From positions 1 to 56,805 of the forward strand of contig JAKVBU010000023.1 of assembly GCA_022446885.1 (NCBI GenBank): a DNA stretch of 56,805 nucleotides, given 5' to 3'. Of the stretch, positions 1 to 56,805 are shown piece by piece. The stretch comes from Phycisphaerales bacterium. GTDB lineage: Bacteria; Planctomycetota; Phycisphaerae; Phycisphaerales; SM1A02. Under the pieces are notes generated by a model. It was given only the letters and a program-made list of their open reading frames with translations, searched no databases and was not told the origin of the DNA. Each line of letters begins with the position of its first letter. The first letter of the stretch is position 1. The translations under genes and the position numbers were made by a program.

Positions 1-1473
1 CAATGCTTGTTGCTGTGCAACCATGGATTCATCCAGCAAGGTGAATCCGCGAAAGGTCGAAGCCAGCTTCTGAAGCATTTCAGCTTGCGCGATGGGCTGA
101 TCGGCAAATTGCTCATTAATGGCAGACATTGTCGGATCGAGTATGTGGTCATTGATCAAGGTGACCGAAGTCCCTGTAAAGTCAATGTCTCCTGCAAGTG
201 CAGGATCAATATCAAACTGATCAACCATCTGATCCCGCAATGAGGCACCCATCGCAGCCGCATCAATGCTTGAAATCTGATCGGTCTGAAAGTCCAGCAT
301 GACCTTCATCTCTTCAGCCTGCTTCTGAACCTGAATCGTCTTCTCTTCAGCGAGCGTGCGCTGCACATTGGCTGCATCGCGCTGCCTACTGGCCTCAATA
401 GCAAACACGACCGAGATGGCAGTCGCTGCGATGAGGGCTGCAGCGACAACACCACTCGCCACGGCAGCAGCCTTGTTCTTGCGAACTAGTCGTCTGAACT
501 GCTCCGCACGATTCGGTGGCCTGGCCATGATGGGCTCGTCCGCCAGATATCGACGGATGTCTTCGGAGAGATCACCGACCGACTGATATCGCTGATCACG
601 ATCCTTCTCCAGCGCCTTGAGACAGATCGTCTCCAGATCGCCCTTGAGACTCGAATTGATCTCGCTGAGTCTCGCAGGCTGCATGTCCTTGATGAGTTGG
701 CCAGCTTTTGTGAGGCTCGCACCTGTCAGGTCGTATGGAAGCTTGTCGACAAGCAGTTGGTAGAGGATTACGCCGAGGGCGTAGACATCGCTGCGTGTGT
801 CTAGATCACCTGGATCCATCTCCACCTGCTCGGGGCTCATGTATTGAAGCGTGCCGATCAACTGACCTGCTTCCGTGGCAAGCGTCGCTGTGACCGAATC
901 ACTCTCGGTACTCCGGGCCACGCCGAAGTCGATGATCTTGGGCCGGCCTTCGGAGTCGACAAGGATGTTCCCTGGCTTCAGATCTCGGTGAATGACACCG
1001 CGGCGATGGCCATATTCGACGCCTGCGCAGAAGGCCCGGAACAACTCAAGGCGAGCAACCGTGTCCAGATTCTTGTCTGTAACGTAGTCGCCCAGTTCCT
1101 TCGCGCCGGAGACATACTCCATCGCAAAGTAGGGACGGCCCCCGCTGCCATCATCGAACGTTCCAGCCTCATAGACCTGGGCGATGGCTGGGTGTTGTAG
1201 CCGGCCGAGCGTCTGAGCCTCAAACTCGAATCGCCTGAGCGCCTTCCTTGAGACAACACCAGGATTCATGATCTTGATAGCGACGTCACGCAGCGGGCTC
1301 TCTTGTTGGGCGAGCACCACAGTGCCCATGCCACCAGATCCGATCGCACGCTTCACCTTGTAGGGCCCGATGAAAGCCGGTATCGGTGCGGATGAGGCCC
1401 CCACAGGACCATCCATAACGGTGGCGTCATGCGCTGGGGAAGGCTGCTTGGCTGGGTCACTCTGATCAGACAT
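1..1473 (-). CDS. Transmembrane Ser/Thr protein kinase (C-terminus beyond window)
   Basis: Eukaryotic-like (Hanks-type) receptor kinase, cut by the left edge; 491 codons are visible. The ATG at 1473 gives an N-terminus (MSDQSDPAK) that lines up with that of the second kinase at 4133-8314. Visible motifs in order: glycine-rich loop GSGGMG, VAIK lysine, HRDLKPGN catalytic loop, DFG (IIDFGVARS), MSPEQ and TRSDVYALG. The kinase domain covers about residues 38-320. After it comes a basic stretch (RRLVRKNK) and one hydrophobic segment of about 22 residues, so the kinase is cytoplasmic and the tail lies outside the membrane. The last 45 visible residues look like the start of a TPR-type array (AEMLQKLASTF). 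It presumably phosphorylates cytoplasmic proteins in response to an unknown envelope signal. The kinase part is very similar to the neighbouring paralogue, which suggests a local duplication. The family call is firm; the substrate is unknown. Confidence 0.93.
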   Translation of the reverse strand, partial: MSDQSDPAKQPSPAHDATVMDGPVGASSAPIPAFIGPYKVKRAIGSGGMGTVVLAQQESPLRDVAIKIMNPGVVSRKALRRFEFEAQTLGRLQHPAIAQVYEAGTFDDGSGGRPYFAMEYVSGAKELGDYVTDKNLDTVARLELFRAFCAGVEYGHRRGVIHRDLKPGNILVDSEGRPKIIDFGVARSTESDSVTATLATEAGQLIGTLQYMSPEQVEMDPGDLDTRSDVYALGVILYQLLVDKLPYDLTGASLTKAGQLIKDMQPARLSEINSSLKGDLETICLKALEKDRDQRYQSVGDLSEDIRRYLADEPIMARPPNRAEQFRRLVRKNKAAAVASGVVAAALIAATAISVVFAIEASRQRDAANVQRTLAEEKTIQVQKQAEEMKVMLDFQTDQISSIDAAAMGASLRDQMVDQFDIDPALAGDIDFTGTSVTLINDHILDPTMSAINEQFADQPIAQAEMLQKLASTFRGFTLLDESMVAQQQAL

Positions 1474-1786
1474 TTGGCTGGCGCATTATCAGCAACCTCG
1501 CCACCGCCATGGCCAAGAGCCTTCGGCTGGCTGTGCATCTGAATGCGTGTCCGGCACGTTCGAGCATGGTGCTCCTCCTCCATCTGGGGCAACAGGTTGG
1601 TGTTTCCGCGTCGGCCAGCCTAGCCAACAGTTGTCTACAGCGCTTCAAGCAGAGTTCGTGCATTCACATACCGCTTCGACAAGCACAGCCCGCCTCGACC
1701 TTGCGTCGAGGCGGGCTGATTTTTCAGTTTTCGATTGCTGGTTGAGCGATGCACATCTGACATGGAGTGGCATAATCTCGGTCGTA
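1474..1786. other. Intergenic region between kinase and beta-helix gene
   Basis: This 313-bp gap lies between two minus-strand genes: upstream of the partial kinase and downstream of the beta-helix gene. No credible coding frame was found; the short frames have no SD sequence and no recognisable protein features. It contains one strong plus-oriented hairpin with a T-rich tail, listed separately. The kinase promoter must lie here unless it is co-transcribed with the beta-helix gene. Confidence 0.5.
1686..1724 (+). terminator. Rho-independent terminator-like hairpin, plus orientation
   Basis: A perfect 13-bp stem (1686-1698 paired with 1706-1718, GC-rich) with a 7-nt loop is followed on the plus strand by ATTTTTCAGTTTT. 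The minus orientation lacks a U-tract. Both flanking genes are on the minus strand, so this terminator would stop an unknown plus-strand transcript or antisense reading. The hairpin is certain; its function is inferred. Confidence 0.6.
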
Positions 1787-2662
1787 TCAACCCCAAGATG
1801 AAAGAACGACGAGTAGATCCGTGATGCCGACGATGCCGTCGCCGTCGATGTCAGCAGAGCCTGATCCGTCCCATGATGCAATCACGATCAGCAGATCCTC
1901 GACCCCGACAATGCCGTCGTCATTGAGATCGGCATCAAACTCGGTGATCTCGCAGGTATCGCATTCCTCTGTGATGCACCCGCCCAGATTCACAGGATCG
2001 CCCCCAGTGATCTGCTGGCCTGGATTCGCCGACTCGAAATTCCCGCACACCCGAGTCCTCTCCAAGATCACGGTGGCGCCATTGTGTATCCCGGCACCAT
2101 AGCTCTGCCCTGGCCACGTCGGATGGTCTGCTGTGTTGCCGGTGATCTCGCAGTCGATGAGGGTCAGTGTGGTGTTCAAGCTCAGTCGCACTCCAGCACC
2201 GTTCCAATCGGCGTGATTGCCGACGAAGTGGCAGTTTCGTACGACGACATCCTGAGAGGCGATGAAACGCGAGCCGCCGCCGTAGTCCCCGTACCCGTTC
2301 GTGATGACGAGATTCTCGAACACGGCCTGATCGGCGTACAAGGTGGCCAGCGGAATCAACGCACCCTGTCCGTCGAGAATCGTCGCGGGCTCACCATAGG
2401 AATCCACAGCACCACGTATCGTCACCTGCGCAATTGGGCCACTGGCACCAAATCCCACGGTGTTCTCGAGCAGATACGTCCCGGCCGCCACCTCGATCAC
2501 GTCACCAGAGACGGCGGCCATCGTGGCCTCCGCAGGATCGGTGTAGTCGCATGAACCATCCGGACAGACCGTAATGGTGTCCGCAAGAACCCCCACTGAA
2601 AGGCTAAGCGAAGCCAGAAAGGCACCCCCCACCAAAGATCGATAGCCAAATGAGGCGTCCAC
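1787..2662 (-). CDS. Secreted right-handed beta-helix protein with two dockerin-like repeats
   Basis: Predicted exported surface protein of 291 residues. I chose the GTG at 2662 because GGAG lies 6 nt upstream; the frame is open to a TTG at 2674. A signal peptide is visible (about residues 7-28, ending near GVLA/DT). Residues 30-230 read as a parallel beta-helix of the 'polymorphic outer membrane' or CSLREA-like type. They contain an opening ATVEAGTY-like segment (GDVIEVAAGTYLLEN), then rungs such as TLIDCEITGNTADH and VVVRNCHFVGNHADWNGAG. The C-terminus has two EF-hand-like dockerin repeats (DLNDDGIVGVEDLLIV and DIDGDGIVGITDLLVV), each followed by a small-SW segment, and ends in SWG. Such proteins often bind or cleave polysaccharides, but no catalytic residues can be assigned. 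The dockerin-like tail may serve for surface retention; that is inference. Confidence 0.85.
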   Translation of the reverse strand: MDASFGYRSLVGGAFLASLSLSVGVLADTITVCPDGSCDYTDPAEATMAAVSGDVIEVAAGTYLLENTVGFGASGPIAQVTIRGAVDSYGEPATILDGQGALIPLATLYADQAVFENLVITNGYGDYGGGSRFIASQDVVVRNCHFVGNHADWNGAGVRLSLNTTLTLIDCEITGNTADHPTWPGQSYGAGIHNGATVILERTRVCGNFESANPGQQITGGDPVNLGGCITEECDTCEITEFDADLNDDGIVGVEDLLIVIASWDGSGSADIDGDGIVGITDLLVVLSSWG

Positions 2663-3079
2663 TGTTTTCTCCAATTCTCCCGATCGATTGAAGTATTCGA
2701 CCAGTCCTTAAAGCCCCCCTCTTTTGGTCCATTCTAATACAAGGAGTGGACGCCATGGGTAGACTCCATCTAGCGATCAAGGACCGCTGGGGCTAGCACT
2801 GGCGGTGAAGCACTGCCAAAGCGACGAAGCTTGGGCCTCATTGGTCGGCAGGCCATGTACAGATGGCTCCATCAGCGGCAAACAAGTCAACTTGCCCACT
2901 TGGCCCCCGAGAAGCCGCTCGGATGCACCCTCACCCGGATAGAGTGCTCCCTGCACTGGCGCTGCGGGGCCAGCACCCGCTCACCGTTTCGCGACGAACC
3001 TGACGACCACTGATTCTGCCGCCAAAGCCCTTCGCCCTGAACCCGGGCCACGCTCCACTCAAAGACGCCTAGGCCAGCC
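2663..3079. other. Divergent intergenic region, nothing recognised
   Basis: A 417-bp gap separates the divergently transcribed beta-helix gene and desaturase gene, so promoters for both are expected here. I found no convincing coding frame, tRNA-like fold or strong terminator. Short plus-strand frames within it have no ribosome binding site. A homopurine/homopyrimidine patch (AAAGCCCCCCTCTTTTGG) near 2710 is the only notable feature. Confidence 0.45.
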
Positions 3080-4051
3080 ATGCACCCATCAACAACCTGC
3101 ACACCTAAAGAGGGGCGGCTCCCACTCCCGGACGCGATCGTGCCAGGCTCGATCTACTGGCCCTACGCGATCCCCATCGCCGCACTCCACCTGCTCGCCC
3201 TGACCGCAGCACTGCCATGGCTGTTCAGCTGGACAGGGCTCATCCTCATGGTGGCAGGCGTCTTCATCTACGGACAATCCATCAACCTCTGCTACCACCG
3301 CCTGCTGGCACATCGATCAGCAAAGGTGCCTCTGTGGCTGGAACACACCTTCGTCATCATCGCCCTGTGCTGCATGCAAGACACGCCAGCCAGATGGGTC
3401 GCCACCCACCGCTACCACCACCAACACTCAGATGAATCCGAAGACCCACACACGCCACTGGTGGCATTCCTGTGGGCCCACATCGGCTGGCTCCTTACAC
3501 ACAACCCCGCCACCAACAACATCACTACCTATCGCAAGTACGCCCCCGACATTCTCAAAGACCCCTTCTACCTGAAGCTCGAGAAGTCATACGCCTGGGT
3601 CTGGATCTACGCCGCACACGCCCTGCTCTACCTGGCCGCCGGCATCGGCATCGGCCTCATCGCCGGATGGACATGGATGGCAAGCCTCCAGTTTGGCCTG
3701 AGCCTGCTCGTGTGGGGCGTGGTGCTCCGAACCGTGCTGGTGTGGCACATCACCTGGTCCGTCAATTCGCTCACACATCTGTTTGGCTACACGAACTACG
3801 AAACCGGCGACCACAGCCGCAACAACTGGCTCGTTGCGATCTTCGCCGTCGGCGAAGGATGGCACAACAACCACCACCACGACCCCGCCAGCGCCTCAAA
3901 CCAACACCGCTGGTGGGAGATCGACGTGACGTGGTACACCATCAAGCTGCTGCAGATGGTCGGCCTTGCCCGCGACGTCGTGCCACCAAAACACAAACGC
4001 CGCAAACTCGCTCAAGAGCGAGCGCAATCAAGAGCCGCGGACAAGGCCTGA
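3080..4051 (+). CDS. Membrane fatty acid desaturase (acyl-CoA/acyl-lipid delta-9 type)
   Basis: A 323-residue di-iron integral membrane desaturase, which would introduce a cis double bond into acyl chains using O2 and an electron donor. The three diagnostic histidine boxes are all present: H73-RLLA-H78, H110-RY-HH (113-114), and H262-NN-HH (265-266). The hydrophobic segments sit where the family needs them: two near residues 30-65, one near 88-98, and a pair near 175-225. The length matches bacterial stearoyl-CoA desaturase-like enzymes. The start at 3080 is the first ATG of the frame; no strong SD is visible. The gene stands alone, convergent with the WD40 kinase. Its stop codon lies inside a 17-bp tandem repeat. 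The family is clear; regioselectivity cannot be read from sequence. Confidence 0.92.
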   Translation: MHPSTTCTPKEGRLPLPDAIVPGSIYWPYAIPIAALHLLALTAALPWLFSWTGLILMVAGVFIYGQSINLCYHRLLAHRSAKVPLWLEHTFVIIALCCMQDTPARWVATHRYHHQHSDESEDPHTPLVAFLWAHIGWLLTHNPATNNITTYRKYAPDILKDPFYLKLEKSYAWVWIYAAHALLYLAAGIGIGLIAGWTWMASLQFGLSLLVWGVVLRTVLVWHITWSVNSLTHLFGYTNYETGDHSRNNWLVAIFAVGEGWHNNHHHDPASASNQHRWWEIDVTWYTIKLLQMVGLARDVVPPKHKRRKLAQERAQSRAADKA

Positions 4052-4086
4052 ACCCAGACAAGGTCTGAACTCAGACAAGGCCTGAG
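4040..4086. repeat. 17-bp tandem repeat across the desaturase stop codon
   Basis: Three head-to-tail copies (4040-4056, 4057-4073 and a partial copy 4074-4086) follow the pattern GACAAGGYCTGAACYCA. The desaturase TGA (4049-4051) is part of the first copy. A change in copy number would leave the protein unchanged, because the stop lies in copy one. Confidence 0.85.
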
Positions 4087-4132
4087 TGCCATCAGAGTCC
4101 TCCACGAACACCAGCACCCAAGCAGCCGGCGG

Positions 4133-7100
4133 TCAATCCAACCGCCCGGAATCCCCTTGTTCTATCGCATCCAGCCGGCGCTGATACGCATCCGCTTGGG
4201 CGTCATGACCAGCGCCGGGGTCGGCTTCATGCCAGTCGCCGTACATCTCGATCACCTGACCAAGCACATCCGCAATCTGCGATGAGCGCTCGCCAAACAC
4301 CTCGACATGCAGGTCGAGCGCCGAGAGCAAATAGGCCTCTGCGTCGCTGTGTCGCCCCAACTCCAGATACAACTGCCCGATCTCATAGCGTGAGCGGGCC
4401 ACCTCGCCATGGCCCGATCCATGCTGCCCCTCCCACGTCTTGAGCGCATCCAGACTGACCTCCAAGGCCTCTTCCAAGCGCCCCTGCGCACGCATTGCGT
4501 GCGCGATACCCACCAACAGCCACCAATTGGTCTTGGCCAACTGCCCCGGGTCGCCACCAAGCACCTCGGGATACGTCTCCAAGCACGCTTCGAACAGCGC
4601 GATCGCCTCATCATGCTTGCCCAGATCAACAAGCCCCTGCCCAAGACTGGCACGAACACCATTGATGGTGAATATCGACACCTCGGCGTTTCCCAGGCCT
4701 GCTTCAAGGGCCCCCTGCAAAAGAGGCACCGCCTCATCAATGAACCCCTGACCTCGCAGCGCCTCGCCATACTGCCGCAGAGACCAGATAGTCAGATCGT
4801 CATCCTCCCCCAACCGACGCCCTGCGCGGCTGGCAGCCAGATAGGCCCATCTGGCCCCGGCGAAGTCACCAGCATCTGTCAACTCTTTGGCCAACGCCAC
4901 CCGCGATTGCACCAGACGCCGAACCTCATTGCGTGTGATCCGTGCCATCGGCCCGGACAGCGCCTTAAGCGTCTTGCCCAGCTGCGCCGTCTTGCCCTCG
5001 TCAAGATGCACATTGTCGAGTGCGTGCATGGTTGAATCCAGACGGTGCATGAGGGCCGACAGCCCAGCGTCGGCACTGGCCGACGCCCTCGATCGAGCAG
5101 CACCCATGCGTCTTCCGCGGCTGCTCTGTCCATCCACCGAATACCCATTGGAATCACCTGACGACCCGATCAGGAATGCAGTCTGCCCCAACGGACGGCT
5201 GTCCCACACTCGAAGCGTGCCGTCCTGACCGACCGTTGCCAACTGACTCCCATCAGGGCTGAACGCCATGCCGTTGACGTCACGAGCGTGCCCGATCAAG
5301 TGCCCGACCGACTCGCCGGACTCGATGTCCCACAACTGCAGATCACCTGACTCGCCTCCGGTGGCCAGCCGACGGCCGCAGCGACTGAACGCAACTGAAG
5401 CCACACCCTCTTGATCGGCCTGCATGGCCAGCAGCACATCCCCCGTCTCGACACGCCAGAGAATGCACACACCCGACTCGTCGCAGGATGCCAGCACCCT
5501 GCCGTCGGCCCCCATGGCCATGGCAGTGACATCTTTTTCATGGCCGATCCACTGCGATTCATGGGCCCCCGTTGCCACGTTCCACCGATCGACCGACTCA
5601 TTCTTGCCGCAGGTAAAGACATGCTCACCATCGGCTGAAAACTCGAGCCCGTAGACATACTTGCCGTGGGCGTCCATCAACTGAATCTGCCGCATCGAAT
5701 CAACATCCCAGATGTTGAGACTGCCATCTGCATCTGCCGATGCCAATAGCCGCCCATCGTGGCTGAAGCCCACCGCAGTCACTCGATCATCGTGCAGCCC
5801 CAACTCACCCACCTGTTCACCAGTCGCTGAGTCCCACAACAGCACGTTGTTCATGCCGGTGCCGGCAGCAATGAGACCACCCTTTGGACTGATCGCCATG
5901 CACTTGAGGTACTTCTTTGCCCCCTCAATGACGGCCAACGATCGGCCCGTGGCGGCATCCCAGATCCGAATCGTCTTGTCATTGCCGGCTGTGGCAATAC
6001 GCTTGCCATCTGGGAAGAAGGCCACATCATTGATCCAGAGACGGTGCCCCTTGCAAATCAGACTCTCGCTCGTGAGGCCACTGCCCCACACCTGAATCTC
6101 CGGCTGGGTACTGGTTGAAATGACCTCTGTTCCCCGCCGTGGAACCGCAAGATCTTTCGCCCGTCCACCACGTCCATGCACCCGAGCCAACTCACGGCCC
6201 GAGAGCAGATCCCAGTTTCGAATGACCCCATCAGCGCCCGCGCTGTAGAGCTTGTTCCCATCTGCACCGAACGCAACGCCTGTCACAGCCCCCTCCACAG
6301 CCAGCGATGCCTTCATCTCACCAGTTCGACTGTTCCAAACCGAAATGGGCCCCTCGCTTGCGCCTACTGCGACCAACGCTCCGTCGGGACTGAGCGCAAC
6401 ACACTCAGCCCATGCCCCGCTGTCACCTCCAGCAGCCAGCGGTTCCAAGGATGAAAGGTCCCACGTCGCCCACAACTGCCCTACCCCACCAGCAGCCAAG
6501 ACGCCTCCCGATGGGCTCACTGCAATCGAGTTCAACTCACCGTGGGGCCAGGCGAACGTGTGCTCCACATCGCCAGCATCGGGATCGAGGATCTGAAGCG
6601 TGTTCTCATCTCCAACGGCGATCAACCGACGGCCATCGGGATGAAAGGCGATGGCGCTGATCCGCGAAGCACTCACTTGCACCTGGGCCACCCGCTCGCC
6701 AGTAACAGCATCGAACACATGGATTGTCTCCCCGCCAGCCGCTACCAGCCCCCCGTCAGGAGACACTGCAATCGAACGCCCCTTGGCAAGTTTCTCTGCA
6801 ATCTCCCAGCGAATCTCCCCTGTGCCCAGATCCCAGATCCGCACCATGCCACCATGACAGATCGAAGCCAATACCTCGCCAGCATCGTCAACATCGAGTT
6901 GCGAGACATTGGCTTCGTGCCCGCTGAGCGACAGGCGTGACTCATCCGACCTGGCAGCAAGAAACCGCCACTCAAATGGCATCTGCTCGGCAGGCTGATC
7001 AAACATCAACCTGGCCGCTTCCAGCCGTCGCTGCGCCTCCCAAGGGTCGAGTGCCCGGGTTGCGCCCAAGGCCGCATGTAGATTGCCGTAATACCCCTGC

Positions 7101-8314
7101 CGTCTGGCAAGATCTCGTTGCTCGAGCGCCTCCTTGGCCGACCTGTCGGCCTGCGCCTTTGCATCGGTTGCTGCATCACGCTGCTGCTGGGCCTCCGCCG
7201 TCGCCAACTCGGCCGCATCTCGTTGCTCGCCCGCTTCGATCGAGTACACGATTGATATTGATGTAGCCGCGACCAATGACGCCGCGACGACCACAGTGGC
7301 GATGGCCGCGGCCTTGTTCTTTCGTACAAGCCGGCGCAACTGCTCGAGCCGAGTCGGTGGCCGTGCCAGAATCGGCTCGTCGGACAGAAACCGCCGGACA
7401 TCTTCCGAGAGTTCAGCGACCGATTGATAGCGTTGGCTTCGGTCCTTTTCGAGCGCCTTGAGGCAGATCGTCTCCAGATCGCCGCGGAGCGTCGCGTTGA
7501 TCTCGCTGAGCCGAGCGGGCTGCGTCTCCCTGATGAGTTCGGCGGCTCGCGTGATGCTGGTGCCTGTCAAGTCATAGGGCATTTTGCCACTGAGCAACTG
7601 ATAGAGAATCACGCCCATGGCATAGACATCGCTGCGGGTGTCGAGTTCAGCCGGGTCGAGCTCGACTTGCTCCGGGCTCATGTACTGCAGTGTGCCGATG
7701 AGTTGCCCCGCTTCGGTGGCGAGTGTGGCACTGACTGCGTCGGCGTCGGTACTTCGGGCCACGCCGAAGTCGATGATTTTGGGATGGCCCTCAGCGTCTA
7801 CGAGGATGTTGCCAGGCTTGAGGTCGCGGTGAATCACACCCCGACGGTGCCCATAGGCCACGCCCTCACAGAAAGCACGAAAGAGCTCGAGCCGCTGCCG
7901 CGTGTCGAGGGACTCCTCAGAGACGTATTCGTCCAACTCTCTAGCGCCAGAGACATGCTCCATGGCAAAAAACGGACGCCCACCCGAGCCATCATCGAAG
8001 GTGCCAGCCTCATAGATCTGGGCAATTGCAGGATGTTGCAGGCGGCCAAGCGTCTGGGCCTCAAACTCAAACCGCCGCATGGCCTTTGCCGACACCACGC
8101 CGGGATTCATGATCTTGATGGCGACATCGCGGCGAGGGCTGTCCTGCTCAGCCAGCACCACCGTGCCCATGCCACCGGATCCAATCGCCTGCTTGACCCT
8201 GTAGGGGCCGATCGACGCCGGAATGGAAGCGCCCCCAGCCACAGCGGGGCCGTCTACAACCGTCGCATCCTGTGCGGGGGTGGATCGATCCGGCGGGTCT
8301 TTGTGATCAGCCAT
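4133..8314 (-). CDS. Transmembrane Ser/Thr protein kinase with 14 WD40 repeats and TPR tail
   Basis: A 1393-residue receptor kinase. The frame is open to 8599, but the ATG at 8314 gives MADHKDPPDR, matching the start of the paralogue at 1-1473. The kinase domain spans about residues 38-320: GSGGMG loop 45-50, VAIK Lys67, HRD 162-164, DFG 182-184, MSPEQ near 212. A TM segment covers about 335-357, and a short Ala/Gln-rich coiled coil follows. I count 14 WD40 units after it (each with a central SPDG-like turn and a terminal W-D or equivalent), which fits two seven-bladed propellers outside the membrane. The last 300 residues contain helical TPR-like repeats (LGKHDEAIALFEACLETYP, LGRHSDAEAYL). 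This architecture is typical of planctomycetes. The kinase is cytoplasmic; the ligand of the sensor part is unknown. Confidence 0.94.
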   Translation of the reverse strand: MADHKDPPDRSTPAQDATVVDGPAVAGGASIPASIGPYRVKQAIGSGGMGTVVLAEQDSPRRDVAIKIMNPGVVSAKAMRRFEFEAQTLGRLQHPAIAQIYEAGTFDDGSGGRPFFAMEHVSGARELDEYVSEESLDTRQRLELFRAFCEGVAYGHRRGVIHRDLKPGNILVDAEGHPKIIDFGVARSTDADAVSATLATEAGQLIGTLQYMSPEQVELDPAELDTRSDVYAMGVILYQLLSGKMPYDLTGTSITRAAELIRETQPARLSEINATLRGDLETICLKALEKDRSQRYQSVAELSEDVRRFLSDEPILARPPTRLEQLRRLVRKNKAAAIATVVVAASLVAATSISIVYSIEAGEQRDAAELATAEAQQQRDAATDAKAQADRSAKEALEQRDLARRQGYYGNLHAALGATRALDPWEAQRRLEAARLMFDQPAEQMPFEWRFLAARSDESRLSLSGHEANVSQLDVDDAGEVLASICHGGMVRIWDLGTGEIRWEIAEKLAKGRSIAVSPDGGLVAAGGETIHVFDAVTGERVAQVQVSASRISAIAFHPDGRRLIAVGDENTLQILDPDAGDVEHTFAWPHGELNSIAVSPSGGVLAAGGVGQLWATWDLSSLEPLAAGGDSGAWAECVALSPDGALVAVGASEGPISVWNSRTGEMKASLAVEGAVTGVAFGADGNKLYSAGADGVIRNWDLLSGRELARVHGRGGRAKDLAVPRRGTEVISTSTQPEIQVWGSGLTSESLICKGHRLWINDVAFFPDGKRIATAGNDKTIRIWDAATGRSLAVIEGAKKYLKCMAISPKGGLIAAGTGMNNVLLWDSATGEQVGELGLHDDRVTAVGFSHDGRLLASADADGSLNIWDVDSMRQIQLMDAHGKYVYGLEFSADGEHVFTCGKNESVDRWNVATGAHESQWIGHEKDVTAMAMGADGRVLASCDESGVCILWRVETGDVLLAMQADQEGVASVAFSRCGRRLATGGESGDLQLWDIESGESVGHLIGHARDVNGMAFSPDGSQLATVGQDGTLRVWDSRPLGQTAFLIGSSGDSNGYSVDGQSSRGRRMGAARSRASASADAGLSALMHRLDSTMHALDNVHLDEGKTAQLGKTLKALSGPMARITRNEVRRLVQSRVALAKELTDAGDFAGARWAYLAASRAGRRLGEDDDLTIWSLRQYGEALRGQGFIDEAVPLLQGALEAGLGNAEVSIFTINGVRASLGQGLVDLGKHDEAIALFEACLETYPEVLGGDPGQLAKTNWWLLVGIAHAMRAQGRLEEALEVSLDALKTWEGQHGSGHGEVARSRYEIGQLYLELGRHSDAEAYLLSALDLHVEVFGERSSQIADVLGQVIEMYGDWHEADPGAGHDAQADAYQRRLDAIEQGDSGRLD

Positions 8315-8658
8315 GCACTGCAAAGGGTATCGACTGACATCTATCGGGCCGCGACCTCTGCGGCCGAGGGCCACAGCAGGCCCCCCGTCAGAGGGGACTC
8401 GCATCCACCTGCAGCTTTGATGCCGCCCACGCTTGCGCCCAAGCCGAATCAACCCAGTGACAAACCCCCTTCTCGGCGGCCCAGCACAGTAGATAGGCCA
8501 GAATGCCACGTCTCGGGCAGGCCAAGGCACTGCCGAGGCAAAGTGCCCCACCGCCCCCTGTCCAAACTGATTCCAATCATCTTGACTGAGATCACGCACT
8601 CCTCATCATGGTTTCATGGGCTGCGCTGGGTGAAAGCGCCGCCGAGTAGAGGATCAGG
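8315..8658. other. Divergent intergenic region upstream of WD40 kinase, nothing recognised
   Basis: A 344-bp gap between the start of the WD40 kinase (minus) and the mini-dockerin ORF (plus). The frame of the kinase stays open through most of it (to 8599), but that stretch has no domain features and is absent from the paralogous kinase. Promoters for both directions are expected. No hairpin terminator or RNA gene was seen. Confidence 0.45.
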
Positions 8659-8808
8659 ATGCGTTCAACATCACCTATTGCTGCGCTGACTGCCGCTGCG
8701 CTGTCATCTGTCACCCTGGCTGCTACATGGACCGTCGATGATGACGGCGGTGTGGACGTGGGCGACCTGCTCGAAGTGATTGCCAACTGGGGGCTGTGCG
8801 ACAGTTGA
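8659..8808 (+). CDS. 49-residue secreted mini-dockerin protein (possible internal-deletion remnant)
   Basis: A short ORF with its own ribosome binding site (GAGG, 6 nt before the ATG). Residues 1-21 form a signal peptide (MRSTSPIAALTAAALSSVTL, cleavage after LAA). The next residues, ATWTVDDDG, match the mature N-terminus of beta-helix surface proteins of this lineage. Directly fused to them is the second half of a dockerin repeat (GGVDVGDLLEVIANWGLCDS). The middle of the protein appears to be missing with the frame kept, as if an ancestral beta-helix protein had lost its body. It could be a decaying remnant or a functional small exported peptide. The next gene begins 64 nt downstream and may be co-transcribed. 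The reading is direct; its status as a gene is uncertain. Confidence 0.6.
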   Translation: MRSTSPIAALTAAALSSVTLAATWTVDDDGGVDVGDLLEVIANWGLCDS

Positions 8809-8872
8809 TCTGCGGCCGGTTCGCGATGGCCCCGCAAGACCCTTTGTCCGATCCACACAAAGGGGAACACCC

Positions 8873-9250
8873 ATGACGTGCGTGGGCCGAGTTGATCTCG
8901 ACTACAACGAATTCACTCTGGACGAGCCTTGGGGCAGCCAGCTCGCTGCCATCTACAACCTCATCCATGGCGCGGCGACCTCTGGCCTGATCGACGAAGA
9001 ACTGCCCTACGATCAGGCGCACGCCGACGCCCCATTCAGCATGCTGGGGCAGACTTGGCTCGAGCATCTTCAGGACTGCAACGTCAATCTGGAAGAGGTT
9101 GACACTGACGATGGCCCATCACATTGCCAGCGGCTGGTCTACATCCATGTTGACAGCGATGCGGATGGCGAAGCACTCACCGCCGCCCTGGAGTCTCAAC
9201 GTGAGGCACTCGAAGCAGCCCTCTTGGAACTTGCAGGCGAGCCAAAATAG
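8873..9250 (+). CDS. Hypothetical cytoplasmic protein, 125 residues
   Basis: The ATG at 8873 was chosen because AAAGGGGA lies 5-8 nt upstream; a longer frame reaches back to 8780 but overlaps the preceding mini-dockerin stop. The protein is acidic, with no signal peptide or TM segment. It has a regular alternation of helix and strand (LVYIHVDSDADGEALTAALESQREALEAALLELAG at the end, shown here only in outline). I do not recognise the family. It follows the 49-residue secreted ORF on the same strand and converges with the aminotransferase of the next operon, with 76 nt between the ends. Confidence 0.7.
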   Translation: MTCVGRVDLDYNEFTLDEPWGSQLAAIYNLIHGAATSGLIDEELPYDQAHADAPFSMLGQTWLEHLQDCNVNLEEVDTDDGPSHCQRLVYIHVDSDADGEALTAALESQREALEAALLELAGEPK

Positions 9251-9326
9251 ATTGAGTAGTCAGGTGACGGCAGACGCCTGACACACTTCGATCAACTCCC
9301 GGCTGCCACAGCGCTCACACAGCCCC

Positions 9327-10673
9327 TCAAGGCATCGCCGAAATCGCCTCAAACCCCTCCCCACAAGCGACGATCAGGGCATCGATCTCCGCCTCGGTCA
9401 TGGGTGTACTCAACATGGCGCTGCAGGTGTTGATCATCACAAAGCCCGCATCGAAGAGATGATCCAGCAGCGCCTTGAGCCGGGCGTTCTCCTCGGGCGA
9501 CAGATAGGCCTCGCGGAAATTGCGCGGCGGGTTCTCTTTCATGTGCACCCGCAAGATGGAGCCCGCCCCGGTGACACAAGCGCGGCCGCCGGTTCGCCTG
9601 GCCGCCTCGGCAATGCCCGAGCGGGCCCGATCAGCAAGCCGATTGAGCCGCTCGCAGGCCGCCGCATCAAAATGCTCCATCGCGATGCGGCCAGCCACCA
9701 TGCTCATTGGGTTGGCCGAGAACGTGCCCGAGTGCGGGAACAGATACCGACCCGGAGGGGCTGCTGGATTCATCACATCCATCACATCTGCCCGGCCAGC
9801 CACCGCGCCGATGGGGAATCCGCCGCCGATCATCTTGCCCATCGCAGTCAAGTCTGCCTGCACGCCATAGTGCCCCTGCAAACCGCCAAGCGTGGATCGG
9901 AACGTGATCACTTCATCGAGCAGCAACAGCGCCCCATTGCGGCGCGTCCACGCATGGATCGCCTGCAAGAACGACGGCTCAACCGGATTGAGCCCCACGC
10001 GATGTGGCATGAGGTCCATCAGCACGCCGGCGACTTGATCTGCGTGTTCGTCCAGAATGGCGATCGCCCGATCGACATCGTTGAAGGGGAGAATGAGCAC
10101 ATCATTGAGCGCCGAGGCGGGTGTGCCGTAGGCCAGCGGCACCGAGTTGGGGCGATCGAGGCTTCCCCACGTGTCGGGATTGGGGGCCTGGCTCACCTCG
10201 GCATAGTCGTACCCACCGTGATACGCCCCCTCCACCTTGGCGATCATCTCTCGCCCGGTGAAGGCCCGGGCCGCCTTGATGGAAACCATCACGGCCTCCG
10301 TGCCCGAATTCATGAACCGAATGCGCTCGAAGGCCTCACTGCGCGAGCACATGTGCTCGGCATGCAGCACTTCGGCCTCGGTGGCCATCATGAACGCGGT
10401 TCCACGCTTGAGCTGTTCACCCAGCGCCTCCACCATCGGCCCATAGGCATGCCCATGAATGAGTGATGCCATGTTGTTGGAGAAGTCGATGCGGGCAACG
10501 CCATCCAGATCAGTCAGCCGACACCCCTCACCATGAGCGGCGTAAGCCGGGTGCGGTTGACGCAGCACGGTATTGCGGCTCACGCCACCAGGCATCACCT
10601 TCTGTCCGCGTTCAAAGAGCTCGCTGCTACGCGATTGCCCGCTCGAAGAGTTTGCCGCAGAGGCCATGTCCAT
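9327..10673 (-). CDS. Class III PLP-dependent aminotransferase (beta-amino acid aminotransferase candidate)
   Basis: A 448-residue fold-type I aminotransferase related to glutamate-1-semialdehyde aminomutase (GSAM). ATG 10673 is preceded by AAGG at 4 nt. Family landmarks: MPGGVSRNTV near 28-36, NSGTEAV near 122-128 (PLP phosphate), AYHGGYDY near 150-157, LLDEV with Asp253 (PLP ring nitrogen), and the PLP lysine K280 in AMGKMIGGGFPIGA, followed by SGTFSANP. The VSRNTV...NNMASLIHGHA N-terminus fits catabolic GSAM-like aminotransferases, including those acting on beta-amino acids, better than true HemL. It is the last gene of an operon, 8 nt after the CoA-transferase B stop. With a KamA-type aminomutase and a beta-ketoacid CoA-transferase upstream, I infer that it removes the beta-amino group made by KamA. 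The fold is certain; the substrate is inference. Confidence 0.88.
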   Translation of the reverse strand: MDMASAANSSSGQSRSSELFERGQKVMPGGVSRNTVLRQPHPAYAAHGEGCRLTDLDGVARIDFSNNMASLIHGHAYGPMVEALGEQLKRGTAFMMATEAEVLHAEHMCSRSEAFERIRFMNSGTEAVMVSIKAARAFTGREMIAKVEGAYHGGYDYAEVSQAPNPDTWGSLDRPNSVPLAYGTPASALNDVLILPFNDVDRAIAILDEHADQVAGVLMDLMPHRVGLNPVEPSFLQAIHAWTRRNGALLLLDEVITFRSTLGGLQGHYGVQADLTAMGKMIGGGFPIGAVAGRADVMDVMNPAAPPGRYLFPHSGTFSANPMSMVAGRIAMEHFDAAACERLNRLADRARSGIAEAARRTGGRACVTGAGSILRVHMKENPPRNFREAYLSPEENARLKALLDHLFDAGFVMINTCSAMLSTPMTEAEIDALIVACGEGFEAISAMP

Positions 10674-10681
10674 CACACCTT

Positions 10682-11338
10682 TCAGTTGCCCGGAGAAAGC
10701 AGCGGGGCCCCGGTTCGCTGGGCAACCGTCTCAAAGTCCACACCCGGCGCGAGTTCGACGACCTGAAACCCATGGCCTGCAACGTCAATGACGGCAAGAT
10801 CGGTGTAGATGCGATCAACCACACCCTTGCCAGTCAGCGGGAAGGTGCACGACTCGACCAGTTTTGGCGCACCCGCCTTGGTGCAGTGCTGCGTGATCAC
10901 GAAGACCTGTTTGACGCCCGCGACAAGATCCATCGCGCCGCCGACGCCGGGAATCGCATCCGGCGCTCCGGTGGACCAGTTGGCCAGATCGCCAGACTGC
11001 GACACCTGCATGGCGCCCAGCACGCTGAGGTCCAAGTGCCCACCGCGAATCATGGCAAAACTGTCGGCATGGTGAAAGAAGGCCGCGCCGTCAATCGCCG
11101 TCACATACTTCTTGCCGGCGTTGATGAGTTCCGGGTCTTCATCACTGGCCGCAGGCGCGGGCCCCATACCCAGCAGGCCATTTTCGGTGTGGTAGATGAA
11201 GGTTCGCCCCTCGGGCACGCAGTTGGCGATGAGCTCGGGAATGCCGATGCCCAGATTGACGCACGAACCGTCGGCGATGTCCAGCGCAAGACGCTCGGCC
11301 ATCTGCTGCCGGGACCACCCTTGTTGACCAGTTGTCAT
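10682..11338 (-). CDS. scoB: 3-oxoacid CoA-transferase, subunit B
   Basis: Beta subunit (218 residues) of a family I CoA-transferase (SCOT, AtoDA or PcaIJ type), which moves CoA from an acyl-CoA such as succinyl-CoA to a 3-keto acid. The catalytic glutamate is Glu52 in the motif HTENGLLG, and GIGIPELIA (about 30-38) is the usual N-terminal glycine motif. The frame reaches back to 11347, but ATG 11338 forms the classic ATGA overlap with the stop of subunit A (11335-11337), so I chose that start. Subunit A lies immediately upstream and the aminotransferase immediately downstream, so the substrate is probably a beta-keto acid made in the same operon. The exact acid (acetoacetate, 3-oxoadipate or another) cannot be told from the sequence; the gene symbol names the family. 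Confidence 0.92.
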   Translation of the reverse strand: MTTGQQGWSRQQMAERLALDIADGSCVNLGIGIPELIANCVPEGRTFIYHTENGLLGMGPAPAASDEDPELINAGKKYVTAIDGAAFFHHADSFAMIRGGHLDLSVLGAMQVSQSGDLANWSTGAPDAIPGVGGAMDLVAGVKQVFVITQHCTKAGAPKLVESCTFPLTGKGVVDRIYTDLAVIDVAGHGFQVVELAPGVDFETVAQRTGAPLLSPGN

Positions 11339-12045
11339 GGGTAGCACGCCCCTGCTGCAATGAGCTGCGATTCCACCAGCGGCTGGGGCACTTCGACCAC
11401 ACGGTCTACAAAGATGCTTGGCGTAACAACAACTTCCGGATCGATCTGCCCGGCCTCAACCACACGTTCTGCCTGCGCGATGGTGGTTCTACCGGCCATG
11501 GCCATGACTGGGCCGAAGTTGCGGGCCGTCTTGTTGTAGAGCAGGTTTCCCATGGTGTCTGCCGCGCTGGCCTTGATCAAAGCGACATCTGCCCTGAGGC
11601 CGAACTCCAGCACGTACTCACGGCCGTCGAGCACTCGCGTCTCCTTGCCTTCGCCCAGCGGCGTGCCCACTGCGGCAGGTGTGTAGAAGGCGGGGACACC
11701 TGCCCCCCCGGCGCGAATGCGCTCAGCCAAGGTGCCCTGCGGCACAAGTTCCAACTCGGTGAACCCCTCGCGATAGAGCTCGGGAAACACCCGAGAATTC
11801 GCCGTCTTGGGGAATGAGCAGATGACCTTGGTCACCCGCCGAGCCTTGAGGAGTGCTGCCAGCCCCACTTCGCCCGAGCCGGTGTTGTTGCTGATGACCG
11901 TGAGGTCTTTTGCGCCCTGATCGATGAGCGCATGGATCAACTCGATCGGGCTGCCGGCCTCACCGAAGCCGCCGATCATGATGCTCGAGCCGTCGGCGAT
12001 GTCGGCCACGGCCTCAGCGGCGCTGGCCAGACGCTTGTCGATCAT
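11335..12045 (-). CDS. scoA: 3-oxoacid CoA-transferase, subunit A
   Basis: Alpha subunit (236 residues) of the same family I CoA-transferase. The N-terminal CoA-binding motif GGFGEAGSP (about 25-33) and the later LVPQGTLAERIRAGGAGVPAFYTPA block are diagnostic for the SCOT/AtoD/PcaI alpha subunit. The ATG at 12045 overlaps the TGA of the upstream kamA-like gene (ATGA), and its own TGA overlaps the ATG of subunit B in the same way. This is strong evidence for translational coupling and for equal amounts of the two subunits. It works with subunit B as a hetero-oligomer in the cytoplasm. The function of the pair is clear; the substrate is to be judged from the operon. Confidence 0.93.
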   Translation of the reverse strand: MIDKRLASAAEAVADIADGSSIMIGGFGEAGSPIELIHALIDQGAKDLTVISNNTGSGEVGLAALLKARRVTKVICSFPKTANSRVFPELYREGFTELELVPQGTLAERIRAGGAGVPAFYTPAAVGTPLGEGKETRVLDGREYVLEFGLRADVALIKASAADTMGNLLYNKTARNFGPVMAMAGRTTIAQAERVVEAGQIDPEVVVTPSIFVDRVVEVPQPLVESQLIAAGACYP

Positions 12046-13517
12046 TGGCAGCCGGTTCGGGGCAGAGAATTGGCCAGCGTTGTTGGCGCCTGGCCGGTTT
12101 CCGTGACGCGCTTGTAGTCAAACAGACCGGCCTCATCGAAGAGCACCCGATCTTCGTAATCATCGAACCACACGGCATCGGGGTTGCGGCCCACGATGCA
12201 CACCTTGCCCCGGTCGGGAGCATCAAGCGCATTGCGGAGCAGTTTGAAGATGACAACGCCGTTTTCGCTACCGGGCAGGCCGGGGATGGGCTCATTCGTC
12301 ACGGCATTGACTTCGGTCTTGCCCTTGTAGTGGGTGATGGAGAGACGAGCGTGATTCTCAATGCCACTCAAGCCCTTCTGTGAGTTATTGAGCGTCTGCC
12401 AGGCCGTCTCGATCGGGACATTGAATGCCTTGTAGGCCACGATGTCGCGCCCGCAGAAGAAGTAGTGGTTCTCGCCGCCGACTCGCTTGAACTCACGCTG
12501 CAGAATGCGAAGGGCATCCGAGTCGTCGTTGATGTCCTTGATGATCGGAGACTGGTTCTCGACCGTCAGCCAGCCACGCGACACGAGGGCACGCATGGCC
12601 CGGCCAGTTTCGGGCACCCATTGCAGGAAGCCCTTGTCGTCTTTGATGTAGTTGCCCTCGTCGTCTTTGGCGAGAATCTCATCCGGATGCTCGAAGTGGA
12701 GCATGAAGTGCAGGCCAACCTGCGGATATGTCTCGTGGAAGGCATCGAGCATGGCCATGAAGGCATCGTCGAAGCGCTGCGGATAGAAGGCCATCTCCTT
12801 GGTGCCGATCCGGATCGACTCGATGCCAGACTCGGCGAGCGCCCCCAACCAGGCCGCGATCTTGGAGTTGTTGAGCACCATGGGGTCGCCGCCTGAGAGC
12901 AGAATCTCGCGGAGCTTCTCGCGACCCGTTTCCGGGTGGCGGCCTCCGTTGTCGACCACGATCTGGTTGTGCTCGCGGATATAGGCGCAGATCTCAGGGA
13001 TCTTGGCGAGCCCCTTTTTCGCCACCGTGCCATCGTGCCGCTCGATTTCCTTGCGGGCAATGAGCTCTTCGCGGTAGCAGAAGCGACAGTGGGCCGAGCA
13101 GGTCGAAACCACGTACATCAACCCCATCTCGTACTTGTGAAGCAGCCCCTCGACCGGGGCAAAGTCCATCTGGTTGCCTGGGTCTTCAGAGCCGGTGAGG
13201 TCGTTGGTCTCATCCGGCGACGCCTTGACGATGCGCTGGATCGGCTTGCTCTTGAGGGCCAACTCGTAGTAGTGGCGGGTGATCTTGACCGGCATGCGAG
13301 ATTCAACATCGCGATCGGTTCCGCTGAGCACCTGCAGCTTGACCACTTCGTCTTCCGTGTAAAAGGACATCATGTCCTCGGGCGCCTTCTCATTGAAGAA
13401 GGGCTTAAGGCCGTTGATGATCTCACGCTGATGGCGGGTGTCCTCGACGCTGTCGAGGAAGGCCTGCTCACGCTGGGTGGGTGTGTGGCTGAGCTTGTCG
13501 GACACCTGGCGCTCCAT
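12042..13517 (-). CDS. KamA-family radical SAM amino acid 2,3-aminomutase, divergent
   Basis: A 491-residue radical SAM/PLP enzyme of the lysine 2,3-aminomutase family, which moves an alpha-amino group to the beta carbon. The [4Fe-4S] motif CSAHCRFC is at Cys140, Cys144 and Cys147, and the GGDP motif (209-212) follows. The C-terminal half is unlike classical KamA. It has an insert around DEGNYIKDDKG (286-296), and the PLP lysine is probably K398 or K400 in THYKGKTE instead of the usual PGGGGKTP context. The residues that bind the epsilon-amino group of lysine are not evident, so lysine is not a safe substrate. ATG 13517 overlaps the small membrane protein gene; an alternative GTG at 13505 has GGAG 6 nt upstream. 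It is second in the operon and its stop overlaps subunit A of the CoA-transferase. Confidence 0.87.
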   Translation of the reverse strand: MERQVSDKLSHTPTQREQAFLDSVEDTRHQREIINGLKPFFNEKAPEDMMSFYTEDEVVKLQVLSGTDRDVESRMPVKITRHYYELALKSKPIQRIVKASPDETNDLTGSEDPGNQMDFAPVEGLLHKYEMGLMYVVSTCSAHCRFCYREELIARKEIERHDGTVAKKGLAKIPEICAYIREHNQIVVDNGGRHPETGREKLREILLSGGDPMVLNNSKIAAWLGALAESGIESIRIGTKEMAFYPQRFDDAFMAMLDAFHETYPQVGLHFMLHFEHPDEILAKDDEGNYIKDDKGFLQWVPETGRAMRALVSRGWLTVENQSPIIKDINDDSDALRILQREFKRVGGENHYFFCGRDIVAYKAFNVPIETAWQTLNNSQKGLSGIENHARLSITHYKGKTEVNAVTNEPIPGLPGSENGVVIFKLLRNALDAPDRGKVCIVGRNPDAVWFDDYEDRVLFDEAGLFDYKRVTETGQAPTTLANSLPRTGCQ

Positions 13518-13785
13518 GCCCCTGACGGGCGATGCGGGACGATTGACACCCCCTCGACTGCAACGCGAATGGTACCCCCTGAGGCCCCCCTGCTCCAGCA
13601 ATTTGATGGGGCAGAAATGCCGGAGGATCGCGAAAGACCCGCTCACCCAGTGGCAACAGCAACACGGCAATGCCGGCGCCTATGCCCAGTACTGGGGCAC
13701 CCAGCCAGACGCAGGCAAGGGCGACAAGCACGGCCAGCATCACCAGCCCATCCAAGCTCCATCCGCCGGCAGTTGGGCCAGACAT
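13468..13785 (-). CDS. Small membrane protein leading the aminomutase operon
   Basis: A 105-residue ORF with an excellent ribosome binding site (AGGAGG, 7 nt before the ATG at 13785). Residues 11-48 form one long or two short hydrophobic segments (LDGLVMLAVLVALACVWLG, then a short break and LGIGAGIAVLLLPLG). A polar, Pro/Gln-rich tail of about 55 residues follows. The gene overlaps the start of the kamA-like gene by 38-50 nt in another frame, so the two are likely translationally coupled. I do not recognise a family. It may be a short inner-membrane partner of the operon, or the tail may be only a leader that couples translation. Confidence 0.6.
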   Translation of the reverse strand: MSGPTAGGWSLDGLVMLAVLVALACVWLGAPVLGIGAGIAVLLLPLGERVFRDPPAFLPHQIAGAGGPQGVPFALQSRGCQSSRIARQGHGAPGVRQAQPHTHPA

Positions 13786-13940
13786 GGCACGGCCTCCTCA
13801 ACAACTCTGCATGACGCGGCCAACCCCGATCAACCAATCAGCTTCACTCGGCCCCCACCATGTACAAATGCACCCGATCTCCAACACCTTGTACGTTATC
13901 TCAAACGCCCACCGTTTGAGCGAACAGGAGGGAGCTCAGC

Positions 13941-15131
13941 ATGCCTGTCAGAGTCGGCCATTGGAACACCCCACTCGCGCTGATCTTGTCGGCGTTACCA
14001 GCCTTGCACCTGCATGCAGATGAGCAGCCCAGCACGCTCACTCAAGATGTTGGGCCTGCGGTTTGCGAATTCGTCCGCACGACCATGCAGACGACCGAGC
14101 CCCAATGGCATGAGCGCCTTGACCGGGGATATCGCTGGTGGCCCCATTGGTACAGGCAGGACATCATTGCTGAACAGGCAGAGAAGAACTTCGATATAGC
14201 CCTGTCAAAGGTCCGAATCGAGACCGTACTTCTGACGGATGTACGTGCATCGAAACAGCTGTATGAAAACCTGAGCAAGCTGAACGCACAGGCGACAACC
14301 AGCGCACTCATTCATGATCCTGAAACTGAGACAGTTTTTCTGTTCAGCGGTGTACTGGCCCACGAACAGAATCTCGAGATTGCCCAACAACTGGCAGCCA
14401 TGAGCACCGCACTGCAAGTCTCAGAGGCTGCCATGCAAGCAAGTGAGTTCCAGAAACTGCTGGGCGGGTCTCCGCTGGAATCTCTTCCACCAGGCGGGCA
14501 ACAACGGTTGACGCCCGACGACATGACCAATTTTCTGTCGTCGATCGCTGTTCCCATGGGCGATCGCCCATCGGTGTACAAGGGAACCGCATGCCCTCGA
14601 GCCAAGCGTGAAGTAGGCCACTGGTCACTGCTCACCAACGCAGATGCTGATGGGCTTTCGGCTGAGTTTGAATGGACGCCGGGCGCAGACCCCACCATCG
14701 CCAAGATCGCCCGAGGTGACGCCGATGTCACCAGCGAGACAGTTCTGCTGAGGATGAGCGCAGATGAGCGTCACAAGATGCTGGGAAATGGCATGCAAGT
14801 TGCCCTGTTGCTCCCGATTCATGTGCCGGAGGAAGTTGGGCCGTCCATCGCCAACCGCCTGAATCTGGCCGAACGCCATGCATCTGTAGTTGGTCACCAC
14901 TGGGGCGCATGGACGTGGGTCAAGGGCCCACCGGAGATTGACCCACTGGATCGCCTCAAGGCAGGTGCCTCCCTTGAGCCATCTGGCACGCTGATGCACG
15001 TGTCATTCCTGCCAAACGCGGCCGCGATTCCCGGCATCGGTTCAATCTTGTTTCAGACGGCTGCTGTGCGGAGCAAATGGGCCAAACGCTGGATCGATGC
15101 ACACACAAATCTACGCCTACCTGCTGGGTGA
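13941..15131 (+). CDS. Hypothetical exported protein, 396 residues
   Basis: The ATG at 13941 follows a strong SD (AGGAGGG about 9 nt upstream). An N-terminal signal peptide is visible (LALILSALPALHLHA, cleavage near HADE). The mature protein is mixed helix and strand and carries a charged tryptophan-rich patch (YRWWPHWYRQD near 54-64). It has no dockerin-like tail, unlike most exported proteins nearby. I recognise no catalytic motif or family. It is transcribed divergently from the aminomutase operon (155 nt between the starts) and converges with the beta-helix gene at 15140, with only 8 nt between the stops. Periplasmic or envelope location is inferred from the signal peptide. Confidence 0.78.
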   Translation: MPVRVGHWNTPLALILSALPALHLHADEQPSTLTQDVGPAVCEFVRTTMQTTEPQWHERLDRGYRWWPHWYRQDIIAEQAEKNFDIALSKVRIETVLLTDVRASKQLYENLSKLNAQATTSALIHDPETETVFLFSGVLAHEQNLEIAQQLAAMSTALQVSEAAMQASEFQKLLGGSPLESLPPGGQQRLTPDDMTNFLSSIAVPMGDRPSVYKGTACPRAKREVGHWSLLTNADADGLSAEFEWTPGADPTIAKIARGDADVTSETVLLRMSADERHKMLGNGMQVALLLPIHVPEEVGPSIANRLNLAERHASVVGHHWGAWTWVKGPPEIDPLDRLKAGASLEPSGTLMHVSFLPNAAAIPGIGSILFQTAAVRSKWAKRWIDAHTNLRLPAG

Positions 15132-15139
15132 TTCCCCCC

Positions 15140-16624
15140 TCACAGGTCATTGATGCCCTCCAGCGGATCAGGTGCCGTGGCACCCCACACGGCGAGCAAG
15201 GCGAGCAGATCAGCGGCATCAACACGATCGACAGGGCCATCAGGCGCACGAGCAATGTCCGCCCGATGCAGCGTCTGAGCGCCCCAGACGTCGAGCATCG
15301 CAAGCAGATCCAGCATGTCCACCGATCCATCGAGGGTGAGATCTGCGCTGTAGCCACAGTGCTCCGACACTGTGTGCCCACCGAAGTCCTCCCACTGACC
15401 GTCGATGCGAGGCGCGATCGCCCCGCCACACTGCGTCACGATGTTCGCCATTCTGACAGTGGCACCGGCCTGAGCGTACACATCGCTATCGCCCTCACGA
15501 TTGCGATTCCCTGCCAACAGACTGTGGGCCAATTCAAGCGTTGAACCGCCCTCGACCCATGCAACGGGACCTTCGCTCGCCCGATTCTGCACCAACACGC
15601 TGAACAGAATCCGCGCCGAGACACCATGAGACAAATGCAGTGCGCCGCCTCGAGTGAAAGGGGCAGACCTATTGGCAATGAAGTGGCATCCCCCCATGAG
15701 AAGGGCGATGTCAGCGGCCAGGTCGTGATTCTCACTGGACGAGACACTGACGTGCCCCCCACGGGCGGCGGCATTGGCAAAGAACACCGACTCCGAGACA
15801 GTCACAGAGCCGTTGACAAAGTGGAACAGTTCAATTGCCCCTCCTGCGATTGTGGCTTCGTTGTGCAGAAAGGTCGAGTCAGTCACATGAAGATCTGCAC
15901 CATCATAGATCGAAAGGGCGCCACCGAATCGAGCGGAATTCGTGCGAAAGACACACTGGTCAATGCTGGAATCAGCACACTGAATCAAACGCACAGCGCC
16001 ACCACTGGAAGGACTGTGATTGTCCATGAAGACACAGGAGTCAATCTCAAGCCGATTTGAGAAGTGCCCATGCAGAGCCCCCCCAGAACCGCATGCAGGC
16101 TCCGTGGCGAAACCCGCCTCGTCAAATTCACATTCGGGCGCCAGGCAGTTGATCAGTTGCAGCGACTCCAAGGTGATGTCGTCAGATCCGAAGATCTGGA
16201 ATCCCCTGTGAACGCCTCCACCGTCAATGATGGTGCCGCCCAGATCCATGCCCACGATGGTGAGCGAGGCCTTGTGCTCAATGAAGAACGGCCCCTGGAA
16301 TGGGCCACCGTACAGCTCAAGGCGGTCACCTGGCTCGGCCTCATCGATCGCTTGCTGCAGGTTGAAGTAGACCTGCTCCCCTTCGTCCCAGACACGAGTG
16401 ACGCTGCTCAGGTGCGGGAACGGCACCACCGCCTCACCCAGGCCTTCGACATACTCGAACACGGAAGGCTCTGGCGGCAACATGCCCTGAGGCCAACCAA
16501 AGGAACCCGCTGGGGCACTGGGCGCAAACGCAGCCAGACAAAGCAACAGCGCTGTCAAATGCCAGCCAGAGAGAAGGGCTGAGTGCTGGCAAGGAAACGA
16601 ATCGTGGCAGGCATCACGTGGCAT
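15140..16624 (-). CDS. Secreted right-handed beta-helix protein with dockerin-like tail
   Basis: A 494-residue exported protein. The start ATG at 16624 gives a rather long N-terminus before the hydrophobic core of the signal peptide (LTALLLCLAAFAPSAPA, about 23-39). Residues 85-400 show beta-helix rungs: an FNLQQAIDEAEPGDRLEL opener (typical of 'pectate lyase-like' proteins), then repeated motifs such as GGALHGHFSNRLEIDSCVF, SSIDQCVFRTNSARFGGALSI and VTDSTFLHNEATIAGGAIEL. The C-terminus has two degenerate dockerin-like repeats (DGSVDMLDLLAML-DVWG and DGPVDRVDAADLLALLAVWG), followed by about 14 extra residues, so the tail is not at the extreme C-terminus here. Carbohydrate binding or cleavage is possible, but no catalytic residues can be assigned. 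It converges tail-to-tail with the preceding exported protein. Confidence 0.85.
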   Translation of the reverse strand: MPRDACHDSFPCQHSALLSGWHLTALLLCLAAFAPSAPAGSFGWPQGMLPPEPSVFEYVEGLGEAVVPFPHLSSVTRVWDEGEQVYFNLQQAIDEAEPGDRLELYGGPFQGPFFIEHKASLTIVGMDLGGTIIDGGGVHRGFQIFGSDDITLESLQLINCLAPECEFDEAGFATEPACGSGGALHGHFSNRLEIDSCVFMDNHSPSSGGAVRLIQCADSSIDQCVFRTNSARFGGALSIYDGADLHVTDSTFLHNEATIAGGAIELFHFVNGSVTVSESVFFANAAARGGHVSVSSSENHDLAADIALLMGGCHFIANRSAPFTRGGALHLSHGVSARILFSVLVQNRASEGPVAWVEGGSTLELAHSLLAGNRNREGDSDVYAQAGATVRMANIVTQCGGAIAPRIDGQWEDFGGHTVSEHCGYSADLTLDGSVDMLDLLAMLDVWGAQTLHRADIARAPDGPVDRVDAADLLALLAVWGATAPDPLEGINDL

Positions 16625-16827
16625 GTGTGATTACTCCCGCAGGCGACCATGGCCCGCTACACCTGCTATGGCACCGGTTCTCTGGTGTGTGGGCACTTGG
16701 GCGTACAAACTGGGCTCTACAAGTCCCTCAAAACATGGCGGCGCCCCAAAATTTGAGTAGATCCGTCTCACAACAGAGCGCCAAGGGCCTAGGCGAGGTT
16801 GGCCCACGGGGTGCGCAGAGACTTCAG

Positions 16828-19800
16828 TCAGGCACAAGCCCCCCACGAGCTGATCACAGCGAGCACGTCCTCAACATCGGTAGAGCCGTCGCCGTTGATA
16901 TCACCTCCGGCCGTACCCCAACCTGCAATCACCAGCAACAAATCGTTTACGTCCACTATCTGGTCATTATTGATATCACCTGGGCAAGACGTGCCTGACA
17001 CATCAGCACTGCGAATGCCGACCAACCCAACATCACTACCACCGGCGCCGCGTAACGGAACCCCATCGGTCACGGTGACGAGATCGTCCGTTTCATCAGC
17101 ATCCATCCGACCCGCACCGATCAACTGGATGGGATCATCTAAGACCTGCTCCATCGCGAAGACGAGCCCACCGCCACCAAGTGCCGTGTCATTGCGGTAC
17201 ACCGTGACCAACGGCGATCCATCGTCGTAAAGAGTGCGCATCGCCAGATCAAGATCACCATCTCCGTCGTAGTCCAGCGTCGTGAGATTCGAAGGGGCGT
17301 GACCACTGACCATCAACTGTTGCTGCCCGAACTCAGTCCCGCTCACCCCGAGCATGGTGGAGACGGTGTTCGAGCCGGCATTGCCAACGAACAGATCCTC
17401 GATGTCATCACCGTTAAAATCGCCGATTACCAAGCTCCCCGGCTCAGCCCCCACCTCGACCTGTTGGCTCAACTGGAAGTTCACGGCGCCATCTTCGGTC
17501 GGATCAGCAAAGACTGCCGCCGAGTTCGAGGTCTTCAATGTGACTACGGCCCGCCGGGTGCCCTTACCCGAACCCACCTTGCCGGGCTTGACTTGACCAG
17601 GCACTTCACCCAACGCGATCGACTGCGACAGGGTGAGCCCGCTGCGCAAGGCATTCCCGTCCGACTCGTACACCTCAAGCAGACCGTCGTAGATCCCATC
17701 CGGCGTCATTTCGCCAGTACCAGCGCAGACCACGAGCACATCATCGAAAGTGTCACCCATCAGCAAAATCGAGGCGAGATCGACCGGCCGATCCCCGGTT
17801 GCCACAACTGGACCGAGCGTCATGTCGGATGCCATCAGGCCCGTGTTCATGAGCGTCTGTATCTGATCGCTGCTCTGAAAGGCGAAGACTAGATCGCTCA
17901 AGCCGTCTCCATTGAAATCGCCTGCGTCGATCGACGTAGGATCAGCGGTTACGGCATGCCCAACCTGTCGCGAGACGCCACCACTACCGTCGTTGACGAG
18001 AATCATGACGTAGCCCGGTTCACCGGCGATCGTCAGTGCAATGTCGTCGAAACCATCAGGCCCACCTGACTCCGACGTCAGATCAACCACCACGATGTCT
18101 GTAACCATGCCGGAGACGGAAGTGTCAGTGGCGTCGCCGAGATCATTGAGCCCATCAATCGCGTGTACGACCATGTTGAGTACCCCTCCTGCAGCGGCGC
18201 CCAAACTCCAGTCAAGGGCTAGGTACTTTCCGGCGCCCAACCCGGGAGTGATCAGTAGTGGAACATCGATCCCCTCGCCCAGTGAGTCCAGTGCCATGAG
18301 CGGTATGACCTGTCCCACTTGAGGATCAGCCACGTCCTCGCTGAATCGCACCTCCAGCGCACCATTGAAGAGAACCTCTCCGGACACCGTTGCGACTGGC
18401 GACGAACCGTCCACAAGGAGCACGAGTTGCCCCTCCTTATCGACCTCCAGATCCCCGGTAATGGTGAGGGAACCCGAGTCGGACACAGTGAGTTGACCGG
18501 GCTTGCGACTGTCACCAAGCAAGACGTCGCCGGATACGGCAAGCGGCGCCGAGAGTGTCAGTTGCCCAGAAAATGCCCGCGACCCCGCCACTGACAACTG
18601 ACCCCCACTGGCGCCCAACGCTGCACCCGATCCGGTGAACGTAGGACGCGAAGGCCCGATGTGAAGATTATCCACGCCCAGATAACCGTCGACAGTCACA
18701 TCGAATGCTGCCGGCAAGGCGATATGAGCTTCATCGGAGATAGGGGCCACTGGGGCCCAGTTACTGGAGTCGCCCCACGATCCACCCTTGGCATTGATCC
18801 ACATGGCCTGAGGAATCCGACCCACCTGAGCGCCGTCTTCATCAACCCAAAGATCGCCACCACGCTGCCAATGGGCGATGACGCTACGACCGGTGCAACC
18901 GACACTGGATCCGTACTTCATCGATGCGAGGGGATCCTCTGGAATGATGCTGGCCAACTGCGTCCAAGAGTCCCCCACCAGTTCAAACAACAGGACCTTG
19001 CCGCAATCCAGCGCTGCCAGGTCATTGCGAGGAGCACCCACCAGTGCGATATCACCATCGATTGCTACAGCCGACCCGTACAGATCATCGCCTCCTATCT
19101 GCGAGGGCACGAGCGTGGCCTCGTGGTTCCAGAGACCGTCGGTACTGCGAAAGATGCGCGCCTGTCCCGGCATTGGAACTCCCTGAGAATTCGTAGCCAA
19201 CTCGCCCAGGATCACACGATTCAAACTCACTGCGACCGTACCTTCCTGGCCATCAACACTCCATGAATTCATGCCGACCCACTCGCCCCCCTGGCGTTCG
19301 AGCACAGTCATTCGAACTGCATCAACAATCGCCAGGACATTCCCATCCAGATCGAGATCATCGATCGATGACTCTGGCTGAATGGACAGGTCAAAAGACC
19401 AAGTCCCACCGCTGAGTCTCCATATCTTCACTTCGCCACTATTCCAAATGGCGATCATGTCACCCGACACCGCGACTCCAATGACGGTCGCGCCAAAATT
19501 GATTGTCTGCTCGAGAGATGCGCCCGAGTCCATGTTAAAAATAGACACCTGCGACTCGGCAGCCAACACGACCCTGGTACCGTCGGTATCGATCACAGGC
19601 GTGGCGCTTCCCGGCTGCTGTGCCAACACACGCCCGACCCACTGCCCCGAACTATTCCAGATATGCGCGGCTGGCCAGTAGTCATTCTCATGCGGCTCAC
19701 GCTGCACGGCGGCAACCATCAACCCACCCCCGGCGGCAACCTCACGAATCTGCTCTGAGGAGAGCGCTGGCAGCGAGACCTCTTCGGTCAGTACAACCGT

Positions 19801-20745
19801 TGAAACGTGGTCGATGCAGTCGATCAATTCACAACTAGATGCCGTACCGAGAAAGACGCCACCGGCCTCAGCGCAAGCGATCACGCTCAATCCCGGCAGA
19901 CAGTCAGTACCAACGCAGCACGCCCCCGCACACACACCGATACAGTCGCCGCCGTCGCAGCCAATCTCGATGCAGCCGAAACTCAGGTAAACCCAATCGT
20001 CCGTCCCCGGCGTCCTGAATCTAGCCCCTTCGTGGCATAAGCCGTCGCCAAGCAGATACAAACTGAAACACTGGCCCTGACAGTCGGCAACCATACCAGG
20101 AGGGCAATCGCAGGTGGCATCGGTGCACGATGTGTACTCACCGAGAAAGACTCCGTCATTGAGCGTGCAGTCCCAGAAATCTAGCACTTCACAGACACGA
20201 TCAGCGCAGTCGGTCTGATCACCGATACAACAGGCGCCATCAGCAACAGGCACTGGTCCTGACGGGGTGCAGTCGCCACCGTCCCAGCCGAACTCCTCGC
20301 AGTTGAGGTAGATGGTCTCTGTATCATGCTGGCGGAATCCGTTATCACATTCCCCGTCACCAATCCACTCGGCGGGGAAGCAGTGGCCATTGCAATCTTG
20401 GGTTTCACCATCGCTGCAGGCGCCTCCACAGTTGGTCACGCACTGCACTTGGGTACAGTCCAGCCCAGGGTAGAACTCACCTCCCCAGATCATGCAAACG
20501 AGTTCAGATGTGCAGTAACAGACATCGCCATTCAAGCAGCACGCGCTGTCAGCACCAAAACACTCCGTATCACCACCAGCTGAGGCTGGCGAGGCACTCA
20601 ACCAAATCCCCAGCAAGACACACAACACCTGCAAAGCACGATCAGCACCGACCGTGGCAGCGTATCTGAGTGCATGGCAGCAGACAGGCGCACAGATCTC
20701 GGCACCTATGACTGACAGGGGATGTGCTGATGGTCGCTCAGCCAC
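16828..20745 (-). CDS. Large secreted FG-GAP/propeller protein with LNR-like cysteine repeats and dockerin tail
   Basis: About 1305 residues. There is no in-frame ATG near the 5' end; I chose GTG 20745 (AGAGGG 8 nt upstream), and a TTG at 20787 is possible. A signal peptide core (LQVLCVLLGIWLSASPASA) precedes a cysteine-rich region of about 230 residues. It contains two Lin12/Notch-like repeats, each ending in WDGGDC or CDGGDC, alternating with GACC...GGVFLG modules known from this phylum. Next come a seven-bladed type FG-GAP region (GDIALVGAPRND, YGSAVAIDG), a beta-rich middle with the pattern VDNLHIG, GQLTLSAPLAVSGDV (as in autotransporter-like or choice-of-anchor proteins), and VCBS/FG-GAP calcium-binding repeats (IGDFNGDDIEDLFVG, LDYDGDGDLDLAM). 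Two dockerin repeats and the penultimate cysteine of WGACA close the protein. Likely a surface adhesin or structural protein. Confidence 0.85.
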   Translation of the reverse strand: MAERPSAHPLSVIGAEICAPVCCHALRYAATVGADRALQVLCVLLGIWLSASPASAGGDTECFGADSACCLNGDVCYCTSELVCMIWGGEFYPGLDCTQVQCVTNCGGACSDGETQDCNGHCFPAEWIGDGECDNGFRQHDTETIYLNCEEFGWDGGDCTPSGPVPVADGACCIGDQTDCADRVCEVLDFWDCTLNDGVFLGEYTSCTDATCDCPPGMVADCQGQCFSLYLLGDGLCHEGARFRTPGTDDWVYLSFGCIEIGCDGGDCIGVCAGACCVGTDCLPGLSVIACAEAGGVFLGTASSCELIDCIDHVSTVVLTEEVSLPALSSEQIREVAAGGGLMVAAVQREPHENDYWPAAHIWNSSGQWVGRVLAQQPGSATPVIDTDGTRVVLAAESQVSIFNMDSGASLEQTINFGATVIGVAVSGDMIAIWNSGEVKIWRLSGGTWSFDLSIQPESSIDDLDLDGNVLAIVDAVRMTVLERQGGEWVGMNSWSVDGQEGTVAVSLNRVILGELATNSQGVPMPGQARIFRSTDGLWNHEATLVPSQIGGDDLYGSAVAIDGDIALVGAPRNDLAALDCGKVLLFELVGDSWTQLASIIPEDPLASMKYGSSVGCTGRSVIAHWQRGGDLWVDEDGAQVGRIPQAMWINAKGGSWGDSSNWAPVAPISDEAHIALPAAFDVTVDGYLGVDNLHIGPSRPTFTGSGAALGASGGQLSVAGSRAFSGQLTLSAPLAVSGDVLLGDSRKPGQLTVSDSGSLTITGDLEVDKEGQLVLLVDGSSPVATVSGEVLFNGALEVRFSEDVADPQVGQVIPLMALDSLGEGIDVPLLITPGLGAGKYLALDWSLGAAAGGVLNMVVHAIDGLNDLGDATDTSVSGMVTDIVVVDLTSESGGPDGFDDIALTIAGEPGYVMILVNDGSGGVSRQVGHAVTADPTSIDAGDFNGDGLSDLVFAFQSSDQIQTLMNTGLMASDMTLGPVVATGDRPVDLASILLMGDTFDDVLVVCAGTGEMTPDGIYDGLLEVYESDGNALRSGLTLSQSIALGEVPGQVKPGKVGSGKGTRRAVVTLKTSNSAAVFADPTEDGAVNFQLSQQVEVGAEPGSLVIGDFNGDDIEDLFVGNAGSNTVSTMLGVSGTEFGQQQLMVSGHAPSNLTTLDYDGDGDLDLAMRTLYDDGSPLVTVYRNDTALGGGGLVFAMEQVLDDPIQLIGAGRMDADETDDLVTVTDGVPLRGAGGSDVGLVGIRSADVSGTSCPGDINNDQIVDVNDLLLVIAGWGTAGGDINGDGSTDVEDVLAVISSWGACA

Positions 20746-20896
20746 GTTCGCAGCCCTCTTCTCCTCATCAAGCTGGCGATCCAGCAACTCCAGCCTATCT
20801 CGATCTGGGCCCGATCAAAGCTCATTCTGATGGATCTACACTGCATTGAGGCGCTCCAATGGGGAACAATGCCCCCAAACGCCGATCCCTTTCACG

Positions 20897-23230
20897 ATGC
20901 CGCCCACCGACGACCCATCCAGCACCCCACCCACGCCTGATCCAGGTGGATCCCGGCAGAGCGATGCGGCTTCAGATGCACAACTCTCCGGCCAGAGCAA
21001 GACCATTCTTCCACCGGGCGTGCAGCAAGGCAGCGGTGCATTCAGTGCATCGAGCATGCCCGATTCGATCGACGGCTTTCGAGTGGTCGGGCTCATCGCC
21101 TCCGGCGGCATGGGCAGCGTCTTCGAAGCGGTGCAGGAGACGCCACGCCGGCGCGTGGCCCTGAAGATGATCCGCCCGGATCGCACCACGCCCACCCTGC
21201 TGGCGCGATTCCAGTTCGAAGCCCAGATCCTCGCCCGGTTGCGGCACCCCAACATCGCCCAGATCTATCAGGCGGGCACCTGGCACAGCCCCGAGGGTGA
21301 CGTGCCCTACTTCGCCATGGAGTACATCCCGGCGGCGATGTCGGTGACGGAGTACGTGGCCTCCAACGATCTCAGCTTGCGGGATCGACTGGTGCTCTTC
21401 ATGAAGATCTGCGACGCCGTGCACCACGGCCACCTCAAGGGCGTCGTGCACCGTGACCTCAAGCCAGCCAACATTCTGGTGACCAGCAGCGGTGAACCAA
21501 AACTCATCGACTTTGGAGTAGCCCGAGCGACCGACTCCGATCAGGCCGCGATCACCCAGATGACCAATGTCGGCCAACTCATCGGCACCGTGCAGTACAT
21601 GAGCCCGGAGCAATGCGACGCCGACCCCGAAGACATCGACGCCCGATCCGACGTCTACTCGCTCGGCGTCGTGATGTACGAGCTGCTCAGTGACCATCTG
21701 CCCTACGACCTGCAGGGCGCCGCCCTGCACGAGGTGGTGCGTGTCATCAAGGAAGACGCCCCAACAAGCCTGAGTACGTTGCACGCCGAGTTGGCCGGAG
21801 ACGTGGAGACCATCGCCCGCAAGGCGCTGGAGAAGACGCGCAGCCGCCGGTACCAATCGGCTCTGGAGATGCGAAGCGATATCGGCCGCTTTCTCGATGA
21901 TGAGCCAATTCTGGCAAGGCCGCCCAGTCGCATGTACCTGCTGTCGAAGTTCGCCAAACGACACCGGGCGTTGGTGGCCTGCTCGTGCATCATTGCGGTG
22001 CTGGTCATTGGTGGCCTCATCGCAACATCGATCGCCCTTTCGGTGATCACCGACCAACGAAACACGCTGTCTGCAGCCAATACCCAGTTGCAGGCGCAGG
22101 TGGGCATGGCATCGACGCTCGGCGGCGACATCTACGGGCGGCTGCAGCGAATCGACGCATCGCTTGACATTCGCCGTGACATTGCCGACATGGTGCTGGA
22201 ACGGGCCGACGCCCTGCATGAGGCCGGCCTCGACACAGCCCTGGACCCACAAGCCCGCCAAGCGCTGATGCATTCGCGCATCCGAGCCCGCATGGATGTC
22301 GCTGATGTGCTGGGCGGCTGCCGAGGCGCCTACACAAATCTGGGACGACCGCTGGATGCAGCGCCTCTCTATGCCGAAGCCGCCAGCCTGCTCGAAGCAT
22401 GGCGATCTTCAGACCCCGATCACCCTGAGGCCACGTTGATCTTGATCGAATTGCGCACGCGTGATGGCGACGTCCGGTACCTCACGGGCGCTGTCGACCG
22501 GGCGGCCCCCCACTATCAAGAAGCGATCGACATCGGTCGAGATCTGATGCAACGCGAGTTGGCCGGGCCACGTCATGTGCAAGCCACATCGCAAGCAGCG
22601 CTGCGGCTGGCAGACTGCCATGTCGATCTGGACGATCTCGATGAGGCCGTGGCCGCAATACGAGATGCTCGCGACATCCTTGATGCCATCGCGGCGTCTG
22701 ATCGAACGCTCGGCATGCAACGAGACCTTGCCCTGATCGTGCGCCGAGAGGGCTTTGCAGTCTTTGAGCGACTTGAAGCGGGAGGTGATCGTGACAGGGC
22801 AAGAACTGCCGCTCGGCCGATGTACGAAGATGCCCTTGCGCAGTTTGAATCCCTCGCACGAGCCCAGCCAGCCAACGGCCGAGCAGCTCGCGATTGGGCG
22901 TGGGCTCTCTACTATCTGGCCTATCTGGAGGCTGGCGGAGAACACCAACCTCGCGGCCGCGAAGCCATCTCCATGGCCATCGATCTGCAGGTCTCACAAC
23001 TGCAGCGCAACCGCCAGGATGCCGATGCCCGCGCCGACTTGCTGCTGATGATGGAACAGTGCAGCGCACTTGAGCCTCATCTTGGCGGCCCACCGCTCAT
23101 GCGCAGTGCAGGCACCCGCGTGCTCGAGAGACTCCTGCCGATGATGCGCCAACACCCCGATGATGCTGACCTCAAACGCCTCATCGGGCGTGTTGAGGGC
23201 CTGCTGCAAGCCCACCCAGGCTCCCCCTGA
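20897..23230 (+). CDS. Transmembrane Ser/Thr protein kinase with TPR-like extracytoplasmic region
   Basis: A 777-residue receptor kinase; the frame extends back to a TTG at 20846, but ATG 20897 gives a plausible Pro/Ser-rich N-terminus (MPPTDDPSS). The kinase domain begins near residue 60. Motifs: IASGGMGSVF loop, VALK lysine, HRDLKPANIL, LIDFGVARA, YMSPEQ, ARSDVYSLG. The TM segment is ALVACSCIIAVLVIGGLIATSIALSV (about 360-385, given here in two parts: ALVACSCIIAVL and VIGGLIATSIALSV). The C-terminal 390 residues are almost all helical with TPR-like spacing (LDAAPLYAEAASLLEAW, LDDLDEAVAAIRDARDIL). It is less similar to the two kinases on the left than they are to each other. It is divergent from the large FG-GAP gene and sits alone. 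Regulatory target unknown. Confidence 0.93.
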   Translation: MPPTDDPSSTPPTPDPGGSRQSDAASDAQLSGQSKTILPPGVQQGSGAFSASSMPDSIDGFRVVGLIASGGMGSVFEAVQETPRRRVALKMIRPDRTTPTLLARFQFEAQILARLRHPNIAQIYQAGTWHSPEGDVPYFAMEYIPAAMSVTEYVASNDLSLRDRLVLFMKICDAVHHGHLKGVVHRDLKPANILVTSSGEPKLIDFGVARATDSDQAAITQMTNVGQLIGTVQYMSPEQCDADPEDIDARSDVYSLGVVMYELLSDHLPYDLQGAALHEVVRVIKEDAPTSLSTLHAELAGDVETIARKALEKTRSRRYQSALEMRSDIGRFLDDEPILARPPSRMYLLSKFAKRHRALVACSCIIAVLVIGGLIATSIALSVITDQRNTLSAANTQLQAQVGMASTLGGDIYGRLQRIDASLDIRRDIADMVLERADALHEAGLDTALDPQARQALMHSRIRARMDVADVLGGCRGAYTNLGRPLDAAPLYAEAASLLEAWRSSDPDHPEATLILIELRTRDGDVRYLTGAVDRAAPHYQEAIDIGRDLMQRELAGPRHVQATSQAALRLADCHVDLDDLDEAVAAIRDARDILDAIAASDRTLGMQRDLALIVRREGFAVFERLEAGGDRDRARTAARPMYEDALAQFESLARAQPANGRAARDWAWALYYLAYLEAGGEHQPRGREAISMAIDLQVSQLQRNRQDADARADLLLMMEQCSALEPHLGGPPLMRSAGTRVLERLLPMMRQHPDDADLKRLIGRVEGLLQAHPGSP

Positions 23231-23396
23231 AGGTCCCTTCATTCACCTGGATAGTGGTCAGCCCTGCGTTGCTGAGCGTGAGGGGCCCGCGGCGTAGGTT
23301 TGGCCTTGACCGAGGCCCCAGATCCGTCACAATTGACCTTGGCAGAGCGGCGGCAGGGATCAAGCCCCGCTCACTCCAATCGAGAGAGGAATACCA

Positions 23397-24461
23397 ATGC
23401 TGCGCCCCATGACCGCCATGCTCACGCTCGCTCTTTCATCAGTTGGCCTTGCTGATGACGTCACAGTTGAGGTGTACGCAACCAGCTTCGAACCCGACGA
23501 GATTGATGTACAGCCGGGCGACACCGTCACTTGGACCTACATCTCGGGTTACCCCCATACGATCACCTCAGGTACACCATGTACGGCTGACGGGATCTGG
23601 TTCGATGAGCAGATCAACTCTGGCAGCCCAACGGTCACGTGGACCGTGCCCGACTCAGCAGCAGGCATGGAGATTGACTACTTCTGCACGCCACACTGCG
23701 CCATGGGCATGACAGGCGCCATCAATGTAGCCGGCGCAGAATCTGGGACCTATGCCGTGCGCATGTTTGACTGCACCGGATCACTGGAATGGTCCGCAAC
23801 TTCAGATGGTGGCAGTTCGTGGCAATGGGGAGGCTCGTCATCCGCCGACAGCCAGATCTTTCAACTCGCTCTGGAGGTATGGGGATCGCTCGAGATTGAA
23901 GTCTTGTCGGCAACTGGAATGAGCTGCTACACGGTCGGAGGATCGACCTCCGGCATATCTACGGGCACGATGACCTTGACAAGCGGATATCACGTCATCA
24001 CGAGTGCATCAGCGTCCTACGCCTCAATCGGCTTCCAGTTGCCAGGCGGTTCACCGGCGGGCCCAAGTTCGGCCCCCCTGTGGGATGAAATCTCCATTCA
24101 TGGCAGCGCTCACTGGGAGGATCGAGACGGCCGAGTTCACTATGAATTCACAGGCGACTATCCGGGTCTACATCAATTTATCGGTGTGCTCAATGCCGCC
24201 AGCGAAGGCACAGCAGACATGTTCTGGTATGGAAGTCTCGGCTCTGTAGGTATAACCCTCTCGTCAGAAGCAGAAGAAGGTTCAGTCGTGGTACCCGCTG
24301 GCACTTCGGAACTGATGGACGCAGGCACAGGCATGTTCCACCTCCGCATTGCTCTTGGCGATCCCCCGGCAGACCCATGCCCGAGCGATATCGACGGCGA
24401 TGGCACGGTTGGAATCAACGACCTGCTCGAACTGATCGGTGCATGGGGCCCGTGTATGTGA
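23397..24461 (+). CDS. Secreted cupredoxin-domain protein with unknown C-terminal domain and one dockerin repeat
   Basis: A 354-residue exported protein; the ATG at 23397 has GAGAGGA upstream, and the signal peptide ends near GLA/DD (residue 19). Residues 20-112 form a plastocyanin-like type 1 copper domain: VQPGDTVTWTY, His54 (PHTIT), then Cys97, His100 and Met105 in the spacing C-x2-H-x4-M. All four copper ligands are present, so it can probably bind copper and carry electrons or sense redox state. Residues about 155-320 form a beta-rich domain I do not recognise. It is shared with the protein at 30100-31020 (FQLALEVWGS...VLSATGMSCYTVG here, FQIALEVEGS...VHSATSIQVYTIG there). A single dockerin-like repeat (DIDGDGTVGINDLLELIGAW) and a penultimate Cys (GPCM) end the chain. 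Confidence 0.88.
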   Translation: MLRPMTAMLTLALSSVGLADDVTVEVYATSFEPDEIDVQPGDTVTWTYISGYPHTITSGTPCTADGIWFDEQINSGSPTVTWTVPDSAAGMEIDYFCTPHCAMGMTGAINVAGAESGTYAVRMFDCTGSLEWSATSDGGSSWQWGGSSSADSQIFQLALEVWGSLEIEVLSATGMSCYTVGGSTSGISTGTMTLTSGYHVITSASASYASIGFQLPGGSPAGPSSAPLWDEISIHGSAHWEDRDGRVHYEFTGDYPGLHQFIGVLNAASEGTADMFWYGSLGSVGITLSSEAEEGSVVVPAGTSELMDAGTGMFHLRIALGDPPADPCPSDIDGDGTVGINDLLELIGAWGPCM

Positions 24462-24617
24462 CTTCCCCGCCGGTGGCGCTCGCCCGCGCATCCGACCTAC
24501 CCCCTCAGGGGAGCACACACATGCTGAAGAGTTGGGGCCTCGGACCATGCCCGGTCTGAGGTGCTGCCCTGCCACTATGGGTGGGCAGCATCATTAGACA
24601 TGCAAACATGGTGGGTC

Positions 24618-25079
24618 TCAGCGTGACAACTCACCTGCCGCCGCCAGTACGGCCTCCACATGACCTGGCACCTTGACCGAGTCCCAGCGGCGTGCCACGA
24701 GGCCATCTTGATCGATCAGATAGGTTGTCCGCACGATGCCCATGTAGGTTCGTCCATACATCGACTTCTCCTGCCAAACGCCCCACGCCTGACAGGCAGC
24801 CGCATCTTCATCAGCCAGAATCGGAAAGGTCAGTTCGTGTTTTTTGGCAAAGCGGGCCTTGCTGGCGGAGTCTTGCCCAGAGACACCCAACACCCTGACA
24901 CCCAGTTGGGCAAAGGCATCGAGCATGTCGCGAAACCCGCACGCTTCTTTGGTACAACCCGGGGTGTCATCCTTGGGATAGAAGAAGACCACAACCGGCC
25001 CCGCCCCGGGCAGAGCCTGGGGTTGGCCTGATTGATCCTCGAGCGTGAGTGCAGGTACGGGCTGTCCGGGTTCGATCAT
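24618..25079 (-). CDS. bcp: Thioredoxin-dependent thiol peroxidase, BCP/PrxQ-type peroxiredoxin
   Basis: A 153-residue peroxiredoxin, which reduces H2O2 and organic hydroperoxides with electrons from thioredoxin. The peroxidatic cysteine is Cys42 in the motif FYPKDDTPGCT, and the resolving cysteine Cys47 lies five residues later (CTKEAC), the arrangement of the atypical 2-Cys PrxQ/BCP group. Other family signatures are VLGVSGQD, FPILADED, GRTYMGIVRTTYLIDQDG and a C-terminal VKVPGHVEAVL segment. Length and start (ATG 25079) match the family. It is a single cytoplasmic gene, convergent with the cupredoxin gene. A weak hairpin (GCTGCCC/GGGCAGC, about 24562-24588) between them may stop both transcripts. 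Confidence 0.95.
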   Translation of the reverse strand: MIEPGQPVPALTLEDQSGQPQALPGAGPVVVFFYPKDDTPGCTKEACGFRDMLDAFAQLGVRVLGVSGQDSASKARFAKKHELTFPILADEDAAACQAWGVWQEKSMYGRTYMGIVRTTYLIDQDGLVARRWDSVKVPGHVEAVLAAAGELSR

Positions 25080-25189
25080 GTCCGAAGACTAGGGCACCGA
25101 ACCTCTGAGTGCTTCAAACTGAGCGGGATACTTCGAACCGGCTGACATCCACTGAACCGCCACCAAGAGGGACCGAACAGCGGACAAGC

Positions 25190-26338
25190 TCAGGGGCAGG
25201 CCTGACCAAAGTGTGCAATCACAAGGAGCAGGTCGTCCACGTTGATCTGGCCATCGCCATTGGCGTCTCCCACACCTGCCCCAGTGTTCCCCCAGCTCTC
25301 GAGCACGAGCAGAATGTCTTCGACCCCGACGTAACTGTCTCCCGTGACGTCCCCATCACATTGGCCTGGAGGCGGGCCGTCCCAGTCGCAGCCCCCGAAG
25401 AATTCGGTGATCGCCTCGCGTTGGGTGCTGTTGAGGCCGTGACCTTCAAAGCCCCGAAGGTGTACGACCTGCCCATCCAGATAGACATACGACCAGACGT
25501 TCTCGCCCAGGTACTCGCCCGGTCCAGTGATCTGCTCCCCGATGTAGCCTTGCATGCGGGCAACCTCCCACGTTGCCGCCTGTGCGGGCAGGAAGGTCAT
25601 GCCAACTGGGGAGCCCCCCCCCCCATAGGGAATAATGGGGTCGTTCTCATTGCAGATCGACAGATAACGTCTGCCCGTCACTGGCGAGCATGGCAACGTG
25701 TAGCCGCAGAATGGTGCCGAATCGTTCGTCTCACCATCAGGACCGAAACTCTCGCCAGAGTGGAACTGCGCTTCCGAGAGCTGCGTCACAATGGCGCAGT
25801 GTCGATCGACACCAGAGAGCCCGATCTCCAGCAGAGCTCGATTCACAAGCCCCGCCCCATTAGACACGCCAAGCAGGCTGATGCGATCCGGGTGCACATT
25901 GTCGAAAGACTGGAGGCGCTCGATCAACGCACTCAACATCTCGATGTCCGGTGCATTGGACGATTCGGCGCATAGATTCCAACTGTTGGCCCAGCCCGTT
26001 GGCGCGACCAGAGCGTGGCAGTCCAGGACATCACTAAATGGGCCCAAGAGTGCCTGGCCATTTCCGCCATTACCGTGCAACAAGATGCACACTGGCCAAC
26101 CCCCTGCCGGTGGATCCGTCTCGGGCACCTGCACTGCCATGGGATAGACCCACCCATCTGGCGCCTGTGACCACTCAAAACTAAGTTCGATGGCCGTGTT
26201 ATTGGTGAGCAGTTCATCACCTAAAGCAGAACTACCCGTCGTGAGCAGCGACGCAAGTATCACAGGACGCAACACAAAGTCTGACTCGAAAATGAGGGAG
26301 GCCATCGACCAGCTGTACGAGCGGCCATAGACCTGCAT
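25190..26338 (-). CDS. Secreted alpha/beta-hydrolase (esterase/PHB-depolymerase-like) with dockerin tail
   Basis: A 382-residue exported hydrolase. ATG 26338 gives an unusual 20-residue polar leader before the hydrophobic signal core (VLRPVILASLLTTGSSALG); ATG 26305 is a possible later start. The catalytic core covers about residues 48-310: oxyanion region LLHGNGGNG, nucleophile Ser159 in GVSNGAG, Asp233 in NENDPIIPY and His300 in FEGHGLN, a complete triad. The combination resembles the LpqC/feruloyl esterase/polyhydroxybutyrate depolymerase group, so an ester of a polymer is a likely substrate. Residues 325-382 form a dockerin-like pair (GDVTGDSYVGVEDILLVLES and GDANGDGQINVDDLLLVIAH), ending in GQACP with a penultimate Cys. 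A run of 11 G in the coding strand lies just after Asp233. Minus-strand gene, apparently monocistronic. Confidence 0.88.
   Translation of the reverse strand: MQVYGRSYSWSMASLIFESDFVLRPVILASLLTTGSSALGDELLTNNTAIELSFEWSQAPDGWVYPMAVQVPETDPPAGGWPVCILLHGNGGNGQALLGPFSDVLDCHALVAPTGWANSWNLCAESSNAPDIEMLSALIERLQSFDNVHPDRISLLGVSNGAGLVNRALLEIGLSGVDRHCAIVTQLSEAQFHSGESFGPDGETNDSAPFCGYTLPCSPVTGRRYLSICNENDPIIPYGGGGSPVGMTFLPAQAATWEVARMQGYIGEQITGPGEYLGENVWSYVYLDGQVVHLRGFEGHGLNSTQREAITEFFGGCDWDGPPPGQCDGDVTGDSYVGVEDILLVLESWGNTGAGVGDANGDGQINVDDLLLVIAHFGQACP
25614..25624. repeat. Homopolymer tract of 11 C (11 G in the coding strand) in esterase gene
   Basis: Eleven consecutive C on the plus strand encode Gly-Gly-Gly-Gly in the minus-strand hydrolase, a few residues after its catalytic Asp. 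Such tracts are prone to slippage, so this could be a phase-variation site or a place of sequencing error. In the given sequence the frame is intact. Confidence 0.9.
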
Positions 26339-26528
26339 CCCCCATCACCGAAATGGGATGCGGTGTCAGACCCACAGTTCCAGTCAAGCCCCCAATTTCA
26401 TTTGAATTCAAGCCTCTAGCCCCGCTGCATCCTGAGCGGATGGGCCCCCACTACCACTTCTAATCGCATGAACACAGCAAAGCGAAGCACCCCGAGAGAG
26501 GGCCTTGTGTACGGAGTCTCCATGCTCC

Positions 26529-26571
26529 AAAAAGAGGTGAGCCCCGGACCCTTTCGAGTTCGGGGCTCACC
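26529..26571 (-). terminator. Rho-independent terminator, minus orientation
   Basis: A 14-bp stem (26536-26549 with 26558-26571, one G-U pair) closes an 8-nt loop. On the minus strand it is followed by TCTTTTTGG. It lies 560 nt below the stop of the beta-propeller gene at 27133, too far to be its natural terminator. A separate minus-strand transcript between 26572 and about 26830 would fit. Confidence 0.8.
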
Positions 26572-26830
26572 GGCCGTTTGTGACGTTCGTTCTGGTTCGG
26601 TTTGACCCTTCCCAAGGTTTGAACATGTCACTCGCCGTGGATCTGGCTTGGCTTCACGCGTCCTCACCCGAGGGTGTTTTTCGCGTTCTACCTGCCCTGA
26701 TCCAGACTTGGGCCATTGCCCTCGTTCGCCCTGTCAGCGTCCCCGTTTCCGGTTTCGCCTGCTCTCGTGCGTTCCCGCTTTCGCGATTGCGCCTTTGAGC
26801 TGACCTGACGTCGTCTTGACAACAGGTGCA
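26572..26830 (-). ncRNA. Candidate small RNA, unknown family
   Basis: Read on the minus strand, this stretch is rich in G and A, with short GC hairpins closed by GAAA-like loops (for example GCGCAATCGCGAAAGCGG and CACCCTCGGGTG). It ends in a strong intrinsic terminator. That composition is common in structured RNAs and unlike the codon pattern of the neighbouring genes. I looked for signatures of RNase P RNA, tmRNA, 6S RNA and SRP RNA and did not find them. The 5' end is a guess and no promoter stands out. Confidence 0.3.
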
Positions 26831-27132
26831 TAGTGCCTACGGTGCTTGGCTTTAGCAAGAGCGCACTCAAATGAGTATGCGTGGTGGATGAGCTGTGAGC
26901 AACCGGATACTCAACTGAGAAGAGACGTTCATCCAGAACGACCGCAAACATATCTGTCACACGGCTTTGGCTCACGAAAGACTTGTAAAGAGCAGCTGTC
27001 GGCAAGTACACAGCGTCGGGGACATCCGCACTCGCAAGCCGAAACTTTATTTTCGTTTGCCCCATCCTCTTGCCCGATTCTGAGGCGCCGTGGCTGTCAA
27101 TGGCGTCAGTCCTAGGTGTACTTGCTCAGGGT

Positions 27133-29931
27133 TCAGGGCATCCACGCGGCCAGAACCGCGAGGACATCGGAGACGTTCACGATGCCATCATCGTTGATGT
27201 CCGCCTCCGGCCCCGACGTACCCCACTGACTCAGCACCAACAGCAGATCATTGACCCCCACGATCCCGTCACCATCGACATCTGCAGGATCGTTCACCAC
27301 CGCATCAAGACCACCGGAAAGGCACAGCACATCGCCATCGCGCAGCCCAACAAGGCACTCCCATGAACCATCTCCCACCACATCGGGCATCACGGCCATC
27401 GAGTCGACCGGCGATGACACCACCTGATCCAGTAGCACGGTTCCATCGACCCCGTCGAAGGCGTACATGACGTTGTCAATAAACAGCGTGCCGACGAGCA
27501 GGTCGTTCACGCCATCGCCGCTGATGTCCGGAATTACTGCGGCGACTGCAGGGCTGTCTGCAACCGGCGTCGACCAGAGCATATGACAAGTGTTGCCATT
27601 GAGAACTCGCACGCTGTTGCCGAAGTACTCGGGAACTACATCCTCAAGACCGTCACCACTGACGTCGTCGATCACCTTGAACCCGGTGAGCAGGGCCCCC
27701 ACACCGCCCGCATTGAGCACCGCGCCCCAAGCTGATTGCATGGTCAACACCTGCCCGGTACTGAAGTCACCGATCATGACATCCCGGACACCATCTCCAT
27801 CGATATCTCCAACCTGGGCCAGCGCCCAAACCGAAGAACCGATCGTGTCGAATGACCAGATCACCGATCCATCCGCCCCATCAAGCACGCGTGCGTTGCC
27901 CTGAGTTTCCTTAGCGTTTGAACAGCCAATGAGGGCGTCGGGCAGTCCATCGCCGGTGCAATCGTCGATCGGGATGATCCCGAATACGGGCCCACCTACA
28001 GGTCGTGACCAGACAATCGACCCATCCAGCCCATCTAGGCACCAGGCTCGCCGGGGCCCGGTATCGAGGCCGTCATCTCCGGCACACGCCAGTACGTCGG
28101 TAACACCGTCGCCAGTGAAGTCGCGGGTTCCATCAACCTGATAGACCCACCCCCCATCGCCAATGATGTCTGTGTGGAACGTCCACAATGTGTCGCCAGT
28201 TCGGCCCGAGATCATGCGTACCAGTCGAGCGCCGCCGGTAACGCCGACCACCACTTCCTGCATCCCGTCGCCATCGTGATCAGGCACGATGCTCAACCCC
28301 TTGTCGGAGTAGACGGGCCCACTGTAAATCTCATGTGACCACAGCACATCGCCGCTCGTTGAAGCGTTCCCGTGCAGACATCTGATCACACTGTCTTCGC
28401 TACAGACGATGACGTCGGCGTATCCATCCCCATTGACGTCGCCGATCGCCTGCATCGCCTTCGGGGTGTTGTCCCAGCCGCCCGTGATCTGAATCGACCA
28501 GAGGGTCGATCCTAGTGGCCATGGCTGCTCTAAGGCGTTGCCCGACACATCGACTGTCGCGGGAGCCATGGGATCATTTGTATGCAGTGTGATCTCACCA
28601 GACACGGTATCCGTGCCACCGGGCGTGAACCACACTGGTATCCGACCAGTCTGAAGCGGGCCAAGTGACATCGGCATCTGATCCTCAACCGTGAATGCCA
28701 CGTGACTCGACGTGACATTAGCAATGTCCAGAGACTGATCACCAAGATTGGTTGCTTCGATGAACCAGCGAGTAGATGCGCCCAGCCTGACATCAGCGTA
28801 GTAGTGCGCGTCGTCTTGCAAATGCAGATAGGGGCCGGCGTATACCCCCACTCCAGTCAGTTGCATGTACACAGGGTCGTTCACCGGGTCATTACTGTGC
28901 AACGTGACCAGAGCGATGAGATCCCCCTGCATCGTCGGCGACCAAGTGATGAGCAGTTCCTCACTCTGGCCGGGATCGATCGACAGCGGCAAACTCGTGT
29001 CCAGACTCAGATCGAAGTGCCCCAAGTCAACCTCATCGATGATCAATGTCGCCGTTCCGACGTTGTGCAGCAGTGCCCCGTATGTGTTCGATGAGCCGAT
29101 GGTCTGCATGCCGTAGTGGTGTTCGCTCATGTCCAGATCTATCGCGGGCGTGCCACCCCCTGAGAGAGCCACCTTGTAGAGCCTGTCCTCGTCCCAACCA
29201 TCACCGTTGTCGCAATACCACAGATGTTCTCCGTCCCAGACGACGCCGGCGGGATCAACGCCCTCACTCGAGTGCGACGCCAGCAGCTCACCTGAGTGAG
29301 CGTCAAGTTGCTGGATCGCGTCGCCCCAGTAGTCGGCCACCCAGAGCGTGTCGTCTTGAATAGCGATGTCCCAGGGTTGATCGTCGGGGCCGTCAAACTC
29401 CTGCAGAACCTGGCCTTCGTCACTTACCCGATAGAGATGCCCAGGATCTGGGTAATAACGAGCCACCCACAGATCAGCGCTGTCGAGATCACATGCGATG
29501 CCCGACATGTAGTGATCGGGCAGATCAATGGCCTGCGCGATGGTGCCATCCCAATGCAGTTGTACCGCCTGGGCCGGAGTTGAACTTGATCCTGGATGGT
29601 CGGTTGTCCAGAGTCGCTCGCCGTCGAAACTGAGCCCGAAGGCGTCTTCATGCTCGCCGGTCATGATGAGGGTGGTCGCACCAGTCTCAGGATCGATGCG
29701 GTAGATGCGGCCCCCATCGGCCCCGTAGATACCGCAGTACAAGTGTGCGCCATCGAAGGCCAGCCCAGAGGCGCCTTCCGGCAAGGGGAACGAGTCAACG
29801 ATGGTCCAGTCGGACTCGCCCGCGATGACGCCAATTGACGACGAAAGTGCGGCCACGGCGCACAGGGCGATCAAGCCTGCCCTTGAGCCATGGCTTTCCC
29901 CCGGGACCGATTCGCAAGTGGAACACGACAT
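27133..29931 (-). CDS. Secreted beta-propeller/FG-GAP protein with HYDIN-like domain and two dockerin repeats
   Basis: About 932 residues. Of several in-frame starts I chose ATG 29931, which has GGGG 8 nt upstream; ATG 29937 and a TTG at 29976 are alternatives. A signal peptide core (LIALCAVAALSSSIGVIAG) lies near residues 20-38. Residues 40-290 form a propeller with NHL/YVTN-like blades (GLAFDGAHLYCG, GLSFDGERLWTTD, IAIQDDTLWVADYWG). Residues about 300-475 look like ASH/HYDIN or 'choice-of-anchor D' Ig-like units (STMQGDLIALVTLHSNDPVN, GEITLHTNDPMAPATV). A second propeller of FG-GAP calcium-binding repeats (IGDVNGDGYADVIVC, VGDIDGDGVRDVMIG, ISGDGVNDLLVG) follows, then two dockerin repeats. 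It is probably a surface-exposed binding protein; no enzyme motif is seen. Confidence 0.86.
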   Translation of the reverse strand: MSCSTCESVPGESHGSRAGLIALCAVAALSSSIGVIAGESDWTIVDSFPLPEGASGLAFDGAHLYCGIYGADGGRIYRIDPETGATTLIMTGEHEDAFGLSFDGERLWTTDHPGSSSTPAQAVQLHWDGTIAQAIDLPDHYMSGIACDLDSADLWVARYYPDPGHLYRVSDEGQVLQEFDGPDDQPWDIAIQDDTLWVADYWGDAIQQLDAHSGELLASHSSEGVDPAGVVWDGEHLWYCDNGDGWDEDRLYKVALSGGGTPAIDLDMSEHHYGMQTIGSSNTYGALLHNVGTATLIIDEVDLGHFDLSLDTSLPLSIDPGQSEELLITWSPTMQGDLIALVTLHSNDPVNDPVYMQLTGVGVYAGPYLHLQDDAHYYADVRLGASTRWFIEATNLGDQSLDIANVTSSHVAFTVEDQMPMSLGPLQTGRIPVWFTPGGTDTVSGEITLHTNDPMAPATVDVSGNALEQPWPLGSTLWSIQITGGWDNTPKAMQAIGDVNGDGYADVIVCSEDSVIRCLHGNASTSGDVLWSHEIYSGPVYSDKGLSIVPDHDGDGMQEVVVGVTGGARLVRMISGRTGDTLWTFHTDIIGDGGWVYQVDGTRDFTGDGVTDVLACAGDDGLDTGPRRAWCLDGLDGSIVWSRPVGGPVFGIIPIDDCTGDGLPDALIGCSNAKETQGNARVLDGADGSVIWSFDTIGSSVWALAQVGDIDGDGVRDVMIGDFSTGQVLTMQSAWGAVLNAGGVGALLTGFKVIDDVSGDGLEDVVPEYFGNSVRVLNGNTCHMLWSTPVADSPAVAAVIPDISGDGVNDLLVGTLFIDNVMYAFDGVDGTVLLDQVVSSPVDSMAVMPDVVGDGSWECLVGLRDGDVLCLSGGLDAVVNDPADVDGDGIVGVNDLLLVLSQWGTSGPEADINDDGIVNVSDVLAVLAAWMP

Positions 29932-30031
29932 GAGCATGCCCCTAGTTGAGCAGGCTCGGGCTCCTGACTCAAGCATTCAGTGGCTTTCAGTGATAGGAGC
30001 CATAGACGGCCATTCATAAAGATCAATGAGA

Positions 30032-30060
30032 CACCCCCGAGCCATTCCGGCTCGGGGGTG
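30032..30060 (-). terminator. Stem-loop below the 30100-31020 gene
   Basis: A perfect 12-bp GC-rich stem (30032-30043 with 30049-30060) with a 5-nt loop lies 40 nt beyond the stop of the minus-strand gene. The tail on that strand (TCTCATTGATCTTT) is only moderately U-rich, so it may work as a terminator or as a 3'-end stabiliser. Confidence 0.55.
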
Positions 30061-30099
30061 CAAGAGGTAAGTGAGTCAGTTAGTCGAGAGCCGACCTAC

Positions 30100-31020
30100 T
30101 CAGGGGCAGCTGCCCCAGGCGTACAGCAGTTGGAGCAGATCGTTGAAGTCGACCACGCCGTCACGGTTAAGGTCCTCATCACAGAAATGCGGACCCCAAC
30201 TGATAGCCAGTGACCATGGGCCGTCGGCCGATGTACCAGCCTCGAACAGGTGGTGGCCACTGGAGACGCTGACTGCGTCTTCGACCAGCTCAGCAGGCAG
30301 ACTCAGTGACGTGCTATCGGCATCGCCTAGACGGAGCACGTCGATGTCACCCGTGCCGGCCGCCTGATGCAGATTGGCCTCGAGCGTACTGGACGCGTTG
30401 TTTCCGCGGAACTCGAAGTTGAGACGACCGTCAACCATACGCCACTCGACATGGGCATGCTCAAGGTGGATCGTGTCCCACGTAGGCGCAGGCGAGGACG
30501 AAGGGCTTGAGGCACCAGAAGGCGACGAGGGAGTCGATGGCGGCGCGGCAGAAGCACCAGGACCGGGCATGTCGATGTGCAACTCGGATCCGCCTGCAGC
30601 GGTGTCATTGAAGATGACGTGCATGCCGTCACCGAGCGTGAGCGTTCCGGCGCTGACAGCGCTGGTACCGACGCCGATCGTGTAGACCTGAATCGATGTG
30701 GCGCTGTGCACCGTTAAGTCCCAGGAGCCTTCTACTTCCAGCGCAATTTGAAATGGCGCGGCGGTGTTCTCGGCGAGACTTTCGATCTCGAAAGTGTCAC
30801 CATCGATTGAGTCGTTCCGATACCAGTAGAAGTCATCCACACCGATGGAGGAGACCCACTGGATAGCCATTGTGTCGGCAGAATCGCCCCCGAATGGCCC
30901 TGGGCCATACTCGGCTTCATGGGCTCCCAAATCATGGGGCATCCACGGCGCCTCCTCTGCACTTGCAATGGTGACCAGCAAGCTGGTGGCAGAAATGACA
31001 AGCAGGGATCGAATGGACAT
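30100..31020 (-). CDS. Secreted protein with unknown beta-rich domain and one dockerin repeat
   Basis: A 306-residue exported protein. ATG 31020 was chosen because AGGAG lies 8 nt upstream and a signal peptide follows at once (MSIRSLLVISATSLLVTIASA). The domain at about 85-265 is shared with the C-terminal part of the cupredoxin protein at 23397-24461. Both have FQ-[IL]-ALEV, an SAT-x5-YT/CYTVG strand, a G-T-[LM]-TL...HVI strand, a Ser/Pro/Gly-rich linker, then W-[DE]-x-I ... H-x-x-W and a G-[RH]-[LV] strand. Here the linker is long and low-complexity (PSSPSGASSPSSSPAP). The N-terminal 60 residues replace the copper domain of the relative. A single dockerin-like repeat (DLNRDGVVDFNDLLQLLYAW) and a penultimate Cys (GSCP) close the chain. 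Function unknown; surface location inferred. Confidence 0.82.
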   Translation of the reverse strand: MSIRSLLVISATSLLVTIASAEEAPWMPHDLGAHEAEYGPGPFGGDSADTMAIQWVSSIGVDDFYWYRNDSIDGDTFEIESLAENTAAPFQIALEVEGSWDLTVHSATSIQVYTIGVGTSAVSAGTLTLGDGMHVIFNDTAAGGSELHIDMPGPGASAAPPSTPSSPSGASSPSSSPAPTWDTIHLEHAHVEWRMVDGRLNFEFRGNNASSTLEANLHQAAGTGDIDVLRLGDADSTSLSLPAELVEDAVSVSSGHHLFEAGTSADGPWSLAISWGPHFCDEDLNRDGVVDFNDLLQLLYAWGSCP

Positions 31021-31154
31021 ACAAGGGACTCCTGTTGGAAGGTCTAGCTGACGGCTGTGGTTCATTGGTGTGCATTCACCTGCAGCCGTAACCCTCTATG
31101 CCGTTTGCGAGACCAACATGAGCAGGCAACAGGAAAATTGCCCCTGAGAGGCCC

Positions 31155-32177
31155 TCAGAGAGGCTCAGGACCCCGTGCCGAGCTGGCCAGGTCGGCCTGG
31201 GCCCAAGCAAATCCCGCCTCAATGAGCCGCCGCGTAAAGCCCGCATGCCCCTCGGGATCCAGTGAGATGCAGAAGTCGGCGCTGCCATAAGCATCAGGTG
31301 TGTGATACACGCCGCAATTAGCATTGATCTCCAGCAGGTGCGGTGTACCTGAGGCATCTAGGCGAATGTCACATCGACCAAAGCCCGCCCCACCGATCGC
31401 CTTGAAGAACTCACCAACCTCTTTTCGCAATTGCGCATCAAGTACGGGATCCGCGACAGGCTTGGTCGCCATGCCCGCAAAGTCCACCCACTTGAGGTCG
31501 GAGTGCTTGAAGTGCTCCCCCGGGGGGAATTCGTACTGCACGGGGGTGTAGACAATCGGGCGCCCGAGGTCTGCCGCATTGTCTACAGCAAGCACGGTGC
31601 ACTCGGGACCATCCACATACTCCTCCACCAGTGCTGCGCCATGCCGGGAGATGATCTTGCGAGCCTGTCGCCTGAGTCCAGCCTCCGACATCACCTTCGA
31701 GCGTCGTGAAATGTCGACACTGGCATAACTGTTGTGGTGCTTCACGAACAGCGGAAAAGTCAGCGTGGCGGCGGCGTTCTCCACCTCCTCCGCCGTACGC
31801 ACCACCATCCCGCGAGGCGCTGCCATGCCCAGCGTCCGACACACCTCCTTCATCTGCTCTCGTGTGGGCTCATAGCAACTGCTGCGAGCGCCGGTGAAGG
31901 GCACTCCAGCAGCTTCCAATTCGAGAATCACCTCGATGCCGGGAAGATCAGGCTGATCAGCGGCCCCGTCGCAGAGATTGAAGAACACATCAAATCGCTG
32001 CCCACCCACTCCCTCATCAATCAGACGCCGCACCTGGGCAACAGACTCTACCTTGTCCCCCAACACAGCTAGATGCCATCGGGCCTCGGGCATGAATGGC
32101 CTGGGATCACAAGGCCAGTCATCTTCCTTGATGGAAGGAGAATCGAGATCCTGATTGGTGAGCAGGCAGATGTACAT
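31155..32177 (-). CDS. ATP-grasp ligase related to D-alanine-D-alanine ligase
   Basis: A 340-residue ATP-grasp enzyme. The frame runs to 32201, but ATG 32177 gives MYICLLTNQD, a typical first strand of the N-terminal domain. Signatures: FFNLCDGAADQPDLPGIEVILELEAA (in two parts, FFNLCDG and GIEVILELE), which resembles the Ddl N-domain, GVPFTGARSSCYEPTREQMK (substrate and ATP entry region), FPLFVKHHNSYASVDIS (ATP-binding Lys), LVEEYVDGPECTV (adenine-binding hinge), and GRCDIRLDASGTPHLLEINANCG with the metal-binding E-x-N. It joins a carboxylate to an amine with ATP hydrolysis to ADP. The fit to true Ddl is only partial, and it is not near murein genes, so another dipeptide or peptide ligation is equally likely. 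It lies alone between the LemA gene and a surface protein gene. Confidence 0.83.
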   Translation of the reverse strand: MYICLLTNQDLDSPSIKEDDWPCDPRPFMPEARWHLAVLGDKVESVAQVRRLIDEGVGGQRFDVFFNLCDGAADQPDLPGIEVILELEAAGVPFTGARSSCYEPTREQMKEVCRTLGMAAPRGMVVRTAEEVENAAATLTFPLFVKHHNSYASVDISRRSKVMSEAGLRRQARKIISRHGAALVEEYVDGPECTVLAVDNAADLGRPIVYTPVQYEFPPGEHFKHSDLKWVDFAGMATKPVADPVLDAQLRKEVGEFFKAIGGAGFGRCDIRLDASGTPHLLEINANCGVYHTPDAYGSADFCISLDPEGHAGFTRRLIEAGFAWAQADLASSARGPEPL

Positions 32178-32402
32178 TTCGATGCAAGAAGAACAGGCCA
32201 AGCGTACTCAGTGTGCAGTCGATGTGCATCGCACTACAACCACATCCCACCAGGCACAACCAGCGCCGACTTGTTTGTCCTGGACGACGTCACAAACTAG
32301 ATCCACGAGGCAGCGCTGGCAATGGATGCACAGCAATCACCCGATAGCTTGACCTTCAAAGTGGTAGCAGGCTGAGCCCCCGCTGCCTGATCGCCCATGA
32401 AC

Positions 32403-33029
32403 TCAACTGGTGCCGGCGCCGAAGTCAACCGCGACCGGCGCCCTGGATCCATCATCGGCCTGAAAGAACGAGTACTCGTCCGACTTGAAACCGCCCATGC
32501 CGGCGATGATGCTCGAGGGGAACATCTCACACGAGTTATGCAATGAACGCACATTGCTGTTGTAGAACCGCCGGGCACGTGCGATCCGGGTCTCGGTCTC
32601 AGAGAGTTCCTTCTGCAACTCGAGGAAGTTGGTCGAAGCCTTGAGATCGGGATAGTTCTCGGCGACCATCATGAGTTTGCCCACACCCTGCTCTAGGGCT
32701 CCCTCAACATGCGAGCGATCAGCTGCGGACGCATCCTTGGCCCCCATGGCCTTGCCCCGCAAATCAGTCACGGCATTCATCACGTCCGCCTCGTGCTTGG
32801 CATAGCCCTTGACACAATTGACCAGATTGGGAATCAGATCGTGGCGTCGATTGAGTTCGGTATCGATATCGGCCCATGACTCACGGCACGACTGTCGGGT
32901 TCGAACGAGCCCGTTGTACATGCTGATCACCCAGATGATGAGAATGAGGACCACCACGCCAATCGCGATGCCGACAATGGCACCAGTTCCCAAGGCGAGA
33001 AAAGTGTTGATGGAGACAGATGGAATCAT
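32403..33029 (-). CDS. lemA: LemA family membrane protein
   Basis: A 208-residue protein. ATG 33029 has GGAG 6 nt upstream; the frame runs on to 33095 without features. A TM segment (IVGIAIGVVVLILIIWVIS, about 18-36) is followed by the conserved LemA helical core: YNGLVRTRQSCRESWADID, RRHDLIPNLVNCVKGYAKHE (shown as the two diagnostic blocks), then VAENYPDLKAS, FLELQKELSETETRIARARRFYN and a C-terminal SIIAGMGGF. The order and spacing match the family closely. LemA proteins are widespread, often near TPM or Bax1 membrane proteins, and have no settled biochemical role. Here the typical partner is absent; the next minus-strand gene is the ATP-grasp ligase 225 nt away. Confidence 0.95.
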   Translation of the reverse strand: MIPSVSINTFLALGTGAIVGIAIGVVVLILIIWVISMYNGLVRTRQSCRESWADIDTELNRRHDLIPNLVNCVKGYAKHEADVMNAVTDLRGKAMGAKDASAADRSHVEGALEQGVGKLMMVAENYPDLKASTNFLELQKELSETETRIARARRFYNSNVRSLHNSCEMFPSSIIAGMGGFKSDEYSFFQADDGSRAPVAVDFGAGTS

Positions 33030-33308
33030 TGAGGGCTCCGGGCGTCGTTTGTGCTGCAGTCCTGTGTCCTGCTTCTGAGTTGCGAGCAAGAGCACGAGGC
33101 CTCTTGCGGCAGCCGCCCCATTCCATGGTGCGATGGCCTACATCCCAAGATAACGGTAGACACGAATGAAAGGCTCGCTGCGATCTCAGGCGTGCAGCCT
33201 GAGGCCGGATGGACCACCTTGCCTGATCAGCGGGCACAGATGCAACCCCCGCCCCGATTGTCGATATCGTGACAGTTCAAGATGAACCCCCACAGCCAGG
33301 AGCCCGTC

Positions 33309-34142
33309 ATGCTATCCAGACCCCAGTCGACGCTGTCCTTGTTCGCCTCAATCGCCGCACTGACCACAGTGTCGCTCACGACTATCTCGATTGCCGGTCA
33401 TGATCAAAAACACGATCGAGCATCGCAGCGTGAAGGTTCAAGCCATGATCGAGATGAACGAGGCCATCATTCACACGACGGGGGCCACCATGGCGAGGAT
33501 CGTGACAGCCACCCTGGCGGCATGGAGGCCAGAATGGCCGCAGCCATGGGCCAGTTGGCCGATCAACTGGAAGCGGGCAACATCACCCAGCAAGAGGCGA
33601 TCAAGCGGCTGCGGGGCATGCAGAGGCGAATGGAGCAGGCGGCTGGTCACGCCCGAATCGCACACCACCTGCACGAGCGCCTCGAACACGCCCATGCCGA
33701 TCTTCGCCGGGCTGTGGAATCGGGCGAAATCACCGAGGCGCAAGCCCGAGTGAGACTGGATCGCCTTCGCCAACGACTCGAACAGGAGATGCACGAAGCC
33801 GGGAACGACCATGTGCATGACCAGCGAGGCAACCAAGATCAGGCCGAAGTCCTCTACAAGCAAGTTGAAGCCCAACTCAAGGTCGAAGTCGAAGCTGGAC
33901 ACATCACTAGGGCCCAAGCTGCCGAGCGCCTGGAACAACTCAAGAAGCGACTCGCACACATGCACCAAGACCGAGGCGAACACAGAGATAGACATGAGGG
34001 CGACCACACTCACGACGTCGACTGGGATGCCGTTTCCGCCCGCCTCAAGGAGGCAGTCGAGCGTGGGGCCATGACTCAAGCCCAAGCCGACCAAGTTATG
34101 GCCGACATGAAGCGACGCCTCGAAGACGGCCACGAACACTGA
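33309..34142 (+). CDS. Secreted His/Asp-rich protein with four helical repeats
   Basis: A 277-residue exported protein. ATG 33309 has AGGAG 6 nt upstream, and the signal peptide (LSLFASIAALTTVSLTTISIA) ends before GHDQ. Residues 30-75 are strikingly rich in His, Asp, Glu and Arg (RGHHSHDGGHHGEDRDSH), which suggests metal binding or a flexible charged linker. The rest holds four copies of a helical unit with the pattern [LV]E-x-G-x-[IM]T-x-[AQ]-[QE]-A-x3-[RM]-L/M...RR/KRL (GNITQQEAIKRL, GEITEAQARVRLDRL, GHITRAQAAERLEQL, GAMTQAQADQVMADM). The units are separated by charged helices with further His clusters. This repeat resembles the short EF-hand-like helical units of planctomycete exported proteins, but I know no named family. 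Confidence 0.8.
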   Translation: MLSRPQSTLSLFASIAALTTVSLTTISIAGHDQKHDRASQREGSSHDRDERGHHSHDGGHHGEDRDSHPGGMEARMAAAMGQLADQLEAGNITQQEAIKRLRGMQRRMEQAAGHARIAHHLHERLEHAHADLRRAVESGEITEAQARVRLDRLRQRLEQEMHEAGNDHVHDQRGNQDQAEVLYKQVEAQLKVEVEAGHITRAQAAERLEQLKKRLAHMHQDRGEHRDRHEGDHTHDVDWDAVSARLKEAVERGAMTQAQADQVMADMKRRLEDGHEH

Positions 34143-34350
34143 GCCACAAGAACCGAGTGCTGGATCAAACGATCGACTGATCGTCCTCAGCTGTCGAGAT
34201 CGACAGGCAAACCGCCCCCATCAGGCAGCCAATCAGCACATCGACTCAACCAACGCCGAGCGTGCCTGAACAGATGCGTCTGCACTGATGACACAGCTCG
34301 CTCTGGCAATGTGGCAAGCCCGCGCCCTCCAGAGCGGAGGCCAGAGGGAG

Positions 34351-36270
34351 TCAAGAGCCCTTGCCCGAACGCCCAGCAGAACGCTTCCCCTGACCATTGC
34401 CCGAACTCTTGCTCTGACCATTGCCCGAACTCTTGCCCGGGCTCTTACCCGTATTTTTGCCCGAACTCTTCCCCGAACTCTTGCCAGATGGATTGCCTTT
34501 GGCCGCAGCCTCACCTCCTCGATTTCCTCGTCGAGCTGGCAGTCGTCCAAGTTGCTCCGTGGTCAGAATTGCGGCCAGATCGGATGCGGTGCGATCAGCC
34601 AGAGCGTCATGGGCTTCATGTTCAAATCCAGCCCAGTCTTCCTTGGTCCAGGGCCGCTCCACCTTGCGCCGATCTCCCCAGAATGACTCCATGGGTGAGG
34701 CCGTCACCTGCGGATCACGTTCGATGCGCCGCTCGATGGCCCGAGCTCTGATGGCAGCCAATTCCTCCAACACATGACTCTGCAGCAGCAAGAGGGCTTC
34801 GACCTGCTCAATCTCGAGATCGGCCAGGCCCAGCGCCGCATCAAGTGCCCGCTCCACCCAGCGCGGCCGCATCTCAAGCGCAAATCCACGCTGCATGGCG
34901 GCTGCATGCCACTGCTGCGCCTGTGCTTGATCGACGGCCTCCAGCAGGGCCTCGATGAGATCCACCTGTTCCAGCGTGCGATCGCGGATCTGCAAACTCG
35001 TCGCCAATTGACGACGCCACGCCTGCCCGTACGCACTGAGCGCCTCCACCCAGACTTCAAGCTCTACCGAGTCATCGTCGCGGTGCACCCCCATGATGTC
35101 CTCACGTTCGATCATGAACCGCCAGCCTTCAAGTTCGCGGTCGATCGCCGCCTGGGCTCGCGCTCGCGACAGTGCGGCTCGTTCCAACAGCGTCGAGTCG
35201 AGGGCATCTGTCACCTGCCCGGGGGCAGTTTCCATGACTTGTGCGATCACCTGCTCCAGCGGGATGTGTTCGCCGCCATACCGGGCCTGCGTCGCAGGCC
35301 GACTCAAGTCAAGGCGGGCCAGCGCCTCTTTGAGCGTGGCCGCCTGAACCCGGTCATCATTGAAGACGACGATCGTGCCGAGCATCTCCTCAACATCAGC
35401 GCGCAAGAGCGCCCGCTGCGCCGCCACCTGCTGCAACAGACGGTGCACATCGGCGGAGTCCACCAACTCACCGGCCGACTCAATCACGGCCAGCCGCCCC
35501 TGCATGCGTTCACGCAAGGAGGCCAATTGCTCGTTCATGGTCTGCAGGCCGATGGCTTGCCGCTCCCGCTGCTGAGCCCGCTTGTCTTCGGCTGCCTGCG
35601 CCTTCTGCTGGTTGGCACTGTCTGCGGCCTTCTGAGGGGCAAGGGCGCCATTGCCCCCTCCACTTCCCTTGCCAGCGCTGCGGCCTGAATCCTGTTTCAA
35701 GAATGTTCGGGCCGCCGCATCCAGATCAACGCCGCCCAGATCGAAACTGCCATCGAGACGCTGCATGGCGGCCTGCAGATCTCGAGCTCGCTCGGCTTCT
35801 CGCCAGCGCGTGAGCGCGTCTTTCAGAGGCGCCGTGAGTTGCTCAAAGGTGTCGGCATAGTCCTGCAGCACCATGTCCACGATCACCATTTGCTCGTCTT
35901 CCAGATCAAGCAGTGACTCAAGCAGCAGTGCGTCGCGCGTCAGAAACTCCGGCTCGATCGCCTGCTCGATGGTTCGTGCTCGTGGCGGTGTGAGCCGCCG
36001 AGCTCGGTACCAGGCCGTCGCCTCGACATTGCCCGAGTCTTCTTTGCTCGTCTCTCGAGCCTTGCCATCATCGGCGTGCTCCATTCGATAGACAAGCGAA
36101 GCCGCCTCCCATAGCGACCATGCCTCTTCTCGTGACATCACGCCGCTTTGCACAGCCGCCTTGAGCCCGCCTCCGAAGGCGTGCAATTGTTCGCGTGGTG
36201 AGGGCTCCGGCTGCGCATCGTCCACCACCCCAACAGACGCAACCAACAACAAGGTGGCAAGTGGAATCAT
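34351..36270 (-). CDS. Secreted coiled-coil protein with Gly/Lys/Ser-rich tail
   Basis: A 639-residue protein with ATG 36270 (AGGA 7 nt upstream) and a signal peptide (MIPLATLLLVASVG). A short helical unit (GGGLKAAVQSGVMSREEAWSLW, about 33-54) resembles the repeat of the neighbouring His-rich protein. Most of the rest is helical with coiled-coil heptads (for example 210-290, and 400-560), broken by a Gly/Ser/Gln linker near 195-225. The last 45 residues are almost only Gly, Lys, Ser and Asn (units GKSSGK, GKNTGK, GNGQSK), strongly basic. I do not recognise the family. It is the last gene of a minus-strand run (GrpE-like, Hsp70, TM protein), 79 nt below the preceding gene. Cell-envelope location inferred. 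Confidence 0.8.
   Translation of the reverse strand: MIPLATLLLVASVGVVDDAQPEPSPREQLHAFGGGLKAAVQSGVMSREEAWSLWEAASLVYRMEHADDGKARETSKEDSGNVEATAWYRARRLTPPRARTIEQAIEPEFLTRDALLLESLLDLEDEQMVIVDMVLQDYADTFEQLTAPLKDALTRWREAERARDLQAAMQRLDGSFDLGGVDLDAAARTFLKQDSGRSAGKGSGGGNGALAPQKAADSANQQKAQAAEDKRAQQRERQAIGLQTMNEQLASLRERMQGRLAVIESAGELVDSADVHRLLQQVAAQRALLRADVEEMLGTIVVFNDDRVQAATLKEALARLDLSRPATQARYGGEHIPLEQVIAQVMETAPGQVTDALDSTLLERAALSRARAQAAIDRELEGWRFMIEREDIMGVHRDDDSVELEVWVEALSAYGQAWRRQLATSLQIRDRTLEQVDLIEALLEAVDQAQAQQWHAAAMQRGFALEMRPRWVERALDAALGLADLEIEQVEALLLLQSHVLEELAAIRARAIERRIERDPQVTASPMESFWGDRRKVERPWTKEDWAGFEHEAHDALADRTASDLAAILTTEQLGRLPARRGNRGGEAAAKGNPSGKSSGKSSGKNTGKSPGKSSGNGQSKSSGNGQGKRSAGRSGKGS
34360..34495. 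repeat. Degenerate short repeats encoding a Gly/Lys/Ser tail
   Basis: Imperfect repeats of about 15 nt (pattern TTGCCCGAACTC with variants such as TTGCCCGGGCTC and TTCCCCGAACTC on the plus strand) encode the basic C-terminal tail of the 639-residue protein. Copies differ by base changes but the frame is kept. Confidence 0.75.
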
Positions 36271-36349
36271 GCCCCGATCCTAGCGTAGAGATGCCGCTCA
36301 TTGGGGATTTCGCTTCACCGACTGCCTCTGGCTCTTCCCCAAGCACCCA

Positions 36350-37585
36350 TCAGGTTGCCACTTGGGCCTGCTGGGCGTCGAGCCGCGATCGCAATTGCGC
36401 CAGCGTCTGCAGCCGGCGCTCGGCCTCCGCACGCCGATCTTTATCAGGCAACGTCACCCGTCCATGCCACTTGCGATACTCGGCGCGGATGTGCTTGAGT
36501 TTGCGATCGATCGACCAGTGTGGCTCCAGCCCGACCAGACGTTCTTGTTCATCTCGCTGAGCAGCGGCCGCCTGCACTCGATCAGACCCTATGCGACGGG
36601 CTGCAGCCTTCCCAACACCCAACCAACCTCGAATGTCCTCCAGCAGCGCAGCATCGGCCTCGTCATCAACTGCACCAGTCGCCTGCAGATGCAGGACCAG
36701 AGCGAGCGCCTCTTCCAAGCGTTCGCTTTCGCCCTTGACCCTGATCTCCTCACATACCTGTTGCAGCAATGAAGGCGCCGCAGCCGTGGCTGCATGCATC
36801 CCTTGTTGCACCTGCTGCAACACACATCGAAACGCCTCATTGGTGGCCTGTCGAGTGGATTCGTTCGAGTGAGCCTCATCTAATAGCTGCTGCAATTGAT
36901 CACGGGCGGCAAAGGCCCGTTCACGATCCACGGATCCACTGGGCGTAACCGATGCAAGAATGCCTAGGCGAGCCAGCCGCAGCGGCCACGTGTCGGACTG
37001 ATGCTCACTCTGCTCCAACTCCAACTCGTAACCGGCTGCATCCTGCCTGAATTGAACTTGCGTACTGAGTTCGCCAATCACGTCACCCTCCTGAGAGAAG
37101 GTCACGAAGGCCCGGTACTCAGTCTCATCCAGATGCGCCGGGCGTAATGCCTCCGGGGCAGGCAACATTCCAAGTGATGCCGCATCGAACACCATCGTGC
37201 TTGAACGGGCGTCCAGCGAACGGTCTCGGGACATTTCAGGAGATTTGAAACCCCATCTGGCGTAATCAACGCATGAGAGGGGCTGCCCCTCAGATCGGTC
37301 TGCTCTCCCCACAATCAACTGCATGACCAGCGGCAGTCCCGGCTCTACTCCCACCAGTCGACCGTCGAGTTCAAGCCAGGCCTGATCATCTCGCCAGACC
37401 TGACGCAGGCACAACCCCCTCACCCGTTTGTCCGCGCCTGAGATCAATGCGGCCCGTGCCCGATGCACGATCCAGGCGATGATGAATCCCACACCTCCGA
37501 CGAGAATCAGGGCTCCAAACCCCAGAAGAAGTTCATCGCCCCCAACTACACCCAATATCACAGCTTCGAAAGAGGCTCCTGTCAC
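36350..37585 (-). CDS. Membrane-anchored Hsp70-partner candidate with degenerate J-like tail
   Basis: A 411-residue protein starting at GTG 37585, one base of which is shared with the TAG of the Hsp70 gene (TAGTG), so translation is coupled. Residues 14-42 form a TM segment (LLLGFGALILVGGVGFIIAWIV). A beta-rich domain follows to about 200. Then comes a helical domain (about 225-345) with segments like EEALALVLHLQATGAVDDE, which reminds me of TerB-type helical bundles. The C-terminal 60 residues (LKHIRAEYRKWHGRVTLPDKDRRAEAERRLQ, seen here in outline) recall a J-domain in which the HPD motif is replaced by LPD and the following helix is kept. J-like proteins beside Hsp70 genes would make sense as client adaptors, but this reading is inference from weak similarity. 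No enzyme motif seen. Confidence 0.7.
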   Translation of the reverse strand: MTGASFEAVILGVVGGDELLLGFGALILVGGVGFIIAWIVHRARAALISGADKRVRGLCLRQVWRDDQAWLELDGRLVGVEPGLPLVMQLIVGRADRSEGQPLSCVDYARWGFKSPEMSRDRSLDARSSTMVFDAASLGMLPAPEALRPAHLDETEYRAFVTFSQEGDVIGELSTQVQFRQDAAGYELELEQSEHQSDTWPLRLARLGILASVTPSGSVDRERAFAARDQLQQLLDEAHSNESTRQATNEAFRCVLQQVQQGMHAATAAAPSLLQQVCEEIRVKGESERLEEALALVLHLQATGAVDDEADAALLEDIRGWLGVGKAAARRIGSDRVQAAAAQRDEQERLVGLEPHWSIDRKLKHIRAEYRKWHGRVTLPDKDRRAEAERRLQTLAQLRSRLDAQQAQVAT

Positions 37586-39138
37586 TAGCGAATCACCAGG
37601 TCATCGAACTGGGCCGCGTTGGCCCTTGCCTCTTCACTGCCGCCCCAGCCCATGTTGATTTCGAAGACTTCTTCCTTGCCTGACTGGGTGTCCACGAACT
37701 TGAAAATGGCGTCTCCGCTGACATCGATCGAAAACACGGCTTGAATCTCACAACCAGCCGCTCGGCCCGCTGGCAGTGTCATCAAAGAACGCGCCAACGT
37801 GACCACGTCCTCCGGGCTCTTCTGATCGTCCAGCGCTGCCTGGGTCACATCGCATTCAACCTGCGTCTGGTTGGCAGCCGTCGTGAAGTAGGTGCGTGTC
37901 TCCGTGATCGGCAATGTCGTGTTCCGCGGAATGAGCACATCGTTGATCATCTGCTGGCTATGACTGTCGAGCACCGTGGTACCGATCGCCCAACTGATGA
38001 TGTCGTTGACTTCACGCCGTTCAAGCCGCTCGACAGCCGCCGGTGCCAGCTCCTGGGGCGCCTCTCTGGCCTGCCCCATCCCCGCCATCAAGGCGGCTCC
38101 GAGGGCGACCGCCTCATCTGGGTGAACGCGATCCTCAGGATCCTTGCCGAACATGGCCTTCACCAGTGCCCGTACCGCTGGAATTCTGGTGGACCCACCC
38201 ACAAGCAGCACACGATCAATGTCACCGGGGCCCAATCCCGCATCGTCGAGCACAGACTCGATCGTCATCTTGATCAGGGAGAGATAGTCATCGATCAGAG
38301 ATTCGAATTGCGACTGCCCAATCTCGATCGCATGCTGCACGGCCCCCGTGCCGGCATGCAGGCTTGCGGTTGGACGCTTGGAGAGTTTGTGCTTGAGATC
38401 GCGGCAATTGGACTCGAGCCCCAATGACTCTCCCAGCTTTGATCGCAGCGACACACCCCCACTGAGCAGTTTGAATCGCTTGTCAACCTCCATGGCCAAT
38501 GCGCGGTCGAAGTCCACGCCGCCCAGACGATGGCTGCCTCCCGTGGCGATGACGTCGATACGCTGGCCATCCATGACCTTGGCCACCGTGACATCAAAGG
38601 TGCCACCACCCAAGTCGAAGATCAGTGCCGTGCCTGGCTGACCACCGGCATCAAGCCACGCCACAGCAGCTGCCGTGGGCTCGTTCACGATTCGCTGTAC
38701 CTTCAGCCCGGCCTGCTCGGCAGCGCGAATGGTGGCCTTGCGCCGCACCTGATCGAAGTAGGCCGGCACAGTGATGACCGCGCTGGACACCTGACCCAAT
38801 CGCCTCTCGGCGTCCTGCTTGAGTTTGCGCAGCACGAATGAACTCAGGTCTACGGCGGAGTACTTCGGATCGGCCGTAGGTCCTCGCCAGTCAGGATCAT
38901 CCATGCGACGTTTGAACTCGGTCTCAACGCGCTCCGGGTACATGCTCCGGTCGTCCCATGCCAGTGCGCCCACTTCAACTGTGCCATCGCTCTGCACCAT
39001 CACAGCACTTGCGGTGAGCTTTTCGCCCTCCTCGTTGGTGAGAATCTCAGGATGGCCGGCAGCATTGATAAATGCCAACGCCGAAAACGTGGTGCCAAGA
39101 TCAATGCCCACCGCGTATCGATCGAGCGAGTCGTTCAT
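37585..39138 (-). CDS. Hsp70-family ATPase, short non-canonical DnaK
   Basis: A 517-residue Hsp70. ATG 39138 follows the GrpE-like stop by 6 nt. The nucleotide-binding domain has all signatures: VGIDLGTTFS (phosphate 1), VITVPAYFD, IVNEPTAAAVAW, LIFDLGGGTFDV (phosphate 2), and VLLVGGSTRIPAV (adenosine site). The linker region and substrate-binding part are altered: DVLIPRNTTLPITETRTYFTTA is recognisable, but the chain stops after the beta-sandwich, about 110 residues shorter than DnaK, so the helical lid is missing. Canonical DnaK has about 630 residues. The gene sits between a GrpE-like gene and a membrane-protein gene overlapping its stop, so it probably forms a dedicated chaperone or regulatory unit rather than the housekeeping DnaK. 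Confidence 0.93.
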   Translation of the reverse strand: MNDSLDRYAVGIDLGTTFSALAFINAAGHPEILTNEEGEKLTASAVMVQSDGTVEVGALAWDDRSMYPERVETEFKRRMDDPDWRGPTADPKYSAVDLSSFVLRKLKQDAERRLGQVSSAVITVPAYFDQVRRKATIRAAEQAGLKVQRIVNEPTAAAVAWLDAGGQPGTALIFDLGGGTFDVTVAKVMDGQRIDVIATGGSHRLGGVDFDRALAMEVDKRFKLLSGGVSLRSKLGESLGLESNCRDLKHKLSKRPTASLHAGTGAVQHAIEIGQSQFESLIDDYLSLIKMTIESVLDDAGLGPGDIDRVLLVGGSTRIPAVRALVKAMFGKDPEDRVHPDEAVALGAALMAGMGQAREAPQELAPAAVERLERREVNDIISWAIGTTVLDSHSQQMINDVLIPRNTTLPITETRTYFTTAANQTQVECDVTQAALDDQKSPEDVVTLARSLMTLPAGRAAGCEIQAVFSIDVSGDAIFKFVDTQSGKEEVFEINMGWGGSEEARANAAQFDDLVIR

Positions 39139-39144
39139 CAACGA

Positions 39145-39948
39145 TCAGCGGCGATAGGCCGCCACCTCCGCCTTTCGCAACACACGGCAGTTGTCATCTT
39201 CGCCAATATGGAAGCCGCATCGAATGGTGTGGGCCACGGTCTCGTTTCGATGCCAGAGTCTCTTGGCCTGAATCGCCTCGATGGCAGTCATCTGCTCACG
39301 GACATAGGGCTCGCCCGGCCGTGGCTTGATCACATGTACGTCGAAGCACTCTGCGAGCGACACTTCCAACTGCTCCAACAGTGCGAGAATGAGACCAGCC
39401 TTGGCCGCCTCGTTCCCCGCCTCTATCGCCACTGCCGACGCGTACAGACGATCATGCAGCGGCCAGGCCAGTTGTTGGAGGATTCGATCGAGGGCCGTGT
39501 CGGCCTCCCGCTGGAGCGAGTCAATCTTGTGGTCCTTTTGGGCGATGCCTTCAGAGGCTGCCTCAGCAAATGACTCATGCGAGTTCGTGAGTTGAGACAT
39601 CGCATCGGCGTGCACTTGGAACCGCTCCTGCACAACGCCTACGAGCCCATTGAAACCATCCTTCACCTGTAGCGCCTCCGCCAGAGCGGACTCCAGACGC
39701 GAATTCTGGCCGATCTGCTGCTCGAGCTTTGTGGTCACCGCTGTCAGTTGAGAAGCGAGCCCCTGCACCTGAGACTCCAGTTGATGAAGCAACTGCTCTC
39801 GTCTCTCGGATGCATCACACAAATCGCCAATACGGTGATCGACACACTCGGTGGACGAGTCCGCCGGTTGCAGATCACACTGCCCCTCAGATTTCGTCAA
39901 ATTCTGAACACCTGCTTCCGCTGCGGTGGTCTCCGGGGTCATGGACAT
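39145..39948 (-). CDS. Divergent GrpE-like nucleotide exchange factor
   Basis: A 267-residue protein with a strong SD (GGAGG 7 nt before ATG 39948). The N-terminal half is acidic and coiled-coil (about 50-150), as in GrpE. The C-terminal half resembles the GrpE four-helix and beta-wing region only weakly. A helix pair DTALDRILQQLAWPLHDRLYAS is followed by ECFDVHVIKPRPGEPY and a final strand TIRCGFHIGEDDNCRVLRKAEVAAYR (in outline), which matches the 'V-x-x-G-[YF]-x-x-x-x-x-V-[IL]-R-x-A-x-V' ending of GrpE. It is 6 nt upstream of the Hsp70 gene. I infer that it releases ADP from that Hsp70. The family link is moderately supported; the gene order supports it strongly. Confidence 0.75.
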   Translation of the reverse strand: MSMTPETTAAEAGVQNLTKSEGQCDLQPADSSTECVDHRIGDLCDASERREQLLHQLESQVQGLASQLTAVTTKLEQQIGQNSRLESALAEALQVKDGFNGLVGVVQERFQVHADAMSQLTNSHESFAEAASEGIAQKDHKIDSLQREADTALDRILQQLAWPLHDRLYASAVAIEAGNEAAKAGLILALLEQLEVSLAECFDVHVIKPRPGEPYVREQMTAIEAIQAKRLWHRNETVAHTIRCGFHIGEDDNCRVLRKAEVAAYRR

Positions 39949-40091
39949 GATTCATCCTCCTCCAGCAGCCTCCTCGTGAGCATGACGGGCACGATGGGCT
40001 ATAGAAAACTATCAGGAATCACGCCATTGGTACACCCCGACGAGGCTCACCTACCAACAGATCCCCCCACCTTGGAGGGCCATACACGTGA

Positions 40092-40736
40092 TCACGAGGC
40101 CGGCAAATGCATGATCATCGACATCGTTCGACGATCATCAGGCGACCAGCGATCATCCCACTTGTAGGCATTCAGTCGCTTGATCTCTTCACTGATTTTA
40201 CTTTCCAGCCCCCAGAACACCTCGATCTGCTCCTGCGTCGCTGTACCGGTGGCCATCGCCGACTCCAACGGTGCAATCTCGCGACGCAGTTCATGCAACT
40301 TCACACACATGCGCCTGAACTCGCCAAAGCGAGCATCCTGCATGGCCTCCTGCACATCAGGTGGAGGCGGTGGCGGCGCCTCGGGGCCACCGGCAAATCC
40401 CCCGCCCCCACCCGGAGTTGTCGGCACACCCGGTCTGGTGCCCGATCCACGTTGAGCGCCTGCGCGCCCCTGCTGGCCACCACCTCGCGGCGGCCCCTGC
40501 GCACCACGCGGCTCACGAGGGGGTCGTTGCTGACCGCCTGATTGCCCGGGGCCAGGATTCGTCGAGACGTGGCCACCGGCGGCGGCTGAAACCTCGCCGG
40601 ATCCCTGTTGAGCCGAGACATCCTGCGCAGTTCGAGCTTGCTCGGCGCCCTCATCAGAATCGCCCCCACATCCGAACGCCAACGACATGGCCAACCCTGC
40701 CAACGCGACCAGTGCAGTGCGCCCTACAAGACGCAC
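40092..40736 (-). CDS. Lipoprotein with Gly/Pro-rich linker
   Basis: A 214-residue predicted lipoprotein. The start is GTG 40736, 3 nt after the stop of the pseudopilin gene, so the two are probably translated together. The signal peptide ends in the lipobox LAFGC, with Cys23 as the lipid anchor, followed by GGDSDEG. Residues 45-125 are low-complexity Gly/Pro/Gln/Arg (RGGGQQGRAGAQRGSGTRPG, PPPPPPD). The C-terminal 85 residues are helical (EAMQDARFGEFRRMCVKLHE, EQIEVFWGLESKISEEIKRL) without a known motif. Envelope location is inferred from the lipobox. It may act with the neighbouring pseudopilin-like protein; function unknown. It lies 143 nt upstream of the GrpE-like gene. Confidence 0.78.
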   Translation of the reverse strand: MRLVGRTALVALAGLAMSLAFGCGGDSDEGAEQARTAQDVSAQQGSGEVSAAAGGHVSTNPGPGQSGGQQRPPREPRGAQGPPRGGGQQGRAGAQRGSGTRPGVPTTPGGGGGFAGGPEAPPPPPPDVQEAMQDARFGEFRRMCVKLHELRREIAPLESAMATGTATQEQIEVFWGLESKISEEIKRLNAYKWDDRWSPDDRRTMSMIMHLPAS

Positions 40737-40739
40737 GAC

Positions 40740-41522
40740 TCAAAGATCCTCCAGGGTTCGTCCATCGAACACCCGGCGGTGGACAAACTCGTAGTCCGGA
40801 CCGGGGAAGTAGACATTCGTCTGCGGCAGATTGAACGCATGCTCAATGTCGTAACTGACAGATGGCGACTCGCCTACCCACTGGTATGTCTCGACATGGC
40901 CGTCCATGTACCCGAAGTTGATGCAGCCAGGATTGAACGTGGCAAGTTTGTCGATCCAGACTCCACCACCACCGATGTCCACCCCCCAGCCGTTGATGTT
41001 GTGGCCCCGGTGGTCGTTCTCCGGCAGCACTGCGATCAATCGCGCCGGGTGCCGAATACGAGCGACTGTTCCCACAACCCACCCGGGCGGGCCACCCCAG
41101 TCCGAGCCCTCACCTTCACCAAGAAATGAGTTGATCGAGTAGGTGCGGATGTGGGTGGTGTTGTCCTGTGGTGATCGATAGATACTGATATCACCTAGAT
41201 AGGGGAACATCGAGCCCTCTCGGATGGCACTCTCCAACTCGACATTGCCCGGCCCCAAGTTGTCGCCGAACGACTTCATCCAGTCGATGTCCGGATTGCG
41301 ATTGGTGTCTGGCCCGGCAAACTGGCCTTCATGATCGGCCGCGTAGATGAGCCACCCATTGAGAATCTGGCGTTCATTGGCAAGACATTGTGTAGACAGC
41401 GCAACCGTCTCGGTGCGTGTCAGTGCAATGGTGATGAGGCTCGCCAAGATTCCGATGATCGCAATGACAACCATTACCTCGACCAACGAGAACCCCGGGC
41501 GCAAACTCAGACTGACTTTCAT
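40740..41522 (-). CDS. Type II pseudopilin-like protein with H-X9-DG-type domain
   Basis: A 260-residue protein. The frame extends to 41579, but ATG 41522 places the prepilin motif correctly: basic MKVSLSLRPG, then cleavage after Gly before F-S-L-V-E, with Glu at position 5 of the mature protein, and the hydrophobic helix VMVVIAIIGILASLITIAL. A prepilin peptidase would cut and methylate it. The C-terminal part (CINFGYMDGHVETYQW) fits the planctomycete 'prepilin-type processing-associated H-X9-DG' domain, a group present in tens of copies per genome in this phylum. It would be assembled into type II secretion-like pseudopili or exposed at the inner membrane. The downstream lipoprotein gene follows after 3 nt. 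Well-supported family; role unknown. Confidence 0.9.
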   Translation of the reverse strand: MKVSLSLRPGFSLVEVMVVIAIIGILASLITIALTRTETVALSTQCLANERQILNGWLIYAADHEGQFAGPDTNRNPDIDWMKSFGDNLGPGNVELESAIREGSMFPYLGDISIYRSPQDNTTHIRTYSINSFLGEGEGSDWGGPPGWVVGTVARIRHPARLIAVLPENDHRGHNINGWGVDIGGGGVWIDKLATFNPGCINFGYMDGHVETYQWVGESPSVSYDIEHAFNLPQTNVYFPGPDYEFVHRRVFDGRTLEDL

Positions 41523-41679
41523 GCCTTCGATGTTACCCCCACAAGAGCCAATCTCCAATTGAAGCCGCCGAGTACCCACCCCAAACGTGACTTCAGGCCC
41601 AAATGAACATTGCCCATAGACCGTTTAAGTGGTCAAATGTGATCCGGAGCGGTACCCGGGGGCAAAGAAAGGTCGGTTC

Positions 41680-44313
41680 ATGTCCTCATTGCTGCTAAGC
41701 CTGTTGCTCGGGGCCTCCCCCTTGATCCAAAGCCACGGCTCTACTCATGTAGACCTACCAGCTGCCCTCGCCCTGATCAACTCAGTGAAGACGAACGCCA
41801 TCGCCCCAGTCAGCTTCGACAACGTAGTCCTGCCGGGCGAGACAGTGAGCTTCCAACTTACGCCTTTTCGTGTGACCAACAGCCGCACTCACCTCGCAAG
41901 TGCGTCACGAGTGGGCGATCTTCCACAGACGCCCCTCGGAGACAAACCACTTCTGCTGCGGGGCACGATCGATGGCAAGGAAAGGTCGATGGTATATCTG
42001 GCACTGAGCCCTCGCGGCGCTTTGGGCCTGGTGGACACGGGCGAAGGAGACCGCTACACATTGGCCCCATCGGATGGGCGAACAGGTCTGCAGGCGACAA
42101 ACCTGAAGTGGCACCGGCTAGAGGAGCATGGCTTCCCACCACTGGGCGTACCGGTGTGCGGGCTCGAAGCAAATGCACCTCAACCGCCGACGCGATCGGG
42201 GCTCGCCTCCAGTGAGCGGCTCATCGTTGAGATCGCAGTCGACACCGACTGGGAGTTCGCTCGGCTCTTCAACCACGATCTGGATGCAGCCACCGACTAC
42301 ATCATCGCCTTGTACGGCGCCATCGCGACGATCTACGACCGCGACGTTAATACCGATCTGTTGATCACCTGGCTCCGGGTCTGGAACACACCCGACGATC
42401 TCTACAACGAAGCAGATCCACTGGGTCCGTTTCGCGACCATTGGAACGAGCACATGACCGATGTGCCCCGTGACATCGCCCAATTGCTCACTGGCCGAGT
42501 CGACCTGCCCTACGGCGGTGTGGCATGGCTGGGTGTGACCTGTTCCAACCATGGCTACAGCGTCAATGGGTATCTGTTGGGCTCCTTCGTGAGCCCGGAT
42601 CGCCCCGCGTTCGGCAACTGGGACATCACCGTCACAGCCCATGAACTGGGGCACAACTGCGGCACCTACCACACGCATGACTACGGCATCGATACGTGCG
42701 CCACAGGAGATGTCAAGCGTGGTTCGATCATGAGCTATTGCCACACCACGACGGGCGGCAATGCCAATCTCGACATGCGATTCCACGCGGTGACATCACA
42801 GGCGATGCGCGAGCATCTTGAGGCATCCGACTGTCTGCACGTTGATTGCAACGGCAACTGGATCGACGATGCGGTTGACATCGACTCGGGCACGAGCAAT
42901 GACGCCAACAGCGACGGTGTGCCTGACGAATGCCAAGACTGCAATGACAACGGCGAATTCGACTCAAATGACATTGCGAGCGGTTTCAGCCCCGATGCGG
43001 ATGCCGATGGCCTGCCCGATGAATGCGAGGCCGACTGCAACAGAAACGGTCTTCCAGATGATCACGACATCGAGTCTGGTGCCAGCACAGATGCCCAAGG
43101 GAATGGTGTTCCCGACGAGTGTGAAGAAGACTGCGACAGCGATGGAACGTCTGATTACACCCAGATTCAGTCGGACATGACGCTCGATCGAAATCGAAAC
43201 GCCCAACTGGACGACTGTGAAGACTGCGACGGCGATGGCACACCGGATCTCACCCAACTTGGCGGCAGCATGTACGTCTGGCTGACACAGGCCGAGTCGA
43301 ATAGGCTGGTCGCCCTGCACCCACACACCGGTGTCGAGATGATCTCCACACAATTGAGTGGCGCTACGGGCCGGTTGTTGCTGGGCCTGCCTGGTCCAAG
43401 GCTGATCGTGCTGCACGATGACGGCGGAGGCACCGAGATCGACCCGGCGACCGGGCAACTGCTGGGCCCATTCATCCAGCCCGGCGGGAGCATGCCCACG
43501 GGTGCCATGTACAACGGCCCAGCCGATGAGATCCTGCTGATCGGCTCAGGCATCGACGCCGTGACACGAGTGCATGTGGAAACCGGCCAGGTGCTTGGCC
43601 CATTCACAAACCTGACCGATCCACAGAACCTGTGCGTAACACCAACCGGCAACGTTCTGATTGCCTCACAACAGGGGCTCACAGAGCACGATCCGATGAC
43701 GGGAGATCTGCTGCGGGTGGTCTCCGAGGTCGACCAGAGCCCGACTCATGGGCTGGTCATGCTCGGTGGGCTCATTTTGCGTACTGGTAATGACGACTTC
43801 ATTGAGGCAATCGATTTCGCCAGTGGCGAGCACCTTGGCCCGTGGGACACCGGTGGTCTGGCTCAGGGGTTCTGGCAGTTGCTTGACCCACTGACGTTGG
43901 CGATCGACTATCTGGGCCATGTGCTGGTGGTTACAGGATCTGGAAACACCGCATTGCAGCGGTACCACCACACGACGGGTCTGTTCCAACGAAGCTTCTA
44001 CATTCTGCAGCCCGCCGCGCCACTGCCCCATGGGCTGGCCGTGATGCCACCGAGCCCATCCGACTGCAATGGAAACATGCGACCTGACACCTGCGACATC
44101 GCTGACGGTGTGCTTGATGACATCAATGCCGACGGCATTGCCGATACGTGCCAATGCGTGGGCGATCTCTCAGGAAGTGGCGCAGTGGATGTCAACGATC
44201 TCCTTCTGCTGATCGCCCATTGGGGAACAGGTGAGGGAGATCTCAACGGCGATGGCCAGACCGATGTGGACGATCTCCTGCTGCTCCTCAACGCCTGGGG
44301 TGCCTGCATATAA
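41680..44313 (+). CDS. Secreted metzincin-type zinc metalloprotease with dockerin tail
   Basis: An 877-residue exported protein; ATG 41680 has AAAGG 7 nt upstream and a signal peptide (LLLSLLLGASPLIQSHG). Residues 180-370 form a reprolysin/ADAM-like peptidase: zinc site HELGHNCGTYH (His321, Glu322, His325, His331) and the Met-turn RGSIMSYC with Met351. The preceding 150 residues are probably a propeptide. Residues 385-535 are repeats of a Cys/Asp/Asn-rich calcium-binding motif (DCNGNWIDD, GVPDECQDCNDNGEFDS, GLPDECEADCNRNGLPDD). A beta-propeller-like region follows (540-800). Two dockerin repeats (DLSGSGAVDVNDLLLLIAHW, DLNGDGQTDVDDLLLLLNAW) and a penultimate Cys (GACI) end the chain. Likely an extracellular protein-degrading enzyme. 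The gene is divergent from the pseudopilin gene. Confidence 0.92.
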   Translation: MSSLLLSLLLGASPLIQSHGSTHVDLPAALALINSVKTNAIAPVSFDNVVLPGETVSFQLTPFRVTNSRTHLASASRVGDLPQTPLGDKPLLLRGTIDGKERSMVYLALSPRGALGLVDTGEGDRYTLAPSDGRTGLQATNLKWHRLEEHGFPPLGVPVCGLEANAPQPPTRSGLASSERLIVEIAVDTDWEFARLFNHDLDAATDYIIALYGAIATIYDRDVNTDLLITWLRVWNTPDDLYNEADPLGPFRDHWNEHMTDVPRDIAQLLTGRVDLPYGGVAWLGVTCSNHGYSVNGYLLGSFVSPDRPAFGNWDITVTAHELGHNCGTYHTHDYGIDTCATGDVKRGSIMSYCHTTTGGNANLDMRFHAVTSQAMREHLEASDCLHVDCNGNWIDDAVDIDSGTSNDANSDGVPDECQDCNDNGEFDSNDIASGFSPDADADGLPDECEADCNRNGLPDDHDIESGASTDAQGNGVPDECEEDCDSDGTSDYTQIQSDMTLDRNRNAQLDDCEDCDGDGTPDLTQLGGSMYVWLTQAESNRLVALHPHTGVEMISTQLSGATGRLLLGLPGPRLIVLHDDGGGTEIDPATGQLLGPFIQPGGSMPTGAMYNGPADEILLIGSGIDAVTRVHVETGQVLGPFTNLTDPQNLCVTPTGNVLIASQQGLTEHDPMTGDLLRVVSEVDQSPTHGLVMLGGLILRTGNDDFIEAIDFASGEHLGPWDTGGLAQGFWQLLDPLTLAIDYLGHVLVVTGSGNTALQRYHHTTGLFQRSFYILQPAAPLPHGLAVMPPSPSDCNGNMRPDTCDIADGVLDDINADGIADTCQCVGDLSGSGAVDVNDLLLLIAHWGTGEGDLNGDGQTDVDDLLLLLNAWGACI

Positions 44314-44614
44314 AGGCGAGCGGGCCCGAGCCATCAAGCCAGGCTCACCCAGTCGATATGAATCAGGTGCTGGGCGTGTCCACAGTCAAGACGTGCGACA
44401 GCCAGCCTGACAGGCCTGCTGAGGGCAACTGTCCTGCAGCCGAGCGTTCGCGCTCTTGCTCACAAGCCATTCACTCTCTCCAATTCAGGCAAACCCCTAT
44501 ACTCAAGTTGGAATGTCATTGCGTGGCTGATCGGGCCAATTGACAAGCATGGCGGGTACGGCTCGCATCAAGGCTGGTTCACGCAGACCGTTGGAGTGTG
44601 GAGAAGGAACACAG
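44314..44614. other. Leader region of the GTPase/proton-channel operon
   Basis: 301 bp between the metalloprotease stop and the GTPase start, both plus strand. No clear terminator follows the protease. A -10-like TATACT lies at 44498-44503 without a good -35, and a TTGACA at 44540-44545 has no good -10, so a promoter cannot be fixed. The GTPase frame is open back to 44540, but its SD (AAGGA) points to the ATG at 44615. Confidence 0.4.
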
Positions 44615-45892
44615 ATGCCGCAGCAGACCGCTGATGCCGCCACTGACACACAGTGTCTACCCCGCATCAAGTGCCCGAATTGCTGGAATGAATTCGAGCC
44701 CTGCGACTGCGTCTACATTTCCCGTCACGAGACATTGCTGGGCGATCCGATCGTTGGCGATGAAGCGCAGATGCGATTTCTGCCAAGCCGGTTCTCCGGG
44801 AATTGCATGGCGGTAGACCCGGCGGGACTCACCTGCCATCAACTGGCCTGCCCTCGTTGCCATCTGGAGATTCCCCGAGCTTCACTGGATTTCCACCCGG
44901 CCTTTCTGTCAATCGTAGGTGCCCCCGGCTGTGGCAAGTCATTCCTGCTGGGATCCATGTGCTGGACGATGCGCAAAGTGCTCCCACGGCTGGGCCTGCT
45001 GTTTACGGATGCCGACCCCACCCTGAATCAGGTGGTGCATGCCTACGAGCAAACTCTCTTTCTGGCAGAAGACCCAACCAAGCCCGTGTCGATTCGAAAG
45101 ACAGAACTCGACGGCGGCGATCTCTATCGTTCCGTGCAGCTGGGCTTGCACGAGATGCGACTGCCGCGGCCCTTCCTGTTCACCATCGCCGCTGGGCAGG
45201 AAGGCCAGCGAGATGCACGCGGTCGATTGCTGGTGCTCTATGACAACGCCGGCGAGCACTTTCTGCCTGGGTCGGATGCAACACGAGCGCCCGTCACCGA
45301 ACACCTCGTGCAGTCTGCCGCGATCCTGTTCGTATTCGATCCAACGCAGGATCCACGTGTACGGCGCTTGTGCTCCACCGATGATCCGCAGGTGCAACAC
45401 GGCACCCGCCCCGGGCAGGCGGGCACGGCCGTGCGCCAGGAAACCGTCATGTCGGAGGCAGCTGCCCGGATCCGCAAGCACCTGGGCCGCTCCCCCCAGC
45501 GGCTGCACGATCGCCCCCTGATCGTGATCCTCGCCAAGGCTGATGCTTGGATCCACAACCTCCCGGATGTAGACCTCTCCACTGAGCCATTCACAACCGA
45601 CCCCGACGGCCGCATGAGCCTTGACATGGACCGTGTTCGTGCCGTTTCCGGATCATGCGAGGCCTTCATCGACGCCCACTGCCCGGAGCTCATCGCCGCA
45701 GCGCGGAGTTTCTGCTCCGAAGTGTTGTTCGTACCGGTTTCCGCAACTGGCTGCCATCCGGAACTGGTCGAGCAAGATGAACGGCAGTTCTACGGCGTGC
45801 GTCCCTCGAGTATGCGCCCACAGTGGGTCACGGTGCCGCTTGTGCGGGCGCTCGACGAAGTGCTCGTCGAACTCGGAGTGAAGGGGGGCTGA
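44615..45892 (+). CDS. Zinc-ribbon P-loop GTPase, double-GTPase (DO-GTPase) type candidate
   Basis: A 425-residue cytoplasmic NTPase. ATG 44615 has AAGGA 6 nt upstream. The N-terminus has two CxxC knuckles (Cys20/23 and Cys79/82), a split zinc ribbon. Walker A GAPGCGKS covers 102-109. A G3-like DNAGE motif lies near 210 (LVLYDNAGEHF), and a G4-like AKAD near 307 (VILAKADAW); FVFDPTQDP precedes it. These match TRAFAC-like GTPases seen in planctomycete and other 'GTPase-associated' clusters, which I recall as double-GTPase 2. GTP rather than ATP is inferred from the AKAD motif. It is the first gene of a seven-gene operon; the next gene starts on the base after its stop. It probably switches the membrane complex encoded downstream. 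The fold is sure; the exact subfamily is from memory. Confidence 0.82.
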   Translation: MPQQTADAATDTQCLPRIKCPNCWNEFEPCDCVYISRHETLLGDPIVGDEAQMRFLPSRFSGNCMAVDPAGLTCHQLACPRCHLEIPRASLDFHPAFLSIVGAPGCGKSFLLGSMCWTMRKVLPRLGLLFTDADPTLNQVVHAYEQTLFLAEDPTKPVSIRKTELDGGDLYRSVQLGLHEMRLPRPFLFTIAAGQEGQRDARGRLLVLYDNAGEHFLPGSDATRAPVTEHLVQSAAILFVFDPTQDPRVRRLCSTDDPQVQHGTRPGQAGTAVRQETVMSEAAARIRKHLGRSPQRLHDRPLIVILAKADAWIHNLPDVDLSTEPFTTDPDGRMSLDMDRVRAVSGSCEAFIDAHCPELIAAARSFCSEVLFVPVSATGCHPELVEQDERQFYGVRPSSMRPQWVTVPLVRALDEVLVELGVKGG

Positions 45893-48800
45893 ATGCCGTT
45901 TGAGCTCATCCACACATCGGCGGCCCATGGCATTGATCCCAATGCCCGTGGCTTCACCACCGTGGCGATGACGCAGGGCATCAGTGGGCCATGGCGAAGT
46001 CGGCTGGAGTCGCTCTCCAGTTGGTCCCTTGAGGCGGGCATCCGAGGCCAGCTGGTGATTCATCGGCATGTGGTGCTCACCGTGGGCGGGGCTAAACGAC
46101 ATGTCCTCAGCCGGATCGCACCTTGCGGCCTCGACTACACCGGTCGCCCCAATCGAATCGCCCACCATCTGCTGCTGGACGCAGGCGAAGTGCCCCCGGC
46201 CGGGCCTGCATGGGTGCTGGGGCACGGGCCCTTTGCGCAGCAGTGGAACGACGCCCCGGCCATTCGTGGCACGCCGCCCGCCATTCCATCGGGGATGGTG
46301 CCACCCGGGCCGTGCACGCTCTGGCAGCAGGTCACCGGCGACGCTGGCCATGCTGGGCTGGTGCTTGACCACATGTTGGGCGCATCGCGCAAGACACTCA
46401 CATTGGTGCTCCCCGAAGGCGCTCCCGCTTTGGAGATGATGGCTCAAGCGATCGCTCTGTTACCACCTGCACAACGATGGCAGGCGACGTTCACGACGCT
46501 GGCGCAGCAACTGCCAGCTGAAGCGACATGTGCGCTGCAAGTGGCGATCGCCGGCACGCAAACGGCCAAGACAGCGCTCGCCCATCCTGGCATGGTGGCG
46601 CTCGATGCCAGCAACATGCCCCCGGCTGGTGAGAGTGCGCATGTGCACGCCGCTCGAAGCGGACAAGCCATTGCTGCCACCTCCAGCGGCCAGGATGGTT
46701 CGGCAGCGATGGTTGACCCGCGGGCCATTCGAGCCCAGCAGGCGGCTGCCGCGGCGCAGGCCCAAGCCGCAGGGCAGGCCCCACCCCAGCCAACGCCGGC
46801 CGCGCATGCACCGACGGGATCGATGCAACCAATGCCGGTGCAACGCCCTGAGGGGGTGGCCGCTGGCGGGCCCATCGGCCTTGAGGCGCCCCACGGCGGA
46901 CTCTCCCATCAACCTGGCAGTTGGCACCCATCGAACGTGCAGGTCAATGCTCGATCAAAGTCCAACCCGCTGCCGTGGATCATCGCCAGTGTGTGCGGGG
47001 CTCTGGTACTCGTGCTGCTTGTTGTGCTCATGATGGGACAGGGCTCGGGCGCCGGGAGTGAGACGTCAGACACACCGCCCCAACAGGCAAACGGGGATCA
47101 GGCGCAGGGCGAGTCGCCCCATACACCCGGGCCAACGGGAGGCGGAGCAGGTGATGGGGCAGACGACAACGATCCAGTCAAGACCAGTGAGCCTGAGTGG
47201 GCGTGCATTGTGGATGGCGAGTGCCACATGCAGACCGTACGTGACTGCAAAATCATCGAAGGGTTTCCTTTGAAGGACTCGATCTGCAGCAGTCTCGATA
47301 TCAAGACGCTACATCTGAAACAAGAGCCGTACCGCAAAGTAACTCGCTTGACCACTGTGGAAGACTATCGATCCAGTGGGACGAGCCTGCAGTGGTATAA
47401 GAAACTAAGCGGATGGGAGTTCTTCCCAGACCCCGCGCAAAGACCAGCTCTGCAACCCAACGCAAGCGGATCATTCGACGGCCTTGAATACCTGCTAGTG
47501 AGGAAACGTACCGACAGCAGCCCTCATATCGTCACAGGTATCGGCCATTGGATTGGAGCAGATCACTCGCCAGCAGATGCAGGCACGAGTGAACCTCAAC
47601 AGCCCCAACACATCGGCTGCTGCTGCAACTTCATCAGGGCCGACAGCGATGGGGCAATCGTGCCGATGGCATCCGAGGAAGACTGCCTGAGCGCTTACCC
47701 AGACGCCGTGTTTGTACGCGATGTCACCTGTCAGCAGAAGCCACAGTCCGTCGAGCTGGCTCAGACGGCTCCCAACCGCGACGCCAATTGGACGATCACA
47801 GTCGAACGCCCCCAACACACGCCGCAACAAGAGGCGCTCTCGTACCGCTGGTTCACCGGCCAAACCCCGGTCAATGACAACTCCAGCGACCAGCACAGGC
47901 TCAGTCCACCTCCAGGCACTCAGCAGGATGTCGCCGTCTTGGTGCTGAACAGTTCCAAGGAGATCATCGCTCAGGGCAAGACGTCGATCACGGGCATTGC
48001 ACAACTATCAGTTGCCATCAGAGATCCGCAGCCAGATCAAGGCCCCCAGCGACCGATCAGGTCTTGGCAGGGCCAAGAGATCAAAGAACACTACGAAGAA
48101 GTAGACCTCACGAACCCCGCAAAGGCTGATGAACTCCATTTCATGGTCAAACCGATCGGAGATGCTTCTGTGTCTCTGGGCCTCCAGCCATGGGCTCCGT
48201 CAGTGAGTGAAGATCGCACGTGGACAACGACCATCGCGACGCCTGATGGTGATGTGCACCTGACCCTGATCGAGTGGGGGCTCAAGGGCGAAAAAGGCGA
48301 GACACTCTTCTCGATCAAGCCTCACTGGGGAAAGGTGGATGACCTCCTCATCTTTGTATCGCTGAACAAAGCCAAACTCAATCGAGCGACATGGACGACG
48401 ATGCTCTCCCCGTCTCTCCAGAAATCTGATGAAAGGAGAGCCGGATTCATCTCGGCCCACATTGTGCACACTGAGAGGCAATCTGGCCTCGACGTGAGTT
48501 GGAGCGGCGATGATCACTTCCGGCTTCCGAATCTGAGTGCCTTTGACGAGGCCCTCAAAGGCCTCTCGTTGACGGATCAAACGGGGGCAGGCCCTCCTGT
48601 CTGGCCAGATGCCACCGCCGCTCGCCACTCAAGGGATCGATGGAAACTGGAGCGAGTTGTTGGGGACTCGCCCGGCGGCGATCTTGGCACAGAAGTCTGG
48701 ACGCTTGCCCCCAACAGAGTCCCCCAAGGGAACAGACCACCGGACTACCTGAAACTGTCGCCGCCCGATGATTGGAGCCCTCCGGGATCAAGCCAAGGTG

Positions 48801-49057
48801 GCCAACAGACTTGGACGGTTGGCTTTCATGACAGTGACGGTCGACTCTCTACCGTGTATGAGGTTGATCTAAACCCCAAAGCAGAGCACGCACCCAAGGC
48901 GCATCCGGGCTTGGGTGGCCAAGATCAGGATGACGCGATCAGTAATGGATCAAGTACTCCTGCAAGCAAGGCGGACAAGGACACTGGTGAAGATGAGACC
49001 GACAGTGACCAAGAAAATGGGTTCAAGCTGGAAGACAAGGACGAGATCAGACCATGA
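45893..49057 (+). CDS. One-TM protein with GAP1-N2-like cytoplasmic domain
   Basis: A 1054-residue protein whose ATG touches the GTPase stop; AGGGGGG upstream is its SD. Residues 1-230 match what I remember of the 'GTPase-associated protein 1, N-terminal domain type 2': FELIHTSAAHGIDPNARGFT near the start, TVAMTQGIS, VLSRIAPCGLDYTGRPNRIAH and a WQATFTTLAQQLP strand. A Gln/Pro/Ala-rich linker (270-350) leads to one TM segment (about 361-383: PWIIASVCGALVLVLLVVLMMG). The outer 650 residues are beta-rich with many Trp and charged residues and contain a C-C-C-rich spot (HIGCCCNFI) and an acidic tail (DKDTGEDETDSDQENG). Together with the GTPase it suggests a membrane-spanning effector or sensor controlled by GTP. 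Subfamily from memory; topology inferred. Confidence 0.78.
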   Translation: MPFELIHTSAAHGIDPNARGFTTVAMTQGISGPWRSRLESLSSWSLEAGIRGQLVIHRHVVLTVGGAKRHVLSRIAPCGLDYTGRPNRIAHHLLLDAGEVPPAGPAWVLGHGPFAQQWNDAPAIRGTPPAIPSGMVPPGPCTLWQQVTGDAGHAGLVLDHMLGASRKTLTLVLPEGAPALEMMAQAIALLPPAQRWQATFTTLAQQLPAEATCALQVAIAGTQTAKTALAHPGMVALDASNMPPAGESAHVHAARSGQAIAATSSGQDGSAAMVDPRAIRAQQAAAAAQAQAAGQAPPQPTPAAHAPTGSMQPMPVQRPEGVAAGGPIGLEAPHGGLSHQPGSWHPSNVQVNARSKSNPLPWIIASVCGALVLVLLVVLMMGQGSGAGSETSDTPPQQANGDQAQGESPHTPGPTGGGAGDGADDNDPVKTSEPEWACIVDGECHMQTVRDCKIIEGFPLKDSICSSLDIKTLHLKQEPYRKVTRLTTVEDYRSSGTSLQWYKKLSGWEFFPDPAQRPALQPNASGSFDGLEYLLVRKRTDSSPHIVTGIGHWIGADHSPADAGTSEPQQPQHIGCCCNFIRADSDGAIVPMASEEDCLSAYPDAVFVRDVTCQQKPQSVELAQTAPNRDANWTITVERPQHTPQQEALSYRWFTGQTPVNDNSSDQHRLSPPPGTQQDVAVLVLNSSKEIIAQGKTSITGIAQLSVAIRDPQPDQGPQRPIRSWQGQEIKEHYEEVDLTNPAKADELHFMVKPIGDASVSLGLQPWAPSVSEDRTWTTTIATPDGDVHLTLIEWGLKGEKGETLFSIKPHWGKVDDLLIFVSLNKAKLNRATWTTMLSPSLQKSDERRAGFISAHIVHTERQSGLDVSWSGDDHFRLPNLSAFDEALKGLSLTDQTGAGPPVWPDATAARHSRDRWKLERVVGDSPGGDLGTEVWTLAPNRVPQGNRPPDYLKLSPPDDWSPPGSSQGGQQTWTVGFHDSDGRLSTVYEVDLNPKAEHAPKAHPGLGGQDQDDAISNGSSTPASKADKDTGEDETDSDQENGFKLEDKDEIRP

Positions 49058-51972
49058 CCCCCCACGACCTGCGTGAACGCATGTCGCAGATTCTGCTCCA
49101 GCCCGGATCGGTTTCGAAGGCCGTCTTCCGGGATGTGGCCGAGACCTACGCCACGGTGATTCAAGACCTGAATCGCCGTCTGAGCATCTGCAATCGCTGG
49201 CTGGCCGATGGCCTGCGCAGCGAGGCACTGCACATGGCCACGCTCGAGCCCGATCTGCTCGATGCCATGGGCCAACTCGATCTGGGCGAATCGCTACAGG
49301 ACTGGATCGACCTGTGCGCTGCCAATGAGGCAGCCCTGCCCCCGCGTGCCAATTGGGAACTCGCCACCTATGTCAATGAAGCCTGGGATCTCGAAACCCG
49401 GCTCATCGATCAACTGCGTGACCTGCGGCTGGCCATGCTGACCCATCAGTCGGTCGAGACACGGCTGGCTGCACTGCGACGACTGCTCGATGTAGACCGC
49501 GACAACAATGCATGGGACGCGATGACTCGGGAGCACGAGCGGCTGCGCATGCTTGAACTCGAAACGGACCTGCAGGCAGCGGCGCAGGTGATGGACCTCC
49601 GCCGCGTGTCCCGCCTGTATCGCGAGGTGAATGACGCCCGCTGGCTCGAACCCCCATCGACCGACCTTTTGCGCGTGGCAGCGCAGGTGCGAGAGACTGT
49701 GCGCCAGCAGCGGGTGCAGGCCGAGTACACAAAGCTGGCCAACCGCCTCCATGCTGCCATGGGCGCCGCCGACGAAGCCAAGGCGAGTGTGTGGCGAGCT
49801 CGCTGGGATGAAGTCGCGAAGGCCTCGACCAACTGCCAGCCAGACGACGCCACCGCAGCCACTGCCCAGGCCGCCTTCGACTGGCTCGACGAACTTGCAG
49901 CGCAGCGGCAGGCTGCCATCGATCACGAATTGGCCTGCCGCCAACTGACAATCGGGATCGATGAGCAAGCTGCCATTGAAGACCTCGAGCCACTGCACTT
50001 TCGCATCTCCCAGATGGACGGCGGTGTGCCCGAGTTGCTTGATCACCGCTATCAGGAGTACTCGCGTTCACTGGGGCGACAGCGACGCACACGCATCGGC
50101 CTGCGCGTGCTGGCAGGCGCGGCAGTCATAGCGCTGCTTGTGACGGCCACCATTTTCATAGCGGGCTGGCTCGGTCAACGTGGGGCTGAAGCTGCCTTCA
50201 TTGACGCCTTCAAGGACGCCGTCGCCGAAGAAGACATCCCGACGATGCTAACGCTGCTTGAAACGGGCCGCACCGAGTACCCGGATGTACTCAAGGTGCA
50301 ATTGGCGACCGAGGTGACGGCTGCCAATGCCATCATCGATGCCCGTGAGCACCAGCGCAAGGAATTCGAACGCCTGCTGGGTCAGTTGGGGGCCCTTCCC
50401 CCGGAACGAATCTCCCAGATCGAATTGGACAAACTCACCGGACTTGCCTCCACCGACGAGGGACGGGCACTGGTTCAAAAACTCGCCGCCCGCCGCACTG
50501 AAGCCATCGCTCAGCGTGATGCTCGAGACCGCAACGCATTTGAACAGCAGCTCTCCGATCTTGAGGCGCAATTCGAGGCGTTGTCCGATGCGACCGACAC
50601 GACCGGACAGACTCGAGTGGATGCCCTGTCGGCCATCCTGCAGGATGCCACCAAGTTGGCCGACACGATGACCTCGTCCACGGCTTCATCGAGCCGTGCC
50701 CGCTTGGATCGCCTCGTGCAGATCATGCGGGCCCAGCGATCCCAGGCCGAGTCGGCCATCGCAGAGGCTGAGTCAATTCAAACTCTAAGTGCTCGACTGC
50801 AGGAACCAATTGAATCTTTGCCCCAATTGCTGCAGGCGGCCAGAGACCTCCAAGCTGTTGCCCCGCGTGGCGGGTCCATGCATGGGGATCTCACTCAGGT
50901 GATCAACGCGGGCGCTGCCCTACGAACCATCGATCGCTGGAGCGAGATTCGAGGCTCACTGCCCCCGGATCTGACAACAACAGCGCCAGAGCTCGATCTG
51001 GCCGACGCGATCGGTCAACTGACCTCGAGCCCGGCGGTGCCCAAGCCAGTATTGGATTCCTTGAGCACCTTTGCCAAGAGGGCAAACGAAGTACGCCTGC
51101 AGCGCAATCGCCCCCGCAAACTGCTTGCCAGCCTGCTGGCAACCGGGCAAGCATGGATGCACCCTGATCTGGTCCGGCTCGTGCTGCGCGACGGCATCAC
51201 ATTTACGCTTGACCGCAAACTAAGCCGCGTGGACACCGACAGGTGGATGCTGTCGGGTGTGGTGCGCAATTCGGATGAGATTCGGAATTCTGCTGGGCAG
51301 CCTGCCTGGGTTTACAACAGCGATCGCCTTCCAGGAAGCCAGTTGGAGCTGGAGACGCCAGGCATACAACAGTGGCTGTCCGCCGTCACCGCATCGGGCC
51401 TGATTGAGACGCCTCCTGCCATGGCCACCAGTTGGCACCTGCACCTGCTCAAAGAGCTCGCCGCTATCGAACACATGGAAGATCATCTCCGAGCTGCCTT
51501 GGCTGCCCAGCTGGCACGAGCTCACAACACATTCGGGTGGCCTCAGCTGCCCGAGCTGGAGATGATTGCCCGGCACGCGGATGAACCCATCCCGGACGAG
51601 TGGCCCGATCCGGAAGAGGCGGAGGAGTCCCGCCAGGATGCACGCCTGATCACGGCCAGTGTGGATGCTTTCATGCTGGAGCAGTTGGAGCAGGAAGCGA
51701 TTGAGGAGCTCACCAACCTGCAGGCCTCACTGCCGCCAAAGTGGAGATTCGCTGGCCATGTGTGGACTACGCCCGAGGGCAAACTGGACCTGATTCCAGC
51801 ACCGATTGAACTCGATGCAGACCACGATCTCTTCGCGTTCACCGGACGCCGCGGCGGATTTGACTGGGAACGGGTCGGTATTGTCCGAAATGGCCGATTC
51901 GAATTGAAAGATTTCGCCGGCGTGCCCCATGGCATGCCGCTCTTTGCCGGGCCACCCGATGGAGGTCACTGA
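49054..51972 (+). CDS. Large one-TM helical protein of the GTPase/proton-channel operon
   Basis: A 972-residue protein that overlaps the preceding stop (ATGA). Residues 1-345 are cytoplasmic and almost all helical (coiled-coil and repeat-like: ETRLAALRRLLDVDRDNNAW, QVMDLRRVSRLYREVNDARW). One TM segment at about 350-375 (VLAGAAVIALLVTATIFIAG) follows. Then a second long helical, Gln/Ala/Glu-rich part (380-700) and a globular C-terminal part (700-972), rich in Trp and Pro, lie outside the membrane. No catalytic motif seen and no family recognised. Its topology mirrors that of the preceding protein, so the two could form a transmembrane pair linking the GTPase to the periplasm. Confidence 0.8.
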   Translation: MTPHDLRERMSQILLQPGSVSKAVFRDVAETYATVIQDLNRRLSICNRWLADGLRSEALHMATLEPDLLDAMGQLDLGESLQDWIDLCAANEAALPPRANWELATYVNEAWDLETRLIDQLRDLRLAMLTHQSVETRLAALRRLLDVDRDNNAWDAMTREHERLRMLELETDLQAAAQVMDLRRVSRLYREVNDARWLEPPSTDLLRVAAQVRETVRQQRVQAEYTKLANRLHAAMGAADEAKASVWRARWDEVAKASTNCQPDDATAATAQAAFDWLDELAAQRQAAIDHELACRQLTIGIDEQAAIEDLEPLHFRISQMDGGVPELLDHRYQEYSRSLGRQRRTRIGLRVLAGAAVIALLVTATIFIAGWLGQRGAEAAFIDAFKDAVAEEDIPTMLTLLETGRTEYPDVLKVQLATEVTAANAIIDAREHQRKEFERLLGQLGALPPERISQIELDKLTGLASTDEGRALVQKLAARRTEAIAQRDARDRNAFEQQLSDLEAQFEALSDATDTTGQTRVDALSAILQDATKLADTMTSSTASSSRARLDRLVQIMRAQRSQAESAIAEAESIQTLSARLQEPIESLPQLLQAARDLQAVAPRGGSMHGDLTQVINAGAALRTIDRWSEIRGSLPPDLTTTAPELDLADAIGQLTSSPAVPKPVLDSLSTFAKRANEVRLQRNRPRKLLASLLATGQAWMHPDLVRLVLRDGITFTLDRKLSRVDTDRWMLSGVVRNSDEIRNSAGQPAWVYNSDRLPGSQLELETPGIQQWLSAVTASGLIETPPAMATSWHLHLLKELAAIEHMEDHLRAALAAQLARAHNTFGWPQLPELEMIARHADEPIPDEWPDPEEAEESRQDARLITASVDAFMLEQLEQEAIEELTNLQASLPPKWRFAGHVWTTPEGKLDLIPAPIELDADHDLFAFTGRRGGFDWERVGIVRNGRFELKDFAGVPHGMPLFAGPPDGGH

Positions 51973-53543
51973 TGTTGGATGAGTACTGGGTCAAGTACAA
52001 GGGGCGAGTTCAGGGGCCCTTCACCCTGAGTCAACTGAATCGGGGCATCAAGCGAGGCAAATTGTCACGCTCCCACAGCGTGTCCTCTGACCGGCGCACC
52101 TGGCGACCACTGGGTGATGTCATGGCCGAAGCCATGGCAGCGCCGCCCCCGCCGCCGACTTCAGAGGGCTTCCCATTGACGCCTGATCAAGGTGTTCCCC
52201 AAGCCCCATTCGCCCAACCAGCAGCCCATCAACCAGCAGCCCATCAACCAGCTGCTCCTTCACCGCAAGCCCACACGCCGGCAGCCAGCCATGGGGCAGG
52301 CCAACCAGTTACATCAGCCTTTGCGCCAGGAGCGGCCCCAGCCGTGCACCCTGAATCTCGTCAGGTTTCAGCCGAGGGCGGCGACGCCGCCGGTTGGTTG
52401 TACGCCCATGGGCCCAAAATCACCAGACAGATTCTCATTGGCGGGATCGCCGTCGTCGTCGCCTTTCTCATCCCGTTCATGGTGGGCCCGGACGGGCAAT
52501 TGCTTTGGTTGTGGCAGACCTTCAATCTCATGCCCACTGCATTCCAGACTGGCATGATCGTTTGGTCACTCACAGGTGTGGCCATGATCGTATTGGCACT
52601 GTGCACAGATGGCCTCGCACGCTCGATACCAACTGTCGCGGTGGGTGTACTGAGTGTGATCCTCATCATCGCTGTCTGCAGTACCGCGATTCCAACTGGG
52701 CCAGCAGTCATCCTCTTCACAAGCGTACTCATGTGCGCCAGTTTGGTCGCCTTGTCCAAATGGCGCATGACCGGCCCCACGAGGGCTCGTCGCGCTTTGA
52801 CCTGCATCATCGGGTCGCTTGTGGCGCTTGCGAGCCTCATTGGGCTGATCACGACAATCAGCGAGCTCTCACAGCGAGGGGGCATAGACCTGCCCTCTGA
52901 GATTCGATCAGCAGCGACGGTGTTCACGGTGCTGGGCTTTGTCATGCTGGCATGCGGCATGACAGCTGGCATCCTTGGCATTCTCTGCGTCAATGCACAC
53001 GCCTCACGATCCCTCATGAGACTCTGCGGCGTGTTCGCCGGGCTCGTACCTGCGCTTCTCTCCGGGCTGTTTGCAACTGGTGCATGTTTCGGTGCGCTCA
53101 CCGAACTCAGAGGGTCTGACATTTCATGGGTCTATCCAATGATCGCCATGGTCTACATCTTCGCAATCTCGCCACTATTCCTGCTAGGCGGGTTCGGGGG
53201 GGCGTTGTACGAGTTGCTGCTGACGTGCTCCGCCTCGGCCCAGCAGCGAGCGCTCAGCCAGCCCCCGGCCCCAGCCATCGGACACGCACCTGCACCACAA
53301 GCTGTGCACCACGCCCCTCCAGGGGCTCACGTGCACAACACCCCTGCCCCCCCTGCACCGCCAACGCCCGCTGCACCCGATCCGTTCGCTCGGCCCCAAG
53401 CACCCCCCGCCGATCCATTTGCCCAAGCCGCGCCAGACCCATTTGCCCAGGCCGCGCCAGACCCATTTGCCCAAGCGCCGCCCCAGCCACCACCTCCACC
53501 CCCGCCACCACCACCGAGTTCAGGCCAGAACCCATTCCCCTGA
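51972..53543 (+). CDS. GYF_2-domain multi-pass membrane protein with Pro/DPF-rich tail
   Basis: A 523-residue protein; its ATG overlaps the previous TGA by one base (TGATG). Residues 3-50 form a GYF_2-type domain (YWVKYKGRVQGPFTLSQLN, then a W-R-P-L turn at the end), a module that binds proline-rich peptides. A Pro/Ala/His linker with three AAHQP units leads to about eight TM segments between residues 150 and 415 (for example IGGIAVVVAFLIPFMVG, VGVLSVILIIAVCSTAI, GFVMLACGMTAGILGIL). The last 100 residues are Pro/Ala-rich with three DPFAQ units and a run of ten or more prolines. With an even number of TM segments, both ends would be cytoplasmic, so the tail could bind the GYF_2 domain of the same or a neighbouring molecule. 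Scaffold role inferred. Confidence 0.83.
   Translation: MLDEYWVKYKGRVQGPFTLSQLNRGIKRGKLSRSHSVSSDRRTWRPLGDVMAEAMAAPPPPPTSEGFPLTPDQGVPQAPFAQPAAHQPAAHQPAAPSPQAHTPAASHGAGQPVTSAFAPGAAPAVHPESRQVSAEGGDAAGWLYAHGPKITRQILIGGIAVVVAFLIPFMVGPDGQLLWLWQTFNLMPTAFQTGMIVWSLTGVAMIVLALCTDGLARSIPTVAVGVLSVILIIAVCSTAIPTGPAVILFTSVLMCASLVALSKWRMTGPTRARRALTCIIGSLVALASLIGLITTISELSQRGGIDLPSEIRSAATVFTVLGFVMLACGMTAGILGILCVNAHASRSLMRLCGVFAGLVPALLSGLFATGACFGALTELRGSDISWVYPMIAMVYIFAISPLFLLGGFGGALYELLLTCSASAQQRALSQPPAPAIGHAPAPQAVHHAPPGAHVHNTPAPPAPPTPAAPDPFARPQAPPADPFAQAAPDPFAQAAPDPFAQAPPQPPPPPPPPPPSSGQNPFP
53412..53483. repeat. Three 24-bp repeats encoding DPFAQ units
   Basis: Three tandem 24-nt units (53412-53435, 53436-53459, 53460-53483) follow the pattern GAYCCATTTGCCCARGC and encode DPFAQAAP-type peptides in the tail of the GYF_2 protein. 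The unit length is a multiple of three, so copy-number change keeps the frame. Confidence 0.9.
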
Positions 53544-53608
53544 ATCGAACACACCCTCAGAGGTCGGACCAACCCACCCACTGACCAAGCCCATCGACGA
53601 ACCCAATC

Positions 53609-54457
53609 ATGAGCACCCAACGCCTGTCACTGACACGATCAGATCCGGAACGATGGGTCGGCCTGCGTAGCGGCCGATTCACCCGCCCCACCCAAGTGCT
53701 CTCGCTGGTGCTCGGTGGGGCCCTGACCGGGCTCTTCTATCTGCTCCTGAGTTTCGCCAGAGATTCCACGGCCAATGCGTGGTTCACCGACCAAGGCACG
53801 ATCCCATACTTCATCGTGTTCTTCACGGGATGGTCGCTTGCGTACCTACTGCTCAAATGGGCCAAGATCATCGCCCAGCGTCGAGCGCTGCGGGCAGCAT
53901 TGGTCCCGGAAGACCCCGCCTTCGTTTTGACCCCGGCCACAGCCGATGCCGTCATGAACCACATGTACCAGGTGACCGAGGAACCGCGTTCCTATCTGGT
54001 GTTCAACCGCGTCTGGGCAGCCCTCTCGAGCATGCGGAACTTCGGCCGGTTGGGGGACCTCGAAGACCTGCTTCAGTCACAGGCTGACAACGACGAAGCC
54101 GTCAGCCAGAGCAGTTACACGATCGTACGCGGGCTCGTCTGGGCCATTCCCGTGCTGGGCTTCATCGGTACGGTGATCGGGCTCTCTCTTGCCATTGGCG
54201 AGTTTGGAAACGTCCTCGAGTCTGCCGCCGGCACCGACGACATGAAAGCCCAGTTGAGCAAGGTAACAAGCGGGCTGGGCCTCGCCTTCATCACCACGCT
54301 GGAGGCACTGGTTGCAGCACTGGGTATTCACCTGCTGCTGACCATGATCCACCGCGAAGAAGAGCAGTTCCTCGATGACTGCCGCGAGTACTGCCAGAGC
54401 CAACTGGTGTCGCGTGTGCGCATCACAACGCCCGACTGGGCCCCCACCCCGGCATGA
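53609..54457 (+). CDS. MotA/TolQ/ExbB-family proton channel protein
   Basis: A 282-residue inner-membrane protein starting at ATG 53609, 65 nt after the GYF_2 gene; no clear SD. Four TM segments: VLSLVLGGALTGLFYLLLSF (about 30-50), YFIVFFTGWSLAYLLLK (66-84), LVWAIPVLGFIGTVIGLSLAI (177-197) and GLAFITTLEALVAALGIHLLL (228-248). The last pair carries the family signature: P-x-x-G-F-x-G-T-V-x-G-L, then L-S-x-V-x-x-G-L-x-x-A-F-x-x-T-x-x-A-L. A cytoplasmic helical loop of about 90 residues lies between TM2 and TM3. Homologues form a pentamer that conducts protons around a dimer of ExbD/MotB/ZorB. The next two genes encode likely partners. Family assignment is confident; the function in this setting is unknown. 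Confidence 0.9.
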   Translation: MSTQRLSLTRSDPERWVGLRSGRFTRPTQVLSLVLGGALTGLFYLLLSFARDSTANAWFTDQGTIPYFIVFFTGWSLAYLLLKWAKIIAQRRALRAALVPEDPAFVLTPATADAVMNHMYQVTEEPRSYLVFNRVWAALSSMRNFGRLGDLEDLLQSQADNDEAVSQSSYTIVRGLVWAIPVLGFIGTVIGLSLAIGEFGNVLESAAGTDDMKAQLSKVTSGLGLAFITTLEALVAALGIHLLLTMIHREEEQFLDDCREYCQSQLVSRVRITTPDWAPTPA

Positions 54458-55362
54458 GCACGCGGCGAGGCACACGCGGCGGGGCCTTCAGCCTGTTCTC
54501 TTTTCAGGACATTCTGACAACGACGATCGGCGTGGTACTGCTTGTACTGCTTGTACTGGTGCTGGACATCACGCTGGAGACAGTCTCTGAAGCGGCGGCC
54601 CCGCAAGAAGCGCCGGAGACGCTCACCGAGGCCCAGTTGCAAGCCCGCATCGAGCGACTCAACAGAGCCATCGTCATTGCTCGAACCGACGGCCTGCAGG
54701 CTGCCGTGGATTGGCTTCAGCGAAGGGCCGCCGATGAATTGCAACAGGCACAGGACCGCCTTGACATCGCCCAACAGGCCTTCGAGTCTGACGCCATCAA
54801 GACTGCGGAAGGCAAACAGGTGTTGCAGGCGCTGCATCTTGAGATCAAGCAGGCTTCAGAAGAGGTTGAAACCCTCCGCGATGCCATCGCCGAGGCTTGG
54901 GGCGACAGCGAGGCCATTCAACACCTGCAGGAATTGCGCGGCGAGCACGGGCGGCTTCAGCGCAAACTGGAGGGCCTGCTGTCCAACGACTCGCTGGTCT
55001 ACATCAAGCAAGCCGACACCAGCCACGAGCCCTTTCTGGTCGAGATTTCAGGCGACTGGATCCACGTGCACGCCCATGGCATCGCACCTGGCATGCCCGT
55101 GTTTGAGTTCAACCAACCCAATGCCCGTGCACGATGTGATGCGGCAGCCAGACTCATCAAACAACTGGCCTCAGGTCGCAGATACCCCCTGCTGCTTGTG
55201 CAGCCATCGGGCGGCCAAACCAAGGCTGCGACCGCCAGTCTCTCACCGGCGACATATCTCAGACGCTTGCTCAAGAGGGCGGGTGTCAATCAGGGATTTG
55301 AAGTGCTCGGTGAAGGGCAGACCTCGCTTCCAAGTCGCATGCAACCGGAGGCGGGGCCATGA
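54454..55362 (+). CDS. Single-TM coiled-coil stator-like protein (B-subunit candidate 1)
   Basis: A 302-residue protein overlapping the channel gene by 4 nt (ATGA). After a basic N-terminus comes FSFQDILTTT with Asp19 at the mouth of one TM segment (about 20-42, IGVVLLVLLVLVLDI), the position of the proton-carrying Asp in ExbD, MotB and ZorB. Residues 50-175 form a long coiled coil (ARIERLNRAIVIA, LDIAQQAFESDAIK). A compact periplasmic domain (about 180-290) follows, with strands FLVEISGDWIHVHAHG and a helix TYLRRLLKRAGVN. No OmpA-like peptidoglycan motif is seen. Being coupled to a MotA/TolQ/ExbB protein strongly suggests that the pair forms an ion-driven stator. Role of the outer domain unknown. 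Confidence 0.8.
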   Translation: MSTRRGTRGGAFSLFSFQDILTTTIGVVLLVLLVLVLDITLETVSEAAAPQEAPETLTEAQLQARIERLNRAIVIARTDGLQAAVDWLQRRAADELQQAQDRLDIAQQAFESDAIKTAEGKQVLQALHLEIKQASEEVETLRDAIAEAWGDSEAIQHLQELRGEHGRLQRKLEGLLSNDSLVYIKQADTSHEPFLVEISGDWIHVHAHGIAPGMPVFEFNQPNARARCDAAARLIKQLASGRRYPLLLVQPSGGQTKAATASLSPATYLRRLLKRAGVNQGFEVLGEGQTSLPSRMQPEAGP

Positions 55363-56315
55363 GACGGCGACATGGCGACAACACCGACAGCCTTGAGATG
55401 CTCCTCGATGCCCTGTGCAACATGTTCGGCGGCATCATCTTCATCGCGCTGCTCGTGGCCATCATGAGCACTGAAAGTCGGGACCAAACGCCCGTCGAGC
55501 CAGTTGCCGCCCAGAGTTTGGAAGCCCGCACACTGGAACACCAACAGCAGGCACTGCAGGAACAACTGGCCTCGTTGGAGGATGGTGACGCAGCCACGCT
55601 GGAGGCCATCAAGGCTGCCGCAGCCCGCAGCGCCGAGACCGATGCCAGAACGCAGCGCATCGACCAGTTAGCCAGTGAATTGGAAGTCCGCACACCTCCT
55701 GTTCAACTCGCCCTGCAACAGGCACGCGACGAATTGAAGCGACTCGAAGATCTGACGCAGACGCTCAAGCAGGCCAAAGACAATCCGGACCTCAAAGACG
55801 TTGATCGAGAGACTCAAGACATCGAGGACCAGATCCAGCGCCTTGAAGCCAGATTGCATGGCGCTGCCCACCGGCGCACTGTGAACGCCCGTCTTGGCCT
55901 CGAGCGGCGCACCAGCAAGATGCGGGTGTTTCTCTGGATCGATGCCGGGCGAGCATGGGTCATGTGCTATGACACAAGGGGCCAGGGCAACTTGAAGCTG
56001 GACAGTCATGATCCTGAGCATGTCCTGTATACACACGGTTCAGATTGGTGGCACTACAAACCACGCCCCGGCAAGGGCATGCCGGTGACAACGAGCCTTG
56101 CCCTGCGATCACACCCGATGTACGGCCGCATGCTGAGACTGTGCCCGCCCAGCCGGTACTTCGTCGAGATGAGGATTACCCCCTCAGGCCACGACACATT
56201 CATGATCGTTCGGCAGGCATTGCTCAACAGCGGCTACACCTACAACCTCGACCTGGCCAATGGACTGCGCCAGATTGTGTTCTCATCCGGAAATGTAGAC
56301 GGCAGTGTGCAGTGA
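55359..56315 (+). CDS. Single-TM coiled-coil stator-like protein (B-subunit candidate 2)
   Basis: A 318-residue protein, last of the operon, overlapping the previous gene by 4 nt (ATGA). The N-terminus DSLEMLLDALCNMFGG puts Asp17 at the start of one TM segment (about 18-36, GGIIFIALLVAIM), again like ExbD/MotB/ZorB. A coiled coil (55-175: EARTLEHQQQALQEQLASLE, DQIQRLEARL) and a globular outer domain (180-318) follow. The domain is Trp/Tyr-rich (VFLWIDAGRAWVMCYDTRG, SDWWHYKPRPGKG) and ends with a helix MIVRQALLNSGYTYNLDLA. It differs from the first B candidate in both TM and outer domain, so the channel may hold one of each around its pore. No peptidoglycan-binding motif recognised. Confidence 0.8.
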   Translation: MRRRHGDNTDSLEMLLDALCNMFGGIIFIALLVAIMSTESRDQTPVEPVAAQSLEARTLEHQQQALQEQLASLEDGDAATLEAIKAAAARSAETDARTQRIDQLASELEVRTPPVQLALQQARDELKRLEDLTQTLKQAKDNPDLKDVDRETQDIEDQIQRLEARLHGAAHRRTVNARLGLERRTSKMRVFLWIDAGRAWVMCYDTRGQGNLKLDSHDPEHVLYTHGSDWWHYKPRPGKGMPVTTSLALRSHPMYGRMLRLCPPSRYFVEMRITPSGHDTFMIVRQALLNSGYTYNLDLANGLRQIVFSSGNVDGSVQ

Positions 56316-56458
56316 CAAGGCTGCAGACCCGAGATCGGCCGACACATGCCTGGCCGTGTATTGACCAACTGTTCTGGAACGGAGATAGCCGGCGCAGCCC
56401 GCCGTCGCACGCTGCGTTGAAGCACTGCCAAGTGCGCGAGATCTGACTGCGCCACTGC

Positions 56459-56805
56459 TCAGGGACGCACTCGCCTGTACGTGCGACCATCGAGCACGAG
56501 TTGATTCTCTGACACCTCAAAGGTGAGTGTCGCCGGCAGCGTTCTGCTCGGCGGCGTAACTCGCTTCGTGCCCGAACCAACAGGAAGGGTGATCGCCTTG
56601 GACAGTCGCCCCTTGCGCAATTCATCATTCGAGCCCACCACCATCTTGCCGTCCTTGATGGTCCAATCGAGGCGGGTGCGCAGATGAACGGCATCCGAAC
56701 CTCGGCCGTAGATTCGATCGAACTCCAGCAGCCCACTCGATGCGATCAAGAGACGAGCGACATCATGCCCACCGGGCGCAAGATCGGCCCCTCGTGAACC
56801 ACCTG
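56459..56805 (-). CDS. Hypothetical protein, N-terminus beyond window
   Basis: 115 codons of a minus-strand gene cut by the right edge; the reading frame is open to the last base. The visible part shows alternating strands and turns (VHLRTRLDWTIKDGKMVVGS, ITLPVGSGTKRVTPPSRTLP, TFEVSENQLVLDGRTYRRV), and ends in RRVRP. The pattern is that of a beta-rich domain; I recognise no family. It is convergent with the seven-gene operon, with a gap of 143 nt that holds no obvious strong terminator. Its 5' part and signal peptide, if any, lie outside. Confidence 0.6.
   Translation of the reverse strand, partial: GGSRGADLAPGGHDVARLLIASSGLLEFDRIYGRGSDAVHLRTRLDWTIKDGKMVVGSNDELRKGRLSKAITLPVGSGTKRVTPPSRTLPATLTFEVSENQLVLDGRTYRRVRP

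Follow-up and report, generated by a model that had tools for sequence, protein, structure and literature searches.

Which substrate is broken down by a block of four genes, common to many Planctomycetota, that joins a KamA-type aminomutase to a two-subunit CoA-transferase and a class III aminotransferase? In the stretch of Phycisphaerales DNA analyzed here (the window, 56,805 nt), the four open reading frames lie on the minus strand and are transcribed in the order KAM-CTA-CTB-AT:

KAM, 12042..13517, minus strand: KamA-type radical SAM, PLP-dependent 2,3-aminomutase of an uncharacterized subfamily; start at ATG 13517 or GTG 13505
CTA, 11335..12045, minus strand: 3-oxoacid CoA-transferase subunit A, PcaI/ScoA family
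CTB, 10682..11338, minus strand: 3-oxoacid CoA-transferase subunit B, PcaJ/ScoB family; possible GTG start at 11347
AT, 9327..10673, minus strand: class III aminotransferase, beta-transaminase-like; possible GTG start at 10676

The KAM/CTA and CTA/CTB junctions are ATGA overlaps, and CTB and AT are separated by fewer than 10 nt. These coordinates bear out the gene order and tight spacing described in a first-pass annotation of the sequence. A small membrane protein, which the same annotation placed first in the operon, had to be dropped: its supposed open reading frame (13468-13785) overlaps the start region of KAM, has no match in Pfam or NCBIfam and was ruled out as an operon member because tblastn found no counterpart in 84 homologous loci. 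The four genes themselves are not chance neighbors. The complete order was found in 70 of 80 homologous loci, and in the remaining 10 the contig stops within 1.5 kb of KAM; the gene cluster is conserved far beyond chance. At one locus (L013) the frames of CTB and AT are fragmented. A scan for promoters and terminators gave a signal no greater than in shuffles.

Judged by its scores, KAM falls into a KamA-type subfamily that is covered by no NCBIfam model at cut-off. Its best score on a KamA-type model is 94.1 bits against a cut-off of 199.2 (TIGR00238), and on the models for lysine 2,3-aminomutase (TIGR03820) and glutamate 2,3-aminomutase (TIGR04368) it reaches 70.3 of 525.4 and 75.4 of 650 bits, respectively. 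Pfam gave nothing for KAM at E ≤ 0.001, and it is not among the 12 matches to PF04055 in its own genome. Comparisons of sequence, profile and fold all give lysine 2,3-aminomutase (LAM, KamA/AblA; 2a5h) as its best relative of solved structure. KAM shares with LAM the broad features of the KamA superfamily, namely the radical SAM fold of LAM, the cluster cysteines in a CxxxCxxC motif, the Arg binding the substrate carboxylate and the PLP-binding Lys, whose position we assigned by eye. KAM was modeled with AF2 (mean pLDDT 74.8) for fold matching only, and all statements on residues come from alignments. Alignment A1 combined the sequence of the window with those of 31 of the 80 loci, of L094 and of four distantly related KamA-like proteins; 4 of 81 KAM translations were left out, three with stops (L020, L039, L049) and one set aside without a stop (L061). 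The three cluster cysteines, R149, R357 and K400 are invariant in 101 of 101 loci, although the 101-locus and 100-locus sets are not fully independent, as loci L138-L157 partly duplicate genomes of L001-L080.

The side-chain site of KAM differs from that of LAM, in which Asp293 and Asp330 hold the amine of the bound lysine. Asp293 aligns ungapped with R357 of KAM, a position occupied by Arg in every locus (101 of 101). The stretch that we match by eye to Asp330 reads Ser-Ile-Thr and contains no acidic residue. KAM thus lacks both lysine-binding Asp, and it carries insertions relative to LAM. The replacement of Asp293 by Arg at this site speaks against lysine as substrate and, with less force, against amino acids whose side chain is neutral. 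Glutamate 2,3-aminomutase carries Lys and Asn at these two positions (PMC3965090); KAM resembles this enzyme in having a cationic residue for Asp293 (Lys there, Arg in KAM), which fits a side-chain carboxylate, and departs from its signature in having Arg and Ser/Ile/Thr for Lys and Asn. The uncharacterized KamA-like proteins L097-L100 likewise have Arg in place of Asp293.

Both CTA and CTB match Pfam CoA_trans. CTA scores 344.2 bits on TIGR02429 (cut-off 128.5) and CTB 294.9 bits on TIGR02428 (cut-off 243.55). The Glu of the CTB ENG motif, which we take to be the catalytic residue, is identical in all 93 loci with a match. The sequences of CTA and CTB do not separate 3-oxoadipate from acetoacetate as substrate.

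AT matches Pfam Aminotran_3, and its best PDB match and nearest solved relative is the Sphaerobacter beta-transaminase 6k8h (383.4 bits). Of the 90 loci with a match, 89 keep the Arg of the GGxxR motif, and the last is not covered at this position. The 6k8h enzyme acts on beta-leucine, beta-phenylalanine and others (PMC10589169). The grouping of AT with beta-transaminases supports the earlier proposal that it would act on a beta-amino acid. Could AT instead be the glutamate-1-semialdehyde aminomutase (GSAM) of the cell, with an incidental position in the operon? It is the top hemL match of its own genome, in which no gene attains the equivalog cut-off of 527.3 bits, AT itself scoring about 308.4-308.7 bits. 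However, a glutamyl-tRNA reductase (PF05201) was not found in the own genome (G000) or in 15 of 16 relatives encoding KAM, while 10 of 14 control genomes matched. We rejected a GSAM function as unlikely on account of this missing partner and the hemL score below cut-off; the position of AT in the operon is moreover conserved, and the best GSAM match gave 220.1 bits against 383.4 for the beta-transaminase. Taken together, we regard this reading as extremely improbable.

A thiolase completing the pathway was expected by the first-pass annotation to be encoded elsewhere. This is correct for the window, in which no PcaF/PaaJ-like thiolase lies beside the operon; the own genome encodes one in what we judged by sight to be a phenylacetate cluster. 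It is incorrect for most relatives that could be judged, since in 50 of 63 such loci a PcaF/PaaJ-like thiolase lies convergent to AT at a distance of at most 300 nt. The seven adjacent thiolases that were scored have 3-oxoadipyl-CoA thiolase as top model and reach 574.5-589.4 bits on pcaF, just below the cut-off of 597. The thiolase of genome G057 exceeds this cut-off with 648.3 bits. There, KAM is divergent from CTA-CTB, the thiolase and an AT of another, beta-phenylalanine-aminotransferase-like kind, with the Variovorax beta-phenylalanine aminotransferase 4ao9 as its nearest solved relative. At E ≤ 1e-130 a PcaF-like thiolase was absent from 12 of 31 genomes with KAM, all 12 outside the order to which the window belongs; outside this order, 1 of 13 genomes with KAM has one.

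The hypothesis that KAM acts on 2-aminoadipate was set down before we tested the distribution of piperideine-6-carboxylate/aminoadipate-semialdehyde dehydrogenase (P6CDH; model NF050084, equivalog cut-off 730 bits). P6CDH was present in 22 of 23 genomes with KAM and in 141 of 369 without it (Fisher p 2.5e-8, in a test that ignores ancestry); among near relatives the counts were 15 of 16 versus 35 of 45 (p 0.26). The P6CDH of the own genome scores 745.2 bits, and a lysine 6-dehydrogenase-like fragment is located at a contig edge of this genome. In G149, P6CDH is convergent with AT as its neighbor; in G417, of the same genus, it follows AT at 1.6 kb. The operon-adjacent copy at locus L148 scores 736.2 bits, above the cut-off. 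This adjacency represents a single event in one genus. In G057, which has KAM, neither P6CDH nor PF16653 (lysine 6-dehydrogenase-like) was found. PF16653 was without association (11 of 16 genomes with KAM versus 32 of 45 without) and was dropped as an uninformative marker of a lysine route, as other enzymes also belong to this family. In one scan for acyl-CoA dehydrogenases, the only glutaryl-CoA dehydrogenase model to appear was a special one.

The block is likely a breakdown operon that proceeds via a beta-amino acid and a beta-keto acid. The earlier scheme of this kind, which is drawn from the enzyme classes, is supported in outline. The enzyme classes, the conservation of the operon, the thiolase and dehydrogenase neighbors in relatives and the substitution at the side-chain site are read from sequence, and from these we infer the substrate, the order of steps and the physiological role. 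The PcaF-like thiolase and P6CDH point to 2-aminoadipate. We put at about even the chance that the substrate is an alpha-amino acid carrying a carboxylate in its side chain, with lysine-derived L-2-aminoadipate as the most likely candidate. With the same even odds, we propose that KAM is an L-2-aminoadipate 2,3-aminomutase, an activity new among radical SAM aminomutases, and that the operon connects the oxidative degradation of lysine with the beta-ketoadipate pathway. Two enzymes encoded outside the operon would supply the substrate: a lysine 6-dehydrogenase-like enzyme would oxidize lysine at C6, and P6CDH would oxidize the semialdehyde to L-2-aminoadipate. KAM, using SAM-radical and PLP chemistry, would then transfer the C2 amino group to C3, AT would take it off the resulting 3-aminoadipate, and CTA/CTB would load CoA onto 3-oxoadipate. 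The 3-oxoadipyl-CoA formed would be cleaved by the PcaF/PaaJ-like thiolase to acetyl-CoA and succinyl-CoA. Alternatively, CoA might be loaded first and AT may use a CoA-ester, by analogy to Kat, the 3-aminobutyryl-CoA aminotransferase of lysine fermentation in Candidatus Cloacamonas (PMC3149608). Kat is active on beta-aminoacyl-CoA only. We found no description of an aminoadipate route via a 2,3-aminomutase in the literature searched.

The candidates named by the first-pass annotation were leucine, glutamate, lysine or an aromatic amino acid; the evidence argues against lysine and, to a lesser degree, against neutral amino acids, and the favored 2-aminoadipate was not listed. A neutral amino acid (leucine, methionine, phenylalanine etc.) would pass via its beta-keto acid and CoA ester to acetyl-CoA and a shortened acyl-CoA, a route along the lines of the old leucine 2,3-aminomutase proposal. 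The closest solved relatives of AT take neutral and aromatic beta-amino acids, as described for 6k8h (PMC10589169). Nevertheless, such a substrate is unlikely, given the invariant Arg at the side-chain site of KAM, an adjacent thiolase nearest to 3-oxoadipyl-CoA thiolases and the P6CDH association, which would be unexplained. L-glutamate would suit R357, as would any side-chain carboxylate, and could be converted by the same enzymology via beta-glutamate, 3-oxoglutarate and 3-oxoglutaryl-CoA to malonyl-CoA and acetyl-CoA, or the 3-oxoglutarate could lose CO2 to give acetoacetate, on which SCOT chemistry would act. KamA has a known relative in glutamate 2,3-aminomutase (PMC3965090). On the other hand, KAM scores far below the model of this enzyme, and the PcaF-like thiolase and the link to P6CDH are left unexplained. 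Glutamate can also be degraded by simpler routes, and we know of no CoA-transferase/transaminase operon for glutamate 2,3-aminomutase; we hold this reading to be quite unlikely.

L-lysine as substrate of KAM would give beta-lysine, 3-oxo-6-aminohexanoate, its CoA ester and finally acetyl-CoA and 4-aminobutyryl-CoA, in agreement with LAM as nearest solved relative. A KamA-type aminomutase, AtoA/AtoD, a HemL-like class III aminotransferase and a thiolase are all shared with the lysine fermentation involving Kat, which, in contrast, requires KamDE, Kdd and Kce and goes to C4 intermediates (PMC3149608). The operon studied here is compact, without KamDE, Kdd and Kce, and is accompanied by another type of thiolase; PF09043 (KamD) was matched in 0 of 61 genomes, but control genomes gave no match either, and this search was set aside. 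With both lysine-binding Asp lost, the low score on the LAM model and the PcaF-like thiolase unexplained, lysine itself is very unlikely. The favored 2-aminoadipate route also resembles the lower beta-ketoadipate pathway (PcaIJ, PcaF) and PaaJ: CTA/CTB belong to the PcaIJ/ScoAB families, and the operon-adjacent thiolases score highest on 3-oxoadipyl-CoA thiolase models. While that pathway is fed by aromatics, the operon would be fed by an amino acid via a 2,3-aminomutase.

If 2-aminoadipate is indeed the substrate, shifting its amino group would let lysine degradation bypass 2-oxoadipate and glutaryl-CoA. The specificity of the aminomutase would be new, and lysine would be connected by natural enzymes to 3-oxoadipate, which is of interest for adipate production. 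The route would be used by Planctomycetota known mainly from metagenomes, and a tightly conserved KamA subfamily beyond the NCBIfam cut-offs would be given a function. Even if the substrate is another, the operon opens a catabolic route for beta-amino acids to direct testing. A second KAM copy, on contig C41, matches the sister genome G002 with 99.0% identity over 711 nt; C41 is therefore probably a misplaced contig and the copy no paralog.

The operon of the window comprises four genes, encoding a KamA-type radical SAM aminomutase (KAM), CoA-transferase subunits A and B (CTA, CTB) and a class III aminotransferase (AT):

9327-13517, minus strand: KAM, CTA, CTB and AT, four genes in one direction
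13468-13785: small membrane protein reading frame, dropped as operon member

ATGA overlaps join KAM to CTA and CTA to CTB, and CTB and AT lie a few nucleotides apart, which bears out these four genes of the operon described in the first-pass annotation. The small membrane protein, described there as a fifth gene, was rejected because its frame overlaps the KAM start, Pfam and NCBIfam gave no match to it, and none of 84 homologous loci contains an equivalent. A search for KAM relatives in 84,980 species genomes gave 205 stretches. In the best 80, all with at least 74% identity, the co-occurrence survey suggested with that annotation found KAM-CTA-CTB-AT complete on one strand in 70 loci, while the other 10 end at a contig edge at most 1.5 kb from KAM; in locus L013 the reading frames of CTB and AT are disrupted. 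There is good support for the operon and its general chemistry, and a beta-amino acid pathway of this kind is likely. Among open-licence papers on aminoadipate with aminomutases, on 3-aminoadipate, on combinations of lysine degradation, Phycisphaerae and aminomutases, and on combinations of aminomutases, CoA-transferases, thiolases, aminotransferases and Planctomycetota, we found no description of such a route. According to PMC7241714, no enzymes are known that deaminate beta-lysine, lysine or 2-aminoadipate for converting lysine to adipate.

KAM is a sharply bounded subfamily, since 23 of 392 genomes drawn from the phylum carry it at 68% identity or more, whereas in 10 others the only KamA-like proteins are distant ones (at most 36%). 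It occurs in eight families inside and outside its own class. Six KAM operons (L024, L031, L041, L063, L076, L080) are in records labelled Alphaproteobacteria, Spartobacteria, Chthoniobacterales, Chitinophaga or Acidobacteria; these may be wrongly labelled bins or cases of genuine transfer. The own assembly has a further KAM piece (L104, G000:C41) on a contig that is probably misplaced, as it is 99.0% identical over 711 nt to the sister genome G002.

KAM scores far under the cut-offs of all KamA-type NCBIfam models: 94.1 bits against 199.2 for TIGR00238, 70.3 against 525.4 for lysine, 75.4 against 650 for glutamate 2,3-aminomutase and 80.2 against 600 for arginine aminomutase. The first match of both its profile and its AF2 model is lysine 2,3-aminomutase (2a5h). 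All 101 loci, not all of them independent, share the three cluster Cys, the Arg that binds the carboxylate and the PLP Lys, and in all of these Arg357 occupies the position of Asp293 of lysine 2,3-aminomutase, which holds the lysine amine. The Asp330 stretch presumably corresponds to Ser-Ile-Thr, matched by eye since the profile alignment stops at residue 321. According to the SFLD paper (PMC3965090), both Asp bind lysine and are replaced by Lys and Asn in glutamate 2,3-aminomutase; by this analogy, KAM with its Arg357 should bind a side-chain carboxylate, with the caveat that Arg at this position also occurs in other KamA-like proteins (L097-L100). The latter (L097, L098, L100 and L099) represent two further subfamilies of about 440-500 residues with 25-28% identity to KAM, and no KAM-type operon was seen in these short loci.

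CTA and CTB are the two subunits of a 3-oxoacid CoA-transferase belonging to the PcaIJ/ScoAB family. AT is nearest to the beta-transaminase 6k8h (383.4 bits, compared with 220.1 for the top glutamate-1-semialdehyde aminomutase). A role in making aminolevulinate is unlikely because AT, although the top hemL match in its own genome, is well under the cut-off, and no glutamyl-tRNA reductase was found there or in 15/16 relatives with KAM. Given the precedent of Kat, the HemL-like 3-aminobutyryl-CoA aminotransferase of lysine fermentation, described in PMC3149608 as active only on beta-aminoacyl-CoA, CoA transfer may either precede or follow the step catalysed by AT.

When the genes flanking the 80 operons were clustered, a thiolase gene convergent with AT emerged. 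It lies no more than 300 nt away in 50 loci and farther off in 2; 11 loci lack it although they offer 1300 nt or more of sequence, and 17 could not be judged. The window has none, so the thiolase "encoded elsewhere" of the first-pass annotation holds for the window but not for most judgeable relatives. At 8780-9250 (+), where many relatives carry the thiolase, the window has a small frame convergent with AT. Seven scored adjacent thiolases reached 574.5-589.4 bits on a 3-oxoadipyl-CoA thiolase model, slightly under its cut-off of 597, and the top model for each was a 3-oxoadipyl-CoA thiolase. In the rearranged operon of genome G057, KAM is divergent from CTA-CTB, a thiolase that scores 648.3 bits and so exceeds the pcaF cut-off, and a beta-phenylalanine aminotransferase-like AT, which has 33% identity to the window AT and scores 403.2 bits against 4ao9. 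That two different beta-transaminases and two different 3-oxoadipyl-type thiolases adjoin the same aminomutase argues for the pathway, beyond one set of inherited neighbours.

If the intermediate is 3-oxoadipate, the precursor is 2-aminoadipate, to which we give an even chance of being the substrate; a neutral amino acid, glutamate or lysine are the main rivals. The PcaF-like thiolase of the own genome, which shares 67% identity with the query, is in a cluster that looks phenylacetate-type by sight. At E ≤ 1e-130 such a thiolase is present in 19/31 genomes with KAM, 18/18 within the own order and just 1/13 outside it, so that outside the order the pathway must either rely on a different thiolase or yield a different product. 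2-Aminoadipate is made by piperideine-6-carboxylate dehydrogenase (P6CDH), and the aminoadipate hypothesis was set down before the P6CDH tests. In G149, AT is immediately followed, at a distance of 222 nt, by a convergent gene that passes the P6CDH cut-off (736.2 against 730 bits), with aminoadipic semialdehyde dehydrogenase among its PDB matches; G417, of the same genus, has P6CDH about 1.6 kb after AT, the two adjacencies being one event in one genus. At E ≤ 1e-150, P6CDH is present in 22/23 genomes with KAM and 141/369 without (392 genomes; Fisher p 2.5e-8, ignoring ancestry). Among near relatives, most of which have P6CDH, the difference is not significant (15/16 with KAM, 35/45 without, at E ≤ 1e-100; p 0.26).

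The own genome contains P6CDH (745.2 bits) and, at a contig edge, a partial lysine 6-dehydrogenase-like gene. Over 234 residues, this piece has 58.5% identity to the gene of a relative, whose protein scores 175.7 bits against 3ABI, identified in PMC10413350 as an L-lysine 6-dehydrogenase. Against 2-aminoadipate, genes of this family (PF16653) show no association with KAM presence, and neither P6CDH nor a PF16653 gene was found in G057. In G010 (L172:6739-11263), which lacks KAM, P6CDH adjoins lysine-ketoglutarate reductase-like and saccharopine dehydrogenase-like genes (by sight), so KAM-less relatives, too, produce aminoadipate, through a different set of upstream steps.

A second CTB-like gene (51-52% identity to CTB) is divergent beside P6CDH in 5/7 inspected genomes with KAM (L166, L167, L168, L176 and L177, of G000, G036, G020, G004 and G001, respectively) and 0/5 without; no CTA-like gene was found in these stretches. 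In 35 of L001-L080 and in 8 of L138-L157, which partly repeat their genomes, KAM is preceded by a divergent gene for an RpiR-like regulator (by sight; e.g. L141:9795-10616, +); the regulator is absent beside the window operon, and its ligand might reveal the inducer. Downstream of the operon, the window carries two long frames that look serine/threonine kinase-like, at 1-1473 (-) and 4133-8599 (-), the latter with WD40-type repeats by sight.
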